Assembly: GCF_003001995.1 (NCBI RefSeq)
Contig: NZ_PVNB01000020.1
Coordinates: 1 to 64,000 of the forward strand
Length of the DNA: 64,000 bases
Direction: 5' to 3'
DNA from: Orenia metallireducens
Lineage (GTDB): Bacteria > Bacillota > Halanaerobiia > Halobacteroidales > Halobacteroidaceae
Shown one piece after another: positions 1 to 64,000 of the stretch; the first letter of the stretch is position 1; each line of letters begins with the position of its first letter. The notes under the pieces were generated by a model. That model was not told the origin of the DNA. It saw nothing but the letters and a program-made list of their open reading frames with translations, and did not search any database. Both the position numbers and the translations under genes were made by a program.

Positions 1-95
1 TCACACCTGTTCTCATTTCGAACACAGCAGTTAAGTCCTCCAGCGCCGATTGTACTGCAGGGGCAGCCTTGTGGGAGAGTAGGTCACTGCCAGAA
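1..95 (+). rRNA. rrf: 5S ribosomal RNA, 3' portion
   Basis: The window opens inside a 5S rRNA. The typical segments CATTTCGAACACAG, AAGTCCTCCAGCGCCGAT and GTGGGAGAGTAGGTCACTGC are visible in the expected order. The 5' end lies before base 1. A strong terminator follows directly, so this is the distal end of an rRNA operon. The 3' boundary is approximate. Confidence 0.93.
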
Positions 96-100
96 AACTT

Positions 101-136
101 AAAAAAACTTCTAGACTATAGTCTAGAAGTTTTTTT
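101..136 (+). terminator. rRNA operon terminator
   Basis: A perfect inverted repeat with 16-base arms around a TATA loop ends in a run of seven T. It lies directly behind the 5S rRNA. The A-run on its left would also let it work for reverse-strand transcription. Confidence 0.9.
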
Positions 137-289
137 ATTTCAAGGAAATAAATTATACTAATAAAAAAAGGATTTATTATCATTGATATCTAAATTTGAT
201 ATAGTCAATTAAATTACTTATTAATTTTTAACTTCTAATTTGGTTAAATTAATAACTATATTACAGTAATATCAACTAGGAGGATGTAT

Positions 290-1237
290 ATGGAGATTAA
301 TGTGAAAAAGGTTCTATTGGTTATGGCTATTATATTTATGATTTCTTTATTATTTTTAGCAAGTGGTTTTTATATATTAGTTAAGAGTTTTGTTGATTCA
401 GAAAATAAAGCTAAAGATAGTTTAGCAGTAATAAATATAAGTGGGGCTATTGTAGGAGGAGAGGGTGGAGGAGCTTTTGGTAGTATGGAAGCTACTTCTG
501 ATCAGATAATGGCTCATATTAATGAAGCTAAAGACGATGAATCAGTTAAAGGAATTTTATTGAGAGTGAACAGCCCTGGTGGTAGTTCAGCTGCTTCTGA
601 TGCAATCTATCGAGAATTAAAAAAATTTAGAGAAACTGGTAAACCTATAGTTGTATCTATGGGGGATGCAGCTGCTTCAGGTGGTTATTATGTATCTATG
701 GCAGCAAATAAGATTTATGCCAATCCTTCTACTATTACGGGTAGTATTGGTGTTATAATGCAATTTGCTAATCTGAAAGAATTATATAATAAAATTGGTA
801 TAGACTATATTACTATTAAAAGTAGAAAGTATAAGGATTTAGGTAATCCTGATAGGGAGATGACTGCTGAGGAGAAAGAAATTTTACAAACAATGGTTAA
901 AGGAGTATACCAACAATTTGTTGATGCTGTCATGGAAGGTAGATCTATGACAGAAGATAGAGTTAAAGAGTTGGCTGATGGTAGAATTTATAGTGGTGAG
1001 CAAGCTAAAGAATTAGGCTTAGTAGATGAATTGGGAACTTTTTATGATGCAGTAGATGAATTAGCTAAAATGGTTGGAATTGAGGGAAAACCTAATTTAA
1101 TTTATTATAATAAATTATCACCTATAGAACTTCTATTAGGGAATTTTAATAAAAGCCTAATCAAAGGCTTAGTAAATAATCTATCTATACAGACAGATAA
1201 CATAAAGGATAAAGATCTCGGATTCTATTATTACTGA
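290..1237 (+). CDS. sppA: Signal peptide peptidase SppA (S49 family)
   Basis: Membrane-bound serine protease that degrades leftover signal peptides. An N-terminal membrane segment spans about residues 9-32. The S49 core follows, with the SPGGS motif near 95 and the nucleophile serine in AAASGGYY near residue 130. The general-base lysine is in SRKYKDLGNP near 182. At 315 residues it matches the short Gram-positive-type SppA with one protease domain. I chose ATG 290 because an AGGAGG at 278-283 sits six bases before it. The in-frame ATG at 284 would touch that Shine-Dalgarno site. It is a single gene between the rRNA terminator and the serine operon. Confidence 0.93.
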   Translation: MEINVKKVLLVMAIIFMISLLFLASGFYILVKSFVDSENKAKDSLAVINISGAIVGGEGGGAFGSMEATSDQIMAHINEAKDDESVKGILLRVNSPGGSSAASDAIYRELKKFRETGKPIVVSMGDAAASGGYYVSMAANKIYANPSTITGSIGVIMQFANLKELYNKIGIDYITIKSRKYKDLGNPDREMTAEEKEILQTMVKGVYQQFVDAVMEGRSMTEDRVKELADGRIYSGEQAKELGLVDELGTFYDAVDELAKMVGIEGKPNLIYYNKLSPIELLLGNFNKSLIKGLVNNLSIQTDNIKDKDLGFYYY

Positions 1238-1274
1238 TAGCTAAGATAAGAGAATTTAAATTTAATTTAAAGGG

Positions 1275-1303
1275 TTGCATTTTACTTTCTCTTATTATAT
1301 AAT
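1275..1303 (+). promoter_or_regulatory. Promoter of the serine T-box operon
   Basis: TTGCAT and TATAAT are separated by 17 bases, a good sigma-A promoter. It would start the leader that carries the serine T-box about 100 bases downstream. Confidence 0.7.
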
Positions 1304-1374
1304 ATTCCATAAATAAAGAGAGAATTAAACACATATATTAAACATGATGAATAGGAATAGTAAATTTCATCTTT

Positions 1375-1595
1375 ATTTGGAGAGAGTCAGCGGTTGCTGA
1401 GAGCTGATATAAAGAGGAATTGAATCCACCTAGGAGTGGTTAGTGAATACAAGCTAAACCGGTTATGACGCCGTTATCTGTCATTAGAGAGGGTCAATAC
1501 TTGACCAATTAGGGTGGCAACGCGGGTAATTATTAATCTCCCGTCCCTAACAAATCCAATTATTACTGGGTCTGTTTGGGATGGGAGATTTTTAT
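1375..1595 (+). promoter_or_regulatory. T-box riboswitch, serine (UCC specifier)
   Basis: This is a tRNA-sensing leader. The T-box sequence AGGGTGGCAACGCGGG lies at 1511-1526. A terminator hairpin at 1536-1589 (ATCTCCCGTCCC paired with GGGATGGGAGAT) ends in T5. The GGTTG loop of stem I is near 1392. The specifier appears to be TCC at 1425-1427 in the context GAA-TCC-ACC. The metG leader in this window has ATG in the equivalent place (GAAG-ATG-GTC), which supports the reading. UCC would be read by tRNA-Ser(GGA), encoded here at 12988-13079. Uncharged tRNA-Ser should open the downstream serine genes. Confidence 0.9.
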
Positions 1596-1670
1596 TTATA
1601 TAATTAATTATATAATACCTGTTAGTATTCTTTAATAAATTTATGAGTATTGAGAAGGGAGATAGATATT

Positions 1671-2834
1671 ATGAAAGAGAAAAGAACTTTAATGTTGCCT
1701 GGTCCAACTCCAATTCCTGAAAGGGCAAGGTTGGCTGGTGCTACAGAGATGATTGGCCATCGTGAAGTAGAGTGTGAAGAGTTATTAAAAGAAGTAGTTG
1801 ATGGTTTAAAGTATGTTTTTCAGACTGAAAATGATGTATTAGTTTTGACCTGTTCTGGTACTGGGGGCTTAGAAGGCTCTATTACTAATACTTTGTCTAG
1901 AGGGGATAAGGTATTATCCCTATGTACAGGCGCTTTTGGTGAAAGGTATGCTACTATTGCTGAAAAATATGGTTTAGAAGTAGAACGATTAGATGTATCT
2001 TGGGGAGAGGCTGTAGATCCTAAAAGAGTAGAAGAGAAACTAGAGAGCTATAAAGAAGGTGAAATTAAAGCAATCTTAATGACTCATAATGAAACTTCAA
2101 CTGGAGTCATTAATCATCCAGAACCTATAGGTAAGCTAGCTAGAAAGTATAATTGCTTATTATTGATTGATGCTGTTAGTTCTTTAGCAGGAATTGAGTT
2201 AAAGACCGATAAATGGGGTGCTGATGTAGTAGTTACATCTTCACAAAAAGCTTTAATGACTCCTCCAGGACTATGTTTAGTAAGTGTTAGTCATAGAGCA
2301 TTAAAAGCCTATGAGACATCTGATTTACCTAAATTCTATTTGGACTTCAAGCGTGCTAAGGATCGATATGATGCTAAGAATCAAACACCAGCTACACCAG
2401 CAATTTCTGTTCTTTATGTATTAAGAGAAGTATTAAGAGATATTAAAGAAGAAGGATTAGAGAATGTATTCAAGCGACATGAAATAGTTACTAAAGCCAT
2501 AAGATTATCCATGAAGGCTATTGGTTTAGAACTACTAGTTGATGATGAAGTTGCTTCTAAAACAGTAACTGCTGTTAGATTACCAGAAGGTATAAGTTAT
2601 AGTGTATTAAGAAGTAATTTGAAAGATAAATATAATGTTTATATTACTGGTAGTAAAGGACAGCTACAAGGAAAGGTCTTTAGGATTGGGCATCTTGGTA
2701 ATGTTAGTAGAATGGATATATTATCTACTATATCAGCTTTAGAATTTGTCTTATTAGATTTAGGATTTGAGTTGGAGTTAGGAGCAGGCTTAGCTGCTGC
2801 CCAAAAAGTATTTTATGAGGAGGAGAGAAGTTAA
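1671..2834 (+). CDS. Class V PLP aminotransferase, probable phosphoserine aminotransferase role
   Basis: Fold-type I, class V aminotransferase of the serine-pyruvate/alanine-glyoxylate branch (387 residues). It opens with LMLPGPTPIP. The PLP lysine is in VVVTSSQKALMTPPG, about residue 193, and LLIDAVSSLAG holds the PLP-contacting aspartate. By sequence alone it could be a serine-glyoxylate or alanine-glyoxylate enzyme. The serine T-box upstream and the serA overlap (one base) argue that it performs the 3-phosphohydroxypyruvate to phosphoserine step in place of a classical SerC. ATG 1671 has an AGAAGGGAG ribosome site. The upstream TTG at 1650 precedes that site and was rejected. Confidence 0.88.
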   Translation: MKEKRTLMLPGPTPIPERARLAGATEMIGHREVECEELLKEVVDGLKYVFQTENDVLVLTCSGTGGLEGSITNTLSRGDKVLSLCTGAFGERYATIAEKYGLEVERLDVSWGEAVDPKRVEEKLESYKEGEIKAILMTHNETSTGVINHPEPIGKLARKYNCLLLIDAVSSLAGIELKTDKWGADVVVTSSQKALMTPPGLCLVSVSHRALKAYETSDLPKFYLDFKRAKDRYDAKNQTPATPAISVLYVLREVLRDIKEEGLENVFKRHEIVTKAIRLSMKAIGLELLVDDEVASKTVTAVRLPEGISYSVLRSNLKDKYNVYITGSKGQLQGKVFRIGHLGNVSRMDILSTISALEFVLLDLGFELELGAGLAAAQKVFYEEERS

Positions 2835-4417
2835 TGAAGGTATTAGTTAGCGATGTTATTTCACAAAAAGGTATTGATGTTTTAGAGGAGAATGGTGCTG
2901 AAGTTACTTATAATACTCAATTATCTTATGAAGAATTATTAGAAGAAATAGGTAAATATGATGGAATTATTTTAAGAAGTATGACTCCATTAAATGAAGA
3001 AGTCTTAAGTCATGCTAAAAATTTAAAAGTAATTGCTAGAGCAGGTTCTGGTTATGATAATATTGATGTTGATGCTGCTTCAAAATTGGGAATAATAGTC
3101 TTAAATACTCCAGGACAGAATTCAATCTCTGCTGCTGAGCAGACAATGGCTTTGATGTTAGCTATTTCTAGAAATACAGCTCAGGCAAATCAATCCTTAC
3201 ATCAAGGTGTTTGGGATAGGAAGAAGTATATGGGTGTTGAATTATATGAAAAGACTTTAGGGATCATCGGATTAGGAAGAATTGGTGGTTTAGTATCTCA
3301 AAGAGCTAAAGCTTTTGATATGAATATAATTGCTAGTGACCCTTATATCCCAGCATCACGAGGTGAAAAATTAGGAGTAGAATTGGTGGAACTAGATGAA
3401 CTTTTAGAAAGATCTGATTATATTACTTTACATACTCCATTAACTGAAGAGACTCATCATATTTTGAGCACAGAAGAATTTGCTAAAATGAAGGATGGAG
3501 TTAGAGTAGTAAATGTAGCTAGAGGAAAGAATGTTGACCATAAAGCTTTATATGAAGCTATTAAAAATGGTAAAGTAGCAGCAGCAGGTATAGATGTACA
3601 TGAAGAAGAGCCACTTGCAGAGGATTATCTTTTATTACAATTAGAAGAGAACGTAATTGTAGCTCCTCATTTAGGTGGGACCACAGTTGAAGCTATGGAT
3701 AATGTTTCTATTGATGCTGCTCGTCAGATGTTGATGGTGTTTGAAAAAGGTTTTGCAAAAACTCCATTAAATATACCTACGTTAGAGCCAGAGGAAATGA
3801 ATCAAATTAGACCATATTTCAATCTAGCAGAAAAACTTGGGAATTTCTATGCTGGTCTAACTGATAATAGAATTGAAGAAGTTGAAGTTATTTATACAGG
3901 TGAAATTACTAATTATGATTTACAACCAGTGACTACTACACTATTAAAGGGTCTATTAAATCCTATTTTAGATGACAATGTTAATTTGGTAAATGCTAGA
4001 TTACTTGCCGAAGAAAGAGGAATTAAGGTTAGTGAAATTAAAAATGATGATACTAATGTTTATTCTAGTTTAATTACTTTGAAAGTTAAAAACAGTCAAG
4101 GTGTAAGACAGTTATCTGGAACTGTATTCAATAAAAGTGAGCTAAGAGTTGTAGAAATAGATGGTTATGAAATTGATATCGTACCAAAAGGTATCTTATT
4201 AGTAACTAGTCATACTGATCAACCAGGTGTAGTTGGTAAAGTAGGAAGTTTATTAGGTGATAATGGAGTTAATATAGCTAGTTTGAAACTTGGCCGTAAT
4301 AAAATCGGTGGTAAAGCAATAATGGTCTTAAATATTGATCAAGAGATAGATAATGACTTAAAAGAAGAGTTATTAGAGATAGATGGTATGGCAGATGTGA
4401 ATGTATTAACTTTATAA
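2834..4417 (+). CDS. serA: D-3-phosphoglycerate dehydrogenase
   Basis: First committed enzyme of serine synthesis, oxidising 3-phosphoglycerate with NAD. The Rossmann motif GIIGLGRIGG lies near residues 143-152. The catalytic set (ARG near 232, the HEEEP glutamate and the APHLGG histidine) is in place. An intervening ASB-like domain and a C-terminal ACT domain (from about 455, LVTSHTDQPGVVGKVGSLL) make the long 527-residue form. ACT domains in this family bind serine for feedback inhibition. Its ATG shares one base with the stop codon of the aminotransferase, so translation is probably coupled. Confidence 0.97.
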   Translation: MKVLVSDVISQKGIDVLEENGAEVTYNTQLSYEELLEEIGKYDGIILRSMTPLNEEVLSHAKNLKVIARAGSGYDNIDVDAASKLGIIVLNTPGQNSISAAEQTMALMLAISRNTAQANQSLHQGVWDRKKYMGVELYEKTLGIIGLGRIGGLVSQRAKAFDMNIIASDPYIPASRGEKLGVELVELDELLERSDYITLHTPLTEETHHILSTEEFAKMKDGVRVVNVARGKNVDHKALYEAIKNGKVAAAGIDVHEEEPLAEDYLLLQLEENVIVAPHLGGTTVEAMDNVSIDAARQMLMVFEKGFAKTPLNIPTLEPEEMNQIRPYFNLAEKLGNFYAGLTDNRIEEVEVIYTGEITNYDLQPVTTTLLKGLLNPILDDNVNLVNARLLAEERGIKVSEIKNDDTNVYSSLITLKVKNSQGVRQLSGTVFNKSELRVVEIDGYEIDIVPKGILLVTSHTDQPGVVGKVGSLLGDNGVNIASLKLGRNKIGGKAIMVLNIDQEIDNDLKEELLEIDGMADVNVLTL

Positions 4418-4447
4418 TTAGTTTTAAGATAGAAGAGGAGGATAAAG

Positions 4448-5728
4448 ATGTTAGATTTAGGGTTTGTTAGAGAGAATATAGATTTAGTGAAGGATTCTTT
4501 AAATAAACGAGCAACTGAAGCCCCAATTGATGAATTTGCCGATATAGATATAAAAAGAAGAGAGCTGATTCAGGAAGTAGAGAGTTTAAAGCAGATTCGT
4601 AATGAAGAATCTTCTAAGATTGGTCTATTAAAGAGGGATGGTAAAGAGGAAGAAGCCCAGAAAGTTATTCGAAAGATGGGCGAAGTAGCGGATAAAATCA
4701 AGGATTTAGATGAGAAGCTCAAAGAGTACAATCAAAGGTTAGAAGATATAATGCTACGAATTCCTAATATCCCTAATCAGGACGTACCAGTAGGCAAAGA
4801 TGAAGAGGATAATGTCTGTGTTAGAACCTGGGGTGAGCCAACAGAATTTGATTTTGAAGCTAAAGCTCATTGGGATTTAGGAGTAGATTTAGATATATTA
4901 GATTTTGAGCGTGGTGCTAAAGTAACAGGTTCTAGATTTACCTTTTTGAAGAATTTAGGAGCAAGATTAGAAAGAGCCTTAATCAGTTTTATGCTCGATA
5001 TCCATACTGGAGAACATGGCTATCAAGAAATATTTCCTCCTTTTATCGTTAATAGTGAGAGTATGACTGGGACAGGACAGCTTCCTAAGTTTGAAGAGGA
5101 TGCTTTTAAATTATCAGGGACTGATTATTACTTAGTACCAACTGCTGAAGTACCAGTAACTAATATGTATCGTGATGAAATCTTAGCTGCTGATGATTTA
5201 CCAATATATCATACAGCTTATAGTGCATGCTTTAGATCTGAGGCTGGTTCTCATGGTCGTGATACTAGAGGTATTATTCGTCAGCACCAATTCAATAAAG
5301 TTGAAATGGTTAAGTTTGTTAAGCCAGAAGACTCTTATGATGAGTTAGAGAAGTTAGTGCAAAATGCAGAGACTATTTTACAGAGGTTAGAGCTTCCATA
5401 TCGTGTGGTTACTTTATGTACAGGGGATTTGACCTTCTCTTCTGCAAAAACTTATGATATTGAGGTTTGGTTACCAAGTTATGACACTTATCGTGAAATC
5501 TCCTCTTGTAGTAATTTTGAAGATTATCAGGCAAGAAGAGCTGGAATTAAGTATCGTCCAGAACCTAATGCTAGTACAGAATATATTCATACATTAAATG
5601 GTTCAGGACTGGCTATTGGAAGGACTGTAGCCGCTATTTTAGAAAATTATCAGAATGAGGATGGTAGTGTAACTATTCCTAAAGCTTTAAGAGGGTATAT
5701 GGGTGGAGTTGAAAAGATTAATATCTAA
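4448..5728 (+). CDS. serS: Seryl-tRNA synthetase
   Basis: Class II synthetase of the usual length (426 residues). The N-terminal tRNA-binding coiled coil covers about residues 25-110. Motif 2 ([16 protein letters not shown]) is near 260 and motif 3 ([14 protein letters not shown]) is near 390. It is the last gene of the serine T-box operon, 30 bases after serA with an AGAGGAGG ribosome site, and a strong terminator follows. Two serine tRNA genes, its own substrates, stand immediately downstream under a separate promoter. Confidence 0.98.
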
Positions 5729-5734
5729 TATTTT

Positions 5735-5772
5735 AAATGGGTCTAAAAATTTTTAGACCCATTTAATTTTTT
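5735..5772 (+). terminator. Terminator after serS
   Basis: A perfect 15+15 base inverted repeat (AAATGGGTCTAAAAA arm) at 5735-5764 is followed by a T-rich tail. It separates the serine operon from the tRNA promoter at 5784. Confidence 0.9.
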
Positions 5773-5783
5773 ATTATTTTTTC

Positions 5784-5812
5784 TTGACAATCCTTTTAAA
5801 ATAACTTATAAT
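5784..5812 (+). promoter_or_regulatory. Consensus sigma-A promoter for the first tRNA-Ser pair
   Basis: TTGACA and TATAAT are separated by exactly 17 bases, with no mismatch to consensus. It lies 22 bases before the tRNA gene. Confidence 0.88.
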
Positions 5813-5834
5813 AAATCTTGTGTTAAGTAAATAC

Positions 5835-5926
<92 letters not shown>

Positions 5927-6020
5927 TTTATATTATTCTCAACATTAACCAGTTGATAATCTGAAGAAATTATTATAGAATTTATAAGTGTTATCAGTTT
6001 AATATTAGTAAAATCAGCAT

Positions 6021-6114
6021 GGAGAGATACCCAAGTAGGCTGAAGGGGCGGGTTTGCTAAACCTGTAGTAGGGAATTATCTCTAGCGAGGGTTCGAATCC
6101 CTCTCTCTCCGCCA
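6021..6114 (+). tRNA. tRNA-Ser (anticodon GCT), copy 1
   Basis: The acceptor GGAGAGA pairs with TCTCTCC. The anticodon loop TTGCTAA gives GCT. The variable arm is long and CCA is encoded. It is identical over 94 bases to 12211-12304 and is probably co-transcribed with the TGA gene upstream. Confidence 0.97.
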
Positions 6115-6187
6115 TTTTAATATAATAGTTCTCAATACAATCATCCTAAAAAGGATGTTTTTTTATTTATAAAACTAAATAATAGAG

Positions 6188-6216
6188 TTGTCAAAGATTA
6201 TTTTACATGTTAATAT
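6188..6216 (+). promoter_or_regulatory. Promoter of the hydrogenase operon
   Basis: TTGTCA and TAATAT with a 17-base spacer form a plausible sigma-A promoter about 70 bases before the first gene. The Rex-type palindrome at 6251-6268 lies in the transcribed leader downstream of it. Confidence 0.55.
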
Positions 6217-6250
6217 GAATATAGATAAGAGATTTATTTTTTTGCCTATA

Positions 6251-6268
6251 TTGTTAAAAAAATAACAA
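6251..6268 (+). promoter_or_regulatory. Rex operator
   Basis: TTGTTAAAAAAATAACAA is an 18-base site whose TTGTTA and TAACAA half-sites match the known Rex consensus ends exactly. It lies just before the ribosome site of the operon that ends in rex. Rex should leave it when NADH/NAD+ rises, opening hydrogenase expression. Assignment as the rex autoregulatory site is inference from position. Confidence 0.85.
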
Positions 6269-6282
6269 CAGAGGGGTTTTAG

Positions 6283-6531
6283 ATGAAAAAAATTCTAATT
6301 TGTGTTGGAAGTAGCTGTCATCTTAAAGGGGCTTATGAAATTGTAGAAATATTAAAGAAGATAATCAATGAAGAAGAATTGGATACTGAAATAGAATTAG
6401 GGGCTTCCTTTTGCCAAGGTAAGTGTACAGAAGGTGTTATTTTGAAGTTTGATCAAGAGATGATTTCAAATGTATCTCCAGAAAACATAGAAGAACTCTT
6501 TTATAGAGAGTTTAATAAAGGGGTGAGTTGA
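6283..6531 (+). CDS. Small thioredoxin-like [2Fe-2S] protein (NuoE/hydrogenase type)
   Basis: This 82-residue protein has the thioredoxin-like [2Fe-2S] layout. CVGSSCHLKG near the N-terminus supplies two cysteines and SFCQGKCTEG near residue 45 supplies two more. Such proteins carry electrons between NADH-linked flavoproteins and [FeFe] hydrogenases, or accompany sensory hydrogenases. It is the first gene behind the Rex site, and its TGA stop directly abuts the TTG start of the next gene. No NuoF-like partner is in the window, so its redox partner is unknown. Confidence 0.85.
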   Translation: MKKILICVGSSCHLKGAYEIVEILKKIINEEELDTEIELGASFCQGKCTEGVILKFDQEMISNVSPENIEELFYREFNKGVS

Positions 6532-8229
6532 TTGAGTCTTATCACTTTAAGTGAATCAGAGTGTAAAGATTGTTATCGCTGTGTACGGGATTGTTCTGTA
6601 AAAGCAATTAAGATTAATAATGGTCAAGCAGAGGTAGTCAAAGAAAAGTGTATTAATTGTGGTCATTGTATAGAAATATGTCCACAAAATGCTAAAGGTG
6701 TTACTAATCATTTAGAGAAGTTGAAGAGATTATTAAAAGAAGAGAAGGTAATAGCCAGTATAGCTCCATCTTTTCCAGCTGTTTTTGATTGTAGTCCAGG
6801 ACAACTAATAACAGCTTTAAAGAATTTAGGATTTCATGATGTTGAGGAAACGAGTATAGGGGCAGAAGTAATAGCAAGAGAGTATAAAAAATTGTTAGAG
6901 TTAGAGAATAAGCCACTTATATCAGCCTGTTGTCCTGCTGTGGTTAGCTTAGTAGAGAAGCATTATCCTGATTTAATCCCTTATCTGTCTCCTACTATCT
7001 CTCCTATGATAGCCCATGCTAAGTTGATAAAAGAAATATCTAAAGATATAAAAGTAGTCTTTATAGGCCCTTGTATAGCCAAGATTAAAGAGATAGACTG
7101 GGAGAGTTCCAAAGGTGCTGTTGATTTAGCAATTACCTTTGATGAGCTAAAGGGTTTATTCTCTTTGGAAGGTATAGATTATCAAAGTTTAGATGAAGAT
7201 CAATTCAGAAGTGTTTCAGGGAATTGGTCCAAAGCTTTTCCAGTAGAGAATGGTGTTTTAAAAGCTGCCGATATCAGTTTTGGATTGAGTACGGAGATAT
7301 TATCAATCTCAGGATTGGCTGAATGTATGAAGACTTTTGAAGATATCTTAAATGATGATATCAGTCCTAAGTTTATTGAAGCTATGGTCTGTTCTGGAGG
7401 ATGTATAAATGGTCCAGGTATTACATCAGAGCTTAGCATCAATTCTCGAAAAGAGAGGATAATCAGGTATGCTCAAAAAGAAGATACAATAGATAACAAA
7501 TTTGATATGGATAAATTTAAGATAGATACAAGTAGAGAGTATCTTAACTGCAAAATTGAAGAGAAGATTCCTACAGAAAATCAAATCAGGTTGATATTAT
7601 CACAGACTGGAAAATTCAGTGATAAGGATGAGCTGGATTGTGGCGGTTGTGGCTATAATAGCTGTCGTGAAAAAGCTATAGCTATCTATCAAGGATTGGC
7701 TGAATTGAAGATGTGTATTCCTTATATGAAAGGTAAGATGGAATCTCTAGCAGATATAATTGTAGAGTCATCACCAAATGCAATTATTGTGGTAGGTAAA
7801 GATATGACAATTCAGAAGTTTAACCCTAAAGCAGATGAATTATTTAATCGCAATGACGAAATTGCGATAGGTCACAAACTATATAGATATATTGATCCAA
7901 AAGATTATTTAGATGCCTGGTTTAATAAGAAGTCTATTTCACAAAAAAAGGTTGAATATAAACAGTATAACTTGATATGTGAACAGTCGGTATTTCCATT
8001 GATTGATTATGAATTAGTAATTGGTATAATAACTGATGTTACAGAAAGGGAAAATCATAATGAAAGAGTTGCTAAGATGAAAGAGACTACTTTAGAGAAA
8101 GCTAATCAAGTTATCCATAAGCAGATGAAGGTAGCCCAAGAGATTGCAGGATTATTAGGTGAATCTACTTCAGAGACGAAAGCGATTTTATATGAGGTAA
8201 GGCAGCTGATGCAAGAGGAGGAAAGATAA
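6532..8229 (+). CDS. Sensory [FeFe]-hydrogenase-like protein with PAS domain (HsfB type)
   Basis: A 565-residue multidomain protein. Two [4Fe-4S] ferredoxin motifs lie at about residues 10-60. An H-cluster domain follows with SACCPAV near 133, GPCIAKIKEI near 183 and CSGGCINGPG near 288, so all four expected cluster cysteines are present. A CGGCGYNSC four-iron domain is near 366, a PAS domain spans about 405-510, and a coiled-coil tail ends the protein. PAS plus hydrogenase core is the layout of the putative H2/redox-sensing HsfB-type proteins. It starts with TTG, preceded by AAAGGGGTGA. The neighbouring phosphatase is a natural output partner. Sensing is family-based inference. Confidence 0.88.
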   Translation: MSLITLSESECKDCYRCVRDCSVKAIKINNGQAEVVKEKCINCGHCIEICPQNAKGVTNHLEKLKRLLKEEKVIASIAPSFPAVFDCSPGQLITALKNLGFHDVEETSIGAEVIAREYKKLLELENKPLISACCPAVVSLVEKHYPDLIPYLSPTISPMIAHAKLIKEISKDIKVVFIGPCIAKIKEIDWESSKGAVDLAITFDELKGLFSLEGIDYQSLDEDQFRSVSGNWSKAFPVENGVLKAADISFGLSTEILSISGLAECMKTFEDILNDDISPKFIEAMVCSGGCINGPGITSELSINSRKERIIRYAQKEDTIDNKFDMDKFKIDTSREYLNCKIEEKIPTENQIRLILSQTGKFSDKDELDCGGCGYNSCREKAIAIYQGLAELKMCIPYMKGKMESLADIIVESSPNAIIVVGKDMTIQKFNPKADELFNRNDEIAIGHKLYRYIDPKDYLDAWFNKKSISQKKVEYKQYNLICEQSVFPLIDYELVIGIITDVTERENHNERVAKMKETTLEKANQVIHKQMKVAQEIAGLLGESTSETKAILYEVRQLMQEEER

Positions 8230-8231
8230 TT

Positions 8232-9380
8232 ATGTTTGTGGAAACTAGCGTTTCTAGAATTTCCAAGTATAATGAAGAGTTATGTGGAGATAATGTAGAG
8301 ATTGTAGAGACTGAAGATAGTAAGATTATCGTTTTATCCGATGGGCTTGGTAGTGGAGTAAAAGCCAATATATTATCAACTTTAACTACCAAAATTGCTA
8401 GCAGGTTATTAGAGAAGGGGATACCTTTAGAAGAGGTGGTAGATACTATCACCAATACATTGCCAGTCTGTAAAGAGAGGCAGTTAGCTTATTCTACTTT
8501 ATCTATTTTGCAAATATTTAATGATGGTAGGGCTTACTTAGTAGAGATAGATAATCCTGATTCATTCTTTATTGATAGCAAAGGTAATATTTCTAAAATA
8601 GAGACGAAGAAGAGAAGAGTAGGCGATAAGGAGGTAAGAGAGGCACGTTTTCAATTGAAGAATAATGAAATGATAATGCTCATTAGTGATGGGGTTACCC
8701 ATGCTGGGGTAGGGGGATTACTAAATTTTGGTTTGGGTTGGGATGGTATTGCAGAGCATTTTGAGCGGATTATTAGTAAGTATCAAAGTAGTAATAAATT
8801 TGCAGAAGAGTTGATTGAGGTCTGTAATGCTTATTATTGTATGGAGCCTGGTGATGATACAACAACTGTTATTGCATATTTTAGAGAAGAAAGAGAACTA
8901 ACATTATTCAGTGGACCACCTAAAAATATTGATAAAGATAAAGAGGTCGTTGATAAATTAATTTCTAAGTCAGGCAAGAGGGTAATTGCAGGAGGAACTA
9001 GTGCCCAGATAGTTGCTAGAGAGTTGGATGAAGAATTAGAGGTTAGTCTGTTATATCATGATCCAGAAATTCCACCTACTTCCCGATTGGATGGAGTAGA
9101 TCTAGTTACTGAAGGTCTATTGACTTTAAATAAGACGGTAGAAAGACTAAAAAATGTAAGTTGTCAAGAAGACTTACCTAAACAAAGAGATGGGGCAACT
9201 GAATTAGCTAGGCTATTACTAGAAAGTGACAGTATCAATATGTTAATAGGTAAGAAGATTAATCCAGCCCATCAGAGCTTGAGATTACCTGAAAATATGG
9301 CGATTAGAAAGCAGATTATAAAAAGGTTAGTAGACTGTCTAAAAGAGAAAGGAAAGAAGGTAACTATAGAATGGTTTTAA
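8232..9380 (+). CDS. SpoIIE-like PP2C serine phosphatase of the hydrogenase cluster
   Basis: A 382-residue PP2C/SpoIIE-type phosphatase without membrane segments. VLSDGLGSGVKANILS near residue 35 and LISDGVTHAGVGG near 153 carry the metal-binding aspartates, and PGDDTTTVIAYF near 208 closes the phosphatase domain. The roughly 160 residues that follow are not a domain I can name. It starts two bases after the sensor gene and precedes the hydrogenase, so a signalling module of H2/redox sensor plus phosphatase is likely. Its target phosphoprotein is not evident here. Confidence 0.85.
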   Translation: MFVETSVSRISKYNEELCGDNVEIVETEDSKIIVLSDGLGSGVKANILSTLTTKIASRLLEKGIPLEEVVDTITNTLPVCKERQLAYSTLSILQIFNDGRAYLVEIDNPDSFFIDSKGNISKIETKKRRVGDKEVREARFQLKNNEMIMLISDGVTHAGVGGLLNFGLGWDGIAEHFERIISKYQSSNKFAEELIEVCNAYYCMEPGDDTTTVIAYFREERELTLFSGPPKNIDKDKEVVDKLISKSGKRVIAGGTSAQIVARELDEELEVSLLYHDPEIPPTSRLDGVDLVTEGLLTLNKTVERLKNVSCQEDLPKQRDGATELARLLLESDSINMLIGKKINPAHQSLRLPENMAIRKQIIKRLVDCLKEKGKKVTIEWF

Positions 9381-9401
9381 CATCAAAAAGGAGGTATAAG
9401 A

Positions 9402-9635
9402 ATGGGAATTAAAATTAAAATCTGTATTGGAACTCCATGCCATCTTATGGGATCTCAAAATCTAATTGAAGCTGTACAAGAGTTTAATAAGAAGATAGAG
9501 ACTGATATTGAAGTTGAGGCAGTTAATTGTTTAGATAAGTGTAAAGGTGCACCAGCAGTAAAGATTGATGATGAGGTCTATGCTCCTGCTAGACCTAAGG
9601 ATTTAATTGATTTAATTAAGGAGCAGTTAAGATAA
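9402..9635 (+). CDS. Small thioredoxin-like [2Fe-2S] protein
   Basis: A 77-residue paralogue of the first gene of the operon. The cysteines are in CIGTPCHLMG near the N-terminus and NCLDKCKGAP near residue 44, the four-cysteine pattern of thioredoxin-like [2Fe-2S] proteins. It sits directly before the catalytic hydrogenase and likely passes electrons to it. The ribosome site AAAGGAGG is strong. Confidence 0.87.
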   Translation: MGIKIKICIGTPCHLMGSQNLIEAVQEFNKKIETDIEVEAVNCLDKCKGAPAVKIDDEVYAPARPKDLIDLIKEQLR

Positions 9636-9652
9636 ACAAGGAGGAATTGATT

Positions 9653-11176
9653 GTGCCTAAGAATGTTTCAGAAGTAACAAAATTAAGACGGAGAGTCTTT
9701 AGTAGCATAGCTCAACTTGCCTTTGAAGATAGATTAGCTGAGGATATTGATAAATTACCAGAGCAATTAATACCAGAACAAGGCTTAGGATATAGATGCT
9801 GTGCCCATAAAGAGAGAGCAATAGTTAATCATCGGATTAAATCTGCTTTGGGACTAGAGGCGAATGGGGATGCTAAGAATTTAAAAAAGTTGGCTATTCA
9901 AGCCTTAGAATTAGAGAAAATAACAGGAAATAATATTGATGTATTAGATATTGCTTGTGACCGTTGTCCTTTAGATAAGTATAGGGTAAGTGATGCTTGT
10001 CGTAACTGTGTAGATCATAGCTGTATGAATGTTTGCCCTAAAGGTGCCATTGTTATAGTACAAAATAGGGCATATATTGATCAAAATAAGTGTATAGAGT
10101 GTGGTCTGTGTCAGAGGTTCTGCTCTTATAATGCAATTCTAAAGATGAGCAGACCCTGTGAAACAGCCTGTGGTATAGAGGCTATTACTGCTAATAGTGA
10201 TAGGCAGGCAAAGATCAATTATGATAGCTGTGTCTCGTGTGGTTCTTGTGTTCAAGCCTGTCCCTTTGGTGCTATTACATATAAATCACAAATTTTACAG
10301 ACTATCAAGATGATAAAAGATGAAGATACTATTGCGATTTTAGCACCTGCTTTTGTAGGTCAATTTGGAGCTAAAATAAAAATAACCCAAATTAAACAAG
10401 GTTTAAAAGAATTAGGCTTTAAAATGATAAAGGAGGTTGCCTTAGGGGCTGATATAGTTACTATAGAAGAGAGTCAAGAGTTCTTAGATAAAGTTCCTAA
10501 TAAACAGAATTATTTAACAACTTCTTGTTGTCCAGCTTTTTTAGCCTTAATTGAGCAGGAATTTTCGGAATTAATCGAGAATATATCTAGTACTGTATCA
10601 CCTATGGTTGCCCTAGCTAAAGTTTTAAAAGAAGATTACCCAGATTCTAAAGTAGTATTTATTGGACCTTGTATTGCTAAAAAAGATGAAGCTTTGAAAA
10701 ATCATGAGCTAGATGCTGTATTAACCTTTGAAGAGTTAGGATCTATGTTTGTAGGAGCTGGCATCAATTTAGCTAATATTTCTGAAGATAATAACTGCGA
10801 ATCTGCTAATGATGAAGTTGCTACTGATGATGGAAGAACTTTTGCTAGAAGTGGGGGCTTAATTAAGGCAGTAGAAGGGGCTATATCTCAAATTGATCCA
10901 AGTAAAGAGTTCAATAAGATTAAGGCTCAAGGTTTAGAGGAGTGTATTAAAACGTTGAGATTGGCTAAAGCTAATCAATATCAAAATTCTTTTATAGAAG
11001 GAATGGGTTGCCAAGGAGGTTGTGTAGGAGGACCAGCTACATTAATGGATACTAAATTTACGACCAAGCAAGTAAATAATTTTGGCGAACAATCTAACAT
11101 AAGATATTCAGTGGATAATAATGAGGCTAAAGCCTTTATAAGTCGATTCGGGAGTCATAAATTTCACCGTGAATAA
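9653..11176 (+). CDS. [FeFe] hydrogenase, monomeric group B type
   Basis: A 507-residue iron-only hydrogenase that forms H2 from reduced ferredoxin. The N-terminal half carries iron-sulfur motifs: CRNCVDHSCMNVCPKGA, CIECGLCQRFCSYNAI and CVSCGSCVQACPFGAI, between about residues 115 and 210. The H-cluster domain follows with TTSCCPAF near 287, GPCIAKKDE near 342 and MGCQGGCVGGP near 455. TSCCP rather than TSCSP fits group B. GTG 9653 has AAGGAGG eight bases before it; the earlier TTG at 9647 is too close. The maturation genes hydEFG are not in this window. Confidence 0.92.
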   Translation: MPKNVSEVTKLRRRVFSSIAQLAFEDRLAEDIDKLPEQLIPEQGLGYRCCAHKERAIVNHRIKSALGLEANGDAKNLKKLAIQALELEKITGNNIDVLDIACDRCPLDKYRVSDACRNCVDHSCMNVCPKGAIVIVQNRAYIDQNKCIECGLCQRFCSYNAILKMSRPCETACGIEAITANSDRQAKINYDSCVSCGSCVQACPFGAITYKSQILQTIKMIKDEDTIAILAPAFVGQFGAKIKITQIKQGLKELGFKMIKEVALGADIVTIEESQEFLDKVPNKQNYLTTSCCPAFLALIEQEFSELIENISSTVSPMVALAKVLKEDYPDSKVVFIGPCIAKKDEALKNHELDAVLTFEELGSMFVGAGINLANISEDNNCESANDEVATDDGRTFARSGGLIKAVEGAISQIDPSKEFNKIKAQGLEECIKTLRLAKANQYQNSFIEGMGCQGGCVGGPATLMDTKFTTKQVNNFGEQSNIRYSVDNNEAKAFISRFGSHKFHRE

Positions 11177-11192
11177 AGAGGGGGATTTTATT

Positions 11193-11837
11193 ATGATTCA
11201 TAAAGAAGGAAAAGCAGTTGTAATACCTACTGCTGTTATCAAAAGACTACCTAAATACCATCGTCATTTAGGTAAATTATTAAAAAAAGGCGTAGAAAAG
11301 ATTTCTTCACGAGAATTTGGAGAGATTGTTGGAGTTTCTGCTCCACAACTTAGACAAGACCTTAACCACTTTGGAAACTTTGGTCAGCAAGGCTATGGCT
11401 ATAATGTAGAGAAGTTATATAATGCCTTAGCTAAAGTAATGGGTATAGAGAAGAAGAGTAATATGGTATTGGTGGGTGTAGGAAATTTAGGTCAGGCTTT
11501 AATCAGTGCTACTGATTTTAAAAGAAGAGGATTTAATTTATGTACTGCCTTTGATATTAATCCAAGATTAGTAGGAATGACAATCAATGGAATTAAGGTT
11601 AGAGATATTGCTAATTTAGAACAATATATTAAAGATAATGATATTAATATAGGTATCATTGCAGTACCTGAGGAAACGGCTCAAGATGTTGCTGATAAAT
11701 TAGTTTTGGCTGGTGTGAAGGGGATTTGGAACTTTGCTCCTGTAGATTTGAAGGTTTCTAAAGAGGTATCTGTCGAAAATGAACATCTTACTGAAGGATT
11801 ATTAAGGTTATCCTTTAAGATAAAAGGTGAAATATAG
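11193..11837 (+). CDS. rex: Redox-sensing transcriptional repressor Rex
   Basis: A 214-residue NADH/NAD+-sensing repressor. The N-terminal winged helix has ISSREFGEIVGVSAPQLRQD near residues 40-60. The Rossmann core has LVGVGNLGQAL near 88, and the C-terminal swapped helix ends the protein. It is the last gene of the hydrogenase operon, whose leader carries a matching Rex site, so negative autoregulation and NADH-triggered induction are expected. ATG 11193 follows AGAGGGGG. The earlier GTG at 11169 lies inside the hydrogenase gene. Confidence 0.95.
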   Translation: MIHKEGKAVVIPTAVIKRLPKYHRHLGKLLKKGVEKISSREFGEIVGVSAPQLRQDLNHFGNFGQQGYGYNVEKLYNALAKVMGIEKKSNMVLVGVGNLGQALISATDFKRRGFNLCTAFDINPRLVGMTINGIKVRDIANLEQYIKDNDINIGIIAVPEETAQDVADKLVLAGVKGIWNFAPVDLKVSKEVSVENEHLTEGLLRLSFKIKGEI

Positions 11838-11972
11838 AGGAGATAGAAGAGTTATCTTTTTACAGAAAAAGGAATTTGATTTTGTTTATAGTTTATGTTA
11901 TCATTATATCTGTCGCAAGGAAAGGACAAGCTATTTGAAAGATATTTTGATTAAAAATTCTTTCAAATGTCC

Positions 11973-12001
11973 TTGACAGATTATTTTTAGTATTATATAA
12001 T
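11973..12001 (+). promoter_or_regulatory. Consensus promoter for the second tRNA-Ser cluster
   Basis: TTGACA and TATAAT with 17 bases between them give a perfect match, 32 bases before the tRNA. It mirrors the promoter of the first copy at 5784. Confidence 0.88.
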
Positions 12002-12033
12002 AATCTAGCGTCTAGAGAATTTAACAAACAAAT

Positions 12034-12125
<92 letters not shown>

Positions 12126-12138
12126 TTATTTTTAGCTA

Positions 12139-12167
12139 CTTGTTGCTAGCCGTTAGCTAGTGGCAAG
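12139..12167. repeat. Intergenic hairpin between tRNA genes
   Basis: Arms CTTGTTGCTAGC and GCTAGTGGCAAG pair with three wobble positions around a five-base loop. It lies between two tRNA genes and is absent from the equivalent spacer of the first pair. It could aid processing or be a small mobile palindrome. Confidence 0.5.
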
Positions 12168-12210
12168 ATTAAAAAATAAATATTTTATTGTTTAGAAAGT
12201 AACCAAACAT

Positions 12211-12304
12211 GGAGAGATACCCAAGTAGGCTGAAGGGGCGGGTTTGCTAAACCTGTAGTAGGGAATTATCTCTAGCGAGGGTTCGAATCCCTCTCTCTCC
12301 GCCA
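12211..12304 (+). tRNA. tRNA-Ser (anticodon GCT), copy 2
   Basis: Identical to 6021-6114 over 94 bases. The spacer to the TGA gene is 85 bases here and 94 in the first pair, with different sequence. Confidence 0.97.
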
Positions 12305-12313
12305 TAAAAATTC

Positions 12314-12387
12314 AATTGACAATGTACAAACTAAATTGATAATTAAATTAGTTAGTTCTTTTAATTGTACATTATAAATTGTTAATT
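12314..12387. repeat. Imperfect palindromic intergenic repeat
   Basis: AATTGACAATGTACAA on the left is mirrored by TTGTACATTATAAATTGTT on the right. A related but diverged stretch lies at 37331-37420. I see no coding potential. Confidence 0.5.
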
Positions 12388-12397
12388 AATATAATAT

Positions 12398-12474
<77 letters not shown>

Positions 12475-12491
12475 TAAATTTAGGTGAAAAG

Positions 12492-12941
12492 ATGAACAAA
12501 GAATATTATATGCAAGAAGCTTTAAAAGAAGCTAAGAAAGCTTTTGATAAAGAAGAAGTTCCAATTGGTGCTGTAATCGTTAAAGATAACAAGATTATAG
12601 CTAGAGCTCATAATTTAAAGGAAGAGTTGCAAGATGCAACAGCTCATGCAGAAGTATTGGCTATCCGTCAAGCTGCTCAAAAGTTGGGTGGATGGCGCTT
12701 AAATGGATGTACTCTGTATGTTACTATTGAACCTTGTCCCATGTGTGCTGGTGCATTAGTTCAATCTAGAGTTGATGCTTTGGTCTATGGTGCAACTGAT
12801 CCTAAAGGTGGAGCTGCTGGAACTTTATTTAATTTAGTAGACTCTAATTTATTGAACCATAAATTAGCAATTGAATATGGTGTTTTGGAGGATAAATGTC
12901 GCCAAATCATGAAAGATTTTTTTAAATCATTGAGAAGGTGA
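12492..12941 (+). CDS. tadA: tRNA-specific adenosine deaminase
   Basis: Converts A34 to inosine in tRNA-Arg(ACG), allowing CGN decoding. This 149-residue zinc deaminase has the HAE motif in TAHAEVLAI near residue 53 and PCPMCAG near 83, giving one His and two Cys ligands plus the proton-shuttle Glu. The ribosome site is weak (TTTAGGTGAA), and the gene begins 18 bases after the tRNA-Arg(ACG) gene. Read-through from the tRNA promoter could co-express enzyme and substrate. Confidence 0.96.
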   Translation: MNKEYYMQEALKEAKKAFDKEEVPIGAVIVKDNKIIARAHNLKEELQDATAHAEVLAIRQAAQKLGGWRLNGCTLYVTIEPCPMCAGALVQSRVDALVYGATDPKGGAAGTLFNLVDSNLLNHKLAIEYGVLEDKCRQIMKDFFKSLRR

Positions 12942-12942
12942 A

Positions 12943-12971
12943 TTAGCTACTAGCTGATAGCTAGCAGCTAA
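12943..12971. repeat. Palindrome after tadA
   Basis: Thirteen-base arms (TTAGCTACTAGCT and AGCTAGCAGCTAA, one mismatch) surround GAT. An AT-rich tail with TTTTTA follows, so it may act as the tadA terminator. It resembles the GCTAGC-rich hairpin at 12139. Confidence 0.55.
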
Positions 12972-12987
12972 ATATTTTTAAATACAT

Positions 12988-13079
12988 GGAGAGGTGTCCG
13001 AGTCTGGCTTAAGGGGCTCGCCTGGAAAGCGAGTGTAGATTAACGTCTACCGAGGGTTCAAATCCCTCCCTCTCCGCCA
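12988..13079 (+). tRNA. tRNA-Ser (anticodon GGA)
   Basis: The acceptor GGAGAGG pairs with CCTCTCC. The anticodon loop CTGGAAA gives GGA. It has a long variable arm, a TTCAAAT T-loop and an encoded CCA. It decodes UCC/UCU and is the expected ligand of the serine T-box at 1375. Confidence 0.97.
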
Positions 13080-13089
13080 TAAAACTCAT

Positions 13090-13108
13090 CACCGTAAGGT
13101 GTTTTTAT
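13090..13108 (+). terminator. Terminator after tRNA-Ser(GGA)
   Basis: A short hairpin CACC-GTAA-GGTG is followed by TTTTTATTTT. The stem has only four pairs, so the call is moderate. Confidence 0.6.
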
Positions 13109-13151
13109 TTTATTAATCATTTGGTAATTGTTGTTATTTTTTCACTTCATG

Positions 13152-13180
13152 TTGACTTATAATTTTATCTTTGATAAAAT
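13152..13180 (+). promoter_or_regulatory. Promoter of SRP RNA
   Basis: TTGACT and TAAAAT with a 17-base spacer would start transcription about 50 bases before the SRP RNA. A 13+13 base palindrome at 13157-13185 is embedded in the promoter. A small hairpin with GGC/GCC pairs lies in the 5' leader near 13208-13226. Confidence 0.55.
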
Positions 13181-13235
13181 TATAAATGTGATAATTAAAT
13201 TATGTAATAAAGGCTTTTGCCTTTATATAAATTGT

Positions 13236-13506
13236 GACCGTGCTAAATGGGGTGGTAGCGGTACCCTGTAACCCGCAATCCGCTATAGCGGGATTGATGT
13301 TCGCCTAAGTCTATCTTCTGTAAGGTCTGGCTTAAGTAAGTGGTGTTGACAATTGGGTCCTACGCAACGGAGCTTTATGAACCCCGTCAGGTCCGGAAGG
13401 AAGCAGCGGTAAGTAAATGTCTTCCGTGTGCCGTAGGGGTGCCTAATTCGAGCTAACTGCTTAAGTAACGCTTGGAGGAGGTAGGTGAACGCGAATGCAC
13501 GGTCCT
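13236..13506 (+). ncRNA. ffs: Signal recognition particle RNA, large Gram-positive type (scRNA)
   Basis: The Alu-domain motif GGGGTGGTAGCGGTACCCTG and the S-domain GNAR loop region GTCAGGTCCGGAAGGAAGCA are both present. The ends pair (GACCGTGC with GCACGGTC). At about 271 bases it is the long form with an Alu domain, as in Bacillus. It directly precedes dnaX, the usual Firmicutes order. The ends are set by the terminal pairing and may shift by a few bases. Confidence 0.95.
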
Positions 13507-13546
13507 TTCTTATTATTATGATATAAATTTATTTGGGGGTTATATG

Positions 13547-15199
13547 ATGGCCTACATTTCACTTTATAGAAAATGGCGTCCACAGAAATTTTCTGATATT
13601 GCTGGTCAACAGAATGTAGTTAAAACTTTACAAAATGCAATCAAAATGGATAGAATAGCTCATGCTTATCTATTTTGTGGACCTAGGGGTACTGGTAAGA
13701 CTAGTACTGCTAAGATTTTAGCTAAAGCATTAAATTGTAAGGAAGGGCCAACTGTTAATCCGTGTGATGGCTGTGACTCTTGTGATAAGATTAGAAATAA
13801 TAATTCAATCGATGTCATTGAGATAGATGCTGCCTCTAATCGAGGAATTGATGAAATTAGAGATTTAAGGGAAAAAGTTAAATTTTCTCCTACTGAGGGG
13901 AATTATAAAGTATATATTATAGATGAAGTACATATGTTAACAACAGAGGCGTTTAATGCTTTACTAAAAACCTTAGAAGAGCCGCCTGATTATGTTATCT
14001 TTATTTTAGCCACAACTGAGCCCCATAGACTCCTGCCTACTATTTTATCCAGGTGCCAACGATTTGATTTTAATCGTTTATCTATCAATGATATTAAAGA
14101 TAGGTTGGCTTATATCTGTAGTCAAGAAAGTGTTGAAGCTTCAACAGAGGTTTTAGCTACTATTGCTCGTAATGCTGATGGAGGAATGAGAGATGCTATC
14201 AGTATTTTAGACCAAGCTATCTCCTTTAGTGGACAAGAGCTTAGTCTTGAAGATGTTGGAGAGGTTTTAGGCTTGGTTGGTGATGAAGTATTATTTGAAC
14301 TGACAGATACAATTTTGAATAAAGAGGTAGAAAGTGGCTTAGAGTTGATTAATAGTATTATAAAGCGGGGAAAGAATATTTCTAAATTTGTAAGTGATTT
14401 AATCAATCATTTGCGTAATTTATTGCTAGTAAAAGAATGTAAAGATATTACTAAGATAATCGATGTTACTATTGAAAATAAAAATAAATTAGAAGAACAA
14501 GCCGAAAAATTACAGGCAAATCAATTATTAAATTGGGTAAATATCTTAAATCAGCTACATTATGATTTAAGAAATACCACTCAACCACGTATTAATCTAG
14601 AGATGGGGATTATTAAATTAATTAAGCTTGATGAGGATAAATCTTTAGCTAATGTACTAGACCGTTTGTCTAGACTAGAGGAATTAGTGGATAATGGAAA
14701 TATAATAGTAAATAATATAGATGATAAGTCTCAAACAAGCACAGATATTAAAGAGGACAGTCTTGATATCAAACAATCTAACTCCATAAATAATAAAGTA
14801 GAAGATAAAAATGTCGTAAAGGTTTCTGCTCCTGTTGACATTGACATAGATAAGATCCGAGATAAATGGGAAGATATTTTAGAGTATCTTAAATCTGATA
14901 AGAAGATGAGATTACAGGCATTATTAAAGGATGCAGTGCCAGCAAAGATTGAAGGTAATAAATTGTTTATATCTTTTGAGCATGAATTTCATAAAGATTC
15001 AGTAGAAAGAGAGCAGGATACTGTTAGTACAGTATTAAAAAAGTTTTTGGGAGTTAGTTTGAAGGTTAAATGTATTTTTTCTGGAAATATTAATAATGAA
15101 GATAGGGATAAAGAGCAAGAGATATTAGAGCATCCTTTGGTTAAGAAGGCTATTGATTTATTTAACGGTAGAGTTGTTAAGGTTGAAGAGATTAGCTAA
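13547..15199 (+). CDS. dnaX: DNA polymerase III gamma/tau subunit
   Basis: Clamp-loader ATPase (551 residues). It begins MAYISLYRKWRPQKF. Walker A GPRGTGKTSTAK is near residue 44, the zinc-binding cysteines lie in CKEGPTVNPCDGCDSC near 63-78, the Walker B DEVH is near 126, and LSRCQRF is near 168. A lysine-rich tau-like C-terminus follows. Start ATG 13547 lies seven bases behind GGGGG; ATG 13544 is a close alternative. Longer reading frames begin inside the SRP RNA and were rejected. It heads the dnaX-ybaB-recR group. Confidence 0.95.
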   Translation: MAYISLYRKWRPQKFSDIAGQQNVVKTLQNAIKMDRIAHAYLFCGPRGTGKTSTAKILAKALNCKEGPTVNPCDGCDSCDKIRNNNSIDVIEIDAASNRGIDEIRDLREKVKFSPTEGNYKVYIIDEVHMLTTEAFNALLKTLEEPPDYVIFILATTEPHRLLPTILSRCQRFDFNRLSINDIKDRLAYICSQESVEASTEVLATIARNADGGMRDAISILDQAISFSGQELSLEDVGEVLGLVGDEVLFELTDTILNKEVESGLELINSIIKRGKNISKFVSDLINHLRNLLLVKECKDITKIIDVTIENKNKLEEQAEKLQANQLLNWVNILNQLHYDLRNTTQPRINLEMGIIKLIKLDEDKSLANVLDRLSRLEELVDNGNIIVNNIDDKSQTSTDIKEDSLDIKQSNSINNKVEDKNVVKVSAPVDIDIDKIRDKWEDILEYLKSDKKMRLQALLKDAVPAKIEGNKLFISFEHEFHKDSVEREQDTVSTVLKKFLGVSLKVKCIFSGNINNEDRDKEQEILEHPLVKKAIDLFNGRVVKVEEIS

Positions 15200-15232
15200 T
15201 AATAATTTTTTATTTACAGGAGGATGGTATTT

Positions 15233-15541
15233 ATGGATATGGGTAAAATGATGAAACAAGTTCAAAAAATGCAAGGACAGATGGCAAAGATGCAAGATGA
15301 GTTAGCTAAAAAGACTGTTGAAGCTTCTGCTGGTGGTGGAATGGTAACTGTAACAGCAAATGGACAACAGGAGATTGTTGGGATAAAAATTGATCCTGAT
15401 GCGGTAGATCCTGATGATGTTGAAATGTTAGAAGATTTAATTTTAGCAGCGGTTAATGAATCGATGCGTAAAGTACAAGACATGACTCAAAAAGAGATGG
15501 GCAAATTAACAGGTGGGATGAATATTCCAGGACTATTTTAA
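15233..15541 (+). CDS. YbaB/EbfC family nucleoid-associated protein
   Basis: A small DNA-binding protein of 102 residues. The N-terminal helix is rich in Met, Lys and Gln ([20 protein letters not shown]). The family core [15 protein letters not shown] follows near residue 37 and [17 protein letters not shown] near 60. Position between dnaX and recR is typical and suggests a link to replication restart or recombination. ATG 15233 is nine bases behind AGGAGG; ATG 15224 would overlap the ribosome site. Confidence 0.95.
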
Positions 15542-15560
15542 GTTTAAGGGGAATTAAATT

Positions 15561-16157
15561 ATGAGATACTATGCACAGCCCTTATCACAATTGATTGGTC
15601 AACTCTCTAAATTACCAGGAGTAGGACCAAAGACTGCACAGAGATTGGCCTTTCATATTTTGGAGATGGATCAAAAAGATGCTCAAGATCTAGCAAACTC
15701 TATTTCTGAGATAAGAGATAAACTATCATATTGCTCTATTTGTAATAATTTAACCCAAAATGACCCTTGTCAAATATGTAGTCAGCATAAAAGAGATAAG
15801 ACCTTAATCTGTATAGTAGAAGAAGTTAAAGATGTTATTGCTATGGAGAAGACAGGAGAATATAAAGGTGTTTATCATGTCTTACATGGGGCTATCTCAC
15901 CTATTGATGGAGTGGGTCCAGAAGATATCAAGATAAAAAGTCTGCTTCCAAGATTGGATGAGAATACCTCTGAGGTTATTTTAGCTACTGACCCTAATGT
16001 CGAAGGAGAAGCTACTGCGATGTACATATCTAAGCTTTTGAAACCTTTAGGAGTCAAGGTGACTAGAATAGCTCATGGTTTACCAGTTGGTGGAGATTTG
16101 GAATATGCTGATGAAGTAACATTATCTAAAGCTTTAGAAGGTAGAAGAGAGATTTAA
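15561..16157 (+). CDS. recR: Recombination protein RecR
   Basis: A 198-residue RecFOR-pathway protein. The helix-hairpin-helix [18 protein letters not shown] is near residue 17, the C4 zinc finger [16 protein letters not shown] is near 56, and the Toprim domain has [14 protein letters not shown] near 80 with [12 protein letters not shown] near 143. It is the last gene of the dnaX group, and a terminator follows. Confidence 0.97.
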
Positions 16158-16160
16158 AAA

Positions 16161-16186
16161 GCCACTTTCAAAGTGGTTTTTTTTAA
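16161..16186 (+). terminator. Terminator after recR
   Basis: GCCACTTTCAAAGTGG folds to a hairpin and is followed by a run of eight T. Confidence 0.88.
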
Positions 16187-16254
16187 AGTTTATATGATAA
16201 TTATTTAACAAAGAATTTGTGATAATTGATAGAGTTTTTTGAAAATTAGAACAT

Positions 16255-16283
16255 TTGACTAGTATTAATAGTTGTAGTATACT
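16255..16283 (+). promoter_or_regulatory. Promoter of the pyruvate oxidoreductase gene
   Basis: TTGACT and TATACT have a 17-base spacer, 55 bases before the start codon. A TTTAACAAA stretch near 16204 resembles a Rex half-site, but there is no second half. Confidence 0.7.
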
Positions 16284-16337
16284 AAAAATATGTAATTTTA
16301 GAACACAGCATAAACATAAAACAAGGGGGCGGAAAGA

Positions 16338-19300
16338 TTGGCTAAAAAAATGAAAACTATGGATGGAAATCAAGCTGCTGCATATACTTCTTATGCATTT
16401 ACTGAAGTAGCTGGTATTTATCCTATTACACCATCATCTCCGATGGCTGAGTATGTTGACTTATGGGCTTCTCAAGGGAAGAAAAATTTATTTGGTATGC
16501 CTGTAAATGTTGTAGAGATGCAATCAGAAGCTGGAGCAGCTGCAACAGTACATGGTTCTTTACAAGCAGGTGCATTGACTACTACATACACTGCATCTCA
16601 AGGGTTACTTTTAAAAGTTCCTAATATGTATAAAATCGCTGGTGAATTATTACCAGGTGTTATTCACGTGGCTGCAAGATCAATTGCTGCACAAGCATTA
16701 TCAATCTTTGGTGATCATCAAGATGTAATGGCTGCTAGACAGACTGGTTTTGCTATGTTAGCAAGTGGATCAGTACAAGAAGTTATGGACTTAGGTGGGG
16801 TAGCTCACTTGGCTGCAATTGAAGGTAAGGTTCCTTTCTTACACTTCTTTGATGGATTCCGTACTTCTCATGAAATTCAAAAAGTTGAATTGATGGATTA
16901 TGAAGTATATGATCGTTTATTAGATAGAGATGCTGTTCAAGAATTCCGTAATAATGCATTAAATCCTGAGCATCCTGTAACTCGTGGTAGTGCTCAAAAT
17001 GATGATGTATACTTCCAAACTAGAGAGGTTCAAAATAAATATTATGATGCACTTCCTGATATTGCTGCAAAATATATGGAAGAGATCTCTAAAGTAACTG
17101 GACGTGACTATGCTCCATTTGTATATTATGGTGCTGAAGATGCAACTGATGTTGTTATCGCTATGGGATCTGTAACTGAAACTATTGAAGAAACAGTGGA
17201 TTATTTAGTAGCTCAAGGGCGTAAAGTAGGTTTATTAACTGTTCACTTATATCGTCCATTTAGTGCTAAATATTTCTTCAATGCTTTACCAGAGAGTGTT
17301 GAAAAAATTGCTGTATTAGATAGAACAAAAGAGCCTGGTTCTGCAGGAGAGCCATTATACTTAGATATTAAGTCAGTATTCTATGGTAAAGAAAATGCTC
17401 CATTAATTATTGGTGGACGTTATGGATTATCTTCAAAAGATACTACTCCAGCACAGATCATTGCTGTATTTGATAACTTGGCAGGAGAAGCTAAAGATAA
17501 CTTTACAATCGGTATCGTTGATGATGTAACTAACTTATCTTTAGCAGTTGAAGAGGAAGTTAATGTATTATCTGATGATGTAACTGAAGCATTATTCTAT
17601 GGATTAGGTTCTGATGGTACTGTTGGTGCTAATAAGAATACAATCAAAATTATCGGTGACAACACTGATTTATATGCACAAGGATACTTTGCATATGACT
17701 CTAAGAAGTCAGGTGGGGTAACTCGTTCAAACTTACGTTTTGGAAAAGACCCTGTTAGATCTACTTACTTAGTATCTACTCCAAGCTTTGTATCCTGTTC
17801 TACAGATTCTTACTTAGATAAGTATGATATGCTAAGTGGATTACAAGAAGGTGGAACTTTCTTATTAAATACAGTTTCTAGTGCTGATGAAATTGTAGAG
17901 AAGATGCCTAATAGTGTTAAAAAACAATTGGCTGAAAAAGATGCTAAGTTCTATATTATTGATGCTGTAACTTTAGCTCAAGATATTGGATTAGGACGTC
18001 GTACTAACACTATCATGCAATCTGCATTCTTTAAATTAAATGAGCAGATCATGCCTTATGACAGAGCTCAAAAATTAATGAAAGAGTATGCTGAAAAGTT
18101 ATATGGACGTAAAGGTAAAGAGATCGTTGAACTTAACTGGAAGGCTATCGATAAAGGTGCTGAAGGTTTAGTAGAAGTAACAGTTGACTCAGCTTGGGCT
18201 AATCTTGAAGCAGAACAAGCTGCTCAAGTAGATGAAACTCGTCCAGATTTCGTTAAGAATATTGCAGATCCAATCAATGCTATTAAAGGATACGAGTTAC
18301 CAGTATCTGCATTTGAAGGTTATGAAGACGGAACTATGATTAATGGTGCTGCTGCTTATGAAAAACGTGGTATTGCTAACTTCGTTCCAAAATGGGTACA
18401 TGACAACTGTATTCAGTGTAATCAATGTGCTTTTGTCTGTCCTCATGCAGTAATTAGACCATTCTTAATGGATGAAGAAGAGGTTGCTAATGCTCCTGAA
18501 GGTATGATAACTAAGAAGCCTATGGGTAGAGGACTAGATGGATTAGAATATCGTCTACAGATTTCTACTTTAGACTGTACTGGATGTGGAGTTTGTGCTA
18601 ATGTATGTCCAGGTATGAGAGGAAATAAAGCTCTTGAAATGGTACCAATTAAAGAGTCTATTGCAGCTGGGGAACCAGAATATGCAGAATATATGTTCAA
18701 TGAAGTAACATATAAAGATGACTTATTAAAGACAACTAATGTTAAAGGTTCTCAATTTGCTAAGCCGTTATTTGAGTTCTCTGGAGCTTGTGCTGGTTGT
18801 GGAGAAACTCCATATGTTAAGTTAATCTCTCAATTATTTGGAGATAGAATGACAATTGCAAATGCAACTGGATGTTCTTCAATCTATGGTGGTTCTTATC
18901 CAGCAACTCCATTTACTACAGATGCTGATGGTAGAGGTCCAGCATGGGCAAACTCATTATTTGAGGACAATGCTGAATTTGGATATGGTATGAGAGTTGC
19001 TTCTGAAACTACTCGTGACAGAATTGCAAATATCATGGCCGAAACTATGGATCAAGTAGAGCCTGAGTTACAAGAATTATTCACTGAATGGATGGAAAAC
19101 CGTAACAGTGGTGCTATTACTAAAGACTTAAAAGCTAAATTAGTTGATGCTTTGGCTAATACTTCTTGTGAAGCAGCTAAGGAAATCTTAGGTGTTAAAG
19201 ACTTCATCGTAAAACAATCTAACTGGATGATCGGTGGAGATGGATGGGCTTATGATATCGGTTATGGTGGATTAGACCATGTAATTGCTAGTAATGATGA

Positions 19301-19928
19301 TATTAATATCTTGGTAGTAGATACAGAGGTTTACTCTAACACAGGTGGACAGTCTTCTAAAGCTTCTCCAACTGGTTCTATTGCTAAGTTTACAGCTGCT
19401 GGTAAATCCGGTAAGAAGAAGGATTTAGCTGCAATTGCTATGACTTATGGTCATGTATATGTAGCTCAAGTATCTCATGGTGCAAGCCAAGCTCAAGTAT
19501 TAAAGGCTATGCTAGAGGCTGAGGCTCATAATGGACCATCAATCGTAATTGCTTACTCTCCATGTATTAACCATGGTGTTAAGGGTGGATTAACTAATGC
19601 TCAATCTCAAGCTAAATTAGCTACTGAGTGTGGATATTGGCCAACATTCAGATTTGATCCTGCATTAGCTGAAGAAGGTAAGAATCCATTCCAAATCGAT
19701 TGTAAGGATCCTCAATGGGATAAGTATCAAGACTTCTTAATGAGCGAAAGACGTTATTCTCAGCTATATAAGATTAATCCAGAGGAAGCTGAAGAGTTAT
19801 TAGAATTAAATAAGAAAGAAGCTCAACGTCGTTGGACAATGTATCAACGTTATCTTGCAATGGATTACTCTTTAGAAAATTCTGAAGCAGATATTGCTAA
19901 GGATGAAGTTGCAGCTACAAAAGAATAA
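16338..19928 (+). CDS. nifJ: Pyruvate:ferredoxin (flavodoxin) oxidoreductase, single-chain
   Basis: Oxidises pyruvate with CoA to acetyl-CoA and CO2, reducing ferredoxin. The 1196-residue fused chain has the N-terminal domain TSYAFTEVAGIYPITPSSPMA, ferredoxin motifs CIQCNQCAFVCPH near 694 and CTGCGVCANVCPG near 751, GACAGCGET near 820 ligating the proximal cluster, and TPP-binding GDGWAYDIGYGGLDH near 970. It has its own promoter and terminator, and codon choice richer in GCT, GGT and CGT than its neighbours suggests high expression. TTG start follows GGGGGCGG. Reduced ferredoxin would feed the hydrogenase. Confidence 0.97.
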   Translation: MAKKMKTMDGNQAAAYTSYAFTEVAGIYPITPSSPMAEYVDLWASQGKKNLFGMPVNVVEMQSEAGAAATVHGSLQAGALTTTYTASQGLLLKVPNMYKIAGELLPGVIHVAARSIAAQALSIFGDHQDVMAARQTGFAMLASGSVQEVMDLGGVAHLAAIEGKVPFLHFFDGFRTSHEIQKVELMDYEVYDRLLDRDAVQEFRNNALNPEHPVTRGSAQNDDVYFQTREVQNKYYDALPDIAAKYMEEISKVTGRDYAPFVYYGAEDATDVVIAMGSVTETIEETVDYLVAQGRKVGLLTVHLYRPFSAKYFFNALPESVEKIAVLDRTKEPGSAGEPLYLDIKSVFYGKENAPLIIGGRYGLSSKDTTPAQIIAVFDNLAGEAKDNFTIGIVDDVTNLSLAVEEEVNVLSDDVTEALFYGLGSDGTVGANKNTIKIIGDNTDLYAQGYFAYDSKKSGGVTRSNLRFGKDPVRSTYLVSTPSFVSCSTDSYLDKYDMLSGLQEGGTFLLNTVSSADEIVEKMPNSVKKQLAEKDAKFYIIDAVTLAQDIGLGRRTNTIMQSAFFKLNEQIMPYDRAQKLMKEYAEKLYGRKGKEIVELNWKAIDKGAEGLVEVTVDSAWANLEAEQAAQVDETRPDFVKNIADPINAIKGYELPVSAFEGYEDGTMINGAAAYEKRGIANFVPKWVHDNCIQCNQCAFVCPHAVIRPFLMDEEEVANAPEGMITKKPMGRGLDGLEYRLQISTLDCTGCGVCANVCPGMRGNKALEMVPIKESIAAGEPEYAEYMFNEVTYKDDLLKTTNVKGSQFAKPLFEFSGACAGCGETPYVKLISQLFGDRMTIANATGCSSIYGGSYPATPFTTDADGRGPAWANSLFEDNAEFGYGMRVASETTRDRIANIMAETMDQVEPELQELFTEWMENRNSGAITKDLKAKLVDALANTSCEAAKEILGVKDFIVKQSNWMIGGDGWAYDIGYGGLDHVIASNDDINILVVDTEVYSNTGGQSSKASPTGSIAKFTAAGKSGKKKDLAAIAMTYGHVYVAQVSHGASQAQVLKAMLEAEAHNGPSIVIAYSPCINHGVKGGLTNAQSQAKLATECGYWPTFRFDPALAEEGKNPFQIDCKDPQWDKYQDFLMSERRYSQLYKINPEEAEELLELNKKEAQRRWTMYQRYLAMDYSLENSEADIAKDEVAATKE

Positions 19929-19948
19929 TTATAGATAATTAATTTTTA

Positions 19949-19980
19949 AAGCAGTGGATATAATATCCACTGCTTTTTTC
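19949..19980 (+). terminator. Terminator after the pyruvate oxidoreductase
   Basis: An inverted repeat with AAAGCAGTGGATAT arms is followed by T6. Confidence 0.9.
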
Positions 19981-20074
19981 TTTTTTGATAACTATAGTCA
20001 TCTAATTTTAATATTTTCTATCCACTCTGGGTATTCTATAGTCAACTATTACCTTTAAAGGAGGTCAAAAACTA

Positions 20075-20308
20075 ATGTCCTTTGAACTTATCAGTAAGAT
20101 ATTTGATTTTTCTAATCTTTCTACAGGGGTAAATGAAAACTTAGAAGAGCAAATTATAGAAGCCAGAGAAGAGTGGGATGATGCTAGAAATTATTTTAAT
20201 TCTGTATCTGACCCTGATTTAATTGACCATGCTATCTATCTATTAGAAGCTGCTGAAAGTAAATATAGATACTTATTAAAACAGAAAAGGTCAATAAATA
20301 AAAATTAA
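20075..20308 (+). CDS. YaaL-like DUF2508 family protein
   Basis: A 77-residue acidic, helical protein ending LLEAAESKYRYLLKQK, which matches the C-terminal pattern of Bacillus YaaL (DUF2508). In Bacillus, yaaL follows recR; here it lies one gene further on, behind the pyruvate oxidoreductase. This supports the assignment and suggests that gene was inserted into the ancestral order. The ribosome site AAAGGAGGTC is strong. Function is unknown. Confidence 0.7.
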   Translation: MSFELISKIFDFSNLSTGVNENLEEQIIEAREEWDDARNYFNSVSDPDLIDHAIYLLEAAESKYRYLLKQKRSINKN

Positions 20309-20560
20309 ATATTATCCTGTGAGCTTGAAGACACTAAAATTTATTTAAAGAGATTGATTCCAAAAATTTAGTCTATTGCTACTACATAATAACTGAGAAG
20401 GTGTTTTTCTATAGTTAGCATAAAAATTAAAATATGAATTCTTTGAAATAAGATAATAATCTGGATAATCATTATAAAAGAAACAAATATTATATATGAA
20501 GACTATTAAAATGATAATTTAATTTTTGATTAATTTTCTAAAATGAAAGGAGGAGAATAT

Positions 20561-21133
20561 ATGGCAAATTTAACGGAAATTCGTTGGCACGGTCGAGGTG
20601 GTCAAGGTTCAAAAACGGCATCTATTTTATTAGGGAAAGTTGCTGCTAAAACAGGAAAGAATATTCAGGCATTTCCCGAGTATGGTCCAGAGAGAATGGG
20701 TGCTCCAGTATTAGCTTATAATAGGATCAGTGATGAGCCCATCTTTGTCCACTGCCAAGTAACTGAGCCTAGTATCGTGGTAGTTTTAGATCCAACCTTA
20801 TTGGAGGTTGTAGATGTAACTGAGGGGGTTCCAGCAGATGGGACTATTATTGTCAATACAGAAGTCGAAACTGCTAAAATAAGAGAAAAGTTAGGGTTTG
20901 AAGGTGGGGTTTATACAGTAGATGCTTATGGTATCTCAACTGAAGAGATTGGTGCTCCTTTTCCTAATACGCCAATGTTAGGTGCTTTGATTAAAGCTAC
21001 CGACTTATTAGATTTTGATGGATTTGTAGTTGAAGTAGAGAGTGAATTTAAGAAGAAGTTTGCTCATAAGCCTGAAGTAGTTGAAGGGAATATGAATTCA
21101 ATGAAGCGGGCTTATCAGGAGGTGAAACAATAA
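20561..21133 (+). CDS. porC: Pyruvate/2-oxoacid:ferredoxin oxidoreductase, gamma subunit
   Basis: A 190-residue gamma chain, starting with the conserved EIRWHGRGGQGSKTAS followed by AFPEYGPERMGAPV. It binds CoA in the heterotetramer. It is the first gene of porC-porD-porA-porB. ATG 20561 has AAAGGAGGAG; the ATG at 20543 lies before that site. Its stop overlaps the porD start by one base. Confidence 0.93.
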   Translation: MANLTEIRWHGRGGQGSKTASILLGKVAAKTGKNIQAFPEYGPERMGAPVLAYNRISDEPIFVHCQVTEPSIVVVLDPTLLEVVDVTEGVPADGTIIVNTEVETAKIREKLGFEGGVYTVDAYGISTEEIGAPFPNTPMLGALIKATDLLDFDGFVVEVESEFKKKFAHKPEVVEGNMNSMKRAYQEVKQ

Positions 21134-21417
21134 TGGTTAAACCAGGTGATGGGTATAAGGATATTCCTATTGGTGGATTGATTTTGGATGCTGGTAATGC
21201 AAAAGAATATAAAACTGGGGGATGGAGAACTAAGAAGCCGATTCTAGATAAAGAAAAGTGTATTAATTGCCATTTATGCTGGGCTTTCTGTCCTGATATT
21301 TCTATCCTTTCTGAAGATGGTGTTGTCTCAGATCAGATAGATTATGACCACTGTAAAGGTTGTGGAATCTGTGCCAATGAATGTCCTGTAAATGCTATTG
21401 AAATGGTGAAAGAGTAA
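21133..21417 (+). CDS. porD: Pyruvate/2-oxoacid:ferredoxin oxidoreductase, delta (ferredoxin) subunit
   Basis: A 94-residue subunit with two [4Fe-4S] motifs, CINCHLCWAFCPD near residue 43 and CKGCGICANECPVNAI near 73. It passes electrons from the TPP site to free ferredoxin. It overlaps porC by one base. Downstream, 105 bases separate it from porA and include an AATAAAGAATA/TATTCTTTATT inverted repeat. Confidence 0.94.
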   Translation: MVKPGDGYKDIPIGGLILDAGNAKEYKTGGWRTKKPILDKEKCINCHLCWAFCPDISILSEDGVVSDQIDYDHCKGCGICANECPVNAIEMVKE

Positions 21418-21427
21418 AGAACAAATA

Positions 21428-21498
21428 GCAAAGAATAAATAATAAAGAATAATTTTGGTTTTGAATTTATTTATTCAATACTCACTATTCTTTATTAA
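21428..21498. repeat. Inverted repeat between porD and porA
   Basis: TATTCTTTATT at the right end mirrors an AATAAAGAATA on the left. The palindrome interrupts an otherwise tightly packed operon and could attenuate or process the transcript. No reading frame is seen. Confidence 0.5.
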
Positions 21499-21522
21499 AT
21501 GATTTTAGAGGGAGGTAATAAA

Positions 21523-22704
21523 GTGTCTAGTAAAGTTGCTTTGACTGGTAATGAAGCTTTAGCCCAAGCTATGCGACAGATAAATCCAGATGTTGTTGCT
21601 GCTTATCCGATCACTCCACAGACTGCAATGGTACAGACTTTCTCTCAATTTGTAGCCGATGGAGAGGTAGATACTGAATATGTTACTGTAGAGAGTGAAC
21701 ATAGTGCTATGAGTGCCACTGTAGGTGCTAGTGCTGCTGGTTCTCGGGCTATGACAGCAACTGCTGCTAATGGATTAGCTTTGATGTGGGAGATATTGTA
21801 CATAGCATCAGGGACAAGGTTACCAATTGTAATGCCAGTTGTAAATCGTGCTTTAAGTGGTCCAATCAATATTCACTGTGACCATAGTGATGCCATGGGT
21901 GCTCGTGATTCTGGATGGATTCAATTGTATGCTGAGAATGCCCAAGAGGCCTATGACAATGCTATTCAAGCTATTAGAATCTCTGAACACAAAGATGTAT
22001 TGTTACCAACAATGGTGAATTTAGATGGTTTTATCACAAGTCATGCAGTAGAGAGTTTAGAGATATTAGCTGATGAAGATGTGAAGGAGTTTGTAGGAGA
22101 GTATCAACCAGAAAATTATTTACTAAATGCAGACAATCCAATTGCTATAGGTCCTTTAGATTTACAGGATTTCTATTTTGAACATAAGATGCAACAAGCT
22201 GTGGCAATGGGAGATGCTAAACAGGTAATTTTGGATATTGCTAAAGAATATAAAGAGTTAACTGCTAGAGAATATGGATTTTTTGAATCATATAAATTAG
22301 ATGATGCCGAAGTGGCGATTGTAGCCTTAAACTCTACTGCAGGAACAGCTAAGGCAGCTGTAAATAATTTAAGAGAAGCAGGGGTAAAAGCTGGTTTATT
22401 AAAAATTAGAGTCTATAGACCATTCCCTGCTGAAGAGATAGCAGATGCTTTAAAAGATATCAAAGCTGTTGCTGTCTTAGACAGAGCAGAGAGTTTCTCC
22501 ACAAATGGAGGTCCAGTATTTGCTGACATTAGAAGTGTCTTATATGATATAAAAGCCAATGTAGAGGTTGTTGACTATATCTATGGTTTAGGTGGTAGGG
22601 ACATTAAGGTCGAAGAGATTGAGAGTATATTTAATGATCTACAAGAAATTATTAAAACTGGTCAAGTGGAAAATAGAATTACTCACTTTGGTGTAAGGCA
22701 ATAG
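21523..22704 (+). CDS. porA: Pyruvate/2-oxoacid:ferredoxin oxidoreductase, alpha subunit
   Basis: A 393-residue alpha chain. Its start (ALTGNEALAQAMRQINPDV) and AAYPITPQTAMVQTFS are the conserved pyrimidine-domain segments, and FITSHAVESL near residue 175 is typical of the pyruvate type. GTG 21523 stands eight bases behind GGGAGG. The ATG at 21499 lies upstream of that site. Confidence 0.94.
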   Translation: MSSKVALTGNEALAQAMRQINPDVVAAYPITPQTAMVQTFSQFVADGEVDTEYVTVESEHSAMSATVGASAAGSRAMTATAANGLALMWEILYIASGTRLPIVMPVVNRALSGPINIHCDHSDAMGARDSGWIQLYAENAQEAYDNAIQAIRISEHKDVLLPTMVNLDGFITSHAVESLEILADEDVKEFVGEYQPENYLLNADNPIAIGPLDLQDFYFEHKMQQAVAMGDAKQVILDIAKEYKELTAREYGFFESYKLDDAEVAIVALNSTAGTAKAAVNNLREAGVKAGLLKIRVYRPFPAEEIADALKDIKAVAVLDRAESFSTNGGPVFADIRSVLYDIKANVEVVDYIYGLGGRDIKVEEIESIFNDLQEIIKTGQVENRITHFGVRQ

Positions 22705-22716
22705 GAGGTGGAATAA

Positions 22717-23640
22717 ATGAAGTTAAAAGAAGCTGCTAAGACAAGTGAAAGATTTACAGGTGGACATAGATTATGTTCGGGTTGTGTAGCAGGGCCTGTT
22801 ACCAATCTAATTATGAGAGCCAGTAAGAATCCAGCAGTAGTAGGGGCAGCAACAGGTTGTTTAGAGGTTTCTAGCTCAATCTATCCTTACACTGCTTGGA
22901 AGGATTCTTTTATTCACAATGCTTTCGAAAATTCTGCAGCAACTGTTAGTGGAGTTGAAGCTGCTTACCGTTCTTTAAAGAAGCAAGGTAAGATGGAAGA
23001 GGACTTTGATTTTATTGCCTTTGGTGGAGATGGAGGAACCTATGATATTGGATTCCAATCATTATCAGGTGCTATGGAACGGGGTCATGATATGGTCTAT
23101 GTATGTTATGATAATGGTGCATATATGAACACTGGTATTCAACGTTCTAGTGCTACACCTAAAGGTGCTAATACAACAACCTCTCCAGCAGGAAAGGTAA
23201 TTGCTGGTAAGCAACAATATAGAAAAGAGTTAACTGATATTATGGCAGCCCATAATATTCCTTATGTTGCTCAAATTTCTCCCTTTAAACCACAAGAGTT
23301 GATGAAAGCAGCCCAAAAGGCCTTTGAAACTAAAGGACCTGCTTTTTTAAATGTATTAGCTACTTGTCCTCGTGGGTGGAGAAGTAGAGCAGAAAAAGGG
23401 ATTGAATTGACTAAGGTAGCAGCAGATACCTGTGTTTGGCCAATGTTTGAGATAGAAAATGGTGAATGGAAACTACTTTATAAGCCTAGAAAGAAGAAAC
23501 CTGTCGAAGAATGGTTAAGGCAACAAGGTAGATTTAAGCATCTATTTAAACGAGGAAATGAGCATATAATTGAAGATATTCAAGAGCATACTGATAAGAG
23601 GTGGAATTATATCTTAGAGCGCTGTGGTGAAAGGCAATAA
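22717..23640 (+). CDS. porB: Pyruvate/2-oxoacid:ferredoxin oxidoreductase, beta subunit
   Basis: A 307-residue TPP-binding chain. HRLCSGCVAG near residue 19 and ATGCLEVSS near 48 supply cluster cysteines. FGGDGGTYDIGFQSLSGAME near 107 is the TPP motif, and YDNGAYMNTGIQRS near 129 completes the site. The YPYTAWKDSFIHNAFEN segment favours pyruvate as substrate over branched-chain oxoacids. It ends the operon before a strong terminator. Confidence 0.94.
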   Translation: MKLKEAAKTSERFTGGHRLCSGCVAGPVTNLIMRASKNPAVVGAATGCLEVSSSIYPYTAWKDSFIHNAFENSAATVSGVEAAYRSLKKQGKMEEDFDFIAFGGDGGTYDIGFQSLSGAMERGHDMVYVCYDNGAYMNTGIQRSSATPKGANTTTSPAGKVIAGKQQYRKELTDIMAAHNIPYVAQISPFKPQELMKAAQKAFETKGPAFLNVLATCPRGWRSRAEKGIELTKVAADTCVWPMFEIENGEWKLLYKPRKKKPVEEWLRQQGRFKHLFKRGNEHIIEDIQEHTDKRWNYILERCGERQ

Positions 23641-23645
23641 TAAGA

Positions 23646-23680
23646 TTAGGGGTCTGATTTATCAGACCTCTAATTTTATT
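23646..23680 (+). terminator. Terminator after porB
   Basis: A 13-base arm (TTAGGGGTCTGAT) is mirrored by ATCAGACCTCTAA with one mismatch. A T-rich tail follows. Confidence 0.88.
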
Positions 23681-23692
23681 TTCTACTTCTAC

Positions 23693-23721
23693 TTGACATC
23701 TTAGTATAAAGTTGATAAACT
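23693..23721 (+). promoter_or_regulatory. Promoter of guaB leader
   Basis: TTGACA and TAAACT, 17 bases apart, stand about 30 bases before the purine aptamer. Confidence 0.6.
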
Positions 23722-23749
23722 TAAAAAAATTAAAAAGACATAGTAAAGT

Positions 23750-23883
23750 TTCGTATAAAATCGAGAATGGGCTCGAAAGTTTCTACCAGGTGGCCGTAAC
23801 TACCTGACTACGAATTATAGATTTTCAGGTTATGTGCATTTTTGAGCCCTAAGTATATAGAGAACTATGCTTAGGGTTTTATA
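23750..23883 (+). promoter_or_regulatory. Purine (guanine-type) riboswitch controlling guaB
   Basis: P1 is TTCGTA at 23750-23755 with TACGAA at 23809-23814. P2 is TCGAG/CTCGA and P3 is CAGGT/ACCTG. The conserved junction AAGTTTCTACC is intact. The base that decides specificity (position 74 of the xpt aptamer) is C at 23808 in CTGACTACG, which predicts guanine or hypoxanthine rather than adenine. A terminator with CCCTAAG/CTTAGGG arms and a T tail lies at 23847-23883. Ligand should switch off IMP dehydrogenase. Confidence 0.93.
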
Positions 23884-23923
23884 TATCAATCAATGACTTT
23901 TAAAAGCAATTTATGATAGATAA

Positions 23924-25402
<1,479 letters not shown>

Positions 25403-25406
25403 TAGT

Positions 25407-25431
25407 AAAAGTCCTCAAATTGAGGACTTTT
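25407..25431 (+). terminator. Terminator after guaB
   Basis: AAAAGTCCTCA and TGAGGACTTTT arms surround AAT, then TCTTTTT follows. Confidence 0.9.
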
Positions 25432-25764
25432 CTTTTTATTATCTTAAGATAGAAGAGAATAGTTATAATTAAATCTTTAATTTCGGATATACTTATTAAT
25501 ATAAATCTTTTGATTACCCAAATCACTTTTTGGTGATATGATAACTTTTGAATTTACTTTATTTATAAGAGGAATCATTAATTTAGATTAGTTTATTTTT
25601 GTTTAGTAAAATTTATCTACTCAATAAAATACTATTAATAGGTAATTTTCTATGGTAAGATGTTGTTAAAAGGTATAATATTATAATGGAATTATTAATA
25701 TAAAGGAGTTTATTTATCGGTCAAGAATAATAACAATAGTCATAAAAATATTGGAGGAAGTTCA
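25432..25764. other. AT-rich gene-free stretch before tmk
   Basis: I find no reading frame with a ribosome site and no RNA gene here. A small ATCACTTTTTGGTGAT hairpin lies near 25529. An orphan AAGGAG at about 25704 is not followed by a usable start codon. The tmk promoter must lie in this stretch, but I cannot place it with confidence. Confidence 0.6.
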
Positions 25765-26409
25765 ATGAAGGGATACTTTATTACACTAGAGGGTGTAGAA
25801 GGTTCTGGGAAATCAACTCAGGTTAGATTGATCAAGGAATATTTAGAGGGTTTAGGATATAAAGTTCTAACTACTTTTGAGCCAGGTGATACAGAAGTAG
25901 GTAAGGAGATTAGAAGAATTTTACTTAGTCCAGATAATACAGAGTTAGTATCTAGGGCAGAATTGTTACTATATGTAGCTGAGAGAGCTCAGCATGTTTT
26001 TGAATTAGTTAAGCCATCTTTGGCAAAAGGCAAGATCGTGATTAGTGATAGATATACCGATGCTACTTTGGCTTATCAAGGTTATGCAAGGGGATTAAAC
26101 CAAAAGTTGATTGAAGAGTTAAATGTTATAGCTACAGAAGGTTTAGAACCAGATTTAACCTTGCTTTTAGATATTGATCCTCAAATATCTCTACAAAGAG
26201 CAAAGCAAGTAACTGCTCAAAATCATTATAAAGGAGATAGAATTGAAGCTGAGAAGATTTCTTTTCATCAGAGGGTAAGAGAGGGTTATTTAGATTTGGC
26301 TAATAAGAAAGAGAGAATAGAATTGATTGATGCTAAGCAATCAATTGAAGATATCTTTAATTCAATTAAAATCATACTTCAAAAGAGGTTGATAAGAGAT
26401 GAAAATTGA
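25765..26409 (+). CDS. tmk: Thymidylate kinase
   Basis: Phosphorylates dTMP to dTDP (214 residues). The P-loop LEGVEGSGKSTQ is near residue 8, the dTMP-binding DRYTDATLAYQGYARG is near 94, and LLLDIDPQISLQRA precedes the lid. It opens the tmk-yaaR-holB-ricT-yabA-yabB-yazA-rsmI cluster known from Bacillus. It overlaps yaaR by 11 bases. The c-di-AMP receptor gene darA, which in Bacillus stands between tmk and yaaR, is absent here. Confidence 0.97.
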   Translation: MKGYFITLEGVEGSGKSTQVRLIKEYLEGLGYKVLTTFEPGDTEVGKEIRRILLSPDNTELVSRAELLLYVAERAQHVFELVKPSLAKGKIVISDRYTDATLAYQGYARGLNQKLIEELNVIATEGLEPDLTLLLDIDPQISLQRAKQVTAQNHYKGDRIEAEKISFHQRVREGYLDLANKKERIELIDAKQSIEDIFNSIKIILQKRLIRDEN

Positions 26410-26839
26410 TAATAAATTAAAGAGTAATGTAAATACTGCTAGAGCTTCTGGAAGTCAGGTGAGGAAAATTGAGGGGAGAAAGACCGATTTTTTAGAAGAG
26501 TTAACCAAGGTTCATGGTGTACAGATTAAGGGTAAATTAGATGAACTATTGGAGATGATTGACCAACAAGGTGAGCGGTTGAATAAACATCGTACTTTTA
26601 GAGAGTTAATTAGATATAAGAAGATGGTTAAGCAGTTTGTTAAGGAGACTGTAGGGCAGATGTATGATGTGCAAGAGGACTATAGTCCTATGCAAGGAAA
26701 GGTTCATACGATAGTCAAGTCAGTAGATAAATCTTTAGAGGATTTAACTAAGATGATTCTCGATGAACAGTCATCACAATTAGATATTTTGGGGAAATTA
26801 GATGAGGTACGGGGAATGTTAGTAGATTTATATAGATAA
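26399..26839 (+). CDS. yaaR: YaaR family protein (DUF327)
   Basis: A 146-residue, helical, charged cytosolic protein. FLEELTKVHGVQIKGKLDEL and the conserved HRTFRELIRYKKMVKQFVKE mark DUF327. Function is not established. Its constant position between tmk and holB suggests a link to replication or nucleotide supply. Translation is coupled to tmk by an 11-base overlap. Confidence 0.88.
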   Translation: MKIDNKLKSNVNTARASGSQVRKIEGRKTDFLEELTKVHGVQIKGKLDELLEMIDQQGERLNKHRTFRELIRYKKMVKQFVKETVGQMYDVQEDYSPMQGKVHTIVKSVDKSLEDLTKMILDEQSSQLDILGKLDEVRGMLVDLYR

Positions 26840-26851
26840 GGGGAGTTTTTC

Positions 26852-27871
26852 ATGTCTTTTAATCAAATAATAGGACAAGACCTAGCAAAAACTATATTAA
26901 AGAATGCACTAGTTCAACAAAGGTTAAGCCATGCCTACTTATTTACTGGTGAAGAGGGTTTAGGCAAAGATTCAACAGCCTTTGAATTTACTAAAGCAAT
27001 TAATTGTCAAGAGAATGATAATGATTCTTGTAATCATTGTATATCCTGTAGAAAAGCCAATAATAAGAACCATCCAGATATTAAAGAGATTTATCCTGAT
27101 GGTGCTTTTATTAAAATAGATCAAATTCGTAAGTTGCAACAAGAGATTTTATATAAGCCTTATGAAAGTAAAAAGAAAGTCTATATAATTCATCAAGCTG
27201 ATAAGATGAATACACAGGCTGCTAATAGTCTGCTTAAGACTTTAGAAGAACCTCCAAGCTATGCAATTATAATATTGATTACAAATAATTTAAATAAACT
27301 CCTACCTACCATTATCTCAAGATGCCAATTGATTAGATTCCAATTAGTTGCTGATGATATTATTAAGGATAGTCTAATTCAAGACTATGATGTGTCAGAA
27401 GAAGAGGCAACATTATTTACTACTTTAGCAGGTGGAAGGTATAGATTTGCTTTAGAGTGGGTAGAGAATATAGATAAGGTAGAGGAAAGAAGAGAGATAC
27501 TTAAAATAGCCAATTCTTTAAAGGATTTAACTAGAATCGAAAGCTTTGAATTTGTGCAAAAACTATTAGATGAACGGGATAAAGTTAATTTGATTTTAGA
27601 TATGATTTTAACCTGGTATCGGGATCTATTAATGGTTAAATTGGGTCAAAATAAGAATTTAATTAATATTGATTACTATAATAAGTTAAGTGATGAAGCC
27701 AAAGAGTGGAGAGTAGAAGGTATAGAAGCTATAATAAGATTGATAGAAGATAGCAGTAATATAATAAATAACTTAAATGTTAATCTACAGTTGGCTTTAG
27801 AGGTGTTATTTTTAAGGTTAAATAAATTAAGGAGGAAGAATTATGCCGCAAGTAATAGGAGCTACATTTAA
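26852..27871 (+). CDS. holB: DNA polymerase III delta prime subunit
   Basis: A 339-residue clamp-loader subunit. It opens FNQIIGQDLAKTILKNAL. The zinc motif CNHCISCRKANNKNHPD is near residue 60 and ISRCQLIRF near 152. The P-loop position reads GEEGLGKDS, with Asp where Thr or Ser normally follows the lysine, fitting a subunit that does not hydrolyse ATP. It overlaps ricT by 29 bases. Confidence 0.94.
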   Translation: MSFNQIIGQDLAKTILKNALVQQRLSHAYLFTGEEGLGKDSTAFEFTKAINCQENDNDSCNHCISCRKANNKNHPDIKEIYPDGAFIKIDQIRKLQQEILYKPYESKKKVYIIHQADKMNTQAANSLLKTLEEPPSYAIIILITNNLNKLLPTIISRCQLIRFQLVADDIIKDSLIQDYDVSEEEATLFTTLAGGRYRFALEWVENIDKVEERREILKIANSLKDLTRIESFEFVQKLLDERDKVNLILDMILTWYRDLLMVKLGQNKNLINIDYYNKLSDEAKEWRVEGIEAIIRLIEDSSNIINNLNVNLQLALEVLFLRLNKLRRKNYAASNRSYI

Positions 27872-28649
27872 AAAAGCAGGTAAAATATATTACTTTAAGC
27901 CTAATGGCATTGAGTTAAATATAGGTGATAAAATTCTTGCAGAAACTGCTCGTGGCTTAGAGCTAGGAGAAGTTATTATAGATTCTAAAGAGATTGCTAA
28001 AGTTAATTCAAAATCAGAGTTAAAGCCAATAAAGAAGAAAGCCGATGACAATGATATACAGCAAGCTAAGAGGAATGAAAAGGAAGCAGAAAAGGCTTTT
28101 GAAATCTGCGAAGAGAAGATAGCAGAACATAAATTACCAATGAAATTGATCGATTCAGAGTATACCTTTGACAAAGGTAAGTTGTTATTCTATTTTACGG
28201 CTGATGGAAGGATAGATTTTAGGGAATTGGTTAAGGATTTAGCATCGATATTTAGAACAAGAATAGAACTACGACAAATAGGTGTCAGGGATGAAACTAA
28301 ATTAATGGGTGGTATTGGTCAATGTGGTAGAAGTCTGTGTTGTAAGACCTTTTTAAGGGAATTTGATCCAATTACTATTAAGATGGCTAAAGACCAAGAC
28401 TTATCACTAAATCCAGAGAAAATTTCTGGGATTTGTGGTCGATTAATGTGTTGTTTAAAGTATGAATCTGATAATTATTTAGAGACTAAAGATGATTTAC
28501 CTGATATAGGTGAAGAAGTAGAGATTGGAGAAGAGGTTGGCACAGTCACTGGATTGAATGTGGTTAAAGAGACTTTAACGGTAGAATTAAGTGGTCAAGA
28601 GAGTATTGAAGTATCTGCTGATGATATTGAAGAGAAAAAAGAGGATTAA
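27843..28649 (+). CDS. ricT: RicT (YaaT), PSP1-domain protein
   Basis: A 268-residue PSP1-domain protein. The conserved cysteines are GIGQCGRSLCCKTFL near residue 162 and CGRLMCCLKYE near 200. In Bacillus, RicT with RicA and RicF forms an iron-sulfur complex that guides RNase Y processing and affects sporulation. ricA and ricF are not in this window. ATG 27843 lies inside holB behind AAGGAGGAAG. Confidence 0.95.
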   Translation: MPQVIGATFKKAGKIYYFKPNGIELNIGDKILAETARGLELGEVIIDSKEIAKVNSKSELKPIKKKADDNDIQQAKRNEKEAEKAFEICEEKIAEHKLPMKLIDSEYTFDKGKLLFYFTADGRIDFRELVKDLASIFRTRIELRQIGVRDETKLMGGIGQCGRSLCCKTFLREFDPITIKMAKDQDLSLNPEKISGICGRLMCCLKYESDNYLETKDDLPDIGEEVEIGEEVGTVTGLNVVKETLTVELSGQESIEVSADDIEEKKED

Positions 28650-28706
28650 TAGTGTAGGATATAGAATATTGAGGAATAAGACTTTGGGGATATGGAGGTT
28701 GCAATA

Positions 28707-29051
28707 GTGGAAGAGATTATTAGTCTTTTGGCTCATTTTCAGGAAGAGTTACAGGTTTTGACTAATGATTTTCAGAAGATGAAGAATACGATTTATAATA
28801 TATATAAAGAGAATGAGAAACTGAAAGAAGAGAATCAAAACCTAAAGAAGTTACTTTTTACTAAAGAAGAGGAAGAGGAGCCTGACCAAGAGGGAGGAAT
28901 GGGTTATGATAATTTAACTCGTTTATATAGAGAAGGTTTCCATGTCTGTCATCTTAACTTTGGAGAAGGGCGTGAGAGTGACTGTTTATTCTGTATGGGA
29001 CTCTTAGACAATAATTTAGATGAAGTGGAGGAAGAATCTAGTGATAAATAG
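28707..29051 (+). CDS. yabA: Replication initiation control protein YabA
   Basis: A 114-residue regulator that binds DnaA and DnaN in Bacillus. The N-terminal coiled coil covers about residues 10-55. The zinc-binding C-terminus reads [20 protein letters not shown] and [12 protein letters not shown] 28707 is eight bases behind GGAGG. The ATG at 28692 overlaps that ribosome site. The 3' end overlaps the next gene by 11 bases. Confidence 0.93.
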
Positions 29052-29790
29052 AGTTAATTTAAAAAAGACAGAGCGCTTGGATGATCTATTAATTGATGAT
29101 TTGAAATTAATTCAGAATCCTGATTACTTCTGTTTTTCACTGGATGCTGTTCTACTTGCTAATTTTGCTAGTCCTAAAAAGAACTCCAAGGTTTTAGATA
29201 TAGGTACAGGCAGTGGAATTATCCCTCATTTAATGCAGGCTAAATATCAAGTCGAGAAGATTTATGGTATTGATATTCAAGCAGAATTAATTGATATGGC
29301 CAAACGTAGTGCCAAATACAATAATATAGAAGATAAATTAGAGTTTATTAATGCTAATATCAAGAATGGGTTAGAAGTATTTAAAAGGGAGAGCTTTGAT
29401 TATATCATCAGTAATCCACCTTATATGAAGGCTAGCAGTGGCAAGATTAATCTGGAGGATAAAGTAGCTATTGCCCGCCATGAGATAGAGTGTGACTTAG
29501 AAGATATTATTAAGATGAGTAGCCAATTACTTAAGTATCGAGGTAAGGTTGCTTATGTTTATAGAACTCAGCGATTAGCTGAGTTATTATCTTTGATGGA
29601 CAAGTATAATTTAGCTGCTAAGAGGTTAAGGTTGATTCATTCACAGATTGATAAAGAGGCTAAGTTATTTTTGGTAGAAGGTGTTAAAGGTGGAGGCGTT
29701 GGTCTAGATATTTTAGCTCCTTTAATTCTTAATGATGATAAAGGGAACTATACTGAAGAGGTAAAGAAGATTTATTTTCCTGAGAAGTAA
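29041..29790 (+). CDS. tRNA (adenine-N6) methyltransferase-like protein YabB/TrmN6
   Basis: A 249-residue class I SAM methyltransferase. The SAM loop [12 protein letters not shown] is near residue 51 and the catalytic NPPY ([10 protein letters not shown]) near 121 marks an N-methyltransferase acting on adenine. Position between yabA and yazA identifies it as the YabB orthologue, a relative of TrmN6 acting on tRNA-Val A37. GTG 29041 follows GGAGG at 29027-29031. Confidence 0.92.
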
Positions 29791-29816
29791 TTGATTCTTC
29801 TTTAAAGGGTGGTTAG

Positions 29817-30071
29817 ATGTCTAATTATGTTTACATACTACAGTGTGCTGATAATACTTTATATACTGGTTATACTAATGATTTAGAGAGAAGGATTAAC
29901 CTGCATAACTCTGGTAAGGGTGCTAAATATACTCGGGGTAGAACCCCTGTTAAGCTCCGTTATTTTGAAGAGTATCAGACTAAGAGTGAAGCTATGAAGC
30001 GGGAATATGCTATTAAACAGTTGAAAAGGCAGGATAAATTGAGATTAATAAAGGGTGATATAGATGGATGA
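29817..30071 (+). CDS. GIY-YIG endonuclease domain protein (YazA)
   Basis: An 84-residue single GIY-YIG domain ([19 protein letters not shown]) with the following [19 protein letters not shown] arginine-rich helix, of the UPF0213 family. The exact nuclease role is unknown. It sits in the canonical slot before rsmI and overlaps it by eight bases. Confidence 0.95.
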
Positions 30072-30915
30072 AGGGATTTTATATGTCTGTGGGACTCCAA
30101 TTGGGAATTTAGATGATATTACCTTGCGTGCTTTAAATACATTAAAAGAGGTTGATTTGATTGCTGCTGAGGATACTCGGCATACTAGAAAATTACTCAA
30201 TCATTATCAGATTGAAGCCAAATTAACCAGTTATCATGAACATAATGAATTAGAGAAGAGTAAGGAGCTTTTAGAGAGATTAAGAGGCGGATTAGATGTT
30301 GCTTTGGTCTCTGATGCAGGGATGCCAGGAATATCTGATCCAGGATATAGGTTAATCTCTTTGCTTAGAGAAGAAGGGATTAAGGTTGTTCCAATCCCTG
30401 GTCCTACAGCTATGACCACAGCCTTGGTCATTTCAGGGTTGCCAACAGACCGTTTTGCCTTTGAAGGTTTTCTACCTAGAAAGAAGAATGAGCGGAGAAG
30501 TTATTTAGAGGGCCTAAAAGGGGAAGAGAGGACACTAATATTTTATGAAGCACCCCATCGTTTGACCAAGACCTTAGCTGATATCTTAGAGGTATTGGGA
30601 GATAGGAAGATAGCTTTATGCAGGGAGCTGACTAAGAAGTTTGAAGAGACGATTAGTGGCAAAGTCAGTGAACTGCTAGAGGAGTTTAAAGAGGATTCCC
30701 CTAGAGGTGAGATGGTCTTGGTTGTTGAAGGTGGAGTAATTCAGCAAGATGAAGAGCTAGAGGAGTGGAGAGGTCTATCTATTTTAGATCATCTAGAAAG
30801 TTTAATGGCAGATGGTTTGACTAAGAAGAAAGCTATTAAAGAAGTGGCTAAATTACGTTCCTTACCCAAAAATGAAGTTTATCAGATTGCCACTAAGATA
30901 AAAGTTAATATATAA
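30064..30915 (+). CDS. rsmI: 16S rRNA C1402 ribose 2'-O-methyltransferase
   Basis: A 283-residue tetrapyrrole-methylase-fold enzyme. Conserved segments are [34 protein letters not shown] near 38, [15 protein letters not shown] near 80 and [12 protein letters not shown] near 112. It ends the tmk-rsmI cluster. A weak GC-rich hairpin with a T5 tail follows at about 30924-30956. Confidence 0.97.
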
Positions 30916-30994
30916 ATGGAGAGGGAGGGCTGGAGAAGCTCTTCTTTTTGTATATTTTAACCTTTGCGGATAGTAAGAGATGGTTTAGGAAGCA

Positions 30995-31112
30995 TTGTAA
31001 TATTAAGATAGTTCAAGTTAAGGTTAAGTCTAAGTAAAATATTGAAAAGTGATCTTATGATCTACTCAATCTTGATCTTAGACTTATAATACTTAAATTG
31101 GCAAATAAAAGA
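30995..31112. repeat. Degenerate copy of the GCGACAC-type hairpin element
   Basis: TTCAAGTTAAGGTTAAGTCT on the left and TCTTGATCTTAGACTTATAA on the right form imperfect arms. Both resemble the interior of the two near-identical elements at 46765 and 52225. The terminal GCGACACTTT motif has decayed. I treat it as an old member of that family. Confidence 0.5.
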
Positions 31113-31170
31113 AAAGTTCTTAAGCAGGAAGTTCTTTTTAGATGTTGAAGATTAAAGATAAAGGTTGGTG

Positions 31171-32190
31171 ATGAAGATGCTCCTAACAGAAGATTTGAAG
31201 TTCTTATTAAAGGACTGTAATGATAAATTAAAAGAGAAGTATGAGAATCAATCTAATCTTGGTAAAAAGGATTTACGCCGATTGATTAGTAAGATGGCGG
31301 AGTTTATCAGTTTAAATAGAATGAAAAAAGTAGAGATTGATAAGTTAATTAAAGGTAGACCTATTATTGGGGTAGATGGCTCAGTCAATAAACAGGGTAA
31401 GGTCTATCCCCATTATATTGAGCTCTTACAGGCTTTGGCTAAAAGTACTGATAGAAGTCAATCGGGCATCGTTAGGCATGATATCTTCAGTCCCATGATT
31501 GAAAAGGATAAGCAGAATATCTTAAAGAAGGTATCTATTGCAAATAATAAGGTTGATGAAGATAGTAAGGTCTATGCTCAAGAGGTAGCAGGAAAGATTA
31601 GGAGTTCATTATTGGCTAGCTTAGAGGTGTTGGTAGCTTATGATAGCATATTAAAATGGAATCCAAGTTTGATAATGATGGATGGTTCTTTAGCTAGATA
31701 TAAGATTCAGGCTGAAGAGGAGTGGGAAGAGCTAGTAGAGTTGGCTTTAAAGAGAGAGGTCTTGATTGTCGGAGTTATCGAAGAGATAGGAACCCATGAT
31801 TTAAGCCTAGCTTTAGGTGATGATTTACCTAATAAGATGGTTGACATGTATGACAGGGAGCTAATGTTTGGTCTATTAGAAATAGGAGAGATGATGTTAT
31901 TTGCTGACCCAAAGGATCAACTTAAAAAGGCCTTTGTCAGAAGTTCTCGTGATCCTGGGGTAATTGGAATAGATCTCTTAAAGGAGCAGAGTAGTGTGAT
32001 CAAGGATGTGGCTAGCTTAGTCTATTCTTTAACTCCAGAAGCAGGCAGGGGAATTCCAATCTGGCTTGATATCGTTGATGAAGAGGTCAGAATTAGCAAT
32101 AAGATGATGGAGATGATTATTGATAACTATCTAGATCCTACTTTGAAACAGCGGTTATTCCATTCTAAAAGAGCAGATAGAGTTTACTAA
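31171..32190 (+). CDS. nurA: NurA-type nuclease
   Basis: A 340-residue NurA-domain protein. The metal-binding aspartates lie in PIIGVDGSVNKQGK near residue 66 and LIMMDGSLARYK near 168. NurA is a 5'-3' nuclease that works with the hexameric HerA translocase in end resection, best known from Archaea. The HerA gene follows in the same direction. ATG 31171 is preceded by AAAGGTTGG; ATG 31177 is possible. Confidence 0.85.
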   Translation: MKMLLTEDLKFLLKDCNDKLKEKYENQSNLGKKDLRRLISKMAEFISLNRMKKVEIDKLIKGRPIIGVDGSVNKQGKVYPHYIELLQALAKSTDRSQSGIVRHDIFSPMIEKDKQNILKKVSIANNKVDEDSKVYAQEVAGKIRSSLLASLEVLVAYDSILKWNPSLIMMDGSLARYKIQAEEEWEELVELALKREVLIVGVIEEIGTHDLSLALGDDLPNKMVDMYDRELMFGLLEIGEMMLFADPKDQLKKAFVRSSRDPGVIGIDLLKEQSSVIKDVASLVYSLTPEAGRGIPIWLDIVDEEVRISNKMMEMIIDNYLDPTLKQRLFHSKRADRVY

Positions 32191-32246
32191 GGCAATGCAT
32201 AATTTATAATTAATAATTGATAATTAAAGATGGAAGGTGGTTTAAT

Positions 32247-34088
32247 ATGCAGGTAGTAGGTTTGACTACTCAGCAGGAGGTTTATGTAGCTTCTAAAGAG
32301 AGAAAGTTTAGAATCAATGAGATGCTAAAGATAGTAGATGAAAGTTTAGGTACTCCATTAGGTGAAGTTGTAGAAACACAGGCTTATAATAGATACATAC
32401 CATTATCAATAGATAAGGGATTTGTAGATAAAGGGGTTATTGCCTCACTACAGAGTATAGGCTATAACATCTCTGAAGATGAGATTAATATTGCTAAGGT
32501 AAGATTACTTAAAGAAGCACCTTACCCTATAAAGACTGGTTCTAATGTAGTAAGTCCTGAATTCAGTGAAGTAAAGAGTCTTTTGGTCAAAGAAAGACCA
32601 GAAGATGGTCTGGTTCTTGGTGTGATCAAGGGGACAGAAGAGATGGGCCAAGAGATGGATGAAGAGCTAAAGGATATAGCCCCTTTATTTGAAGATGAGG
32701 AGGTAATTCCCCAAATAGGAGTTCCTTTCAACTTTAAGGTCAAGGCGATGCATCAATATCCCCATATTGGAATTATAGGTGGGTCTGGTTCAGGTAAATC
32801 CTTTGGGATGAGGGTTATCCTAGAAGAGTTGATGAAATTAAGAGTACCAACTATCGTCTTTGATCCTCACTTTGAGATGGATTTTAGTACAAAATTTGAA
32901 AAATTAGCTGATAAATATGCCAATGACTTTAGTAATGATTTTGAAGTTTATCAGATTGGACAGACTGTAGGGGTTAACTTTAGTGATTTAAGTACTAAGG
33001 ATTTATCTGATTTATTGGCAGCAGCGAGTAGTTTGAGTGATTCTATGATTAATGCTGTTCAGAGCTTACATCATAAGAGAGATAGCTTATTAAGCTTTAA
33101 AGGGAGATTAGAAGATCTGCAAAAGGCTCAAGAACTAGGAAGAAAACGCCTAGAAAGAGATGTAAAAAGTGGTGCAGTAGAGGGTGATTTAAAGGAAGAG
33201 TACCAGATGTATTTGGAGCTGTTAGATGCTTATGGGAATTTACCTCCTAGCTCAGTTAGTGGTCTAATTTGGAGGCTGAATCGTTTAGAGAGAGAAGGAC
33301 TATTTAGCCACAGCATTGATCAGATTGAAGTAGGGATTAAAGAGCGTAAACTGGTAGTTATCCAAGGTCCAATCTGGTTATTACAGGTATTTGCTACTTA
33401 TGTCTTAGGAACATTATATCGTAAGCGCAGAGACTATAAAGATGCTCAATATCGTCAACAGGAGGTAGACTACTTCCCTCCTTTTGTAATTGCAACTGAT
33501 GAGGCCCATAACTTTGCTCCTAAAGGCTATGATGCTCCAGCCAATAAGGTGATTAAAGAGATTGCTCAAGAGGGGAGAAAGTATGGAACTTTCTTAATTT
33601 TAGCTACTCAAAGACCGACCTTATTAGATGAGACTGTAACGGCACAGTTGAATACTAAATTTGTCTTTAGAACCGTTAGAGCCAGTGATATTGAGACGAT
33701 TAAGCAGGAGACAGATCTGACAGCAGAAGAGGCTAAACGGTTACCTTATTTGCGTTCTGGAGATACCTTTGTCTCTTCAGCTATCTTTGGTAGAACCTTA
33801 GCAGTTAGAATCAGAGCTTCTAAGACTGAAAGTCCTCATACTGAGAACCCTTTTGAAGAATTAAATAACCATAGTGAAGCAGAGGATGATAAGTTGTATC
33901 AAGCTATCGTAAATAGCCTTCCTATAGATAGCAATGATATGATGTCAAAGTTAGAGGAGATTAATGATAGATTAGATGTAGTGCTAGAAAGAAATATTCT
34001 AGCAGACAAATTAGATGATTTGGCAGAAAAGGGGAAGATTGTTGCTAGAAAATCAATTTTCGGTAAAATTTATGAAGAGATAGAATAA
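32247..34088 (+). CDS. herA: HerA-type DNA translocase ATPase
   Basis: A 613-residue FtsK/HerA-superfamily ATPase. A beta-barrel HAS-like N-terminus leads to Walker A GIIGGSGSGKSFG near residue 175, Walker B FVIATDEAHNFAP near 415, and the sensor LATQRPTLLDETVTAQLNTK near 452. With the preceding NurA it forms the HerA-NurA end-processing pair. ATG 32247 follows GGAAGGTGG. The C-terminus ends in a helical segment. A role in repair is family-based; a defence role is possible but not shown. Confidence 0.88.
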   Translation: MQVVGLTTQQEVYVASKERKFRINEMLKIVDESLGTPLGEVVETQAYNRYIPLSIDKGFVDKGVIASLQSIGYNISEDEINIAKVRLLKEAPYPIKTGSNVVSPEFSEVKSLLVKERPEDGLVLGVIKGTEEMGQEMDEELKDIAPLFEDEEVIPQIGVPFNFKVKAMHQYPHIGIIGGSGSGKSFGMRVILEELMKLRVPTIVFDPHFEMDFSTKFEKLADKYANDFSNDFEVYQIGQTVGVNFSDLSTKDLSDLLAAASSLSDSMINAVQSLHHKRDSLLSFKGRLEDLQKAQELGRKRLERDVKSGAVEGDLKEEYQMYLELLDAYGNLPPSSVSGLIWRLNRLEREGLFSHSIDQIEVGIKERKLVVIQGPIWLLQVFATYVLGTLYRKRRDYKDAQYRQQEVDYFPPFVIATDEAHNFAPKGYDAPANKVIKEIAQEGRKYGTFLILATQRPTLLDETVTAQLNTKFVFRTVRASDIETIKQETDLTAEEAKRLPYLRSGDTFVSSAIFGRTLAVRIRASKTESPHTENPFEELNNHSEAEDDKLYQAIVNSLPIDSNDMMSKLEEINDRLDVVLERNILADKLDDLAEKGKIVARKSIFGKIYEEIE

Positions 34089-34194
34089 TATCACTGGGAA
34101 TAATGTTGTTGAGATTAAAGGTGATTTGACAATGTTGTAGAATAAATAATGTAGTGATATTTTAATATAAGAAGATAAGGGGGAGGAATTTGAC

Positions 34195-35427
34195 TTGAAA
34201 AGTTTGGGACGTAATTTTAAGATCAGTTTAAGGGTTAAATTTGTGTTTGCAGTAATTGTTTCTTTACTGATAGGTTCATTTATTGCCGATAAATTAAACT
34301 TGTTTATTTCAAGCAATATTTATCAAGGAGATTTTTTAGTTTATGTCACAACAGTTATTCAGGGAATTATTATAACTGGAATGATTTTATTGTTAACCAA
34401 TCGCTTAATTATAAAACCGATCAATAACATGACTAAGTTAACTCGTCAAGTATCTAAGGGGAATTTGGATATTGATGTTAATAAAGTAAAACGCAATGAT
34501 GAGATAGGCTCTCTACAAACAGAGTTAAACAAGATGATAATAAGTATGAATAAAATGCTAGAAAAGATTAATAGCACCACTAATCGTGTAGAGAGTATAA
34601 GCTCTGATCTGGCTAGAGCCTCTGAAGAGTCAGGGATGATGAGTCAGCAAGCAGCTCATTCTATACAGGATATAGCCTTTAAGTCACAGCAAGAGGTTAA
34701 TCTAGTAGAGGGATTGAAAATGAGTATTAGGGAAATCAGTGGTAGTGCAGGTAATAGTAAATACTCCATTCAAGCAGTATCTGATGTTGCTAATACTGGT
34801 AATGAAGTTATCGGTGATGCTGTTAATATGATTACAGAACTTGCTCAAAGAATCAATAAATCTACAGTGATAGTAGAAGAGATGAATGAATTTACTCAAA
34901 ACATTAGCCGTTTTGTAGATGCTATTACAGGAATAGCGGAACAGACAAACTTATTAGCGTTAAATGCATCTATTGAAGCAGCTAGAGCTGGTGAAGCTGG
35001 TCAAGGTTTTTCAGTAGTGGCTGAAGAGATTAGAGAGTTGGCAGTAGAATCAAATAAGGCTGCTGAGGATATAGTTGCTTTACTTAAAGATATGACTAAA
35101 AAATCTAAAACAACTGTTGATGAAATGAGGCTGGGTAGAGATAAAGCCAATTCTGGTCTTGAGATAATTAATCAGGCTGATCAATCCTTTGCTGATATAA
35201 AGAATAGAATCAATAGTCTTCATAATACTTTAGATAGTATAATGGAGATTATGGAGGGAGTTGCTACCTTTACAGAAGATATCTCTGGTGCAGCTCAAGA
35301 AGTAGCTGCTATTAGTCAAGAGCAGTCTGCAGATGCTGAAGAAACATCGGCTTTAGCAAATGAGCTAGATATATTAGTAACTGATTTACAGCAGCTAGTT
35401 GAAGAGATACATCTACATCGAGATTAG
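34195..35427 (+). CDS. Methyl-accepting chemotaxis protein with minimal sensor region
   Basis: A 410-residue receptor. Two membrane segments at about residues 16-34 and 42-68 are separated by only a few residues, so there is no sizeable external ligand domain. A HAMP region follows ([17 protein letters not shown]), then a methyl-accepting coiled coil with the hairpin tip [20 protein letters not shown] near 247. It probably senses a membrane, redox or cytosolic signal. TTG start is seven bases behind GGGGGAGG. It is a tandem paralogue of the next gene. Confidence 0.92.
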
Positions 35428-35441
35428 ACTCTTTTAAATAA

Positions 35442-35480
35442 AGGATATTCTAATAATATTATTAGAATATCCTCTATTTT
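35442..35480 (+). terminator. Terminator between the two chemotaxis receptors
   Basis: A perfect 32-base palindrome (arm AGGATATTCTAATAAT) at 35442-35473 is followed by CTATTTTT. The receptors are therefore separate transcription units. Confidence 0.85.
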
Positions 35481-35611
35481 TGCTTGAAAATTAGTATTAA
35501 TGTAGTATTTAAGCAAAAATTATTTTAATATACCTTTATGAAAAAGGAATTTGTAGTATTTTATAGAATTAAATATATAATTATAAGTATGTAAATGAGG
35601 GGGTATAAAAA

Positions 35612-36853
35612 GTGGGGTTAAAATCTAAGAAGTCTTCTAATATAGGGTTGAGTTTGAGGTATAAGTTTGCATTAGTATTACTATTATCTTTATCTGCAGG
35701 GCCTACTTTGGCTCAATTGGCAAAAGGATACATTATGGAGCATTCTATGGGGCTAAACCCAGTTATCATTTCGGCTATTACCAATATTATTATAAGTATG
35801 ATAGTGATACAAGCTCTAACTGAATTTATGATTATCAGACCTATTAAACAGATGATTAAGTTAGTCAAGAACATAGGTAGAGATGAGTTAAAGGAAGAGG
35901 ATTTAAAGTTCCAACGTTCAGGTGAGATTGGTTATTTACAGCGAGAGCTAGGGAATATGATATTAGATATGAATAAGATGTTAAAAGAGATTAATTATAC
36001 TACTACTGAGGTAAGTCAAGTAAGCAAGGAGTTATCTGTATCTACTAGACAAGCAGATGAGATGGCTATTAGATCTGCTGAAGCTATTGGAGAGGTAGCA
36101 AGCAGTGCTGAGCAGAATGTTAATTTAATTCAAGGATTATCAGATAATATTCAGAGGATAAATGGGAATATTACTGATAATAATCAGATATCCATTAGAG
36201 ATATCTCTAAGGCTGCTAATGAAGGAAATGAGATTATCAGTCGTGCTGTAGAAGTAATGGAAGAGATTGACTTAAGCATCAATAATTCTGCAACAACAGT
36301 GGATAAGTTGAATAGTTTTACTCAAGAGATTAGCAATTTTGTTGGTGCTATTACTAATATAGCAGAACAGACAAATCTGTTAGCATTAAATGCTAGTATT
36401 GAGGCTGCAAGGGCAGGAGAGCATGGCAAAGGCTTTGCAGTTGTAGCTGAAGAGATTAGACAGTTGGCAGAAGAATCTAATAAATCTGCTGAAGATATAG
36501 TAGATTTAATTAAGCAGATGAAAAGACAATCTGAAGATACTGTAAAAGAGATGGAAGTTGGGCGTGAAAAGGCTGATACTGGTTTAGATATTATCAATCA
36601 GGCTAATAAAGAATTTATTACCATTAAGGATAAGGTAAATGAATTAGATATGGCGTTAGATAAGGCTGTATCTTCTAGTGAGGATATAGCCAGTTTTGTA
36701 GAAGAGATATCTGCTTCGGCAGAAGAGGTAGCTGCTATTAGTCAGGAACAGTCTGTTGAGGCAGAAAAATCTTCAGAGACTGTTGGCAAATTGGAAGCAG
36801 TTGTTGCTGACTTAGAAAAATTAGTTGAAGAGATTAATTTATCAAAAGAATAA
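35612..36853 (+). CDS. Methyl-accepting chemotaxis protein, paralogue
   Basis: A 413-residue receptor with the same plan as its neighbour. The two membrane segments at about 15-33 and 48-72 are close together. HAMP follows ([15 protein letters not shown]), then the signalling hairpin [20 protein letters not shown] near 254. The shared tip and tail ([11 protein letters not shown]) suggest tandem duplication, while the N-terminal halves have diverged. GTG start follows GAGGGGG. Confidence 0.92.
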
Positions 36854-36864
36854 TTTTCTTTAAC

Positions 36865-36893
36865 TTGACAAAACTATTAATATCTTGTATATT
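36865..36893 (+). promoter_or_regulatory. Promoter of the metG leader
   Basis: TTGACA and TATATT with a 17-base spacer, about 190 bases before the T-box aptamer. Confidence 0.72.
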
Positions 36894-37074
36894 TTAAACT
36901 AAGTTCTGGATATTAAAAGTCAATTAAATATATATAGTAAAAGCGAAGAAGGGAAGAGTAGAGTCAATAAGTGCTTGGTGGTTTTAGGCACTTATTGCTC
37001 ACGAAGGGTTCAAGGAACCCGAAGGGGATTTGTGGTTGTTAAAGGAAAATTAGTATTGTATTAAAAGTATATAG

Positions 37075-37326
37075 GTTAGAAGCAAAGAAGGGAAGAGTAA
37101 GTATTTAAGCTGTTTACAGAGAGCTGGGCTGAGGTTGAGAACCAGTAAGAGCAAGAATACTGAAGATGGTCCTAGAGCTATATGGTTGAAGTTTAGTAGA
37201 TCATATCGGGTTGCTACCGTTATCAGCTTAAGAGTGGCTATATAATTAAGTATATAGCAATTAGGGTGGTACCGCGACGATAGTTAACCCCTCGTCCCTA
37301 TAATTTTAGGGACGAGGGGTTTTTAT
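37075..37326 (+). promoter_or_regulatory. T-box riboswitch, methionine (AUG specifier)
   Basis: The T-box AGGGTGGTACCGCG lies at 37263-37276. The antitermination/terminator hairpin has AACCCCTCGTCCCT arms at 37286-37320 followed by T5. The specifier ATG is at 37166-37168 in GAAG-ATG-GTCC. It controls metG, which agrees with the specifier. The 5' start AAAGAAGGGAAGAGTA is repeated 140 bases upstream at 36943, see findings. Confidence 0.93.
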
Positions 37327-37440
37327 ATTTAATGGACAATGTAGAATGTACAAGTGACAATTAAATAAGATGTAATAGGTATTTTAATTGTGTATTGGCA
37401 TTTGCTAATTGTAAATTTTATAAATATAGGAGGAATAAAG

Positions 37441-39390
37441 ATGAGTAATAAGACTTTTTATGTGACAACACCGATTTATTATCCAAATGACAAGCTGCAT
37501 ATTGGTCATACTTATACGACAACAGCAGCAGATACGATTACTAAATTTAAGAAATTACAAGGATATGAGTGTGAACTGATTACTGGTTCTGACGAGCACG
37601 GGCAGAAGATTCAAAAATCTGCTGCTAAGCATGATATGTCCCCGAAGGAGTATGTTGATGGGATTGTAGCTTCCTTCAAAGAGTTATGGGATAAGCTAAA
37701 GGTAGATTATACAGAGTTTGTTCGAACTACTAGTGATGAACATAGAGCAGATGTAGAGTATATCTTCAAGAAGGTTTATGATAAGGGTGATATCTATAAG
37801 AGTAAGTATGAAGGGTATTACTGTACACCTTGTGAGACCTATTGGACTGAAAGACAGCTAGATGAAGAGGGGAATTGTCCCGATTGTAATCGAGCGGTAG
37901 AATGGATGGAAGAAGAGAGTTACTTCTTTAAAATGTCAAAATATCAAGATCGATTATTAGAGTTTTTAGATGAGAATCCTGATTTCATTCAACCTGCTAA
38001 AAGGCGTAATGAGATGATTAACTTTATTAAAGATGGGTTGGAGGATTTATGTGTTTCTAGAACTACCTTTGATTGGGGAATTCCGGTACCAATTGATGAA
38101 GGGCATGTGATTTATGTCTGGTTTGATGCCTTGACCAGTTATTTAACAGGGATTGACTGGAATAGAGATGAGGAGAAGTTCAATAAGTTCTGGCCTGCTG
38201 ATATCCATATTGTAGGTAAGGATATCTTAAGATTCCATACAATTATCTGGCCAACTATCTTAATGGCAGCTGACCTCCCTCTACCTAAAAAGGTCTTTGG
38301 ACATGGTTTCTTACTTGTTGATGGTGGAAAGATGTCTAAGTCTAAGGGGAATGTAATCGACCCAGTTAAACTAATTGATGACTTTGGGGTAGACGCTGTC
38401 CGTTACTATCTATTAAGAGAGATTGCTTTTGGAACTGATGGCTCTTATTCTACAGATAACTTTATCCAAAGAATCAACTCTGATTTAGCCAATGATTTAG
38501 GAAATTTATTGAATAGAACTGTAGCAATGGTCGATAAATATTTTGAGGGAGTAATTCCAGAGTCAAAAGTTGAGACTGAATTTGATGCTGATTTAGCTAA
38601 GGTAGCTGCTAGTACCTTTAAATCTTTAGAAGAGAATCTAGAGAACTTACAATTTAGTGTTGCTTTAGAGGACTTATGGAATTTAATTCGAAGAACTAAT
38701 AAATATATTGATCAGACTACGCCGTGGGTCTTAGCTAAGGATGAGAATAGACGTGATGAATTGGGAACAGTATTGTATAATCTTTTAGATACTTTAAGAA
38801 GGGTAGCAATTACCTTAGTTGCCTTTTTACCAGAAGCACCAGCTCAGATGTGGGAGCAATTAGGTATTGAAGAGAGCTTAGCAGAACAGAGCTGGGAAGA
38901 TGCTAAAGCTCAAGGTAAGCTAAAAGCTGGTACTAAAGTGAAGAATGGTGATCCAATCTTCCCTAGAATAGATGCAGAGGAATATTACAAAAAATTAGAA
39001 GAAGAAAAGAAAGCTCAAGATAAAAATAATAAGAAAAAGGGTGAGAAGGAGATGTCTGAACAAGAATATATAAGCTTTGATGAATTTGGCAAATTAGAAT
39101 TGAGAGTAGCAGAAGTTTTAGAAGCAGAACAGATTGAAGGAAGTAATAAATTACTTAAAGTGCAGGTGCAGTTAGGTGAGGAGAAACGCCAATTGGTTGC
39201 TGGAATTGCTAAGCACTATGAAGCAGAAGAGTTAGTAGGTAAGAAGGTAGTTATGGTTGCTAACTTAAAACCTGCTACTATCTTTGGGGTGAAATCCAAT
39301 GGTATGATTTTGGCAGCATCTAATGATGAAGGCGAATTAACTGTAACTACAGTTGATAGAGATATTGATAGTGGAGCACAAGTAAAATAA
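37441..39390 (+). CDS. metG: Methionyl-tRNA synthetase
   Basis: A 649-residue class I synthetase. The HIGH-type motif is in YYPNDKLHIGHTYTT near residue 20, zinc-binding cysteines are in CTPCETYW and NCPDCNRA near 127-148, and KMSKSKGNVIDP is near 300. A C-terminal tRNA-binding OB domain (from about 545, LELRVAEVLEAEQIEGSNKL) follows. ATG 37441 lies behind ATAGGAGGAAT. The upstream frame extension has no ribosome site. Confidence 0.97.
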   Translation: MSNKTFYVTTPIYYPNDKLHIGHTYTTTAADTITKFKKLQGYECELITGSDEHGQKIQKSAAKHDMSPKEYVDGIVASFKELWDKLKVDYTEFVRTTSDEHRADVEYIFKKVYDKGDIYKSKYEGYYCTPCETYWTERQLDEEGNCPDCNRAVEWMEEESYFFKMSKYQDRLLEFLDENPDFIQPAKRRNEMINFIKDGLEDLCVSRTTFDWGIPVPIDEGHVIYVWFDALTSYLTGIDWNRDEEKFNKFWPADIHIVGKDILRFHTIIWPTILMAADLPLPKKVFGHGFLLVDGGKMSKSKGNVIDPVKLIDDFGVDAVRYYLLREIAFGTDGSYSTDNFIQRINSDLANDLGNLLNRTVAMVDKYFEGVIPESKVETEFDADLAKVAASTFKSLEENLENLQFSVALEDLWNLIRRTNKYIDQTTPWVLAKDENRRDELGTVLYNLLDTLRRVAITLVAFLPEAPAQMWEQLGIEESLAEQSWEDAKAQGKLKAGTKVKNGDPIFPRIDAEEYYKKLEEEKKAQDKNNKKKGEKEMSEQEYISFDEFGKLELRVAEVLEAEQIEGSNKLLKVQVQLGEEKRQLVAGIAKHYEAEELVGKKVVMVANLKPATIFGVKSNGMILAASNDEGELTVTTVDRDIDSGAQVK

Positions 39391-39515
39391 ATCAGTTGAT
39401 AGTGTATAGTTGGTAGTTAATAGTTAAGGCAAAATTTAAGATGTTAGTTTGTTAAGGTTTTAATCTTTAACTATACACTATAAATTTTCAACTATTAACT
39501 GAACTTAGGGAGGTG
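39391..39515. repeat. Palindromic intergenic repeat between metG and tatD
   Basis: ATAGTGTATAGTT and AACTATACACTAT mirror each other across about 60 bases, with outer AGTTAATAGTT/AACTATTAACT arms. There is no coding frame. It could be a transcript hairpin or a small mobile palindrome. Confidence 0.55.
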
Positions 39516-39520
39516 ATATT

Positions 39521-40282
39521 ATGTTTACAGATACTCATGCACATTTGGACTTTGATCGATTTGATGGAGATAGAGATGAGGTTATCCAGGCTGCTTATGA
39601 TGCTGGAGTTAAGAGGATAGTTAATATAGGGGCTGATATGGAATCTAGCCGTAACTCTGTGAACTTAGCTAAAAAGTATGACTTCATTTATGCCGCGGTA
39701 GGTGTTCATCCCCATGATGCTAAAGGTATTAGTGAGGATGACTACAATGAATTAAGCAAGTTAGCTCAAAATGAGAAGGTAGTTGCTATTGGTGAGATTG
39801 GACTAGATTATTATTATGATAACTCTCCACGTAAAGAGCAACAGGAAGCCTTTAAGAAGCAGTTAAAGCTGGCTAGAGAGCTCAATTTACCAATTGTAAT
39901 TCATAGTCGTGATGCTAAAGAGGATACTCTTGCAATCTTAGAGGAGCATGCTAAAGGTTTAGAGGGGATTATACATTGCTATGCCTATGATTTAGCGACT
40001 GCTAAAAGGCTTATAGATATGGGGTTCTATCTTGCTTTTGGTGGGGTAATTACCTTCAATAATGCTAAAGATTTAAGAGAAGTTGTCAAAGAGATAGCTT
40101 TGGATAAGATTTTAATAGAGACTGACGCTCCTTACTTAACACCTGCCCCACATCGTGGGAAGAGAAATGAATCTAAGTTTGTTATACATGTAGCAGAAAA
40201 GATAGCCGAGATTAAGGGAATAGATGTAGCAGAAGTAGCTGAAAAGACTACTGAGAATGCAAAGGATTTATTGGGGATATAG
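39521..40282 (+). CDS. tatD: TatD family metal-dependent hydrolase
   Basis: A 253-residue TIM-barrel nuclease/hydrolase. Metal ligands are in DTHAHLDFDRFDGD at the N-terminus, AIGEIGLDYYYD near 90, IHSRDAKEDT near 126, IHCYAYD near 150 and IETDAPYLTPAPHRGK near 203. It is the usual neighbour of metG (yabD in Bacillus). TatD homologues act as Mg2+-dependent 3'-5' nucleases. Confidence 0.96.
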   Translation: MFTDTHAHLDFDRFDGDRDEVIQAAYDAGVKRIVNIGADMESSRNSVNLAKKYDFIYAAVGVHPHDAKGISEDDYNELSKLAQNEKVVAIGEIGLDYYYDNSPRKEQQEAFKKQLKLARELNLPIVIHSRDAKEDTLAILEEHAKGLEGIIHCYAYDLATAKRLIDMGFYLAFGGVITFNNAKDLREVVKEIALDKILIETDAPYLTPAPHRGKRNESKFVIHVAEKIAEIKGIDVAEVAEKTTENAKDLLGI

Positions 40283-40308
40283 TATAATAATTCTAATTGA
40301 ATAATCGT

Positions 40309-40350
40309 AAAATAAGATACTAATTGTATTTACAATTAGTATCTTATTTT
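40309..40350 (+). terminator. Terminator after tatD
   Basis: Arms of 18 bases (AAAATAAGATACTAATTG) surround TATTTA, and T-rich sequence follows. Confidence 0.88.
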
Positions 40351-40437
40351 ATTTCAGGTGTATGTGAAATAAAGTATATTATTTTAGTAATCTTTACTGA
40401 TTAAGTATTATAAAATTATTATTATGGGGGTATTAGT

Positions 40438-41022
40438 ATGGCGATTACATATGGGTTAGAAGATAAGTTATATATAAATTTAACAAATAGATGTACTAAT
40501 GATTGTGAGTTTTGTGTTAGAAACTTTAAAGATGGTGTTGGAGATTATAATTTATGGCTAGACAAGGAGCCTACTACCAGAGAAATTATTAATAATATTG
40601 GAGATGCAAGTGCTTATAATGAGATTATCTTTTGTGGTTATGGTGAGCCGATGATTAGACTAGAAGAGATAAAGGAGATAAGTAATTATCTTAAAAATGA
40701 CTACCCTAAAGTTCCTATTAGAATCAATAGTAATGGTCAGGCTAATTTGATTCATAATAGAAATATTCTACCTGAAATTTCAGATTTGATAGATAGTATT
40801 TCTATCAGTCTCAATGCTCATAACTCTAAATCTTATCAAAAAATATGTAAGTCTACTTTCTCAGATAAAGCATTTCCAGCTATAATTGAGTTTATTAGTG
40901 AAGCTAAAAAGTATATATCTGAGGTTAGAGTTTCTGTAGTAGATTATCCTGAGGTAGATATAGATAGTTGTAGTAAGTTAGCTAAAAAATTGAATGTTCC
41001 ACTTAAGATAAGAAGGTTTTAG
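40438..41022 (+). CDS. TatD-linked radical SAM protein
   Basis: A 194-residue short radical SAM enzyme. The cluster motif is CTNDCEFC (CX3CX2C) near residue 18. FCGYGEPMIRLEEI near 63 is the SAM-binding GGEP-like strand and ISISLNAHNS near 118 follows. Size and position behind tatD match the TatD family-linked radical SAM group. Its substrate is unknown. It lacks the C-terminal extension of larger radical SAM proteins. Confidence 0.88.
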   Translation: MAITYGLEDKLYINLTNRCTNDCEFCVRNFKDGVGDYNLWLDKEPTTREIINNIGDASAYNEIIFCGYGEPMIRLEEIKEISNYLKNDYPKVPIRINSNGQANLIHNRNILPEISDLIDSISISLNAHNSKSYQKICKSTFSDKAFPAIIEFISEAKKYISEVRVSVVDYPEVDIDSCSKLAKKLNVPLKIRRF

Positions 41023-41070
41023 ATGATTTTATTATAGGTAACCAATTTTAAAGTAGGGTTTAATAACGCT

Positions 41071-41218
41071 ATTGCGACAGTTTCGGTATGGTTTACACGT
41101 AGAGTTATCTTTTCTAACTAGTAGGAGGTGGGTAGGTGGTTGGATGGTTAGGTTTTTCCTAAATACCTACCTCCAAACTACCTAACTACCAAAGTAAAAA
41201 AAGTGTCGCATCATCTCT
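41071..41218. repeat. Hairpin element with GCGACA/TGTCGC ends and a different core
   Basis: The left end ATTGCGACAG and the right end AAAAAGTGTCGCATCATCTCT match the ends of the elements at 46765 and 52225. The interior is unrelated: GGAGGTGGGTAGG on the left is mirrored by ACCTACCTCC and CTAACTACC on the right. It looks like the same terminal repeat carrying another palindrome. Confidence 0.65.
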
Positions 41219-41282
41219 TAGCCCTATATTTAAATTTTATTTTAAAGTCCGATTTCTATGTAAAATAAAAAGGGGGGACAGA

Positions 41283-42608
41283 ATGAAGAGAAGAATTATA
41301 AGTATTTTAGTTATGGTTTTTGTGCTGTTGTTGTTAGTAGCTGCTTGTAATTCTAGTAAGGAAGTTCTAAAGCAACAGAATATTAGGCAAGCTAAAGAAG
41401 TAGAAAAGAACTTTCTAGGATTGGATTTAAGAGAAGTATCTAGTGAGGTAAAGATAAAGCTGTGGGAGGATATAAAACCAGTTGTTGGACACACAATTGA
41501 CCAATTAATCGAAAAATTCCAGAAGGAAAATCCTAATATTATAGTTGAAAGAACACATATGGAAGCAGAAGATCTGATAGAAAATACTCAAAGATCATTT
41601 ATAGTTGGGAATGGACCCACCCTTACCCTCAGTTCCTTTGATGATATTGGACCCTTTTCTACAATGGGAATTGCACAACCTCTAGAAGGATTAATGAGTG
41701 AAAATATGAAGAATATGTATGTTGAAAATGCATTACCTGCTATGAGTTTAACTGGTCATGTCTATGGTGTACCAAATACTCTTAATAGCCAATTAACATT
41801 GTTTTATAATAAAAAGTTAGTAGATAAAGCTCCAGAAAGTTGGGAAGAATTAATCTCTATGGCAAAGGATGTAACTAAAGATATAGATGGTGATGGAAAG
41901 ATAGATCAATATGGCTTAGTATATCCTTTGACTGAAGCAGTTTGGTGGTTGGTATTTTATCGTGGTTTTGGCGGTTGTTTATTTGATCAAAGTGATAGCC
42001 TAAGATTTAATGCTGAGGCTACTAAAGATGCTTTACAGTTTGTTTATGATTTGAAATTTAAAGATAAGGTTGTTCCAGAGAATGCTGATTATAAGCTAAT
42101 GGATAATCTATTCAAAGAAGGCAAAGTAGCCTTTATTATCAATGGTAATTGGTCTTATGGAGATCATATAAAAGCTAAAGGGGTTGATTTAGGTATTGTG
42201 TTACTGCCTAAGTTTAAAAAGGCTGCTGAGTATGCACAACCAATGATAAGTGGTAGCGGATATACTATGTTAGCTAAGTTATCAGAAACTGAGCAGGTTG
42301 CAGCTTTAAAGTTTATTAAGTTTATGACTGGCAAAGAGGCTCAGAGGATCTTTGCTAAGAAACATAAGTTATTTCCAATAAATAAATCTGTTTATCAGTT
42401 AGTGAGTGTAAGAGAAGAGCTAATTATGAATGATTATACTAAAGAGTTAAGAAATACTGAGTCTATGCCTGTAACTTCAGAAATAAGTATGGTTGTGGGT
42501 GATATTCATCTAGTATTGGAGAAGCTTATAGCTGGGGATTTAGATCCTGACAGTGGAGCTGCTCAAATACATGAGATTGTTGAAAAAATGGGTTCAGAGA
42601 TGCAATAG
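41283..42608 (+). CDS. Extracellular solute-binding lipoprotein (sugar ABC type)
   Basis: A 441-residue family 1 substrate-binding protein. The lipobox VAAC places the lipidated cysteine at residue 22. Typical segments follow: PSFTL-type VGNGPTLTLSSFDDIG, GVPNTLNSQLTLFYNKKLVDKAPESW near 160, and GEAQR-type FMTGKEAQRIFAKK near 355. It binds maltose-like or other oligosaccharides by family. No permease or ATPase gene is adjacent, so it is an orphan here. The following LacI-type gene may regulate it. Confidence 0.88.
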   Translation: MKRRIISILVMVFVLLLLVAACNSSKEVLKQQNIRQAKEVEKNFLGLDLREVSSEVKIKLWEDIKPVVGHTIDQLIEKFQKENPNIIVERTHMEAEDLIENTQRSFIVGNGPTLTLSSFDDIGPFSTMGIAQPLEGLMSENMKNMYVENALPAMSLTGHVYGVPNTLNSQLTLFYNKKLVDKAPESWEELISMAKDVTKDIDGDGKIDQYGLVYPLTEAVWWLVFYRGFGGCLFDQSDSLRFNAEATKDALQFVYDLKFKDKVVPENADYKLMDNLFKEGKVAFIINGNWSYGDHIKAKGVDLGIVLLPKFKKAAEYAQPMISGSGYTMLAKLSETEQVAALKFIKFMTGKEAQRIFAKKHKLFPINKSVYQLVSVREELIMNDYTKELRNTESMPVTSEISMVVGDIHLVLEKLIAGDLDPDSGAAQIHEIVEKMGSEMQ

Positions 42609-43258
42609 ATTAAAAATAATCAATACGATAAGACCAATAGATGAGATGATGGAAGCTATATAGTTATTGATTTAATAATTCCTCATCATTTAAGTAGGAG
42701 AATAAGCTTAGGTGGAGTAAATTATTAGCTTTTGCAACAAGCTATAGATATCGGTCTAGAGTATCTTCCTTTTGAATATATAGCCATTATCAAAATTTAT
42801 TAGATAAAGCTATATGACTTTTTCAATACTAATAATTGTCTAAACAACTTTAGTTAAAATAGAAACTTTGATATAATAGTAAGGAGAAAGAAGGCTGATA
42901 TCGTCAATTTATTTTAGAAAAGCGAAATAATGGTCTTTATTGGTCGAATTTTATTAAGGATTATAGGTGTAACTGTTATGCTAATAATTTCTGTATAAAT
43001 ATTACTTTTAAAAGTTATTTTGACTATTAGTATATATTTTTTATAAACTTAGTAGTATACTAAAATATGGGATAGTTAGCTACTTAGTTACTAAAAGTTC
43101 TGTAGATAGATAAATTTTTTAACGAGGGTTTGATTGGATACTTTATTAAAATTATTTTAAGTAAGTCTTTTATCAAAGGATTATAATAACTTGAGATAAA
43201 ATCTTACTTTTATATTATTTAATAATATAAATTATTAGATTAGGAGAGGAAGGTAGTT
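42609..43258. other. Gene-free 650-base stretch before the LacI-type gene
   Basis: I see no intact reading frame with a ribosome site. At 42730-42801 one frame reads LLQQAIDIGLEYLPFEYIAI, which faintly resembles the C-terminal repeat region of IS21-type transposases, but it is too short to call. A promoter (TTGACT 43020, TATAAA 43042) and a 6-3-6 inverted repeat TTAGTAGTATACTAA at 43049-43063 lie about 200 bases before the regulator gene. The rest is AT-rich and unexplained. Confidence 0.5.
43020..43063 (+). promoter_or_regulatory. Putative promoter and operator of the LacI-type gene
   Basis: TTGACT and TATAAA are 16 bases apart. Immediately downstream TTAGTAGTATACTAA forms an inverted repeat suited to a dimeric repressor. 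Binding by the encoded regulator is only inferred. Confidence 0.4.
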
Positions 43259-44299
43259 ATGCCTACTATTAAAGATGTTGCAAAAAGTGCTGGGGTATCT
43301 CCTTCTACTGTTTCTAGAGTTATCAATAATCATCCTAGAATCAGTAGTGAGACTAGAAAAAAGGTAAAGGAATCGATGAAGAGAATTGGTTATCATCCTA
43401 ATATTATTGCCCGAAGCTTAGTTAAACAGAAGACTAATACTTTGGGATTGGTTATGCCTTATTCTACTGAAGAAGCCTTTGCTGACCCCTTTTATTCTGA
43501 GATATTACGAGGTATTGGTTCGGTGGCACAGGATAAGGAGTATAGCTTATTACTTATTACTAGTAATGGTGAGCAGGAGGAGTTAGAAGTAACCCTTAAA
43601 GCTGTAAGAAGTAAGAGGGTTGATGGCTTATTGATCCTAAGGGCTAAAAGTAATGATGCATTACTTAAAGAATTAAAGGAATTAGAGACACCTTTTGTTG
43701 TAGTTGGTCGTCCAGAAGATGAGAAGAATAATTTTTGGGTAAATAATGATAATATTGAGTCGACTAAAAATTTGATAGAGTATCTAATTGGTTTAGGACA
43801 TAAGAGGATTGGTGTAATAACTGGAGATAGTGAATATATAGTTTATAAAGATAGATTAGAGGGGTATAGGCGTGCGTTATATCATAATGGAATAGAGTAT
43901 AATCCAAATTATGTTATCCAGACAACAGGTCATCATGGTTTAACCACTAGATATACTAAAGAATTATTAGAGTCCTATCCCAAATTAACTGCTATATTTG
44001 CTGTCGATGATTTAATAGCTTATGGAGCTATTCTAGGGATTAAAGAGTTGGGATTAAAGGTTCCTGATGATATATCGGTAGTTGGCTTTAATAATAACCC
44101 TCTATCCCAATTAATTACCCCTGCTTTAACGACAGTAGATATCAATATTTTTGAATTGGGAAGTACAGCCACTAAAAGTTTAATCAATATCATTAGTGAA
44201 GATCCAAAAGAATATTATCATGAGATAGTAAAGACTAATATCATTGTTAGAGATTCCTGTGGAGGAGATAAAGGAGAAGTTGATGGTAATGGGGAATAG
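43259..44299 (+). CDS. LacI family transcriptional regulator
   Basis: A 346-residue repressor. The N-terminal helix-turn-helix reads TIKDVAKSAGVSPSTVSRVI with the hinge helix YHPNIIARSLVKQKTNTLG. The periplasmic-binding-protein-like effector domain contains KRVDGLLILRAK, GHKRIGVITGDSEY and VVGFNNNPLSQLITPALTTV. It probably senses a sugar and regulates the upstream binding protein or a remote transporter. The nearest characterised type is MalR-like, but the ligand cannot be read from sequence. Confidence 0.93.
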   Translation: MPTIKDVAKSAGVSPSTVSRVINNHPRISSETRKKVKESMKRIGYHPNIIARSLVKQKTNTLGLVMPYSTEEAFADPFYSEILRGIGSVAQDKEYSLLLITSNGEQEELEVTLKAVRSKRVDGLLILRAKSNDALLKELKELETPFVVVGRPEDEKNNFWVNNDNIESTKNLIEYLIGLGHKRIGVITGDSEYIVYKDRLEGYRRALYHNGIEYNPNYVIQTTGHHGLTTRYTKELLESYPKLTAIFAVDDLIAYGAILGIKELGLKVPDDISVVGFNNNPLSQLITPALTTVDINIFELGSTATKSLINIISEDPKEYYHEIVKTNIIVRDSCGGDKGEVDGNGE

Positions 44300-44304
44300 A
44301 TGAA

Positions 44305-44347
44305 AGTATAAGGTTGCTATGTTTTTCATGGCAACCTTTGCACTTTA
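44305..44347 (+). terminator. Hairpin after the LacI-type gene
   Basis: AAGGTTGC and GCAACCTT arms with flanking AAAGT/ACTTT pairing form a long stem. A clear T-run is missing, so termination efficiency is uncertain. Confidence 0.55.
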
Positions 44348-44425
44348 TCAAGAAATTTGAGAATTTAGGTTTAATAAATCTAGAATCAATTAGACTAATA
44401 GAAAGAATTATGTAAGGAGGTCAGA

Positions 44426-44983
44426 ATGATAAAAGAGGTTATAGTAGTAGAAGGTAGAGATGATTTGGATGCAGTCAAGAAGGCAGTAGATGCTGAAGTG
44501 ATTATCACACAAGGGTTTTCCTTATCTAGAAGTGTTTTAACTAGAATAAGAGTAGCTCAACAGAAGAAAGGTGTTATTATCTTTACAGATCCAGACCATG
44601 CTGGAGAGCAGATTAGAAGAAGAATAAAACAGGCAGTACCTGGGTGTAAAGATGCATACTTAGCCCAAGATAAAGCCACTAAATCTGGTGATATAGGGAT
44701 TGAAAATGCTAATCCAGAGGCTATTCGAGAAGCACTGGCTAAGGCTAAGGTTGACTATCAAGAAGTAGAGAAGAAGTTTATTAAGGATGATTTGGTCGCT
44801 TTAGGTTTAATAGGTGGCTATGATTCAAAGGAGCTTAGAGATAAAGTTGGTAATGAGTTAGGGATTGGTTATGCTAATGGTAAACAGTTCTTAAATAGAT
44901 TGAATAATTATGGTATAACTAGAGAAGAATTTATACTCGCATTAGAAAAGGTAACTAGGGGTGTTGAAGATGGAAATTGCTAA
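44426..44983 (+). CDS. rnmV: Ribonuclease M5
   Basis: A 185-residue Toprim nuclease that matures the 5' and 3' ends of 5S rRNA precursors. EVIVVEGRDDLDAVKKAV opens the Toprim domain and IIFTDPDHAGEQIRRRI near residue 50 holds the acidic DxD pair. The C-terminal region is the M5-specific domain. It overlaps rsmA by 14 bases, the usual Firmicutes pairing. Confidence 0.95.
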   Translation: MIKEVIVVEGRDDLDAVKKAVDAEVIITQGFSLSRSVLTRIRVAQQKKGVIIFTDPDHAGEQIRRRIKQAVPGCKDAYLAQDKATKSGDIGIENANPEAIREALAKAKVDYQEVEKKFIKDDLVALGLIGGYDSKELRDKVGNELGIGYANGKQFLNRLNNYGITREEFILALEKVTRGVEDGNC

Positions 44984-45827
44984 TCCAAGTAATACAAAAG
45001 ATATTTTACGTAAACATAATTTACAATTAAAGAAGAGTCTAGGTCAGAACTTCTTAATTGATAACAATATTCTAAATAAGATAGTAGAAACAGCTGATTT
45101 AACAGAGGAAGATACAGTAATTGAGATTGGTCCTGGAATTGGATCTTTGACTCAGAAGATGGCAGAGACAGGTGCTAGGGTAATCGCAGTTGAATTAGAT
45201 GATCGTTTAATTCCAGTATTAAAAGAATCGCTAAATGTATATAATAATATAGAGATAGTGCATGGTGATGCTTTAGAGGTAGATTTTTCTGAATTAGTCG
45301 ATGGAAGCTTTAAGCTAGTAGCTAATTTGCCCTATTATATTACTACTCCAATTATTATGAGATTATTAGAAGAAGGCTTTGATGTAGAGAAAATAGTAGT
45401 AATGATTCAAAAAGAGGTAGGGGAGCGAATGGTGGCGTCACCAGGGGGGAAAGATTATGGTATCTTATCTATTGGAGTACAGTATCATAGTAATCCAGAG
45501 ATTGCCTTTGTAGTACCTCCTACTGTCTTTATACCACAGCCTAAGGTCGAATCGGTTGTGATAGATTTAAAGGTAAAAGAGGAACAAAATCTTGAAGTAG
45601 TAGATGAAGAATTCTTTTTTAAGGTGGTTAAATCAGCTTTTCATCAAAGAAGAAAGACTATTAGAAACTCTTTAAGTAAAGCACCTTACATGAATTTAAA
45701 TCGTGATTTAATCGACCAAGCATTGGAGGAAGTAGGGATAGACCCAAGAAGAAGAGCAGAAAAATTGAGTATCGAAACCTTTGCTCAGTTAAGTAATGCT
45801 CTATTCAATTTAACTGGAGGAGAGTAA
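44970..45827 (+). CDS. rsmA: 16S rRNA dimethyladenosine transferase (KsgA)
   Basis: Dimethylates A1518 and A1519 of 16S rRNA (285 residues). KKSLGQNFLIDNNILNKIV opens the domain, the SAM loop VIEIGPGIGSLTQKM is near residue 48, the catalytic NLPYYITTPI is near 122, and HQRRKTIRNSL is near 222. ATG 44970 stands eight bases behind AGGGG. The GTG at 44961 overlaps that site. The next gene starts directly after its stop. Confidence 0.97.
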   Translation: MEIANPSNTKDILRKHNLQLKKSLGQNFLIDNNILNKIVETADLTEEDTVIEIGPGIGSLTQKMAETGARVIAVELDDRLIPVLKESLNVYNNIEIVHGDALEVDFSELVDGSFKLVANLPYYITTPIIMRLLEEGFDVEKIVVMIQKEVGERMVASPGGKDYGILSIGVQYHSNPEIAFVVPPTVFIPQPKVESVVIDLKVKEEQNLEVVDEEFFFKVVKSAFHQRRKTIRNSLSKAPYMNLNRDLIDQALEEVGIDPRRRAEKLSIETFAQLSNALFNLTGGE

Positions 45828-46301
45828 ATGGTATTTATCAGCCCTACAGAGGGTAAGTTGAGTTTTGAACAGACCTACAGCAGCATTGTTGATTTTGTGC
45901 AGAGTCTACCTGAATGTAACTATCAGTTGATTATTGGTAGTGATTCTCAACCAAGTGAAAGGATTGTCTTGGTAACTACTATAATTATCTATCGTGAAGG
46001 AAAAGGAGCTAGGTTTTATTACATCAAAGATGAATTAAATCCACAACTGACCTTTCAGCAGAGAATCTATTATGAGACTGCAAGAAGCTTAGAGCTAGCA
46101 AGCAAGTTAAAAGATAAAATATCAGCAGAAGAGTCTATTTGGGATTTGGATATAGAGGTTCATCTTGATGTAGGAAGAAGAGGAAAGACCAAGCAATTAA
46201 TTAATGAAGTGGTAGGAATGGTAGTTGGCAGTGGGTATAAGGCAAGAATTAAGCCTTTAGCCTATGGAGCCTCTAGTGTTGCTGATAGATATACTAAGTA
46301 A
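45828..46301 (+). CDS. YkuK-like RNase H-fold protein (DUF458)
   Basis: A 157-residue protein with the DUF458 pattern. IIGSDSQPSERIVLVTTIIIY near residue 38 carries the first acidic residue. The middle helix has YYETARSLELASKL, and DLDIEVHLDVGRRGKTKQLI near 105 supplies a second acidic site. An RNase H-like activity is proposed for the family but unproven. It begins directly after the rsmA stop codon, so the two are co-translated. Confidence 0.85.
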   Translation: MVFISPTEGKLSFEQTYSSIVDFVQSLPECNYQLIIGSDSQPSERIVLVTTIIIYREGKGARFYYIKDELNPQLTFQQRIYYETARSLELASKLKDKISAEESIWDLDIEVHLDVGRRGKTKQLINEVVGMVVGSGYKARIKPLAYGASSVADRYTK

Positions 46302-46329
46302 TTATTAGCATATAAGGAAATTAGTTTAT

Positions 46330-46358
46330 TTGACTTATTTCTTTAATTTTGGTATAAT
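46330..46358 (+). promoter_or_regulatory. Strong promoter of veg
   Basis: TTGACT and TATAAT with a 17-base spacer. In Bacillus the veg promoter is one of the strongest known, and this one is equally close to consensus. Confidence 0.8.
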
Positions 46359-46390
46359 TAGTAATAGTAATTCCAGAAGGGTGGGTCAAC

Positions 46391-46657
46391 ATGTCAGATA
46401 ATATTTTAGGTCAAATTAAGAGTGACTTAGACTCCTTTGTTGGAAAAAAGGTGAGATTAAAAGCCAATCAAGGTCGGCGTAAGATTATTGAAAAAGAAGG
46501 AATTTTGGAACAAACATATCCAAAGGTATTTGTAGTTAAGGTTGATGAAGATCAAACTCCTAGACGTATTTCATATAGTTATGCAGATGTGTTAACGGAA
46601 ACTGTTGAAGTGAAGATTAAAGATAATAATATGAAAATTGGATGTATTAGTGTTTAA
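46391..46657 (+). CDS. veg: Veg protein
   Basis: An 88-residue protein with LGQIKSDLDSFVGKKVRLKANQGRR and ISYSYADVLTETVEV, the signature of Veg. In Bacillus, Veg stimulates biofilm matrix gene expression. It has its own promoter and terminator. Location after rsmA follows the Bacillus order. Confidence 0.95.
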   Translation: MSDNILGQIKSDLDSFVGKKVRLKANQGRRKIIEKEGILEQTYPKVFVVKVDEDQTPRRISYSYADVLTETVEVKIKDNNMKIGCISV

Positions 46658-46663
46658 GTTTTT

Positions 46664-46700
46664 AAACTAGCTGTGACCAGTGGTTGCAGCTAGTTTTCTT
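46664..46700 (+). terminator. Terminator after veg
   Basis: AAACTAGCTG and CAGCTAGTTT arms are followed by TCTTTTTT. Confidence 0.9.
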
Positions 46701-46764
46701 TTTTGTCATATATTAATTTAAGTATAATATTTATTCTGCTAGTATAAATTCTATCGATTAATGG

Positions 46765-46900
46765 GTATATTGCGACACTTTTTGAGTTTAAGTATAAGAT
46801 TAAGTATAAGTCTAAGGATAGTTTAAGCAATGTTTTTATGATTTACTCAAACTTAATCTTAGCCTTATACTTAGTTGCAAAGTGTCGTAATATCTCTCTA
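46765..46900. repeat. MITE-like hairpin element, copy A
   Basis: 136 bases identical to copy B at 52225-52360 except one base (46830 A, 52290 G). The ends ATATTGCGACACTTT and AAAGTGTCGTAATAT are inverted repeats. The interior TTTAAGTATAAG... and its mirror make nearly the whole element one long imperfect hairpin. It encodes nothing. Confidence 0.9.
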
Positions 46901-47015
46901 GTGTATCAGTTTTTAATAGCAGAAGGTCTAAATATAATAGGATTTTTATTCCCTCTTATCACAAAAGTAAGGTTAGTGAATATACTGTATTAACTGAAAG
47001 GGGGGATATAGAAGA

Positions 47016-48023
47016 ATGAGTGATATTAAGAACATAATAGATAAATATGTAGAGAATATTCTTTCTTTAGATAATGTAGTTGGAGTAGGGCAAGGATATA
47101 AAGAGGTTGGAGGCAGAAGGACTAATGAAGAGTGTGTGGTAGTCTTAGTTGAAAATAAGATGGATGCTCAGAGTTTAAATGAAAGTCATATCATACCACA
47201 AAGTTTAGAGAATCAGAAGACTGATGTTATAGAGGTTGGCAAAGTTGAGTTATTAGCAAGTGATGACAAGATGAGAATAACTAAGTTAAGACCTGCTCAA
47301 CCAGGAGTCAGTATTGGTCATTATAAGATTACAGCGGGGACTTTTGGAGCAGTAGTTAAAGATAAGAAGACTGGAGAGCCGCTTATCTTATCAAATAATC
47401 ATGTTTTAGCCAATATTACAAATGGTAGTGATGGTAGGGCAAGTAAAGGAGACCCTATCTTACAACCAGGTAGCTATGATGGTGGTAATGAGCAGGAGGA
47501 TGTAATAGCGTATTTAGAGCGTTTTATGCCTATTTATAATGATCAACCACCTGCTTGTCCTTTAATGTCTGGATTCAATCAAGTATTAAAGGGTTTAGGA
47601 AGATTAATTGGAGCCCCTTATGAGGTTAGACGATCATCGATAAATAATAAGGTAGATTGTGCTGTTGCTAAACCAAAGGATCGGGAATTGATTAATTCAG
47701 AGATTCTAGGAATTGGAGAGGTAGCAGGAGTAGCTGAACCAGAATTAAAGATGTTAGTTAGAAAGAGTGGGAGAACCAGTGGGCTAACATCAGCTAAAAT
47801 TAAAGCTGTTAATGCTACTATTAAAGTTCAATTATCTGCTGAGGAGTCTGCTGTCTTTACAGACCAGATTATAACAGAGCCTTTTTCTAAACCTGGTGAT
47901 AGTGGTGCATTAGTGGTAAATAAAGATAATGAGGCTGTTGGTTTACTTTTTGCAGGTTCAGATAAGAGTACAATCTGTAATAAGATAAATAATGTCTTAA
48001 CTGCCCTAAACATAACCTTTTAA
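47016..48023 (+). CDS. Chymotrypsin-fold serine protease-like protein, cytosolic
   Basis: A 335-residue protein with no signal peptide. The triad is readable: His in LILSNNHVLANIT near residue 129, Asp in NNKVDCAVAKPK near 213, and Ser in PGDSGALVVNKDN near 292. It resembles Nal1-like trypsin-fold proteins. The N-terminal 90 residues (VVGVGQGYKEVGG) form a separate region. Substrate unknown. AATATACTG at 46979-46987 with AC 16 bases before loosely resembles the sigma-K-like boxes downstream, so late sporulation expression is possible. Confidence 0.82.
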   Translation: MSDIKNIIDKYVENILSLDNVVGVGQGYKEVGGRRTNEECVVVLVENKMDAQSLNESHIIPQSLENQKTDVIEVGKVELLASDDKMRITKLRPAQPGVSIGHYKITAGTFGAVVKDKKTGEPLILSNNHVLANITNGSDGRASKGDPILQPGSYDGGNEQEDVIAYLERFMPIYNDQPPACPLMSGFNQVLKGLGRLIGAPYEVRRSSINNKVDCAVAKPKDRELINSEILGIGEVAGVAEPELKMLVRKSGRTSGLTSAKIKAVNATIKVQLSAEESAVFTDQIITEPFSKPGDSGALVVNKDNEAVGLLFAGSDKSTICNKINNVLTALNITF

Positions 48024-48042
48024 TTTGTATATTTTAATTATT

Positions 48043-48067
48043 TGCAGACATATGTCTGCTTTTTTTT
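48043..48067 (+). terminator. Terminator after the protease-like gene
   Basis: The perfect palindrome GCAGACATATGTCTGC is followed by T8. Confidence 0.9.
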
Positions 48068-48189
48068 ATTTTGCTAAGGATAAATTTTAGCTTTGATTTT
48101 ATCTTATTATACTGCCATAAGTTACATTCTGATTTTAAATTGCTATATGGTATAATAAAATTAAGCATGAAAAGTACAGGGGGGAGTAG

Positions 48190-48969
48190 ATGGAACTAGA
48201 GAAAATAATAACATGGATACTTATTTTTGCACTAATTATGCCCACAATAGTGTTAGTTAGTACAGGTACTGCTTATGCCTTTGGAGGATTAGACTTAGAT
48301 GATAATATTTTAAATATTTTAAAGGCTTTTTTTGCTTTATTCTTTCTGGGGAAGATGGTAGGTGATAAGAGTCCTACTTCAGAGCCTATAACTGATCAAA
48401 CTGATAATTCTGCTATTCAAAATGGCAATGGTGAGCAGAGTAGTAATTCGACATCACAGGAAGAAATTGAGCCAGATAATCAAACCCCTTCAACAGAAAG
48501 TGAAGATGTTACAAAAGATGATGGAGTAGAGATAATCGAGAATGAAGACTGGACAGAGATGAAGGTATATTCATTGAGTAGAGATGAAGAGCTTATGTTA
48601 GATCTTTTGAATAAGGAAAGAATTAAGGAGGGATTAAATCCTCTTAAAATTGATTTTAGATTGGTTCAAGTGGCTAGAGCAAAGAGTCAAAATATGATTG
48701 ATGAAGGTTATTTTAGCCATTTTTCGCCTAATCCTAACTATGGTTCACCCTTTGACATGATGAAAAAATTAGGTATTGATTATTACTTAGCTGGTGAGAA
48801 CATAGCAGGAGCACCTAATGTACAATGGGCACATAATAGTTTGATGGAGAGTCCCAGTCATAAAGATAATATTCTTCATCCTGATTATACCCATATAGGA
48901 ATTGGAATTGTTAATGGTGGACCTTACGGCAAGATGTTTTCTCAAGAATTTGCTGATTTAGTTAATTAA
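48190..48969 (+). CDS. CAP-domain (SCP/YkwD-like) secreted protein
   Basis: A 259-residue protein. A hydrophobic segment at residues 6-30 ends in AYAFGG and is a signal peptide or anchor; a second hydrophobic stretch follows near 38-56. A Ser/Asn/Glu-rich linker spans about 60-115. The C-terminal CAP domain has LLNKERIKEGLNPLK, HFSPNPNYGSPFDMM, GENIAGAP and SPSHKDNILHPDYTHIGIG with the usual His/Glu pairs. CAP proteins of this type occur in spore coats and cell walls of Firmicutes. An extended -10 (TGGTATAAT) lies at 48148-48156. Confidence 0.88.
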   Translation: MELEKIITWILIFALIMPTIVLVSTGTAYAFGGLDLDDNILNILKAFFALFFLGKMVGDKSPTSEPITDQTDNSAIQNGNGEQSSNSTSQEEIEPDNQTPSTESEDVTKDDGVEIIENEDWTEMKVYSLSRDEELMLDLLNKERIKEGLNPLKIDFRLVQVARAKSQNMIDEGYFSHFSPNPNYGSPFDMMKKLGIDYYLAGENIAGAPNVQWAHNSLMESPSHKDNILHPDYTHIGIGIVNGGPYGKMFSQEFADLVN

Positions 48970-48986
48970 TTTTTTGATTTTTATAT

Positions 48987-49026
48987 AAAAAGAGTAGCTT
49001 GCAAACATTTGCAAGCTACTCTTTTT
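48987..49026 (+). terminator. Terminator after the CAP-domain gene
   Basis: Nineteen-base perfect arms (AAAAAGAGTAGCTTGCAAA) form a symmetrical hairpin with A-run and T-run, so it may act in both directions. Confidence 0.92.
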
Positions 49027-49151
49027 ATATTTTACTAAATCTTAAACTCTAATCTATAAAGACGTGTTTAAATTAGATTATAGAATGATAAATCTATACA
49101 TAGCTGAATCTATTATCTATTAGATTTATTTAGTATATAATTTTTATCTTA

Positions 49152-49179
49152 ACATTATTTCAATTTTTTTCATAAAATA
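49152..49179 (+). promoter_or_regulatory. Sigma-K-like promoter before 49254
   Basis: AC, 17 bases, then CATAAAATA, a full match to the CATANNNTA -10 box. It lies 75 bases before the start codon. Confidence 0.6.
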
Positions 49180-49253
49180 TAAGAAAGATAAGCTTTTTAA
49201 TGATTACTGGAATATGAGTTATTACTAAATATTAGAAAGGAGGTTAGTAGTCA

Positions 49254-49442
49254 ATGGGAGGGAATTATCTTATAATCATAATATCTATTATAATTTTATA
49301 TTTTTTCTCTAGATTGTATTTATATTATTTGCTTGAGAGTCTGTATAATAGAAGCTATCTAGCAAAGGAAGAGACTGATATTGATATAGATAAGATTAAA
49401 GATGACTATATTAAATTGTTTGATCAAAAATATCTATCTTAA
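49254..49442 (+). CDS. Small single-membrane-span protein, unknown
   Basis: A 62-residue protein with one membrane helix (about residues 5-28: LIIIISIIILYFFSRLYLYY) and a charged cytosolic tail rich in Asp, Lys and Ile. The ribosome site AGAAAGGAGGT is strong, so I consider it real. I do not recognise a family. It is the first gene after a sigma-K-like promoter at the head of the cysteine-rich cluster. Confidence 0.7.
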   Translation: MGGNYLIIIISIIILYFFSRLYLYYLLESLYNRSYLAKEETDIDIDKIKDDYIKLFDQKYLS

Positions 49443-49519
49443 GTAAGCATTATATGAATATTTTAATAATTATCTCTTAAATTACCTTATATTATATATA
49501 TTTACACTATATTTTATTA

Positions 49520-49547
49520 ACAGATTGGCCGAGGGGGTCATATTATG
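49520..49547 (+). promoter_or_regulatory. Sigma-K-like promoter before 49603
   Basis: AC, 17 bases, then CATATTATG, one base off CATANNNTA. Confidence 0.55.
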
Positions 49548-49602
49548 TACTGTTAAAAGAGAGAAATTTAATTATTTATGATTAATAAGGAGGTATGTAA
49601 GG

Positions 49603-49851
49603 ATGGCGAATACTTGTAGAGATGACTTAAGACGTTTATTGGAGAGGATAAAGGATACTGATGAGCAGGTTGATATTATTATTCAATCAGGAGAGGACTG
49701 CTGCGAATTTACTGGCTGCATCTGTGAGGTTGATGACTGTTTTGTAGTATTAATTGATACTAAGCATGGAACTTGTATTAGAACTTATATCTTGCTTGAT
49801 TGTATCTGTGCCCTTGTTCATCCAGCACAAACTTGTTGCGACGAATATTAA
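49603..49851 (+). CDS. Cysteine-rich LSm/SH3-like small protein, member 1
   Basis: An 82-residue protein with ten cysteines. The family core reads IIIQSGEDCCEFTGCICEVD then DCFVVLID and RTYILLDCICALVHPA. Alternating strands with a central Gly-Cys turn resemble a small LSm- or SH3-like barrel; this is a pattern-level impression. Related proteins follow at 50045, 50499 and 50858 and as domains at 51217 and 52507. No signal peptide is present, so it is made in the cytosol (mother cell if sigma-K applies). A cross-linked coat or crust role is inferred. Confidence 0.8.
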   Translation: MANTCRDDLRRLLERIKDTDEQVDIIIQSGEDCCEFTGCICEVDDCFVVLIDTKHGTCIRTYILLDCICALVHPAQTCCDEY

Positions 49852-49886
49852 GAAGAGATACTTATAAAATTCAATATTTAAGGAAG

Positions 49887-49917
49887 AGAGATAAGAATAT
49901 TCTTATCTCTTTTTTTA
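49887..49917 (+). terminator. Terminator after member 1
   Basis: The 24-base palindrome with AGAGATAAGAAT arms is followed by T7. A nearly identical terminator follows member 2. Confidence 0.9.
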
Positions 49918-49985
49918 ACACATTGCTTTTATTTATCTAACAAATCTCTGTTGTGATGGATAATAATTAAAAAATTATTTTATTA

Positions 49986-50013
49986 ACATATTCTGATATA
50001 GAGCAATAGTATG
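49986..50013 (+). promoter_or_regulatory. Sigma-K-like promoter before 50045
   Basis: AC, 17 bases, then AATAGTATG. The whole block is almost identical to the promoter of member 4 at 50797, which has CATAGTATG. Confidence 0.5.
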
Positions 50014-50044
50014 TATTAACTTTAAATGAAAGGAGGGAAAAAGG

Positions 50045-50350
50045 ATGAGTGAAGAAGTTGAAATTCAAGGATGTGATTCTCGTAGAGGTAATTCTCGCAG
50101 GGGTGGTTCTTGTAGAGATGATTTAGTTAGGTTATTAAATAAAATTAAAGATACTAGTGAAGAAGTAACTATTATTATCCAATCTGGTGAAGGTTGTTGT
50201 GAAATAACAGGATGTATCTGTGAAATTGATGAGTGCTTTGTAGTATTAATTGATAGTAATCATGTATGTGTAAGAAGCTATATTTTATTAGATAAGATCT
50301 GTGCTATAGTCCATCCAGCAAAGGGTTGTAAACACAGACCTAGAGATTAG
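50045..50350 (+). CDS. Cysteine-rich LSm/SH3-like small protein, member 2
   Basis: A 101-residue protein. An N-terminal extension with a duplicated RRGNS/RRGGS stretch precedes the family domain: CRDDLVRLLNKIKDTSEE, IIIQSGEGCCEITGCICEID, CFVVLIDS and RSYILLDKICAIVHPAKGC. Promoter, coding region and end (CKHRPRD) closely match member 4, showing a recent duplication around member 3. The ribosome site is AAAGGAGGG. Confidence 0.8.
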   Translation: MSEEVEIQGCDSRRGNSRRGGSCRDDLVRLLNKIKDTSEEVTIIIQSGEGCCEITGCICEIDECFVVLIDSNHVCVRSYILLDKICAIVHPAKGCKHRPRD

Positions 50351-50407
50351 GTGGATTATTTCTTATTATTAAAAAGAGAAATTGATAAAATCTAATATTT
50401 ACTTTGA

Positions 50408-50439
50408 AGAGATAAGAGTTTCTTATCTCTTCTTTTTTT
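50408..50439 (+). terminator. Terminator after member 2
   Basis: AGAGATAAGA and TCTTATCTCT arms around GTT are followed by TCTTTTTTT. The -35 region of the next promoter starts only two bases later. Confidence 0.88.
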
Positions 50440-50440
50440 A

Positions 50441-50468
50441 ACACATTTAAAGACAGAGTCATACTATA
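50441..50468 (+). promoter_or_regulatory. Sigma-K-like promoter before 50499
   Basis: AC, 17 bases, then CATACTATA, a full match to CATANNNTA. The start codon follows 31 bases later. Confidence 0.65.
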
Positions 50469-50498
50469 TAACAAATAAAGAAGAGGAGGAGGGATATT

Positions 50499-50762
50499 AT
50501 GGAGGAGATTAGATTGGAGGATTGTGGTTCTTGTATTAAGTCATTGAAGAAATTATTGAATAAGATCAAGGATACAAATGAAGAGGTTACTATTATTATC
50601 CAATCAGGAGAGGATTGTTGTGATTTTACAGGATGTATCTGTGAGATTAATGATTGCTTTTTAGTATTAGTAGATGGTGATAATATCTGTGTAAAGACTT
50701 ATATTCTATTAGATAAGATTTGTGCAGTTATTCATCCGGCAAAAGGTTGTCACAGATGCTAA
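50499..50762 (+). CDS. Cysteine-rich LSm/SH3-like small protein, member 3
   Basis: An 87-residue protein with eleven cysteines including a C-terminal CHRC. The N-terminus is shorter than in members 2 and 4 (CGSCIKSLKKLLNKIKDTN), and the core is IIIQSGEDCCDFTGCICEIN, CFLVLVDG and KTYILLDKICAVIHPAKGC. It is more diverged than members 2 and 4 are from each other. Confidence 0.8.
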   Translation: MEEIRLEDCGSCIKSLKKLLNKIKDTNEEVTIIIQSGEDCCDFTGCICEINDCFLVLVDGDNICVKTYILLDKICAVIHPAKGCHRC

Positions 50763-50796
50763 TAGTCATCTAAAGGTTTAGCAATTATTTTTATTA

Positions 50797-50824
50797 ACAT
50801 ATTCTGATATAGAGTCATAGTATG
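50797..50824 (+). promoter_or_regulatory. Sigma-K-like promoter before 50858
   Basis: AC, 17 bases, then CATAGTATG. Nearly the same sequence stands before member 2. Confidence 0.58.
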
Positions 50825-50857
50825 TATTAGTTTTAAATGAAAGGAGGGAGAAGAGAG

Positions 50858-51130
50858 ATGAGTGAAGTTGAAATTCAAGGGTATGATTCTTGTAGAGATG
50901 ATTTAGTTAGATTGTTAAATAAAATTAAAGATACTAATGAAGAAGTAACTATTATTATCCAATCTGGTGAAGGTTGTTGTGAAATAACAGGATGCATCTG
51001 CGAAATCGATGATTGCTTTTTAGTATTAATTGATAGTAATCATGTATGTGTAAGAACTTATATCTTATTAGATAAGATCTGTGCTATAGTTCATCCAGCA
51101 AGAGAGTGTAGACGTAGACCTAGAGATTAG
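50858..51130 (+). CDS. Cysteine-rich LSm/SH3-like small protein, member 4
   Basis: A 90-residue protein, beginning MSEVEIQGYDSCRDDLVRL and ending CRRRPRD. It matches member 2 without the Arg/Gly/Ser insert near the N-terminus. ATG 50858 is ten bases behind AAAGGAGG; the ATG at 50837 precedes that site. A long hairpin at 51140-51190 separates it from the next gene, which lacks a clear promoter of its own, so partial read-through is likely. Confidence 0.8.
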   Translation: MSEVEIQGYDSCRDDLVRLLNKIKDTNEEVTIIIQSGEGCCEITGCICEIDDCFLVLIDSNHVCVRTYILLDKICAIVHPARECRRRPRD

Positions 51131-51139
51131 ATAAATTGT

Positions 51140-51192
51140 TGTTAATATTAATCGGTTGGATAGCTTAAATTATCCAGCTGATTAATATTAAA
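51140..51192 (+). terminator. Long hairpin between member 4 and the 286-residue gene
   Basis: TTAATATTAATC and GATTAATATTAA form the outer stem and GGATA/TATCC the inner stem. There is no strong T-run, so it may be an attenuator or processing hairpin. Confidence 0.55.
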
Positions 51193-51216
51193 ATTTATTA
51201 GGAAGGAGGTCTAAAG

Positions 51217-52077
51217 ATGATAGATAGTGATTATGACTTGGAGCTGCTAGAACCGTTATTAGAAGAGCTGATAAATGAATTATTAAATCAGAAGAATCCA
51301 ATGGTAAGTAATCCTCCTACTCCTTCATTAAATGATTTCTCTCAGTTTGATATTTCCAATATTGATATTAGTGAGAAGGAGCTTGATAAATTATTAGACA
51401 TATTAAAAGAGATAAATTTGAAGTTGGAAGCTCAAGAAGCTAGAGAAAGGACAGGGGGTGAAAGAAGGGTGTCTAAAAGAGGAAGAAGTCAAGAAAACGA
51501 ATTTGAAAGAGAGTTAATACATAATTTAAAAGAAGAATTGAAAGCAGAGTTGAAAAATGAATTAAGAGAGGAGTTACTTAAGCAGAAAGAAGATGATATA
51601 TTTATTAATAATTATAATAATAGTGGTGATTCTTATATTTTTAAAGATGAGTTGGCTAAACATGCAGAGAACTTTGATTTTGTAGAATTAACTGTGATTA
51701 GTGGCTCAGACTGCTGTAAGATAGTTGGTATTTTATGCGAAGTTTATAGTGATTTTATAGTTTTAATAACTGAAGATAATAGTCGGATTAAGATATCAAT
51801 AAGTAAGATAGTATCAGTCAGATTGCGTAATGATGGAGGAAGACGAAATAGATATAGTGAAGATGATGATAATCTAGATTATGAGGTTAATAGCATCAAA
51901 TCAGATGATAACTTCTCTTCTAAAGAAGAGAATAAAGACAAGGAGATAGCAGCTAAAAAAGAAGAAGATTTAGCTGATAGTAGTTCAATAGAGGAGGAGC
52001 AAGAGGTAGAGGATGATGATATAGATTCAGATTCTGGGCAGAAATCTGAAATGGAAAGAAAATTAAAAGTCTTATAA
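51217..52077 (+). CDS. Large protein with coiled coil and a cysteine-poor copy of the LSm-like domain
   Basis: A 286-residue protein. An acidic Leu-rich N-terminus (about 1-75) leads to a basic patch RRVSKRGRSQ near 86. A coiled coil of ELKAELKNELREELLKQK type spans about 95-130, followed by a short INNYNNSGDS segment. The family domain (about 150-205) reads VISGSDCCKIVGILCEVYSDFIVLI, keeping CC and one further Cys. A highly acidic tail follows. It could be a scaffold joining the small cysteine-rich proteins. No signal peptide. The ribosome site GGAAGGAGG is strong. Confidence 0.72.
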   Translation: MIDSDYDLELLEPLLEELINELLNQKNPMVSNPPTPSLNDFSQFDISNIDISEKELDKLLDILKEINLKLEAQEARERTGGERRVSKRGRSQENEFERELIHNLKEELKAELKNELREELLKQKEDDIFINNYNNSGDSYIFKDELAKHAENFDFVELTVISGSDCCKIVGILCEVYSDFIVLITEDNSRIKISISKIVSVRLRNDGGRRNRYSEDDDNLDYEVNSIKSDDNFSSKEENKDKEIAAKKEEDLADSSSIEEEQEVEDDDIDSDSGQKSEMERKLKVL

Positions 52078-52090
52078 GAAAGGTTATTTT

Positions 52091-52128
52091 TAGAGAGATG
52101 TTAAAAGCAACTCTCTTTTTTTTGGTTA
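52091..52128 (+). terminator. Terminator after the 286-residue gene
   Basis: GAGAGATGTT and AACTCTC arms with a run of eight T behind. Confidence 0.75.
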
Positions 52129-52224
52129 TAAAGAATTGGATCAAGATTTCATATTGTGAATTATGAATAAATTTGTAATTTCATTATATTCTATATTTTT
52201 CAATTGTAAATTAGAGTTTAATAG

Positions 52225-52360
52225 GTATATTGCGACACTTTTTGAGTTTAAGTATAAGATTAAGTATAAGTCTAAGGATAGTTTAAGCAGTGTTTTTATG
52301 ATTTACTCAAACTTAATCTTAGCCTTATACTTAGTTGCAAAGTGTCGTAATATCTCTCTA
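52225..52360. repeat. MITE-like hairpin element, copy B
   Basis: 135 of 136 bases match copy A at 46765-46900. The ends ATATTGCGACACTTT and AAAGTGTCGTAATAT are inverted. The short reading frame across it (52163-52363) has no ribosome site and is not a gene. Confidence 0.9.
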
Positions 52361-52454
52361 TAAGGTCACACTAAAAGTTTATCATAAAGCTTACTAACTA
52401 TAAGACTATAGTTGTAATTATTTAAAAGAGATATTTTGGTTTCTTATTCTATTC

Positions 52455-52482
52455 ACAAATTATTGGGGTATTTCGTATTATA
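52455..52482 (+). promoter_or_regulatory. Sigma-K-like promoter before 52507
   Basis: AC, 17 bases, then CGTATTATA, one base off CATANNNTA. Confidence 0.5.
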
Positions 52483-52506
52483 ACTTAGGAAAGGAGGGTT
52501 GAATAG

Positions 52507-53352
52507 ATGAGTGGATTGATTGAAGGAAGTTATTGTAGTAAAGGACTGATAGAGCTGTTAGAGGATTTAAAGGTTGAAGCTGAGTTAGTTAGTATTATCA
52601 TTCAAGCTGGTGGAGGGTGCTGTAGGCATAGAGGATGTATCTGTGAGATAATTGATTGTGCCACAGTTGTATTGGTAGATGATAGAGTTAAAGGTAAAGG
52701 AAGATGTGAAAGAACCTATATACCAATTGATTGTATATGTGCTATTGTAGTTTTTGAAGAGGGTAAAAGGATGGGATATGAAGCTAGAGATGATTTAGAT
52801 AATTATAGCTTTCAAGATACAGATGAATTAAATAGAAAAGATAAAGTTGATACTCCACAAGAGGCAGCTTATGATGAAGATTATCAATATTATAATGAAG
52901 AGCCAGCTAATATTGGATGTAATGTATATGGATACGGAAGAAAGATCAGGATTAATGTAATGGGAAAAAGAACACTTTTATCGGTCAGTAAGGTCAATAT
53001 AACGGAGTTATCTATGGTAGTTCATGGTGAAAGGACCGATAATGAGAACTTCATTTATTACTTCCATAAAGATAATGTAGGAGAAAAGACCATAGAGCTA
53101 TTATTATCTCCGTCATCTGTAGGTAAAATTGATGATGTTATCTATAATGAGCAAATAGAAGAAGCTAAGATTATTGGTACTGCTCTTTTATATATCAATG
53201 AAGAAGATAGAGGAGAGTGTGAGTTTGAATTATCTGTAAAAGAAGATATGGCTACAATGAATATAATCTGTGATGGAGAGGAAGTAGAGAGCCATACAGA
53301 ACAACTGACTGGAGTCTGTAGCCCTGAACCTTTTAGTATTCAAATCTTTTGA
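52507..53352 (+). CDS. Two-domain protein with N-terminal cysteine-rich LSm-like domain
   Basis: A 281-residue protein. Residues 1-85 are a diverged family domain: CSKGLIELLEDLKVEAELV, IIIQAGGGCCRHRGCICEII, and RTYIPIDCICAIVVF. An acidic Tyr/Asp linker follows. From about 135 a beta-rich domain of roughly 145 residues (IRINVMGKRTLLSVSKVNIT ... GECEFELSVKED) has no family I can name. No signal peptide. It may anchor the cysteine-rich layer to another component. Confidence 0.75.
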   Translation: MSGLIEGSYCSKGLIELLEDLKVEAELVSIIIQAGGGCCRHRGCICEIIDCATVVLVDDRVKGKGRCERTYIPIDCICAIVVFEEGKRMGYEARDDLDNYSFQDTDELNRKDKVDTPQEAAYDEDYQYYNEEPANIGCNVYGYGRKIRINVMGKRTLLSVSKVNITELSMVVHGERTDNENFIYYFHKDNVGEKTIELLLSPSSVGKIDDVIYNEQIEEAKIIGTALLYINEEDRGECEFELSVKEDMATMNIICDGEEVESHTEQLTGVCSPEPFSIQIF

Positions 53353-53384
53353 TTAGCTCAATAATTGAATCTCTGTTTTATTTT

Positions 53385-53428
53385 AACTTAATTAAAATAT
53401 AATTATATTTTAATTAAGTTTTCTTTTT
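53385..53428 (+). terminator. Terminator after 53352
   Basis: A perfect palindrome with arm AACTTAATTAAAATAT is followed by TTCTTTTT. Confidence 0.88.
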
Positions 53429-53466
53429 GCCTGTAGCTTAAAATTAAAAAAATTTTATTCTTTGTA

Positions 53467-53493
53467 ACACTTTTTTCCTTAATGCATAATATA
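53467..53493 (+). promoter_or_regulatory. Sigma-K-like promoter before 53522
   Basis: AC, 16 bases, then CATAATATA, a full match to CATANNNTA. Confidence 0.62.
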
Positions 53494-53521
53494 TACCAAA
53501 TAATAAAAAGGAGGAATGTTA

Positions 53522-54553
53522 ATGAGTCCGATTGATATTGACATTGATTTAGATACTTTAATTGCAGCGATATCAGAGTCTGTAGCTGAATCCGTAGCAG
53601 CAGCCTTAGCAGCAGCAGATGCAGCAGCAGATGCAGACGTAGAAGCAGATACAGAGGTGGAATTAGATGCCGATACAGACGTGGATGCAGATGTAGGGTT
53701 GGATGCTGATGCAGACGTGGACGCAGATGTAGGGTTAGATGCTGATGCAGACGTAGATGCAGATGTAGGGTTAGATGCTGATGCAGACGTAGATGCAGAT
53801 GTAGGGTTAGATGCTGATGCAGATATAGATGCTAATGTAGATGCTAATGCAGACGTAGATGCTGAGGTAGAAGTAGAAGCAGAAAGTGAGAGTGAATCTG
53901 AGTCAGAAGCTGAAGCAGAAAGTGAGAGTGAATCTGAGTCAGAAGCTGAAGCAGAAAGTGAGAGTGAGTCTGAATCAGAAGCAGATAGTGAAAGTGATTC
54001 AGAATCTGATGCTGATAGTGATTCAGATAGTGATGCTTGTGCTGATGCTCATTCAGATAGTGATTCCGATAGTGATTCTTGTTCTGATAGTGATGCCGAT
54101 GCCGATGCTGATGCCGATGCTGATGCCAGAGGCATAGGAGTAGGAATTGGAGTAGCTGAAGCAGAAAGTGAAAGTGAGTCTGAATCAGAATCTGAAGCAG
54201 AAAGTGAAAGTGAAAGTGAATCAGAGTCAGAAGCAGAAAGTGAAAGTGAAAGTGAAAGTGAATCAGAGTCAGAAGCAGAAAGTGAAAGTGAAAGTGAATC
54301 AGAGTCAGAAGCAGATGCAGATGCAGATAGTGAGAGTGATTCAGATGCAAATGCTGACTCCAATTCTACAGCTACAGCTACAGCTGAAGTTGAAGGTCCT
54401 GGAGACTGTGAACAAACTGCTCAAATTAACCAATCTAATAAACAACCACAAGCTTGTGTAAATACTGATGGAAATGTAACTATAAATCAAGCTAATGAAG
54501 AGATTGAGCAAGAGAATGAAGTTGAAGATTATGAGGATGATGAAGAAGTTTGA
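53522..54553 (+). CDS. Acidic Asp/Ala and Ser/Glu repeat protein with INQS C-terminus
   Basis: A 343-residue, extremely acidic protein. After about 50 residues come four 12-residue repeats of [12 protein letters not shown] type, then blocks of [12 protein letters not shown] type, an SD-rich stretch with single Cys residues, a short [13 protein letters not shown] break near 203, and further SE blocks. The C-terminus (about 290-343) differs: it has two Cys and the motif [11 protein letters not shown] ... [10 protein letters not shown], shared with the next gene. No signal peptide. Repeat proteins of this kind often form extended, hydrated surface layers; that role is inferred. ATG 53522 follows AAAAGGAGG; ATG 53516 is too close. 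Confidence 0.8.
53675..53818 (+). repeat. Four tandem 36-base in-frame repeats
   Basis: Four copies of a 36-base unit lie at 53675, 53711, 53747 and 53783, each encoding a [12 protein letters not shown]-type block. Copies 3 and 4 are identical at the DNA level, showing recent expansion. Confidence 0.9.
53879..54330 (+). repeat. Ser/Glu-coding repeat array
   Basis: 36-base units starting GCAGAAAGTGAGAGTGAATC repeat at 53879, 53915 and partly 53951. After an Asp/Ser stretch, related units resume at about 54158. All are in frame. Antisense and shifted open frames across the array are low-complexity shadows. Confidence 0.85.
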
Positions 54554-54581
54554 TAAGAAATGATAATATAACTTCATACTT

Positions 54582-54624
54582 CAATAGGAGGTTTGGCCTA
54601 ATTAGGTCAAACCTCTATTTAATA
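54582..54624 (+). terminator. Terminator after the repeat protein
   Basis: AGGTTTGGCCT and AGGTCAAACCT arms (one wobble) surround AATT and are followed by CTATTTAAT. Confidence 0.7.
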
Positions 54625-54684
54625 ATATGAAAGATTTTTTAAGTTGATTTTATATTCGGATTTAGTTATTGTCTGCTTTAAGTA

Positions 54685-54712
54685 ACAGAATTTGAATTCG
54701 ATTCATAATATG
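54685..54712 (+). promoter_or_regulatory. Sigma-K-like promoter before 54833
   Basis: AC, 17 bases, then CATAATATG. The distance to the start codon is about 120 bases, longer than for the others. Confidence 0.5.
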
Positions 54713-54832
54713 TATAGATGATAAATTAGGAATTTAATAGATGTTTTAAAATATTTGGAATTATAATTATATTTTCATACTTAAGTTCAATTTGGTAGAT
54801 TAAGGGTTTTGTATTAAGAGGGAGGGATTAAG

Positions 54833-55180
54833 ATGATTTCAAATAAAGAAGGAGAGAAAGATAGGCTACTGAAATGGTGTATTGGTGGAGACATTAATCA
54901 AAGTCAGAGCTGCAATGTAGATGTTAAACAGCCTAATAATAATGTGATCTGTTCTAATGATACTGAGACTAATCAAATTGTTTCTGAAGCTAATGAAGAA
55001 ATTAGAGAAGAAGTAAATAAAGAGGATGAACAGCTTAATTTAAAGAAGAATAAGAATTCTTCTGGAGGCAAGATAAATCAGAGTGCTAACTGTATACAAA
55101 AAGTGGAACAACCTGAGAGTAATGTCTACAATGCAGATTCTAGCACTATTAGACAAAATAATAAAGGCAAAAGAAAGTAG
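54833..55180 (+). CDS. Small INQS-motif protein
   Basis: A 115-residue hydrophilic protein. Two copies of one motif are seen: DINQSQSCNVDVKQPNNNV near residue 19 and KINQSANCIQKVEQPESNV near 81. Between them is EANEEIREEVN, which matches the ANEEIEQEN end of the upstream repeat protein. The Asn/Gln spacing recalls beta-solenoid amyloid repeats such as curlin, but this is only a pattern-level likeness. I know no family for it. Ribosome site GAGGGAGGG. Confidence 0.72.
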   Translation: MISNKEGEKDRLLKWCIGGDINQSQSCNVDVKQPNNNVICSNDTETNQIVSEANEEIREEVNKEDEQLNLKKNKNSSGGKINQSANCIQKVEQPESNVYNADSSTIRQNNKGKRK

Positions 55181-55223
55181 CCCTATTTTTGAATAACTTT
55201 AGGTGATTAAAAGGAGGTTTAGT

Positions 55224-55511
55224 ATGGACAAAGATGATATTAACTGTTTAATCAAAGATATAACCCAAGAGAACAATTCAGATATATCGGTTAATCAGAA
55301 GAATATTATTATAATATATTGTGATTCTTCATCTGCAGGAATTTTAAATTTGAATTCTTTACAAGAGATTTTAGGAGAGGATTTTAATTTAGAGGTAGAT
55401 GAGAAAGGAGAGGTTAGATTAAATAATGAGAGGATGGAGGTCAAAGATTTTAAAGATGGCTCTAAGGCATTATTCTTAGGAACTGAGGAGATTAAGACTG
55501 ACAAAGATTAG
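55224..55511 (+). CDS. Small acidic protein, unknown
   Basis: A 95-residue protein with a central hydrophobic strand (NIIIIYCDSSSAGIL) and an acidic C-terminal half. It follows the INQS gene by 43 bases with a good AAAAGGAGG site, so they are probably one operon. ATG 55224 is used. The TTG-type extension upstream precedes the ribosome site. I recognise no family. Confidence 0.68.
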   Translation: MDKDDINCLIKDITQENNSDISVNQKNIIIIYCDSSSAGILNLNSLQEILGEDFNLEVDEKGEVRLNNERMEVKDFKDGSKALFLGTEEIKTDKD

Positions 55512-55548
55512 TTGCTTAAATATATTTGAATTTAATCATTATTTTATT

Positions 55549-55584
55549 AAACCTTCGGATTTGTCTGAAGGTTTTTATTTTTGA
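55549..55584 (+). terminator. Terminator after 55511
   Basis: AAACCTTC and GAAGGTTT arms are followed by TTATTTTT. Confidence 0.85.
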
Positions 55585-55628
55585 TCTTTAAATATTATAT
55601 TATTTCCCAAGTTTAAGAAATAATATTA

Positions 55629-55656
55629 ACACATTGGTATTATTTGTCATAAAATA
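55629..55656 (+). promoter_or_regulatory. Sigma-K-like promoter before 55695
   Basis: AC, 17 bases, then CATAAAATA, a full match to CATANNNTA. Confidence 0.62.
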
Positions 55657-55694
55657 AAGTAGAAGTCAATCAATATAGAAGGGGGGAGAGCTGT

Positions 55695-56138
55695 ATGAGT
55701 AAAAACTCAAATAAATCTAAAATAGATCCTTTGCTTGATAATTCAACACAACTAAAGAGTAGGGAGTCTATGCAACTTCGGGAGCAGTTTAAGCAGAGTG
55801 ATAATTATCCTGTTGGGATAATAGTTATATTAGCTAATAATTCAAATGAAATTACTAAAGAGTATAATAAGTTACTCAAAGAAATTTACAAACAATTATA
55901 TAATAAGCTATCATCCTTTGGAGATTTAATTTATTATGATAATAATAAAATCTGTTTAATAGTTAATAGGGTTTATGAAGGAGATTTAAAGATTATAGTT
56001 GAGATAGTAGAGAGATTGATTGATGATATAAGTGATTTATTAAATTTTAAAAGAGATCTAATCATAAGCAAGTCAGCTTTAATATATCCAGAAGATAATA
56101 TTGTTAATATAGATAGTTTAGTGAAGAGCATAATCTGA
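55695..56138 (+). CDS. Degenerate GGDEF-like domain protein
   Basis: A 147-residue cytosolic protein. After a polar N-terminus, the segments YPVGIIVILANN, YYDNNKICLIVNRVYEGDLK, IVEIVERLIDDI and SALIYPEDN follow in the order of a GGDEF fold, where the last resembles the conserved SxGIAxYPED strand. The GGDEF active-site signature itself is missing, so diguanylate cyclase activity is not expected. It could be a structural or ligand-binding remnant. This is a weak resemblance seen by eye. Its promoter suggests expression with the spore-surface genes. Confidence 0.6.
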   Translation: MSKNSNKSKIDPLLDNSTQLKSRESMQLREQFKQSDNYPVGIIVILANNSNEITKEYNKLLKEIYKQLYNKLSSFGDLIYYDNNKICLIVNRVYEGDLKIIVEIVERLIDDISDLLNFKRDLIISKSALIYPEDNIVNIDSLVKSII

Positions 56139-56297
56139 CTATATATATTATCAAGAAATTAATTTTATATTAAAAAGAATCGGTAATTATTTGATTGATA
56201 TTATATCTTCACTATGAAATTTTATTGTAGCCAAATAACTTTTAAGGAATAAAATGGAGTAAGTGTATAAGATTATTATTTAAAGGAGGTGAGATAA

Positions 56298-56801
56298 GTG
56301 TTTAAAATCAAATGGATTGGAGCCATGGTTCTTGTCTTTCTCATGGTCTTTGCTGGGGTAGCAATGGCAGCCAATACTACTACTCAAGATGCTACAATTA
56401 CTGTAGAAGCAATTAATGAAGTATCAGTATCTGCTGGAACAATAAGTATCACAATTAATGCAGCCAATGCTAGTGTAACGGCTGGGGATAGTTCCTTTAC
56501 TGTGACAGATACCAATACCACAATGTCTTATACTACAAATGAAGCTAGTAAGAAGATTACAGCAGCTATTGATGCAGATTATGCTGCTGGAATTACCCTT
56601 CAAGTCAACGTAGCATCTACTTCGGCTACTTCAGCAGGAGATGTTACCCTCTCAACTACAGCAGCAGATGTAATAACTGGATTAGGTAATGCTGCTGATT
56701 CAGCAGAGACTATCACCTATACCGCTACTTCTACCACAAGTGTTGCACCAAATGGTGGTGAGACCCATACTGTAACCTTTACCCTAACAGATACTATATA
56801 A
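56298..56801 (+). CDS. Secreted pilin-like subunit 1
   Basis: A 167-residue protein. The signal peptide (residues 1-25) ends in VAMA, cleaved before ANTTTQ. The mature part is rich in Thr, Ser and Ala, has no cysteine, and is all beta in appearance. It ends in HTVTFTLTDTI, an alternating C-terminal strand of the kind seen in chaperone-usher pilins. A chaperone-like and an usher-like gene follow downstream. GTG start has AAAGGAGGTGA. I see no clear sigma-K box here. Confidence 0.75.
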   Translation: MFKIKWIGAMVLVFLMVFAGVAMAANTTTQDATITVEAINEVSVSAGTISITINAANASVTAGDSSFTVTDTNTTMSYTTNEASKKITAAIDADYAAGITLQVNVASTSATSAGDVTLSTTAADVITGLGNAADSAETITYTATSTTSVAPNGGETHTVTFTLTDTI

Positions 56802-56824
56802 AGTTAAAACTTAAAGGTGATAGG

Positions 56825-56858
56825 AGAGATCAAGAGGGGACTTATCTCTCTTGGTCTT
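56825..56858 (+). terminator. Hairpin after subunit 1
   Basis: GATCAAGAG and CTCTTGGTC arms (one wobble) are followed by TTAATTTCT. It would separate subunit 1 from the next operon. Confidence 0.65.
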
Positions 56859-56884
56859 AATTTCTATATAACAATTTACCTTTC

Positions 56885-57020
56885 TATGGATAAATTGCAA
56901 TACTTATTAGATCTAAGTTCAAGCATAAGTCTAAGTAAATATGAGAATAGTGTTTTTATGTTTTTTTTAAGCTTAAACTTAATTTCAGACTTATGATTAA
57001 AGTGTTGCAATATCACTCTA
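56885..57020. repeat. Degenerate MITE-like hairpin element, copy C
   Basis: The ends ATTGCAATACTT and AAAGTGTTGCAATATCACTC and the inner block AGTGTTTTTATG match copies A and B with many changes. The total length, about 136 bases, is conserved. It lies between subunit 1 and subunit 2. Confidence 0.75.
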
Positions 57021-57130
57021 TTATATTGCTTATTCTTATTAGCTCAAAATATTGATATGAGATGTATTTATAATAAATATTTTAGACTCTGTTCTTAAGA
57101 AAGATTGTTAATTAGGATAGGAGGAGTTTC

Positions 57131-57622
57131 ATGAAGAATAATTTCTTTGGGAAATATTTAATATTTGCTCTATTGATTATAACTTTTTTAGTTCTTGTTT
57201 ATCCTCAAAGGGCTGAGGCAACAGATATCAGTGTATCTGGTAGCTGGTCAGAAACAATTAATGCTGATGACTTAATCGATGGTGCAGGAAGTGATTTGCT
57301 AAGTACTTATCAAAATAGTGGGGGAGATATTTCTTTAACCCTTAGTAATGGTAGTAGTAATTGGCGAGTTGATGTTAAACGAAGTGATACAATCTGGTCT
57401 AGTAATTTTAGTTTGGGAGTCAGGCGTGTTTCTAGTGGCAGTGGAGGAACAGTAAGTGGTGGTACGACTTATCTAACTACTAGAACTATTGATTCAGAAT
57501 TTTTTACAGGATCAGGTAGCCCTAGTGGAATTGATTTACAACTTAGGCTCAGTGGTGTCTCTATTGCTATCCCTGTTGATATCTACAGTACTACAATCAC
57601 TTATACAGTGGTTGACATTTAA
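57131..57622 (+). CDS. Secreted pilin-like subunit 2
   Basis: A 163-residue protein. The signal peptide ends near AEA, cleaved before TDISVSG. The mature part is Ser/Gly/Thr-rich, cysteine-free and beta-like (SGSWSETINADD, GGDISLTLSNGSSNWRVDV). It ends in YSTTITYTVVDI, parallel to the end of subunit 1. It is followed after 20 bases by the chaperone-like gene, so subunit, chaperone and usher-like genes form one operon. Ribosome site ATAGGAGGAG. Confidence 0.75.
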   Translation: MKNNFFGKYLIFALLIITFLVLVYPQRAEATDISVSGSWSETINADDLIDGAGSDLLSTYQNSGGDISLTLSNGSSNWRVDVKRSDTIWSSNFSLGVRRVSSGSGGTVSGGTTYLTTRTIDSEFFTGSGSPSGIDLQLRLSGVSIAIPVDIYSTTITYTVVDI

Positions 57623-57642
57623 AAGAGAGGATGTGAATTATA

Positions 57643-58497
57643 TTGTGTTGGAATTTGCTTAGAAATCTATGTATAGTAGCACTTTTTATTATGATATCTT
57701 TATCTTTTAGCATTAAAACAGCCTATGCTAATATAAGCTTGATAAGCCAAATGACTCAGAGTTTTGATGTAATAGAGGGAGAAAGCTATCAAGGTTTATT
57801 AAAACTTTATAATAATGGTGATCAAGTCCAAGATGTCCGTATTTATCAAACAGATTACCGCTTTGATGCTGAAGGACATTCTTTTTATGAGAAAGCTAGC
57901 ACCTTAGCCCGTTCAAATGCTAACTGGATTGAAATTAATAATTCAATAGTAAGTGTTCCACCCAAAGATAGTATCAATCTTCTTTATAAGGTAATCGTTC
58001 CAGAGGATAAGAAACTTGTTGGGACCTATTGGAGTATGATTATGGTAGAGCCACTTCCTATAAGAGATTCTAGAGGGTCTGCTAATTCTTTAATGGAAAA
58101 AGAGCAAGATGTCAAAATTGGAGTAAAACAGAGCTTTCGTTATGGGGTACAGATTGTAACAAACGTTGGTGATGATGGGAAGTATAAACTAAATTTCACT
58201 AATTCAAAGCTGAGATATGATGAGAAGAGAGATGGATATATCTTTCAAGTGGATTTAATAAATAAGGGAGAATATTGGCTAAGTCCTATGGTGTGGATGG
58301 AGATCTATGATGATTATGGTAGTCAAGTTGGTCGATTTAAGGGGAAGCAGTTACGAATTTATCCAGATACTTCTATCAGACAACAGATTAGAGTGGCTAA
58401 ACTAAGAGCAGGTACTTATCAGGTGCTTTTAATAGCTGATAACCAAGATGATAATATCTTTGGAATTCGATATACCTTAAAGGTAACTGAGCCTTAA
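57643..58497 (+). CDS. PapD-like periplasmic chaperone
   Basis: A 284-residue protein. The signal peptide ends in AYA before NISLI. An N-terminal immunoglobulin-like domain has FDVIEGESYQGLLKLYNNGD, WIEINNSIVSVPPKDSINLL and VPEDKKLVGTYWSMI, the order seen in pilus chaperones and in DUF916-type proteins. A second beta domain follows from about 165 (FRYGVQIVTNVGD). There is no C-terminal membrane anchor, unlike DUF916 proteins of monoderms. TTG start is assumed; a nearby ribosome site is AGAGAGG. Functional role is inferred from context. Confidence 0.72.
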   Translation: MCWNLLRNLCIVALFIMISLSFSIKTAYANISLISQMTQSFDVIEGESYQGLLKLYNNGDQVQDVRIYQTDYRFDAEGHSFYEKASTLARSNANWIEINNSIVSVPPKDSINLLYKVIVPEDKKLVGTYWSMIMVEPLPIRDSRGSANSLMEKEQDVKIGVKQSFRYGVQIVTNVGDDGKYKLNFTNSKLRYDEKRDGYIFQVDLINKGEYWLSPMVWMEIYDDYGSQVGRFKGKQLRIYPDTSIRQQIRVAKLRAGTYQVLLIADNQDDNIFGIRYTLKVTEP

Positions 58498-58513
58498 TTA
58501 GGAGGCTATACCT

Positions 58514-61165
58514 ATGGAGAATAAATTTATTTTGATAATCTCAATCATGTTCATATTGGCTAATATGATTTCAATTGTATCAGCCCAAGAATCCCCCTTG
58601 TTGATTGAAGTATTAACTCCCTCTATTGAAAGCTTACCAGGAGAACCAGTCACTTTATTATTTAGATTAACCAATATAGGAGAAGAAGAATTATCGTTTC
58701 TTCCCCAAGTAGAGCTTCCCGATAGGTGGGAGCTTTTAGTACCAATTGAATCAGTTGAAATTGCTCCAAAGGACTCTAAAGTTATCTTATTATCGATTAA
58801 AACTCCTACTGAGCTTAGGGCTGGTGACTACTCAATTCCTGTTTTTTTAAAAGGAAAGAATCAAGTTCAATTCTCCAAGTTTGAATTTAGAGTGTCAGTA
58901 CCTATAGTAAAAGAGCTTAAGGTTATCCCACTTAATGCTCCCCAATATACCTTAGCTCAGCCTTATACTGCAAAATTTTTGGTACAAAATACAGGTAATA
59001 CTCCACAGGATATTAACTTAACTCTAAAAGAGAACCTAGATATTTTCAGTAGAATTGAGCCTAACTCTGTTTATCTTGATGCTGGAGATTCTATTATTAT
59101 CAGGGTTAAAGCTGATGTTCCTAAAGATATTACAGAATCAGCTATCCACCGATTGCAGCTTATTGCTCAAAATAAAGAGGATGCTAAGGTGAAGGATATT
59201 GCTAAGGTTTCGGTTGAGATTATTTCTATAATTTATTCTAAAGAAGAGTTGTATCATACTCTTCCTGTAGAGATGACATTTAGTAATGAAGATACTTTTG
59301 ATTCAAATCAAATGGAATTAAGATTAAAAGGAAGTGGGCAGTTATCAGATAGAGATTCAGGAAAGCTATCCTTAGATATCAATAAAAAAAGCCAATCTAT
59401 TAAATATACACATCCTGATTTCTTTATAGCAGTTGGACATCAGAATTTCTATCTTTCTCCCCTTACAGAAGATGGTGACAATGGTTTTGGGATTGATTTT
59501 AAGACTATGAATAGAAGGTGGAAGTGGAATCTAAATCGTTATAAGAATAGTGATGGTGACAATAGGCTAGGAGCAAGTCTTGCTTATCAATTGAATCAGG
59601 ACTCCAATCTATCATTACAATTATTAACTCAACCAGAATTAGGAGACCTTTTAAGTTTACGAAGTAATCTTTCTCCAACTAAGAACTTTGGTGTTGATTT
59701 AGAACATGGAAGGCAGATAGAATCATCTGCTGAAGATTCATCTAGTGCATCAAGGTTGAAAGCTAGTCTTTCTAATGAGTTTTTATATACTAATCTTAAA
59801 TGGGAGAGAAAGGATATAGGTTATCGAGGGATAGATAGTAATCGAAGAAAGGTTAATTTGCATGGTGAAATTTATTTTTTTAATCCACTCCGTCTTAATT
59901 TAAATTTTATAGATTATATCAAATATAAAGAGAAAGATACAACTATTTATCACGATAGAAATTTTAATATAGCTCTGACTAAGAGTTTAGAAAAAAATTA
60001 TTGGAATTTTAAATATAATTATTCAGATAGCTTAGATTTAGAAGAGTTAGAAAGAATCGATCAATATGGCCAATCTATCTATCTTACAAATAAGAGATAT
60101 TTGAGTAAAGAGCGTTGGCTCTATCAAAGGATAGGAGCCAAGAAAAGCTTTGATAGAAGGAATAATGAAAGGGATATATTAGCTCTCTATGATTTGAATT
60201 ATCACATTCCATATAGAGAAGATAGTTTAGAGCGTTATTTAGAGATAGCAGTACCATTAAATAGTAACTCTAAAAAAGAGCTTGGTTTTGGTTTCCGGCG
60301 TGCTTATAAGATTAATGATTATCTTAAATTATATTTAAAGATGAAGGTAGAAGATATTTTTAGTGAAAGATATTTGGTATCTGGAGAATGGGAATATAAA
60401 TCTTTGAATAAATGGAAGTTAACTGTTGAAAGTAGAGTTAGATGGTCACCCAAACTTGATAAGTCAGATTTTAAAATAAATGTTGCTTATAAAATTCCAT
60501 TTAATCTGCGGTTAGGTCATCGTTCTGATATTGGTCAGCTTTCAGGATGTTTTTTAGATGAAAGTGGAAATGGGATTTCTGATATATTAGTACACTTAGA
60601 TGGCTTAACGGTACTTACAGAAAGTGATGGTTACTTTGAATTTCCTGTTGTTGCTACGGGAGTCCATTATCTTACTGTGCAATCAGATAAGCTGGGGGCA
60701 AATGACCTAATAATTCCTAGAATTCCTTGGAAGGTAAAGATTGATTCTGGTCAGAAGATAGAACAGAATTTTAGGGTTATGAAAGGGGCAAGTCTAAAGG
60801 GGAGACTAAAGATGATTAAAGCAACAGAATCTACTTTAGAAGCAGGTGGAGTTTTTGGTCAAGGGTCTGAGAAAGATGATATGAATTTTGTTAAAGATAT
60901 AATGATTGAGCTTGTTAATGAAAAGCAAAGCTATCGCTATATAACTGATAAAGAAGGAAGATTTCACTTTGATTATTTAGTGCCAGGAGAGTGGACACTT
61001 CGAGTTTATAGAAATGGCTTACCAAAGTCATATAAAATTGAACCCCAACAGAGAAAAGTAAGACTAGAATCTGCTGAAAATAGAACTATAGAAATTAAGA
61101 TTATAGCAAATTTACGACCGATTAATATGATAGAGGGAAAAATACTGGAGGTTGAATCTGATTAA
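58514..61165 (+). CDS. Usher-like outer-membrane beta-barrel protein
   Basis: An 883-residue protein. The signal peptide ends near VSAQ. Residues 25-240 hold two NEW3-like beta-sandwich domains (LPGEPVTLLFRLTNIGEEEL; AQPYTAKFLVQNTGNTPQDI). From about 250 to 670 are alternating amphipathic strands rich in Tyr, Asn, Lys and Arg, as in an outer-membrane barrel (DLNYHIPYREDSLERYLEIA). The C-terminus has two carboxypeptidase-regulatory-like domains (GCFLDESGNGISDILVHLDG; YRYITDKEGRFHFDYLVPGE). Barrel followed by such domains is the plan of pilus ushers. It belongs to the operon of subunit 2 and the chaperone. The size and N-terminal domains differ from classical ushers. Confidence 0.72.
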   Translation: MENKFILIISIMFILANMISIVSAQESPLLIEVLTPSIESLPGEPVTLLFRLTNIGEEELSFLPQVELPDRWELLVPIESVEIAPKDSKVILLSIKTPTELRAGDYSIPVFLKGKNQVQFSKFEFRVSVPIVKELKVIPLNAPQYTLAQPYTAKFLVQNTGNTPQDINLTLKENLDIFSRIEPNSVYLDAGDSIIIRVKADVPKDITESAIHRLQLIAQNKEDAKVKDIAKVSVEIISIIYSKEELYHTLPVEMTFSNEDTFDSNQMELRLKGSGQLSDRDSGKLSLDINKKSQSIKYTHPDFFIAVGHQNFYLSPLTEDGDNGFGIDFKTMNRRWKWNLNRYKNSDGDNRLGASLAYQLNQDSNLSLQLLTQPELGDLLSLRSNLSPTKNFGVDLEHGRQIESSAEDSSSASRLKASLSNEFLYTNLKWERKDIGYRGIDSNRRKVNLHGEIYFFNPLRLNLNFIDYIKYKEKDTTIYHDRNFNIALTKSLEKNYWNFKYNYSDSLDLEELERIDQYGQSIYLTNKRYLSKERWLYQRIGAKKSFDRRNNERDILALYDLNYHIPYREDSLERYLEIAVPLNSNSKKELGFGFRRAYKINDYLKLYLKMKVEDIFSERYLVSGEWEYKSLNKWKLTVESRVRWSPKLDKSDFKINVAYKIPFNLRLGHRSDIGQLSGCFLDESGNGISDILVHLDGLTVLTESDGYFEFPVVATGVHYLTVQSDKLGANDLIIPRIPWKVKIDSGQKIEQNFRVMKGASLKGRLKMIKATESTLEAGGVFGQGSEKDDMNFVKDIMIELVNEKQSYRYITDKEGRFHFDYLVPGEWTLRVYRNGLPKSYKIEPQQRKVRLESAENRTIEIKIIANLRPINMIEGKILEVESD

Positions 61166-61204
61166 TCTTGATTGGAGTCTGTCACCTGTTCTTTTACATT
61201 ATTA

Positions 61205-61232
61205 ACCAAATGAATTAGAGGTACATATAATA
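61205..61232 (+). promoter_or_regulatory. Sigma-K-like promoter before 61273
   Basis: AC, 17 bases, then CATATAATA, a full match to CATANNNTA. Confidence 0.6.
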
Positions 61233-61272
61233 TATAGAGGTTAATTCAATTGAAGAAAGGGGTGACATTAAT

Positions 61273-62112
61273 ATGAATTTAAAAAATAATCTAATTAAGA
61301 TATTACTGTTATTATTAATTATTATTTTTTTCACCTTACTAACTGTAATAGTTATAGATTATCTATTTGAAGGTAGGGTAGATAACTCAGCTTCAATTAC
61401 AGATAAGAGTGATTATGATAATATCAACCAGTATCTTAAGGATAGCAAATATAATAATCTAAAAGGTTTAAATAAAGCTCCTAAGTTAAAGAATCTAAAT
61501 AAGTTGCGGACAGCTCTATTATTATATTTAGAAGACTACAATCACTTACCAGATAAATTAGAAGATTTAGTAGGGGAATATCTAATTAATATTCCTGTAG
61601 AAACTATATCAAATAGTAATAGAGTTACCAATACTTTAGACTTTTCAGGTGGATGGTACTATAACTCTCAGATTATGCAAAGTGAGCTTAATAAGATTAT
61701 TGAGAAGAGTTTACAAGCAAATATAAAGCATAATTCCAGTTTAGATACAAGCTTTTATCCAATCCAAATTTTAATAGAGAGAAGCAAACAGAGATTATAT
61801 ATAATTCAGAAGGAGAAGATAATAAAAAGTTACCCTATTGCCATAGGAGGGGCTGATAGTCCAACTCCAACTGGAGAGTTTAGAATTAAAAGTAAATATA
61901 TTTTGAGCAGTGAACAAGAAGAAGTATATGGTAAGTACTGGATAGGGATTGACTTGTGGACTAAAGGAGGAGGATATGGAATTCATGCAGCTACCGACTC
62001 TAAAATAGATATTACTAAACAGTCTTCAAGAGGCTGTATCAGGATGAAAAAGGATGATTTAAAGGAACTATATGATTTAGTTCCCCTTAGGACGAAGTTA
62101 GTGATAAAGTAA
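61273..62112 (+). CDS. Membrane-anchored L,D-transpeptidase with GspG-like middle segment
   Basis: A 279-residue protein. A membrane helix spans residues 8-30. A segment around 75-130 (LRTALLLYLEDYNHLPDKLE, GEYLINIP, GGWYYN) resembles the periplasmic part of GspG-type pseudopilins. The C-terminal YkuD domain (about 165-279) has PTPTGEFRIKSK, YGIHAATDS and the catalytic SSRGCIRM. L,D-transpeptidases cross-link peptidoglycan or attach proteins to it. With a sigma-K-like promoter it may act on spore cortex or coat linkage; that is inference. Confidence 0.88.
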   Translation: MNLKNNLIKILLLLLIIIFFTLLTVIVIDYLFEGRVDNSASITDKSDYDNINQYLKDSKYNNLKGLNKAPKLKNLNKLRTALLLYLEDYNHLPDKLEDLVGEYLINIPVETISNSNRVTNTLDFSGGWYYNSQIMQSELNKIIEKSLQANIKHNSSLDTSFYPIQILIERSKQRLYIIQKEKIIKSYPIAIGGADSPTPTGEFRIKSKYILSSEQEEVYGKYWIGIDLWTKGGGYGIHAATDSKIDITKQSSRGCIRMKKDDLKELYDLVPLRTKLVIK

Positions 62113-62256
62113 TAGTAAAAGAAATAATAGACAAATAATACTAAGGTTAATTTAGATACTATATCTTTAAATTTTTATTCTAATAGCTATCTTAGTTGAA
62201 TAATATAGATTAGAAGCCCTATGAATTGAGGATCAGCTTATCTATTTGTAAATATT

Positions 62257-62300
62257 AACAAAATAATAGGGATAATTAATTATCCCTATTATTTTGTTTT
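62257..62300 (+). terminator. Terminator after the L,D-transpeptidase
   Basis: Eighteen-base perfect arms (AACAAAATAATAGGGATA) surround ATTAAT and end in TTTT. It may act in both directions. Confidence 0.88.
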
Positions 62301-62347
62301 CAGTATATTAATTTTATATTCATTAATTGATAAAGGGAGGATATATA

Positions 62348-62737
62348 ATGGAAGTATTGAGAAAAATCAACTTACCTAAGAAGTATGAATTACGCATGAG
62401 AAGAGATGTTAATATTGGAATAGGTCATTTATCTAATTCTAATGAAGAACAGGTTCCAGGTTATCTATCTGTGAAGGTTGACAATTATAATCTTGATTAT
62501 AATCAGGTTGAATTTTTTGGTGTTGATAAGAAGGGGAAAGAGGTTTCAGGAAAAGGGGTGCTTCCCTCACATATTGGAAGCTCTCAGACAGGAGAGGTTA
62601 TTCTTCTGTTTAATATAAGTAGGTTGACTGAAAGTAGGCAATTTACTGACGAAACAGTAGAGGGAGTAATCACTCTATCAGGTCAAGAGATTGGCAGAGA
62701 CCAAATAGAGTCTAACCCATCGATATATTTAGGATAG
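62348..62737 (+). CDS. Hypothetical beta-rich protein
   Basis: A 129-residue cytosolic protein with no signal peptide (INLPKKYELRMRRDVNIGIG, VPGYLSVKVDNYNLDYNQVE, GVLPSHIGSSQTGEVILLFN). Strand-like alternation suggests a beta-sandwich. I recognise no family. ATG 62348 follows AAAGGGAGGA; the earlier frame start at 62327 precedes that site. It lies between the transpeptidase and a reverse-strand gene, in the spore-surface region. Confidence 0.7.
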   Translation: MEVLRKINLPKKYELRMRRDVNIGIGHLSNSNEEQVPGYLSVKVDNYNLDYNQVEFFGVDKKGKEVSGKGVLPSHIGSSQTGEVILLFNISRLTESRQFTDETVEGVITLSGQEIGRDQIESNPSIYLG

Positions 62738-62749
62738 TTAGATATACTT

Positions 62750-62785
62750 ACTTAATTAATTATAAAGTGTCGCAATATCCCCATA
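62750..62785. repeat. Solo right end of the GCGACAC-type element
   Basis: AAAGTGTCGCAATATCCCCAT matches the right terminus of the MITE-like elements. No left end is found upstream. Confidence 0.5.
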
Positions 62786-62841
62786 TTCTATCATTTCCGA
62801 TTTTAATTTTGAAGCAGATATATTTATAGATGGAAAAAGGA

Positions 62842-62874
62842 AGAGATATCAACTAAAGTTGATATCTCTCTTTT
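62842..62874. terminator. Bidirectional terminator between convergent genes
   Basis: AGAGATATCAAC and GTTGATATCTCT arms surround TAAA, with T-rich sequence on the right and A-rich on the left. It contains the stop codon of the reverse-strand gene. Confidence 0.82.
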
Positions 62875-63254
62875 GCTATAAGTTCCCCAGTTTCTAAAAA
62901 GAAGTTGAAGATTAATTTGTCCTTATAGAAGTATTCTTTGGTGATAGTGAAAAGATGATAACTATTATCTATTTGCTTGCCAATCATCTGTACTTTATAT
63001 CCACGGTAGTAGATATCTTCTACTCTTCCATTCAATAATAAGATTAATAAATTCTTATTAAAATCAATATTCTCAGGATAACTTATTCCTAATCTATTTA
63101 GTACAGCTTTGGATTCAGTTTGATTATCTAGAATATACAGCTTACTTTGATATCTATTTGCCCAATTATCATTAAATTTTTTTGTTCTAATACTTAAAGG
63201 AATATATTCTACAGCAGGATAAGGCAATATTTTATCAGGATAACCTAAGGTCAT
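62853..63254 (-). CDS. Hypothetical protein, weakly PrcB-like
   Basis: A 133-residue protein, the only credible reverse-strand gene in the window. Read on the minus strand, AAGGAGGTGAG stands before its ATG at 63254. The middle segment NIDFNKNLLILLLNGRVEDIYYRGYKVQMI has the spacing of the PrcB C-terminal domain (a protease-inhibitor-like fold), where a hydrophobic strand is followed by a Gly/Tyr turn, but the similarity is faint. No signal peptide or lipobox. It converges on the preceding gene with a shared terminator. Confidence 0.68.
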   Translation of the reverse strand: MTLGYPDKILPYPAVEYIPLSIRTKKFNDNWANRYQSKLYILDNQTESKAVLNRLGISYPENIDFNKNLLILLLNGRVEDIYYRGYKVQMIGKQIDNSYHLFTITKEYFYKDKLIFNFFLETGELIAKERYQL

Positions 63255-63332
63255 AGACTCACCTCCTTAATAATATATATATGAAAAAGCTACAAATCAG
63301 GATTATCCAATAATTGTAAAGGGTAGTTATGC

Positions 63333-63359
63333 ACATTTTAGTTTTTGGCGCATATATTT
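63333..63359 (+). promoter_or_regulatory. Possible sigma-K-like promoter before 63400
   Basis: AC, 16 bases, then CATATATTT, one base off CATANNNTA. It is the weakest of the set. Confidence 0.4.
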
Positions 63360-63399
63360 ATAAATGAAAGGAGTTTAATAGAAAGAGAGGAGGAATAAA

Positions 63400-64000
63400 A
63401 TGGCAATTAATTTTAAAGAAGAACAAGTAAGAGTAGAATATGTCATTGGAGAAGATACAGTTAGAGAATCGATTACTAAAGAGGTTACAATACCTGTTAC
63501 AGAAAAACCAGATATAGAGAGAATTTTAGAAGTGAATACAAAAGTTGAATCCACTGAGGTGACTGTTGAAGAGGGTGGAGTAACAATCGATGGGGTAATT
63601 GAAGTAGGTGTTATGTATGTAGCTGATACCACTGAAGGTGATCAACCAGTACATTATTTCCATGGGGAGCTGACCTTTAGCAACTTTGTTGATATTCCTG
63701 AAGCAGAGGATTATATGAGTGCCTATGTTGATGTTGATATTTTAAGATCTAGCTATGATTTTATTGATGAAAGAACTGTAGAAGTAACTGTTGTTCTTAA
63801 AAAGTTTGCTAAAGTCTTTGATTATCGACAGATGACCATTATTACCGATGTAACAGGGATTAGAGAGGAACTAGTAGAGAAGGAATTATTAAGAATTGAG
63901 AATGTAGTTGGAGAGAATACTTATCAAGTAGTAGTAGAAGGAATTGTTGATGTTCCTACAGTTAAACCAGCAATTGAAAGAGTTTTAAAGGTTGAAGGAG
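63400..64000 (+). CDS. SPOCS-domain (DUF3794) spore protein, 5' part
   Basis: The reading frame stays open to the window end, giving the first 200 residues. INFKEEQVRVEYVIGEDTVR, KEVTIPVTEKPDIERILEVN, VTIDGVIEVGVMYVA and YMSAYVDVDILRSSYDFI are the repeating strands of a DUF3794/SPOCS domain. A second unit starts near 165 (IENVVGENTYQVVVEG, PTVKPAIERVLKVEG). The SipL spore coat morphogen of Clostridioides carries such domains with a LysM end; the C-terminus of this one is not visible. ATG follows AGAGGAGGA. It supports a sporulation role for this region. Confidence 0.85.
   Translation, partial: MAINFKEEQVRVEYVIGEDTVRESITKEVTIPVTEKPDIERILEVNTKVESTEVTVEEGGVTIDGVIEVGVMYVADTTEGDQPVHYFHGELTFSNFVDIPEAEDYMSAYVDVDILRSSYDFIDERTVEVTVVLKKFAKVFDYRQMTIITDVTGIREELVEKELLRIENVVGENTYQVVVEGIVDVPTVKPAIERVLKVEG

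Follow-up and report, generated by a model that had tools for sequence, protein, structure and literature searches.

Few bacterial surface machines have been studied as thoroughly as chaperone-usher pili. In E. coli, the systems that build pili fold small surface proteins and thread them through a barrel in the outer membrane. The published range of chaperone-usher pili covers Proteobacteria, Cyanobacteria and Deinococcus-Thermus, with the archaic systems being those reported beyond Proteobacteria (PMC4654587). These pili are missing from a secretion-system survey in which Halanaerobiales were covered (PMC4793230). In monoderm Firmicutes, the WxLIP protein is predicted to complete its partner WxL by strand insertion (PMC10599100).

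We analysed a window of 64,000 nucleotides of Orenia metallireducens DNA in which positions 56298-61165 of the forward strand encode, by an ORF check, a pair of secreted subunits, a periplasmic chaperone and an outer-membrane barrel protein of 883 residues (Table 1). As in the classical systems (FimC/FimD and PapD/PapC), genes for small secreted subunits, a chaperone with two Ig-like domains and a large barrel are clustered. The four genes probably specify a chaperone-usher-like system for export and assembly, of a distinct, plugless type. This assignment is based directly on sequence, gene order, predicted folds and conservation.

Gene order and distribution

Table 1. Features of the four-gene locus, in window coordinates or protein residues
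Feature	Position	Strand	Details
Subunit 1	56298..56801	+	167 aa ORF; signal peptide; mature N-terminus TTTQDATITVEAINEVSVS; C-terminal strand HTVTFTLTDTI
Terminator-like hairpin, subunit 1/subunit 2 gap	56826..56858	+	consensus scan
Subunit 2	57131..57622	+	163 aa ORF; signal peptide; little N-terminal extension; C-terminal strand YSTTITYTVVDI; directly 5′ of chaperone
Periplasmic chaperone	57643..58497	+	284 aa ORF, TTG start
Chaperone domains	residues 31-137, 167-281		two Ig-like domains; AF2
Usher-like outer-membrane protein, whole	58514..61165	+	883 aa; AF2 pLDDT 89.2; Foldseek FimD 1e-14; chaperone's downstream neighbour in 78/80 loci
NEW3/Ig-like domain pair	58598..59221	+	residues ~29-236; AF2 strands; occupies the position of the usher N-terminal domain
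Outer-membrane beta barrel	59252..60520	+	residues ~247-669; high-confidence AF2; no plug insertion
CarboxypepD-regulatory/transthyretin-like Ig domains	60530..61162	+	residues ~673-883; Pfam PF13620 5e-11, two stretches; AF2

The gaps between subunit 2 and the chaperone (20 nt) and between the chaperone and the barrel protein (16 nt) are compatible with an operon. A consensus scan gave a weak signal of six terminator-like hairpins in the region, where 2.8 ± 1.5 would be expected, and the hairpin between the two subunit genes is possibly a partial terminator that would result in an excess of subunit 1. When all four proteins were searched, no Pfam or NCBIfam family named the system, and sequence searches with single window proteins found no match in the PDB. 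No prior description of the four-gene set was found in a search of open-access journal papers.

We compared 80 related loci, labelled as ~20 phyla and including isolate Chromatiaceae, Proteobacteria. An order of one to five homologous small subunits, chaperone and barrel protein was kept in nearly all complete loci, and the barrel gene, or its start, lay downstream of the chaperone in 78 of the 80. The same gene set is present in Deinococcus deserti, where it is annotated as hypothetical, FimB/Mfa2 and carboxypeptidase regulatory-like proteins. Therefore, the operon is not a speciality of Firmicutes, and the divergent lineage of diderm Firmicutes envisaged in the preliminary description was dropped. 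The host is a double-membraned, apparently spore-forming bacterium. Four Omp85 proteins are encoded in its genome, and the cell therefore has an outer membrane.

The subunits and their chaperone

Both window subunits lack cysteine and end in similar strands (FTLTDTI in subunit 1, TYTVVDI in subunit 2). Such a pair of cysteine-free secreted proteins had been reported from the DNA itself, and both ORFs were recovered. Of 146 subunits encoded at homologous loci, 91% have an alternating hydrophobic strand within their last 14 residues, compared with 4.7% of shuffled sequences (maximum 9.6%) and 9% of internal windows, demonstrating that the C-terminal strand is not due to chance. Searches with mature sequences united all but one of the 146 subunits in a single superfamily, with no decoys below 1e-3. 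Homologues of subunit 1 occur in other phyla (E down to 3e-31), those of subunit 2 reach E = 4e-43, and subunit profiles gave chance matches only against PDB sequences. The mature N-terminus of subunit 1 is a candidate donor strand, and this protein is probably the repeating fibre subunit. Subunit 2 might be a tip, initiating or terminating subunit.

The chaperone model (AF2, pLDDT 93.4) has the two-domain PapD plan, with an F1-G1 loop (~140-165) that is disordered or of low confidence in the free chaperone. This loop is followed by a long alternating strand, with hydrophobic residues at 159, 161, 165, 167, 169 and 171. Across 77 sequences, the invariant residues are R90, S91, N92, W95, G127, Y129, W130, S131, P241, D266 and R166, the last in 77/77. 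In the consensus, the spacing I-x-Q-V-I-R-Y matches I-x-S-R-I-K-L of the K-12 chaperones, in which the Lys is the classical anchor, a role ascribed to the classical basic pair (PMC4654587). The predicted G1 strand of the window chaperone resembles that of classical chaperones in its basic residue at anchor spacing, a candidate anchor for the C-terminal carboxylate of a subunit. In contrast, the invariant F1-strand Arg of archaic and alternative chaperones (CsuC Arg89) has no counterpart in the window F1 strand, GTYWSMxMVE. A chaperone that has no donor-strand groove would have refuted the preliminary description. This was not the outcome, as the chaperone has an alternating G1-type strand carrying an invariant Arg.

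Structure searches with Foldseek placed WxLIP first (8e-14), followed by CfaA (7e-10), YadV (7e-9), CsuC (1e-8) and FimC (4e-8). Below WxLIP, the best 50 matches were mostly chaperones of chaperone-usher systems, also including SfaE, Caf1M, DraB, CupB2 and FaeE; TM-scores were modest (0.5-0.6), and unrelated tandem-Ig proteins score too. The chaperone fold is thus shared with the archaic and alternative systems (CsuC/CsuD, CfaA and EcpB). The protein had been called PapD-like, which holds for its two-Ig fold, but its single closest solved structure is WxLIP and not PapD: EfmWxLIP1 is the nearest in both sequence (1e-3) and fold. In Pfam, the chaperone had no match to PapD_N (PF00345), and no WxLIP domain scored above cut-off, with sub-threshold WxLIP_PGBD matches in 14 of 77 members (best 4e-4).

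This closeness to WxLIP, together with the strand that WxLIP is predicted to insert into WxL, would fit a WxL/WxLIP-like surface complex, in which the chaperone stays on the subunits in the final structure and is not released at a barrel. However, WxLIP is associated with membrane and wall, has a transmembrane helix and lacks an outer-membrane barrel partner, whereas in the loci described here the barrel gene is always 3′ and the AF2 model of the chaperone has neither a membrane anchor nor a helix at its C-terminus. We consider such a complex highly unlikely, and favour a chaperone that hands its subunits to the barrel protein.

The barrel protein and a second system in the genome

From N- to C-terminus, the model of the 883-residue protein shows a pair of NEW3/Ig domains, a single barrel and a pair of Ig-like domains. 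A barrel had been proposed at residues 250-670, and one was predicted there with high confidence, with about 24-26 strands (26 segments by DSSP, compared with the 24 strands of an usher) and the conserved residues G308(D), LSPLTE (315-320) and G326. The proposed NEW3 pair at the position of the usher N-terminal domain was also borne out (NPCBM_assoc in 33/49 homologues), as were the carboxypeptidase-regulatory domains (CarboxypepD_reg in 47/49), which form two beta-sandwiches positioned like the C-terminal domains of ushers. As in classical ushers, soluble domains flank the barrel at both ends. FimD structures occupied Foldseek ranks 1-8 and 10 by E-value and PapC rank 12, although TM-scores were modest (0.3-0.43) and LptD structures also matched (1e-9 to 1e-7).

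The usher plan put forward earlier therefore stands in its large barrel, its C-terminal Ig-like domains and its best match to FimD, but not in family membership. Neither the protein nor its homologues matched Pfam Usher (PF00577), no protein in 59 genomes of the class scored above cut-off, and profile comparison with E. coli ushers was weak (E = 0.001, probability 21%). Sub-threshold Usher matches in the genome (C16 and C4:62716) were proteins that start with FDWKxYETDDFIVFY and belong to another family. The expected plug was absent from the model and from all 62 homologues, a difference from both classical and archaic or alternative systems. Classical ushers also differ in their N-terminal domain, here replaced by NEW3, and in their C-terminal domains, here of CarboxypepD type. 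As the plug is missing throughout and Pfam Usher is not matched, we file the system as a new plugless chaperone-usher-like class outside the Usher family.

Two other roles for the barrel were weighed. The LptD matches, and a number of strand segments (26) equal to that of LptD, could indicate an LptD-like or other exporter of lipid or polysaccharide with coincidental neighbours. The protein has no LptD-type N-terminal domain, however, and linkage to chaperone and subunits is kept in dozens of phylogenetically scattered loci, which largely refutes this reading and leaves it barely credible. Alternatively, the protein may serve to display subunits on the surface, as a porin or outer-membrane anchor, with a chaperone that only keeps them soluble and no polymer. 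Consistent with this, plug and canonical usher N-terminal domain are lacking and the barrel profile matches porins (Porin_4 in four homologues; OmpG-like, 0.007). Against it, Foldseek places ushers above porins and LptD, and the one to five homologous subunits per locus and their donor-strand-like termini favour assembly; we regard an anchor or porin as improbable.

The same genome encodes a second system (system B; L012, G000:C4), with a chaperone (E = 1e-15) and a barrel protein (E = 3e-20) homologous by profiles to those of the window. Unlike the window protein, its barrel protein contains a plug-like segment, has an N-terminal domain of Cu_amine_oxidN1 type and can be aligned with FimD across both barrel and plug (E = 0.018). 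In direct hhalign comparison of window chaperones with K-12/E. coli chaperones, the alignment was limited to the signal peptide and the region of the first strand. The link to the K-12 chaperones is therefore drawn through system B and through structure.

Proposed assembly and implications

In the assembly system that we favour, subunits and chaperone would cross the inner membrane by Sec, as their signal peptides suggest. The chaperone would grip the conserved C-terminal strand of a subunit and lend its G1 strand, completing the subunit fold, with the subunit C-terminus probably anchored by invariant arginine (R166 and perhaps R90). From their position, the periplasmic NEW3 domains are the likely docking site for loaded chaperone. 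By analogy with FimD, the N-terminal extension of subunit 1 would mediate donor-strand exchange and so link subunits into a polymer, the N-terminus of the next subunit (TTTQDATITVEAI) being a candidate to fill the groove. Subunits would exit via the barrel, with the C-terminal Ig-like domains of the barrel protein steadying them. Subunit 1 would then supply the repeats of the fibre; subunit 2, which occurs singly and is N-terminally short, might end the fibre or form its tip.

Tentatively, these loci may represent an unrecognised plugless class of chaperone-usher-type systems, widespread in diderms (~20 phyla). As the chaperone would lie between PapD and the Gram-positive WxLIP, donor-strand chaperoning would be ancient and common to monoderms and diderms, with plug and usher N-terminal domain being later or optional. 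A conserved four-gene system in ~20 phyla would extend fibre assembly beyond its known range, put to the test whether an usher requires a plug, and help to trace PapD-type chaperones and WxLIP to their common origin.

The four-gene operon and its surroundings

In the preliminary description, two cysteine-free subunits ending FTLTDTI and TYTVVDI were placed in a row with a chaperone and an 883-aa barrel protein. All four genes were present at these positions on the same strand, and both subunits had the described termini and no cysteine. The chaperone gene follows that of subunit 2 by ∼20 bases and precedes the barrel gene by ∼16 bases, while the 330 bases between the two subunit genes include a terminator-like hairpin. 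Since four Omp85 proteins are encoded in this genome, the organism has an outer membrane, and the SPOCS/SipL-domain protein (Pfam) fits a spore former. Immediately downstream of the barrel gene is a YkuD gene, whose product may form wall cross-links close to the system. Further upstream, the acidic protein adjoins the cysteine-rich proteins.

Coordinates of the operon, neighbouring genes and related loci
Feature	Location
Cysteine-rich proteins resembling spore-coat proteins	window 50045-53352
345-aa low-complexity protein, extremely acidic, serine-rich (DADADVDAD, SESESE repeats)	window 53516-54553
Four-gene operon	window 56298-61165
YkuD L,D-transpeptidase	window 61273-62112
SPOCS/SipL-domain protein	window 63400
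Second operon, same genome	L012:1952-9139 (contig C4)
Two 840-860-aa proteins, same genome (G000)	C16:35293; C4:62716
Loci with glycine-rich protein (genome G024)	L028:1847-3124; L029:1494-2774
Chaperone-secretin operons (third type in the class)	L032:2786-7713; L033:4409-9393; L030:3499-8604

The system is unnamed by Pfam and NCBIfam. In Pfam, clear significance was reached only by the CarboxypepD_reg domains at the C-terminus of the 883-aa protein; the chaperone had sub-threshold matches alone, to WxLIP domains, and the subunits had no match. PapD_N was not found in the organism's own genome, the Usher profile reached its cut-off in none of the 59 class genomes, and no earlier description of such a system was found in the searchable literature.

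Chaperone, barrel protein and subunits

The chaperone model from AlphaFold2 (pLDDT 93.4) shows a pair of Ig-like domains; its loop at ∼140-165 is of low confidence and leads into a long strand, a predicted layout that is the same as in PapD-type chaperones. Foldseek ranked WxLIP first (8e-14), followed by CfaA, YadV, CsuC, FimC, SfaE, Caf1M, DraB, CupB2 and FaeE, with a few generic tandem-Ig proteins interspersed. Eleven residues were invariant in 77/77 sequences (R90 S91 N92 W95, G127 Y129 W130 S131, R166, P241, D266), and hydrophobic and polar positions alternate in the G1 region. Judged by the K-12 consensus, R166 is spaced like the classical Lys anchor and would be its equivalent. In contrast to archaic and alternative chaperones, which are marked by an Arg in the F1 strand (PMC4654587), the F1 strand here (GTYWSMxMVE) has none.

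In the AlphaFold2 model of the barrel protein (62 sequences, pLDDT 89.2), 26 barrel strand segments (247-669) lie between two beta-sandwich domains on the N-terminal side (29-236) and two more on the C-terminal side. FimD entries took Foldseek ranks 1-8 and 10 (E-values down to 1e-14), with PapC at rank 12 and LptD behind; TM-scores were low, which may reflect another domain arrangement or barrel size. Because no homologue had an insertion of at least 30 residues within the barrel, this family is without a plug. A family pattern at 303-333, G308(D)..Y.LSPLTE..YGRG, lies just before a hairpin (333-336) whose position suggests the plug site of FimD. As the protein has neither the plug nor the N-terminal domain of ushers and falls under the Usher profile cut-off, we keep it out of the Usher family. 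Two other proteins in this genome, with the N-terminus FDWKxYETDDFIVFY, are weakly similar to that profile (0.0015 at C16, 0.03 at C4) and are probably other large barrels.

Mature-sequence searches from either subunit converged on one superfamily (145/146 proteins), with no shuffled or reversed decoys below 1e-3. An alternating C-terminal strand was present in 91% of subunits compared with 5% in shuffles. An alternating stretch (TATQTVTFEVQAI) opens the subunit 1 types and could serve as the donor strand; subunit 2 types have little N-terminal extension.

Related operons and distribution

The second operon is also chaperone-usher-like, encoding a BTAD-domain regulator, secreted proteins of 291 and 263 aa, a 274-aa chaperone and a 1012-aa barrel protein with a plug-like segment and a Cu_amine_oxidN1-type N-terminus; similar gene sets occur at L014, L040 and L015. 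Its chaperone (E=1e-15; direct profile search, 8e-8) and barrel protein (E=3e-20) are homologous to those of the window. Against E. coli, its barrel protein aligned with ushers across the first barrel part and plug (E=0.018), and its chaperone with chaperones over the N-terminal domain (4e-5). Therefore, this intermediate ties the window system to classical ushers, through sequence similarity that is distant at each step.

Six homologous chaperone genes were present in five genomes of the class; three of them, not counting the window, had a barrel gene as contig neighbour. In the chaperone-secretin operons, genes for small secreted proteins and for a true secretin (PF00263 matches of 1e-33 to 7e-38) adjoin that of a ∼510-aa double WxLIP/PapD-like chaperone. 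Scanning the chaperone alignment against 84,980 species genomes gave 128 relatives, 80 of which were retrieved. Almost all complete loci had one to five small secreted proteins, then the chaperone (∼270 aa) and a large protein (∼830-1200 aa). The proteins ahead of the chaperone in G024 are a secreted one of 425 aa, rich in glycine (Gly_rich_2, 3e-23), and another of 189 aa, indicating different cargo.

By their titles, the relatives covered Bacillota, Pseudomonadota, Myxococcota, Thermodesulfobacteriota, Bacteroidota, Ignavibacteriota, Planctomycetota, Verrucomicrobiota, Armatimonadota, Elusimicrobiota, Synergistota, Spirochaetota, Acidobacteriota, Gemmatimonadota, Atribacterota, Zixibacteria, Bipolaricaulota and others, many being metagenome bins, in which contigs can be misplaced. 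The system is real outside such bins, since isolate Thiocapsa, Thiohalocapsa, Thiococcus and Deinococcus deserti genomes carry it. In a chaperone tree with long branches and rough bootstrap, the window grouped with a bin from Bacillota and a pair of genomes from its own class; other class genomes were placed elsewhere, and this scatter indicates a patchy history. There is a good probability that the window system functions in the manner of a chaperone-usher system, in which the subunits would be secreted and polymerise, each with its individual role.
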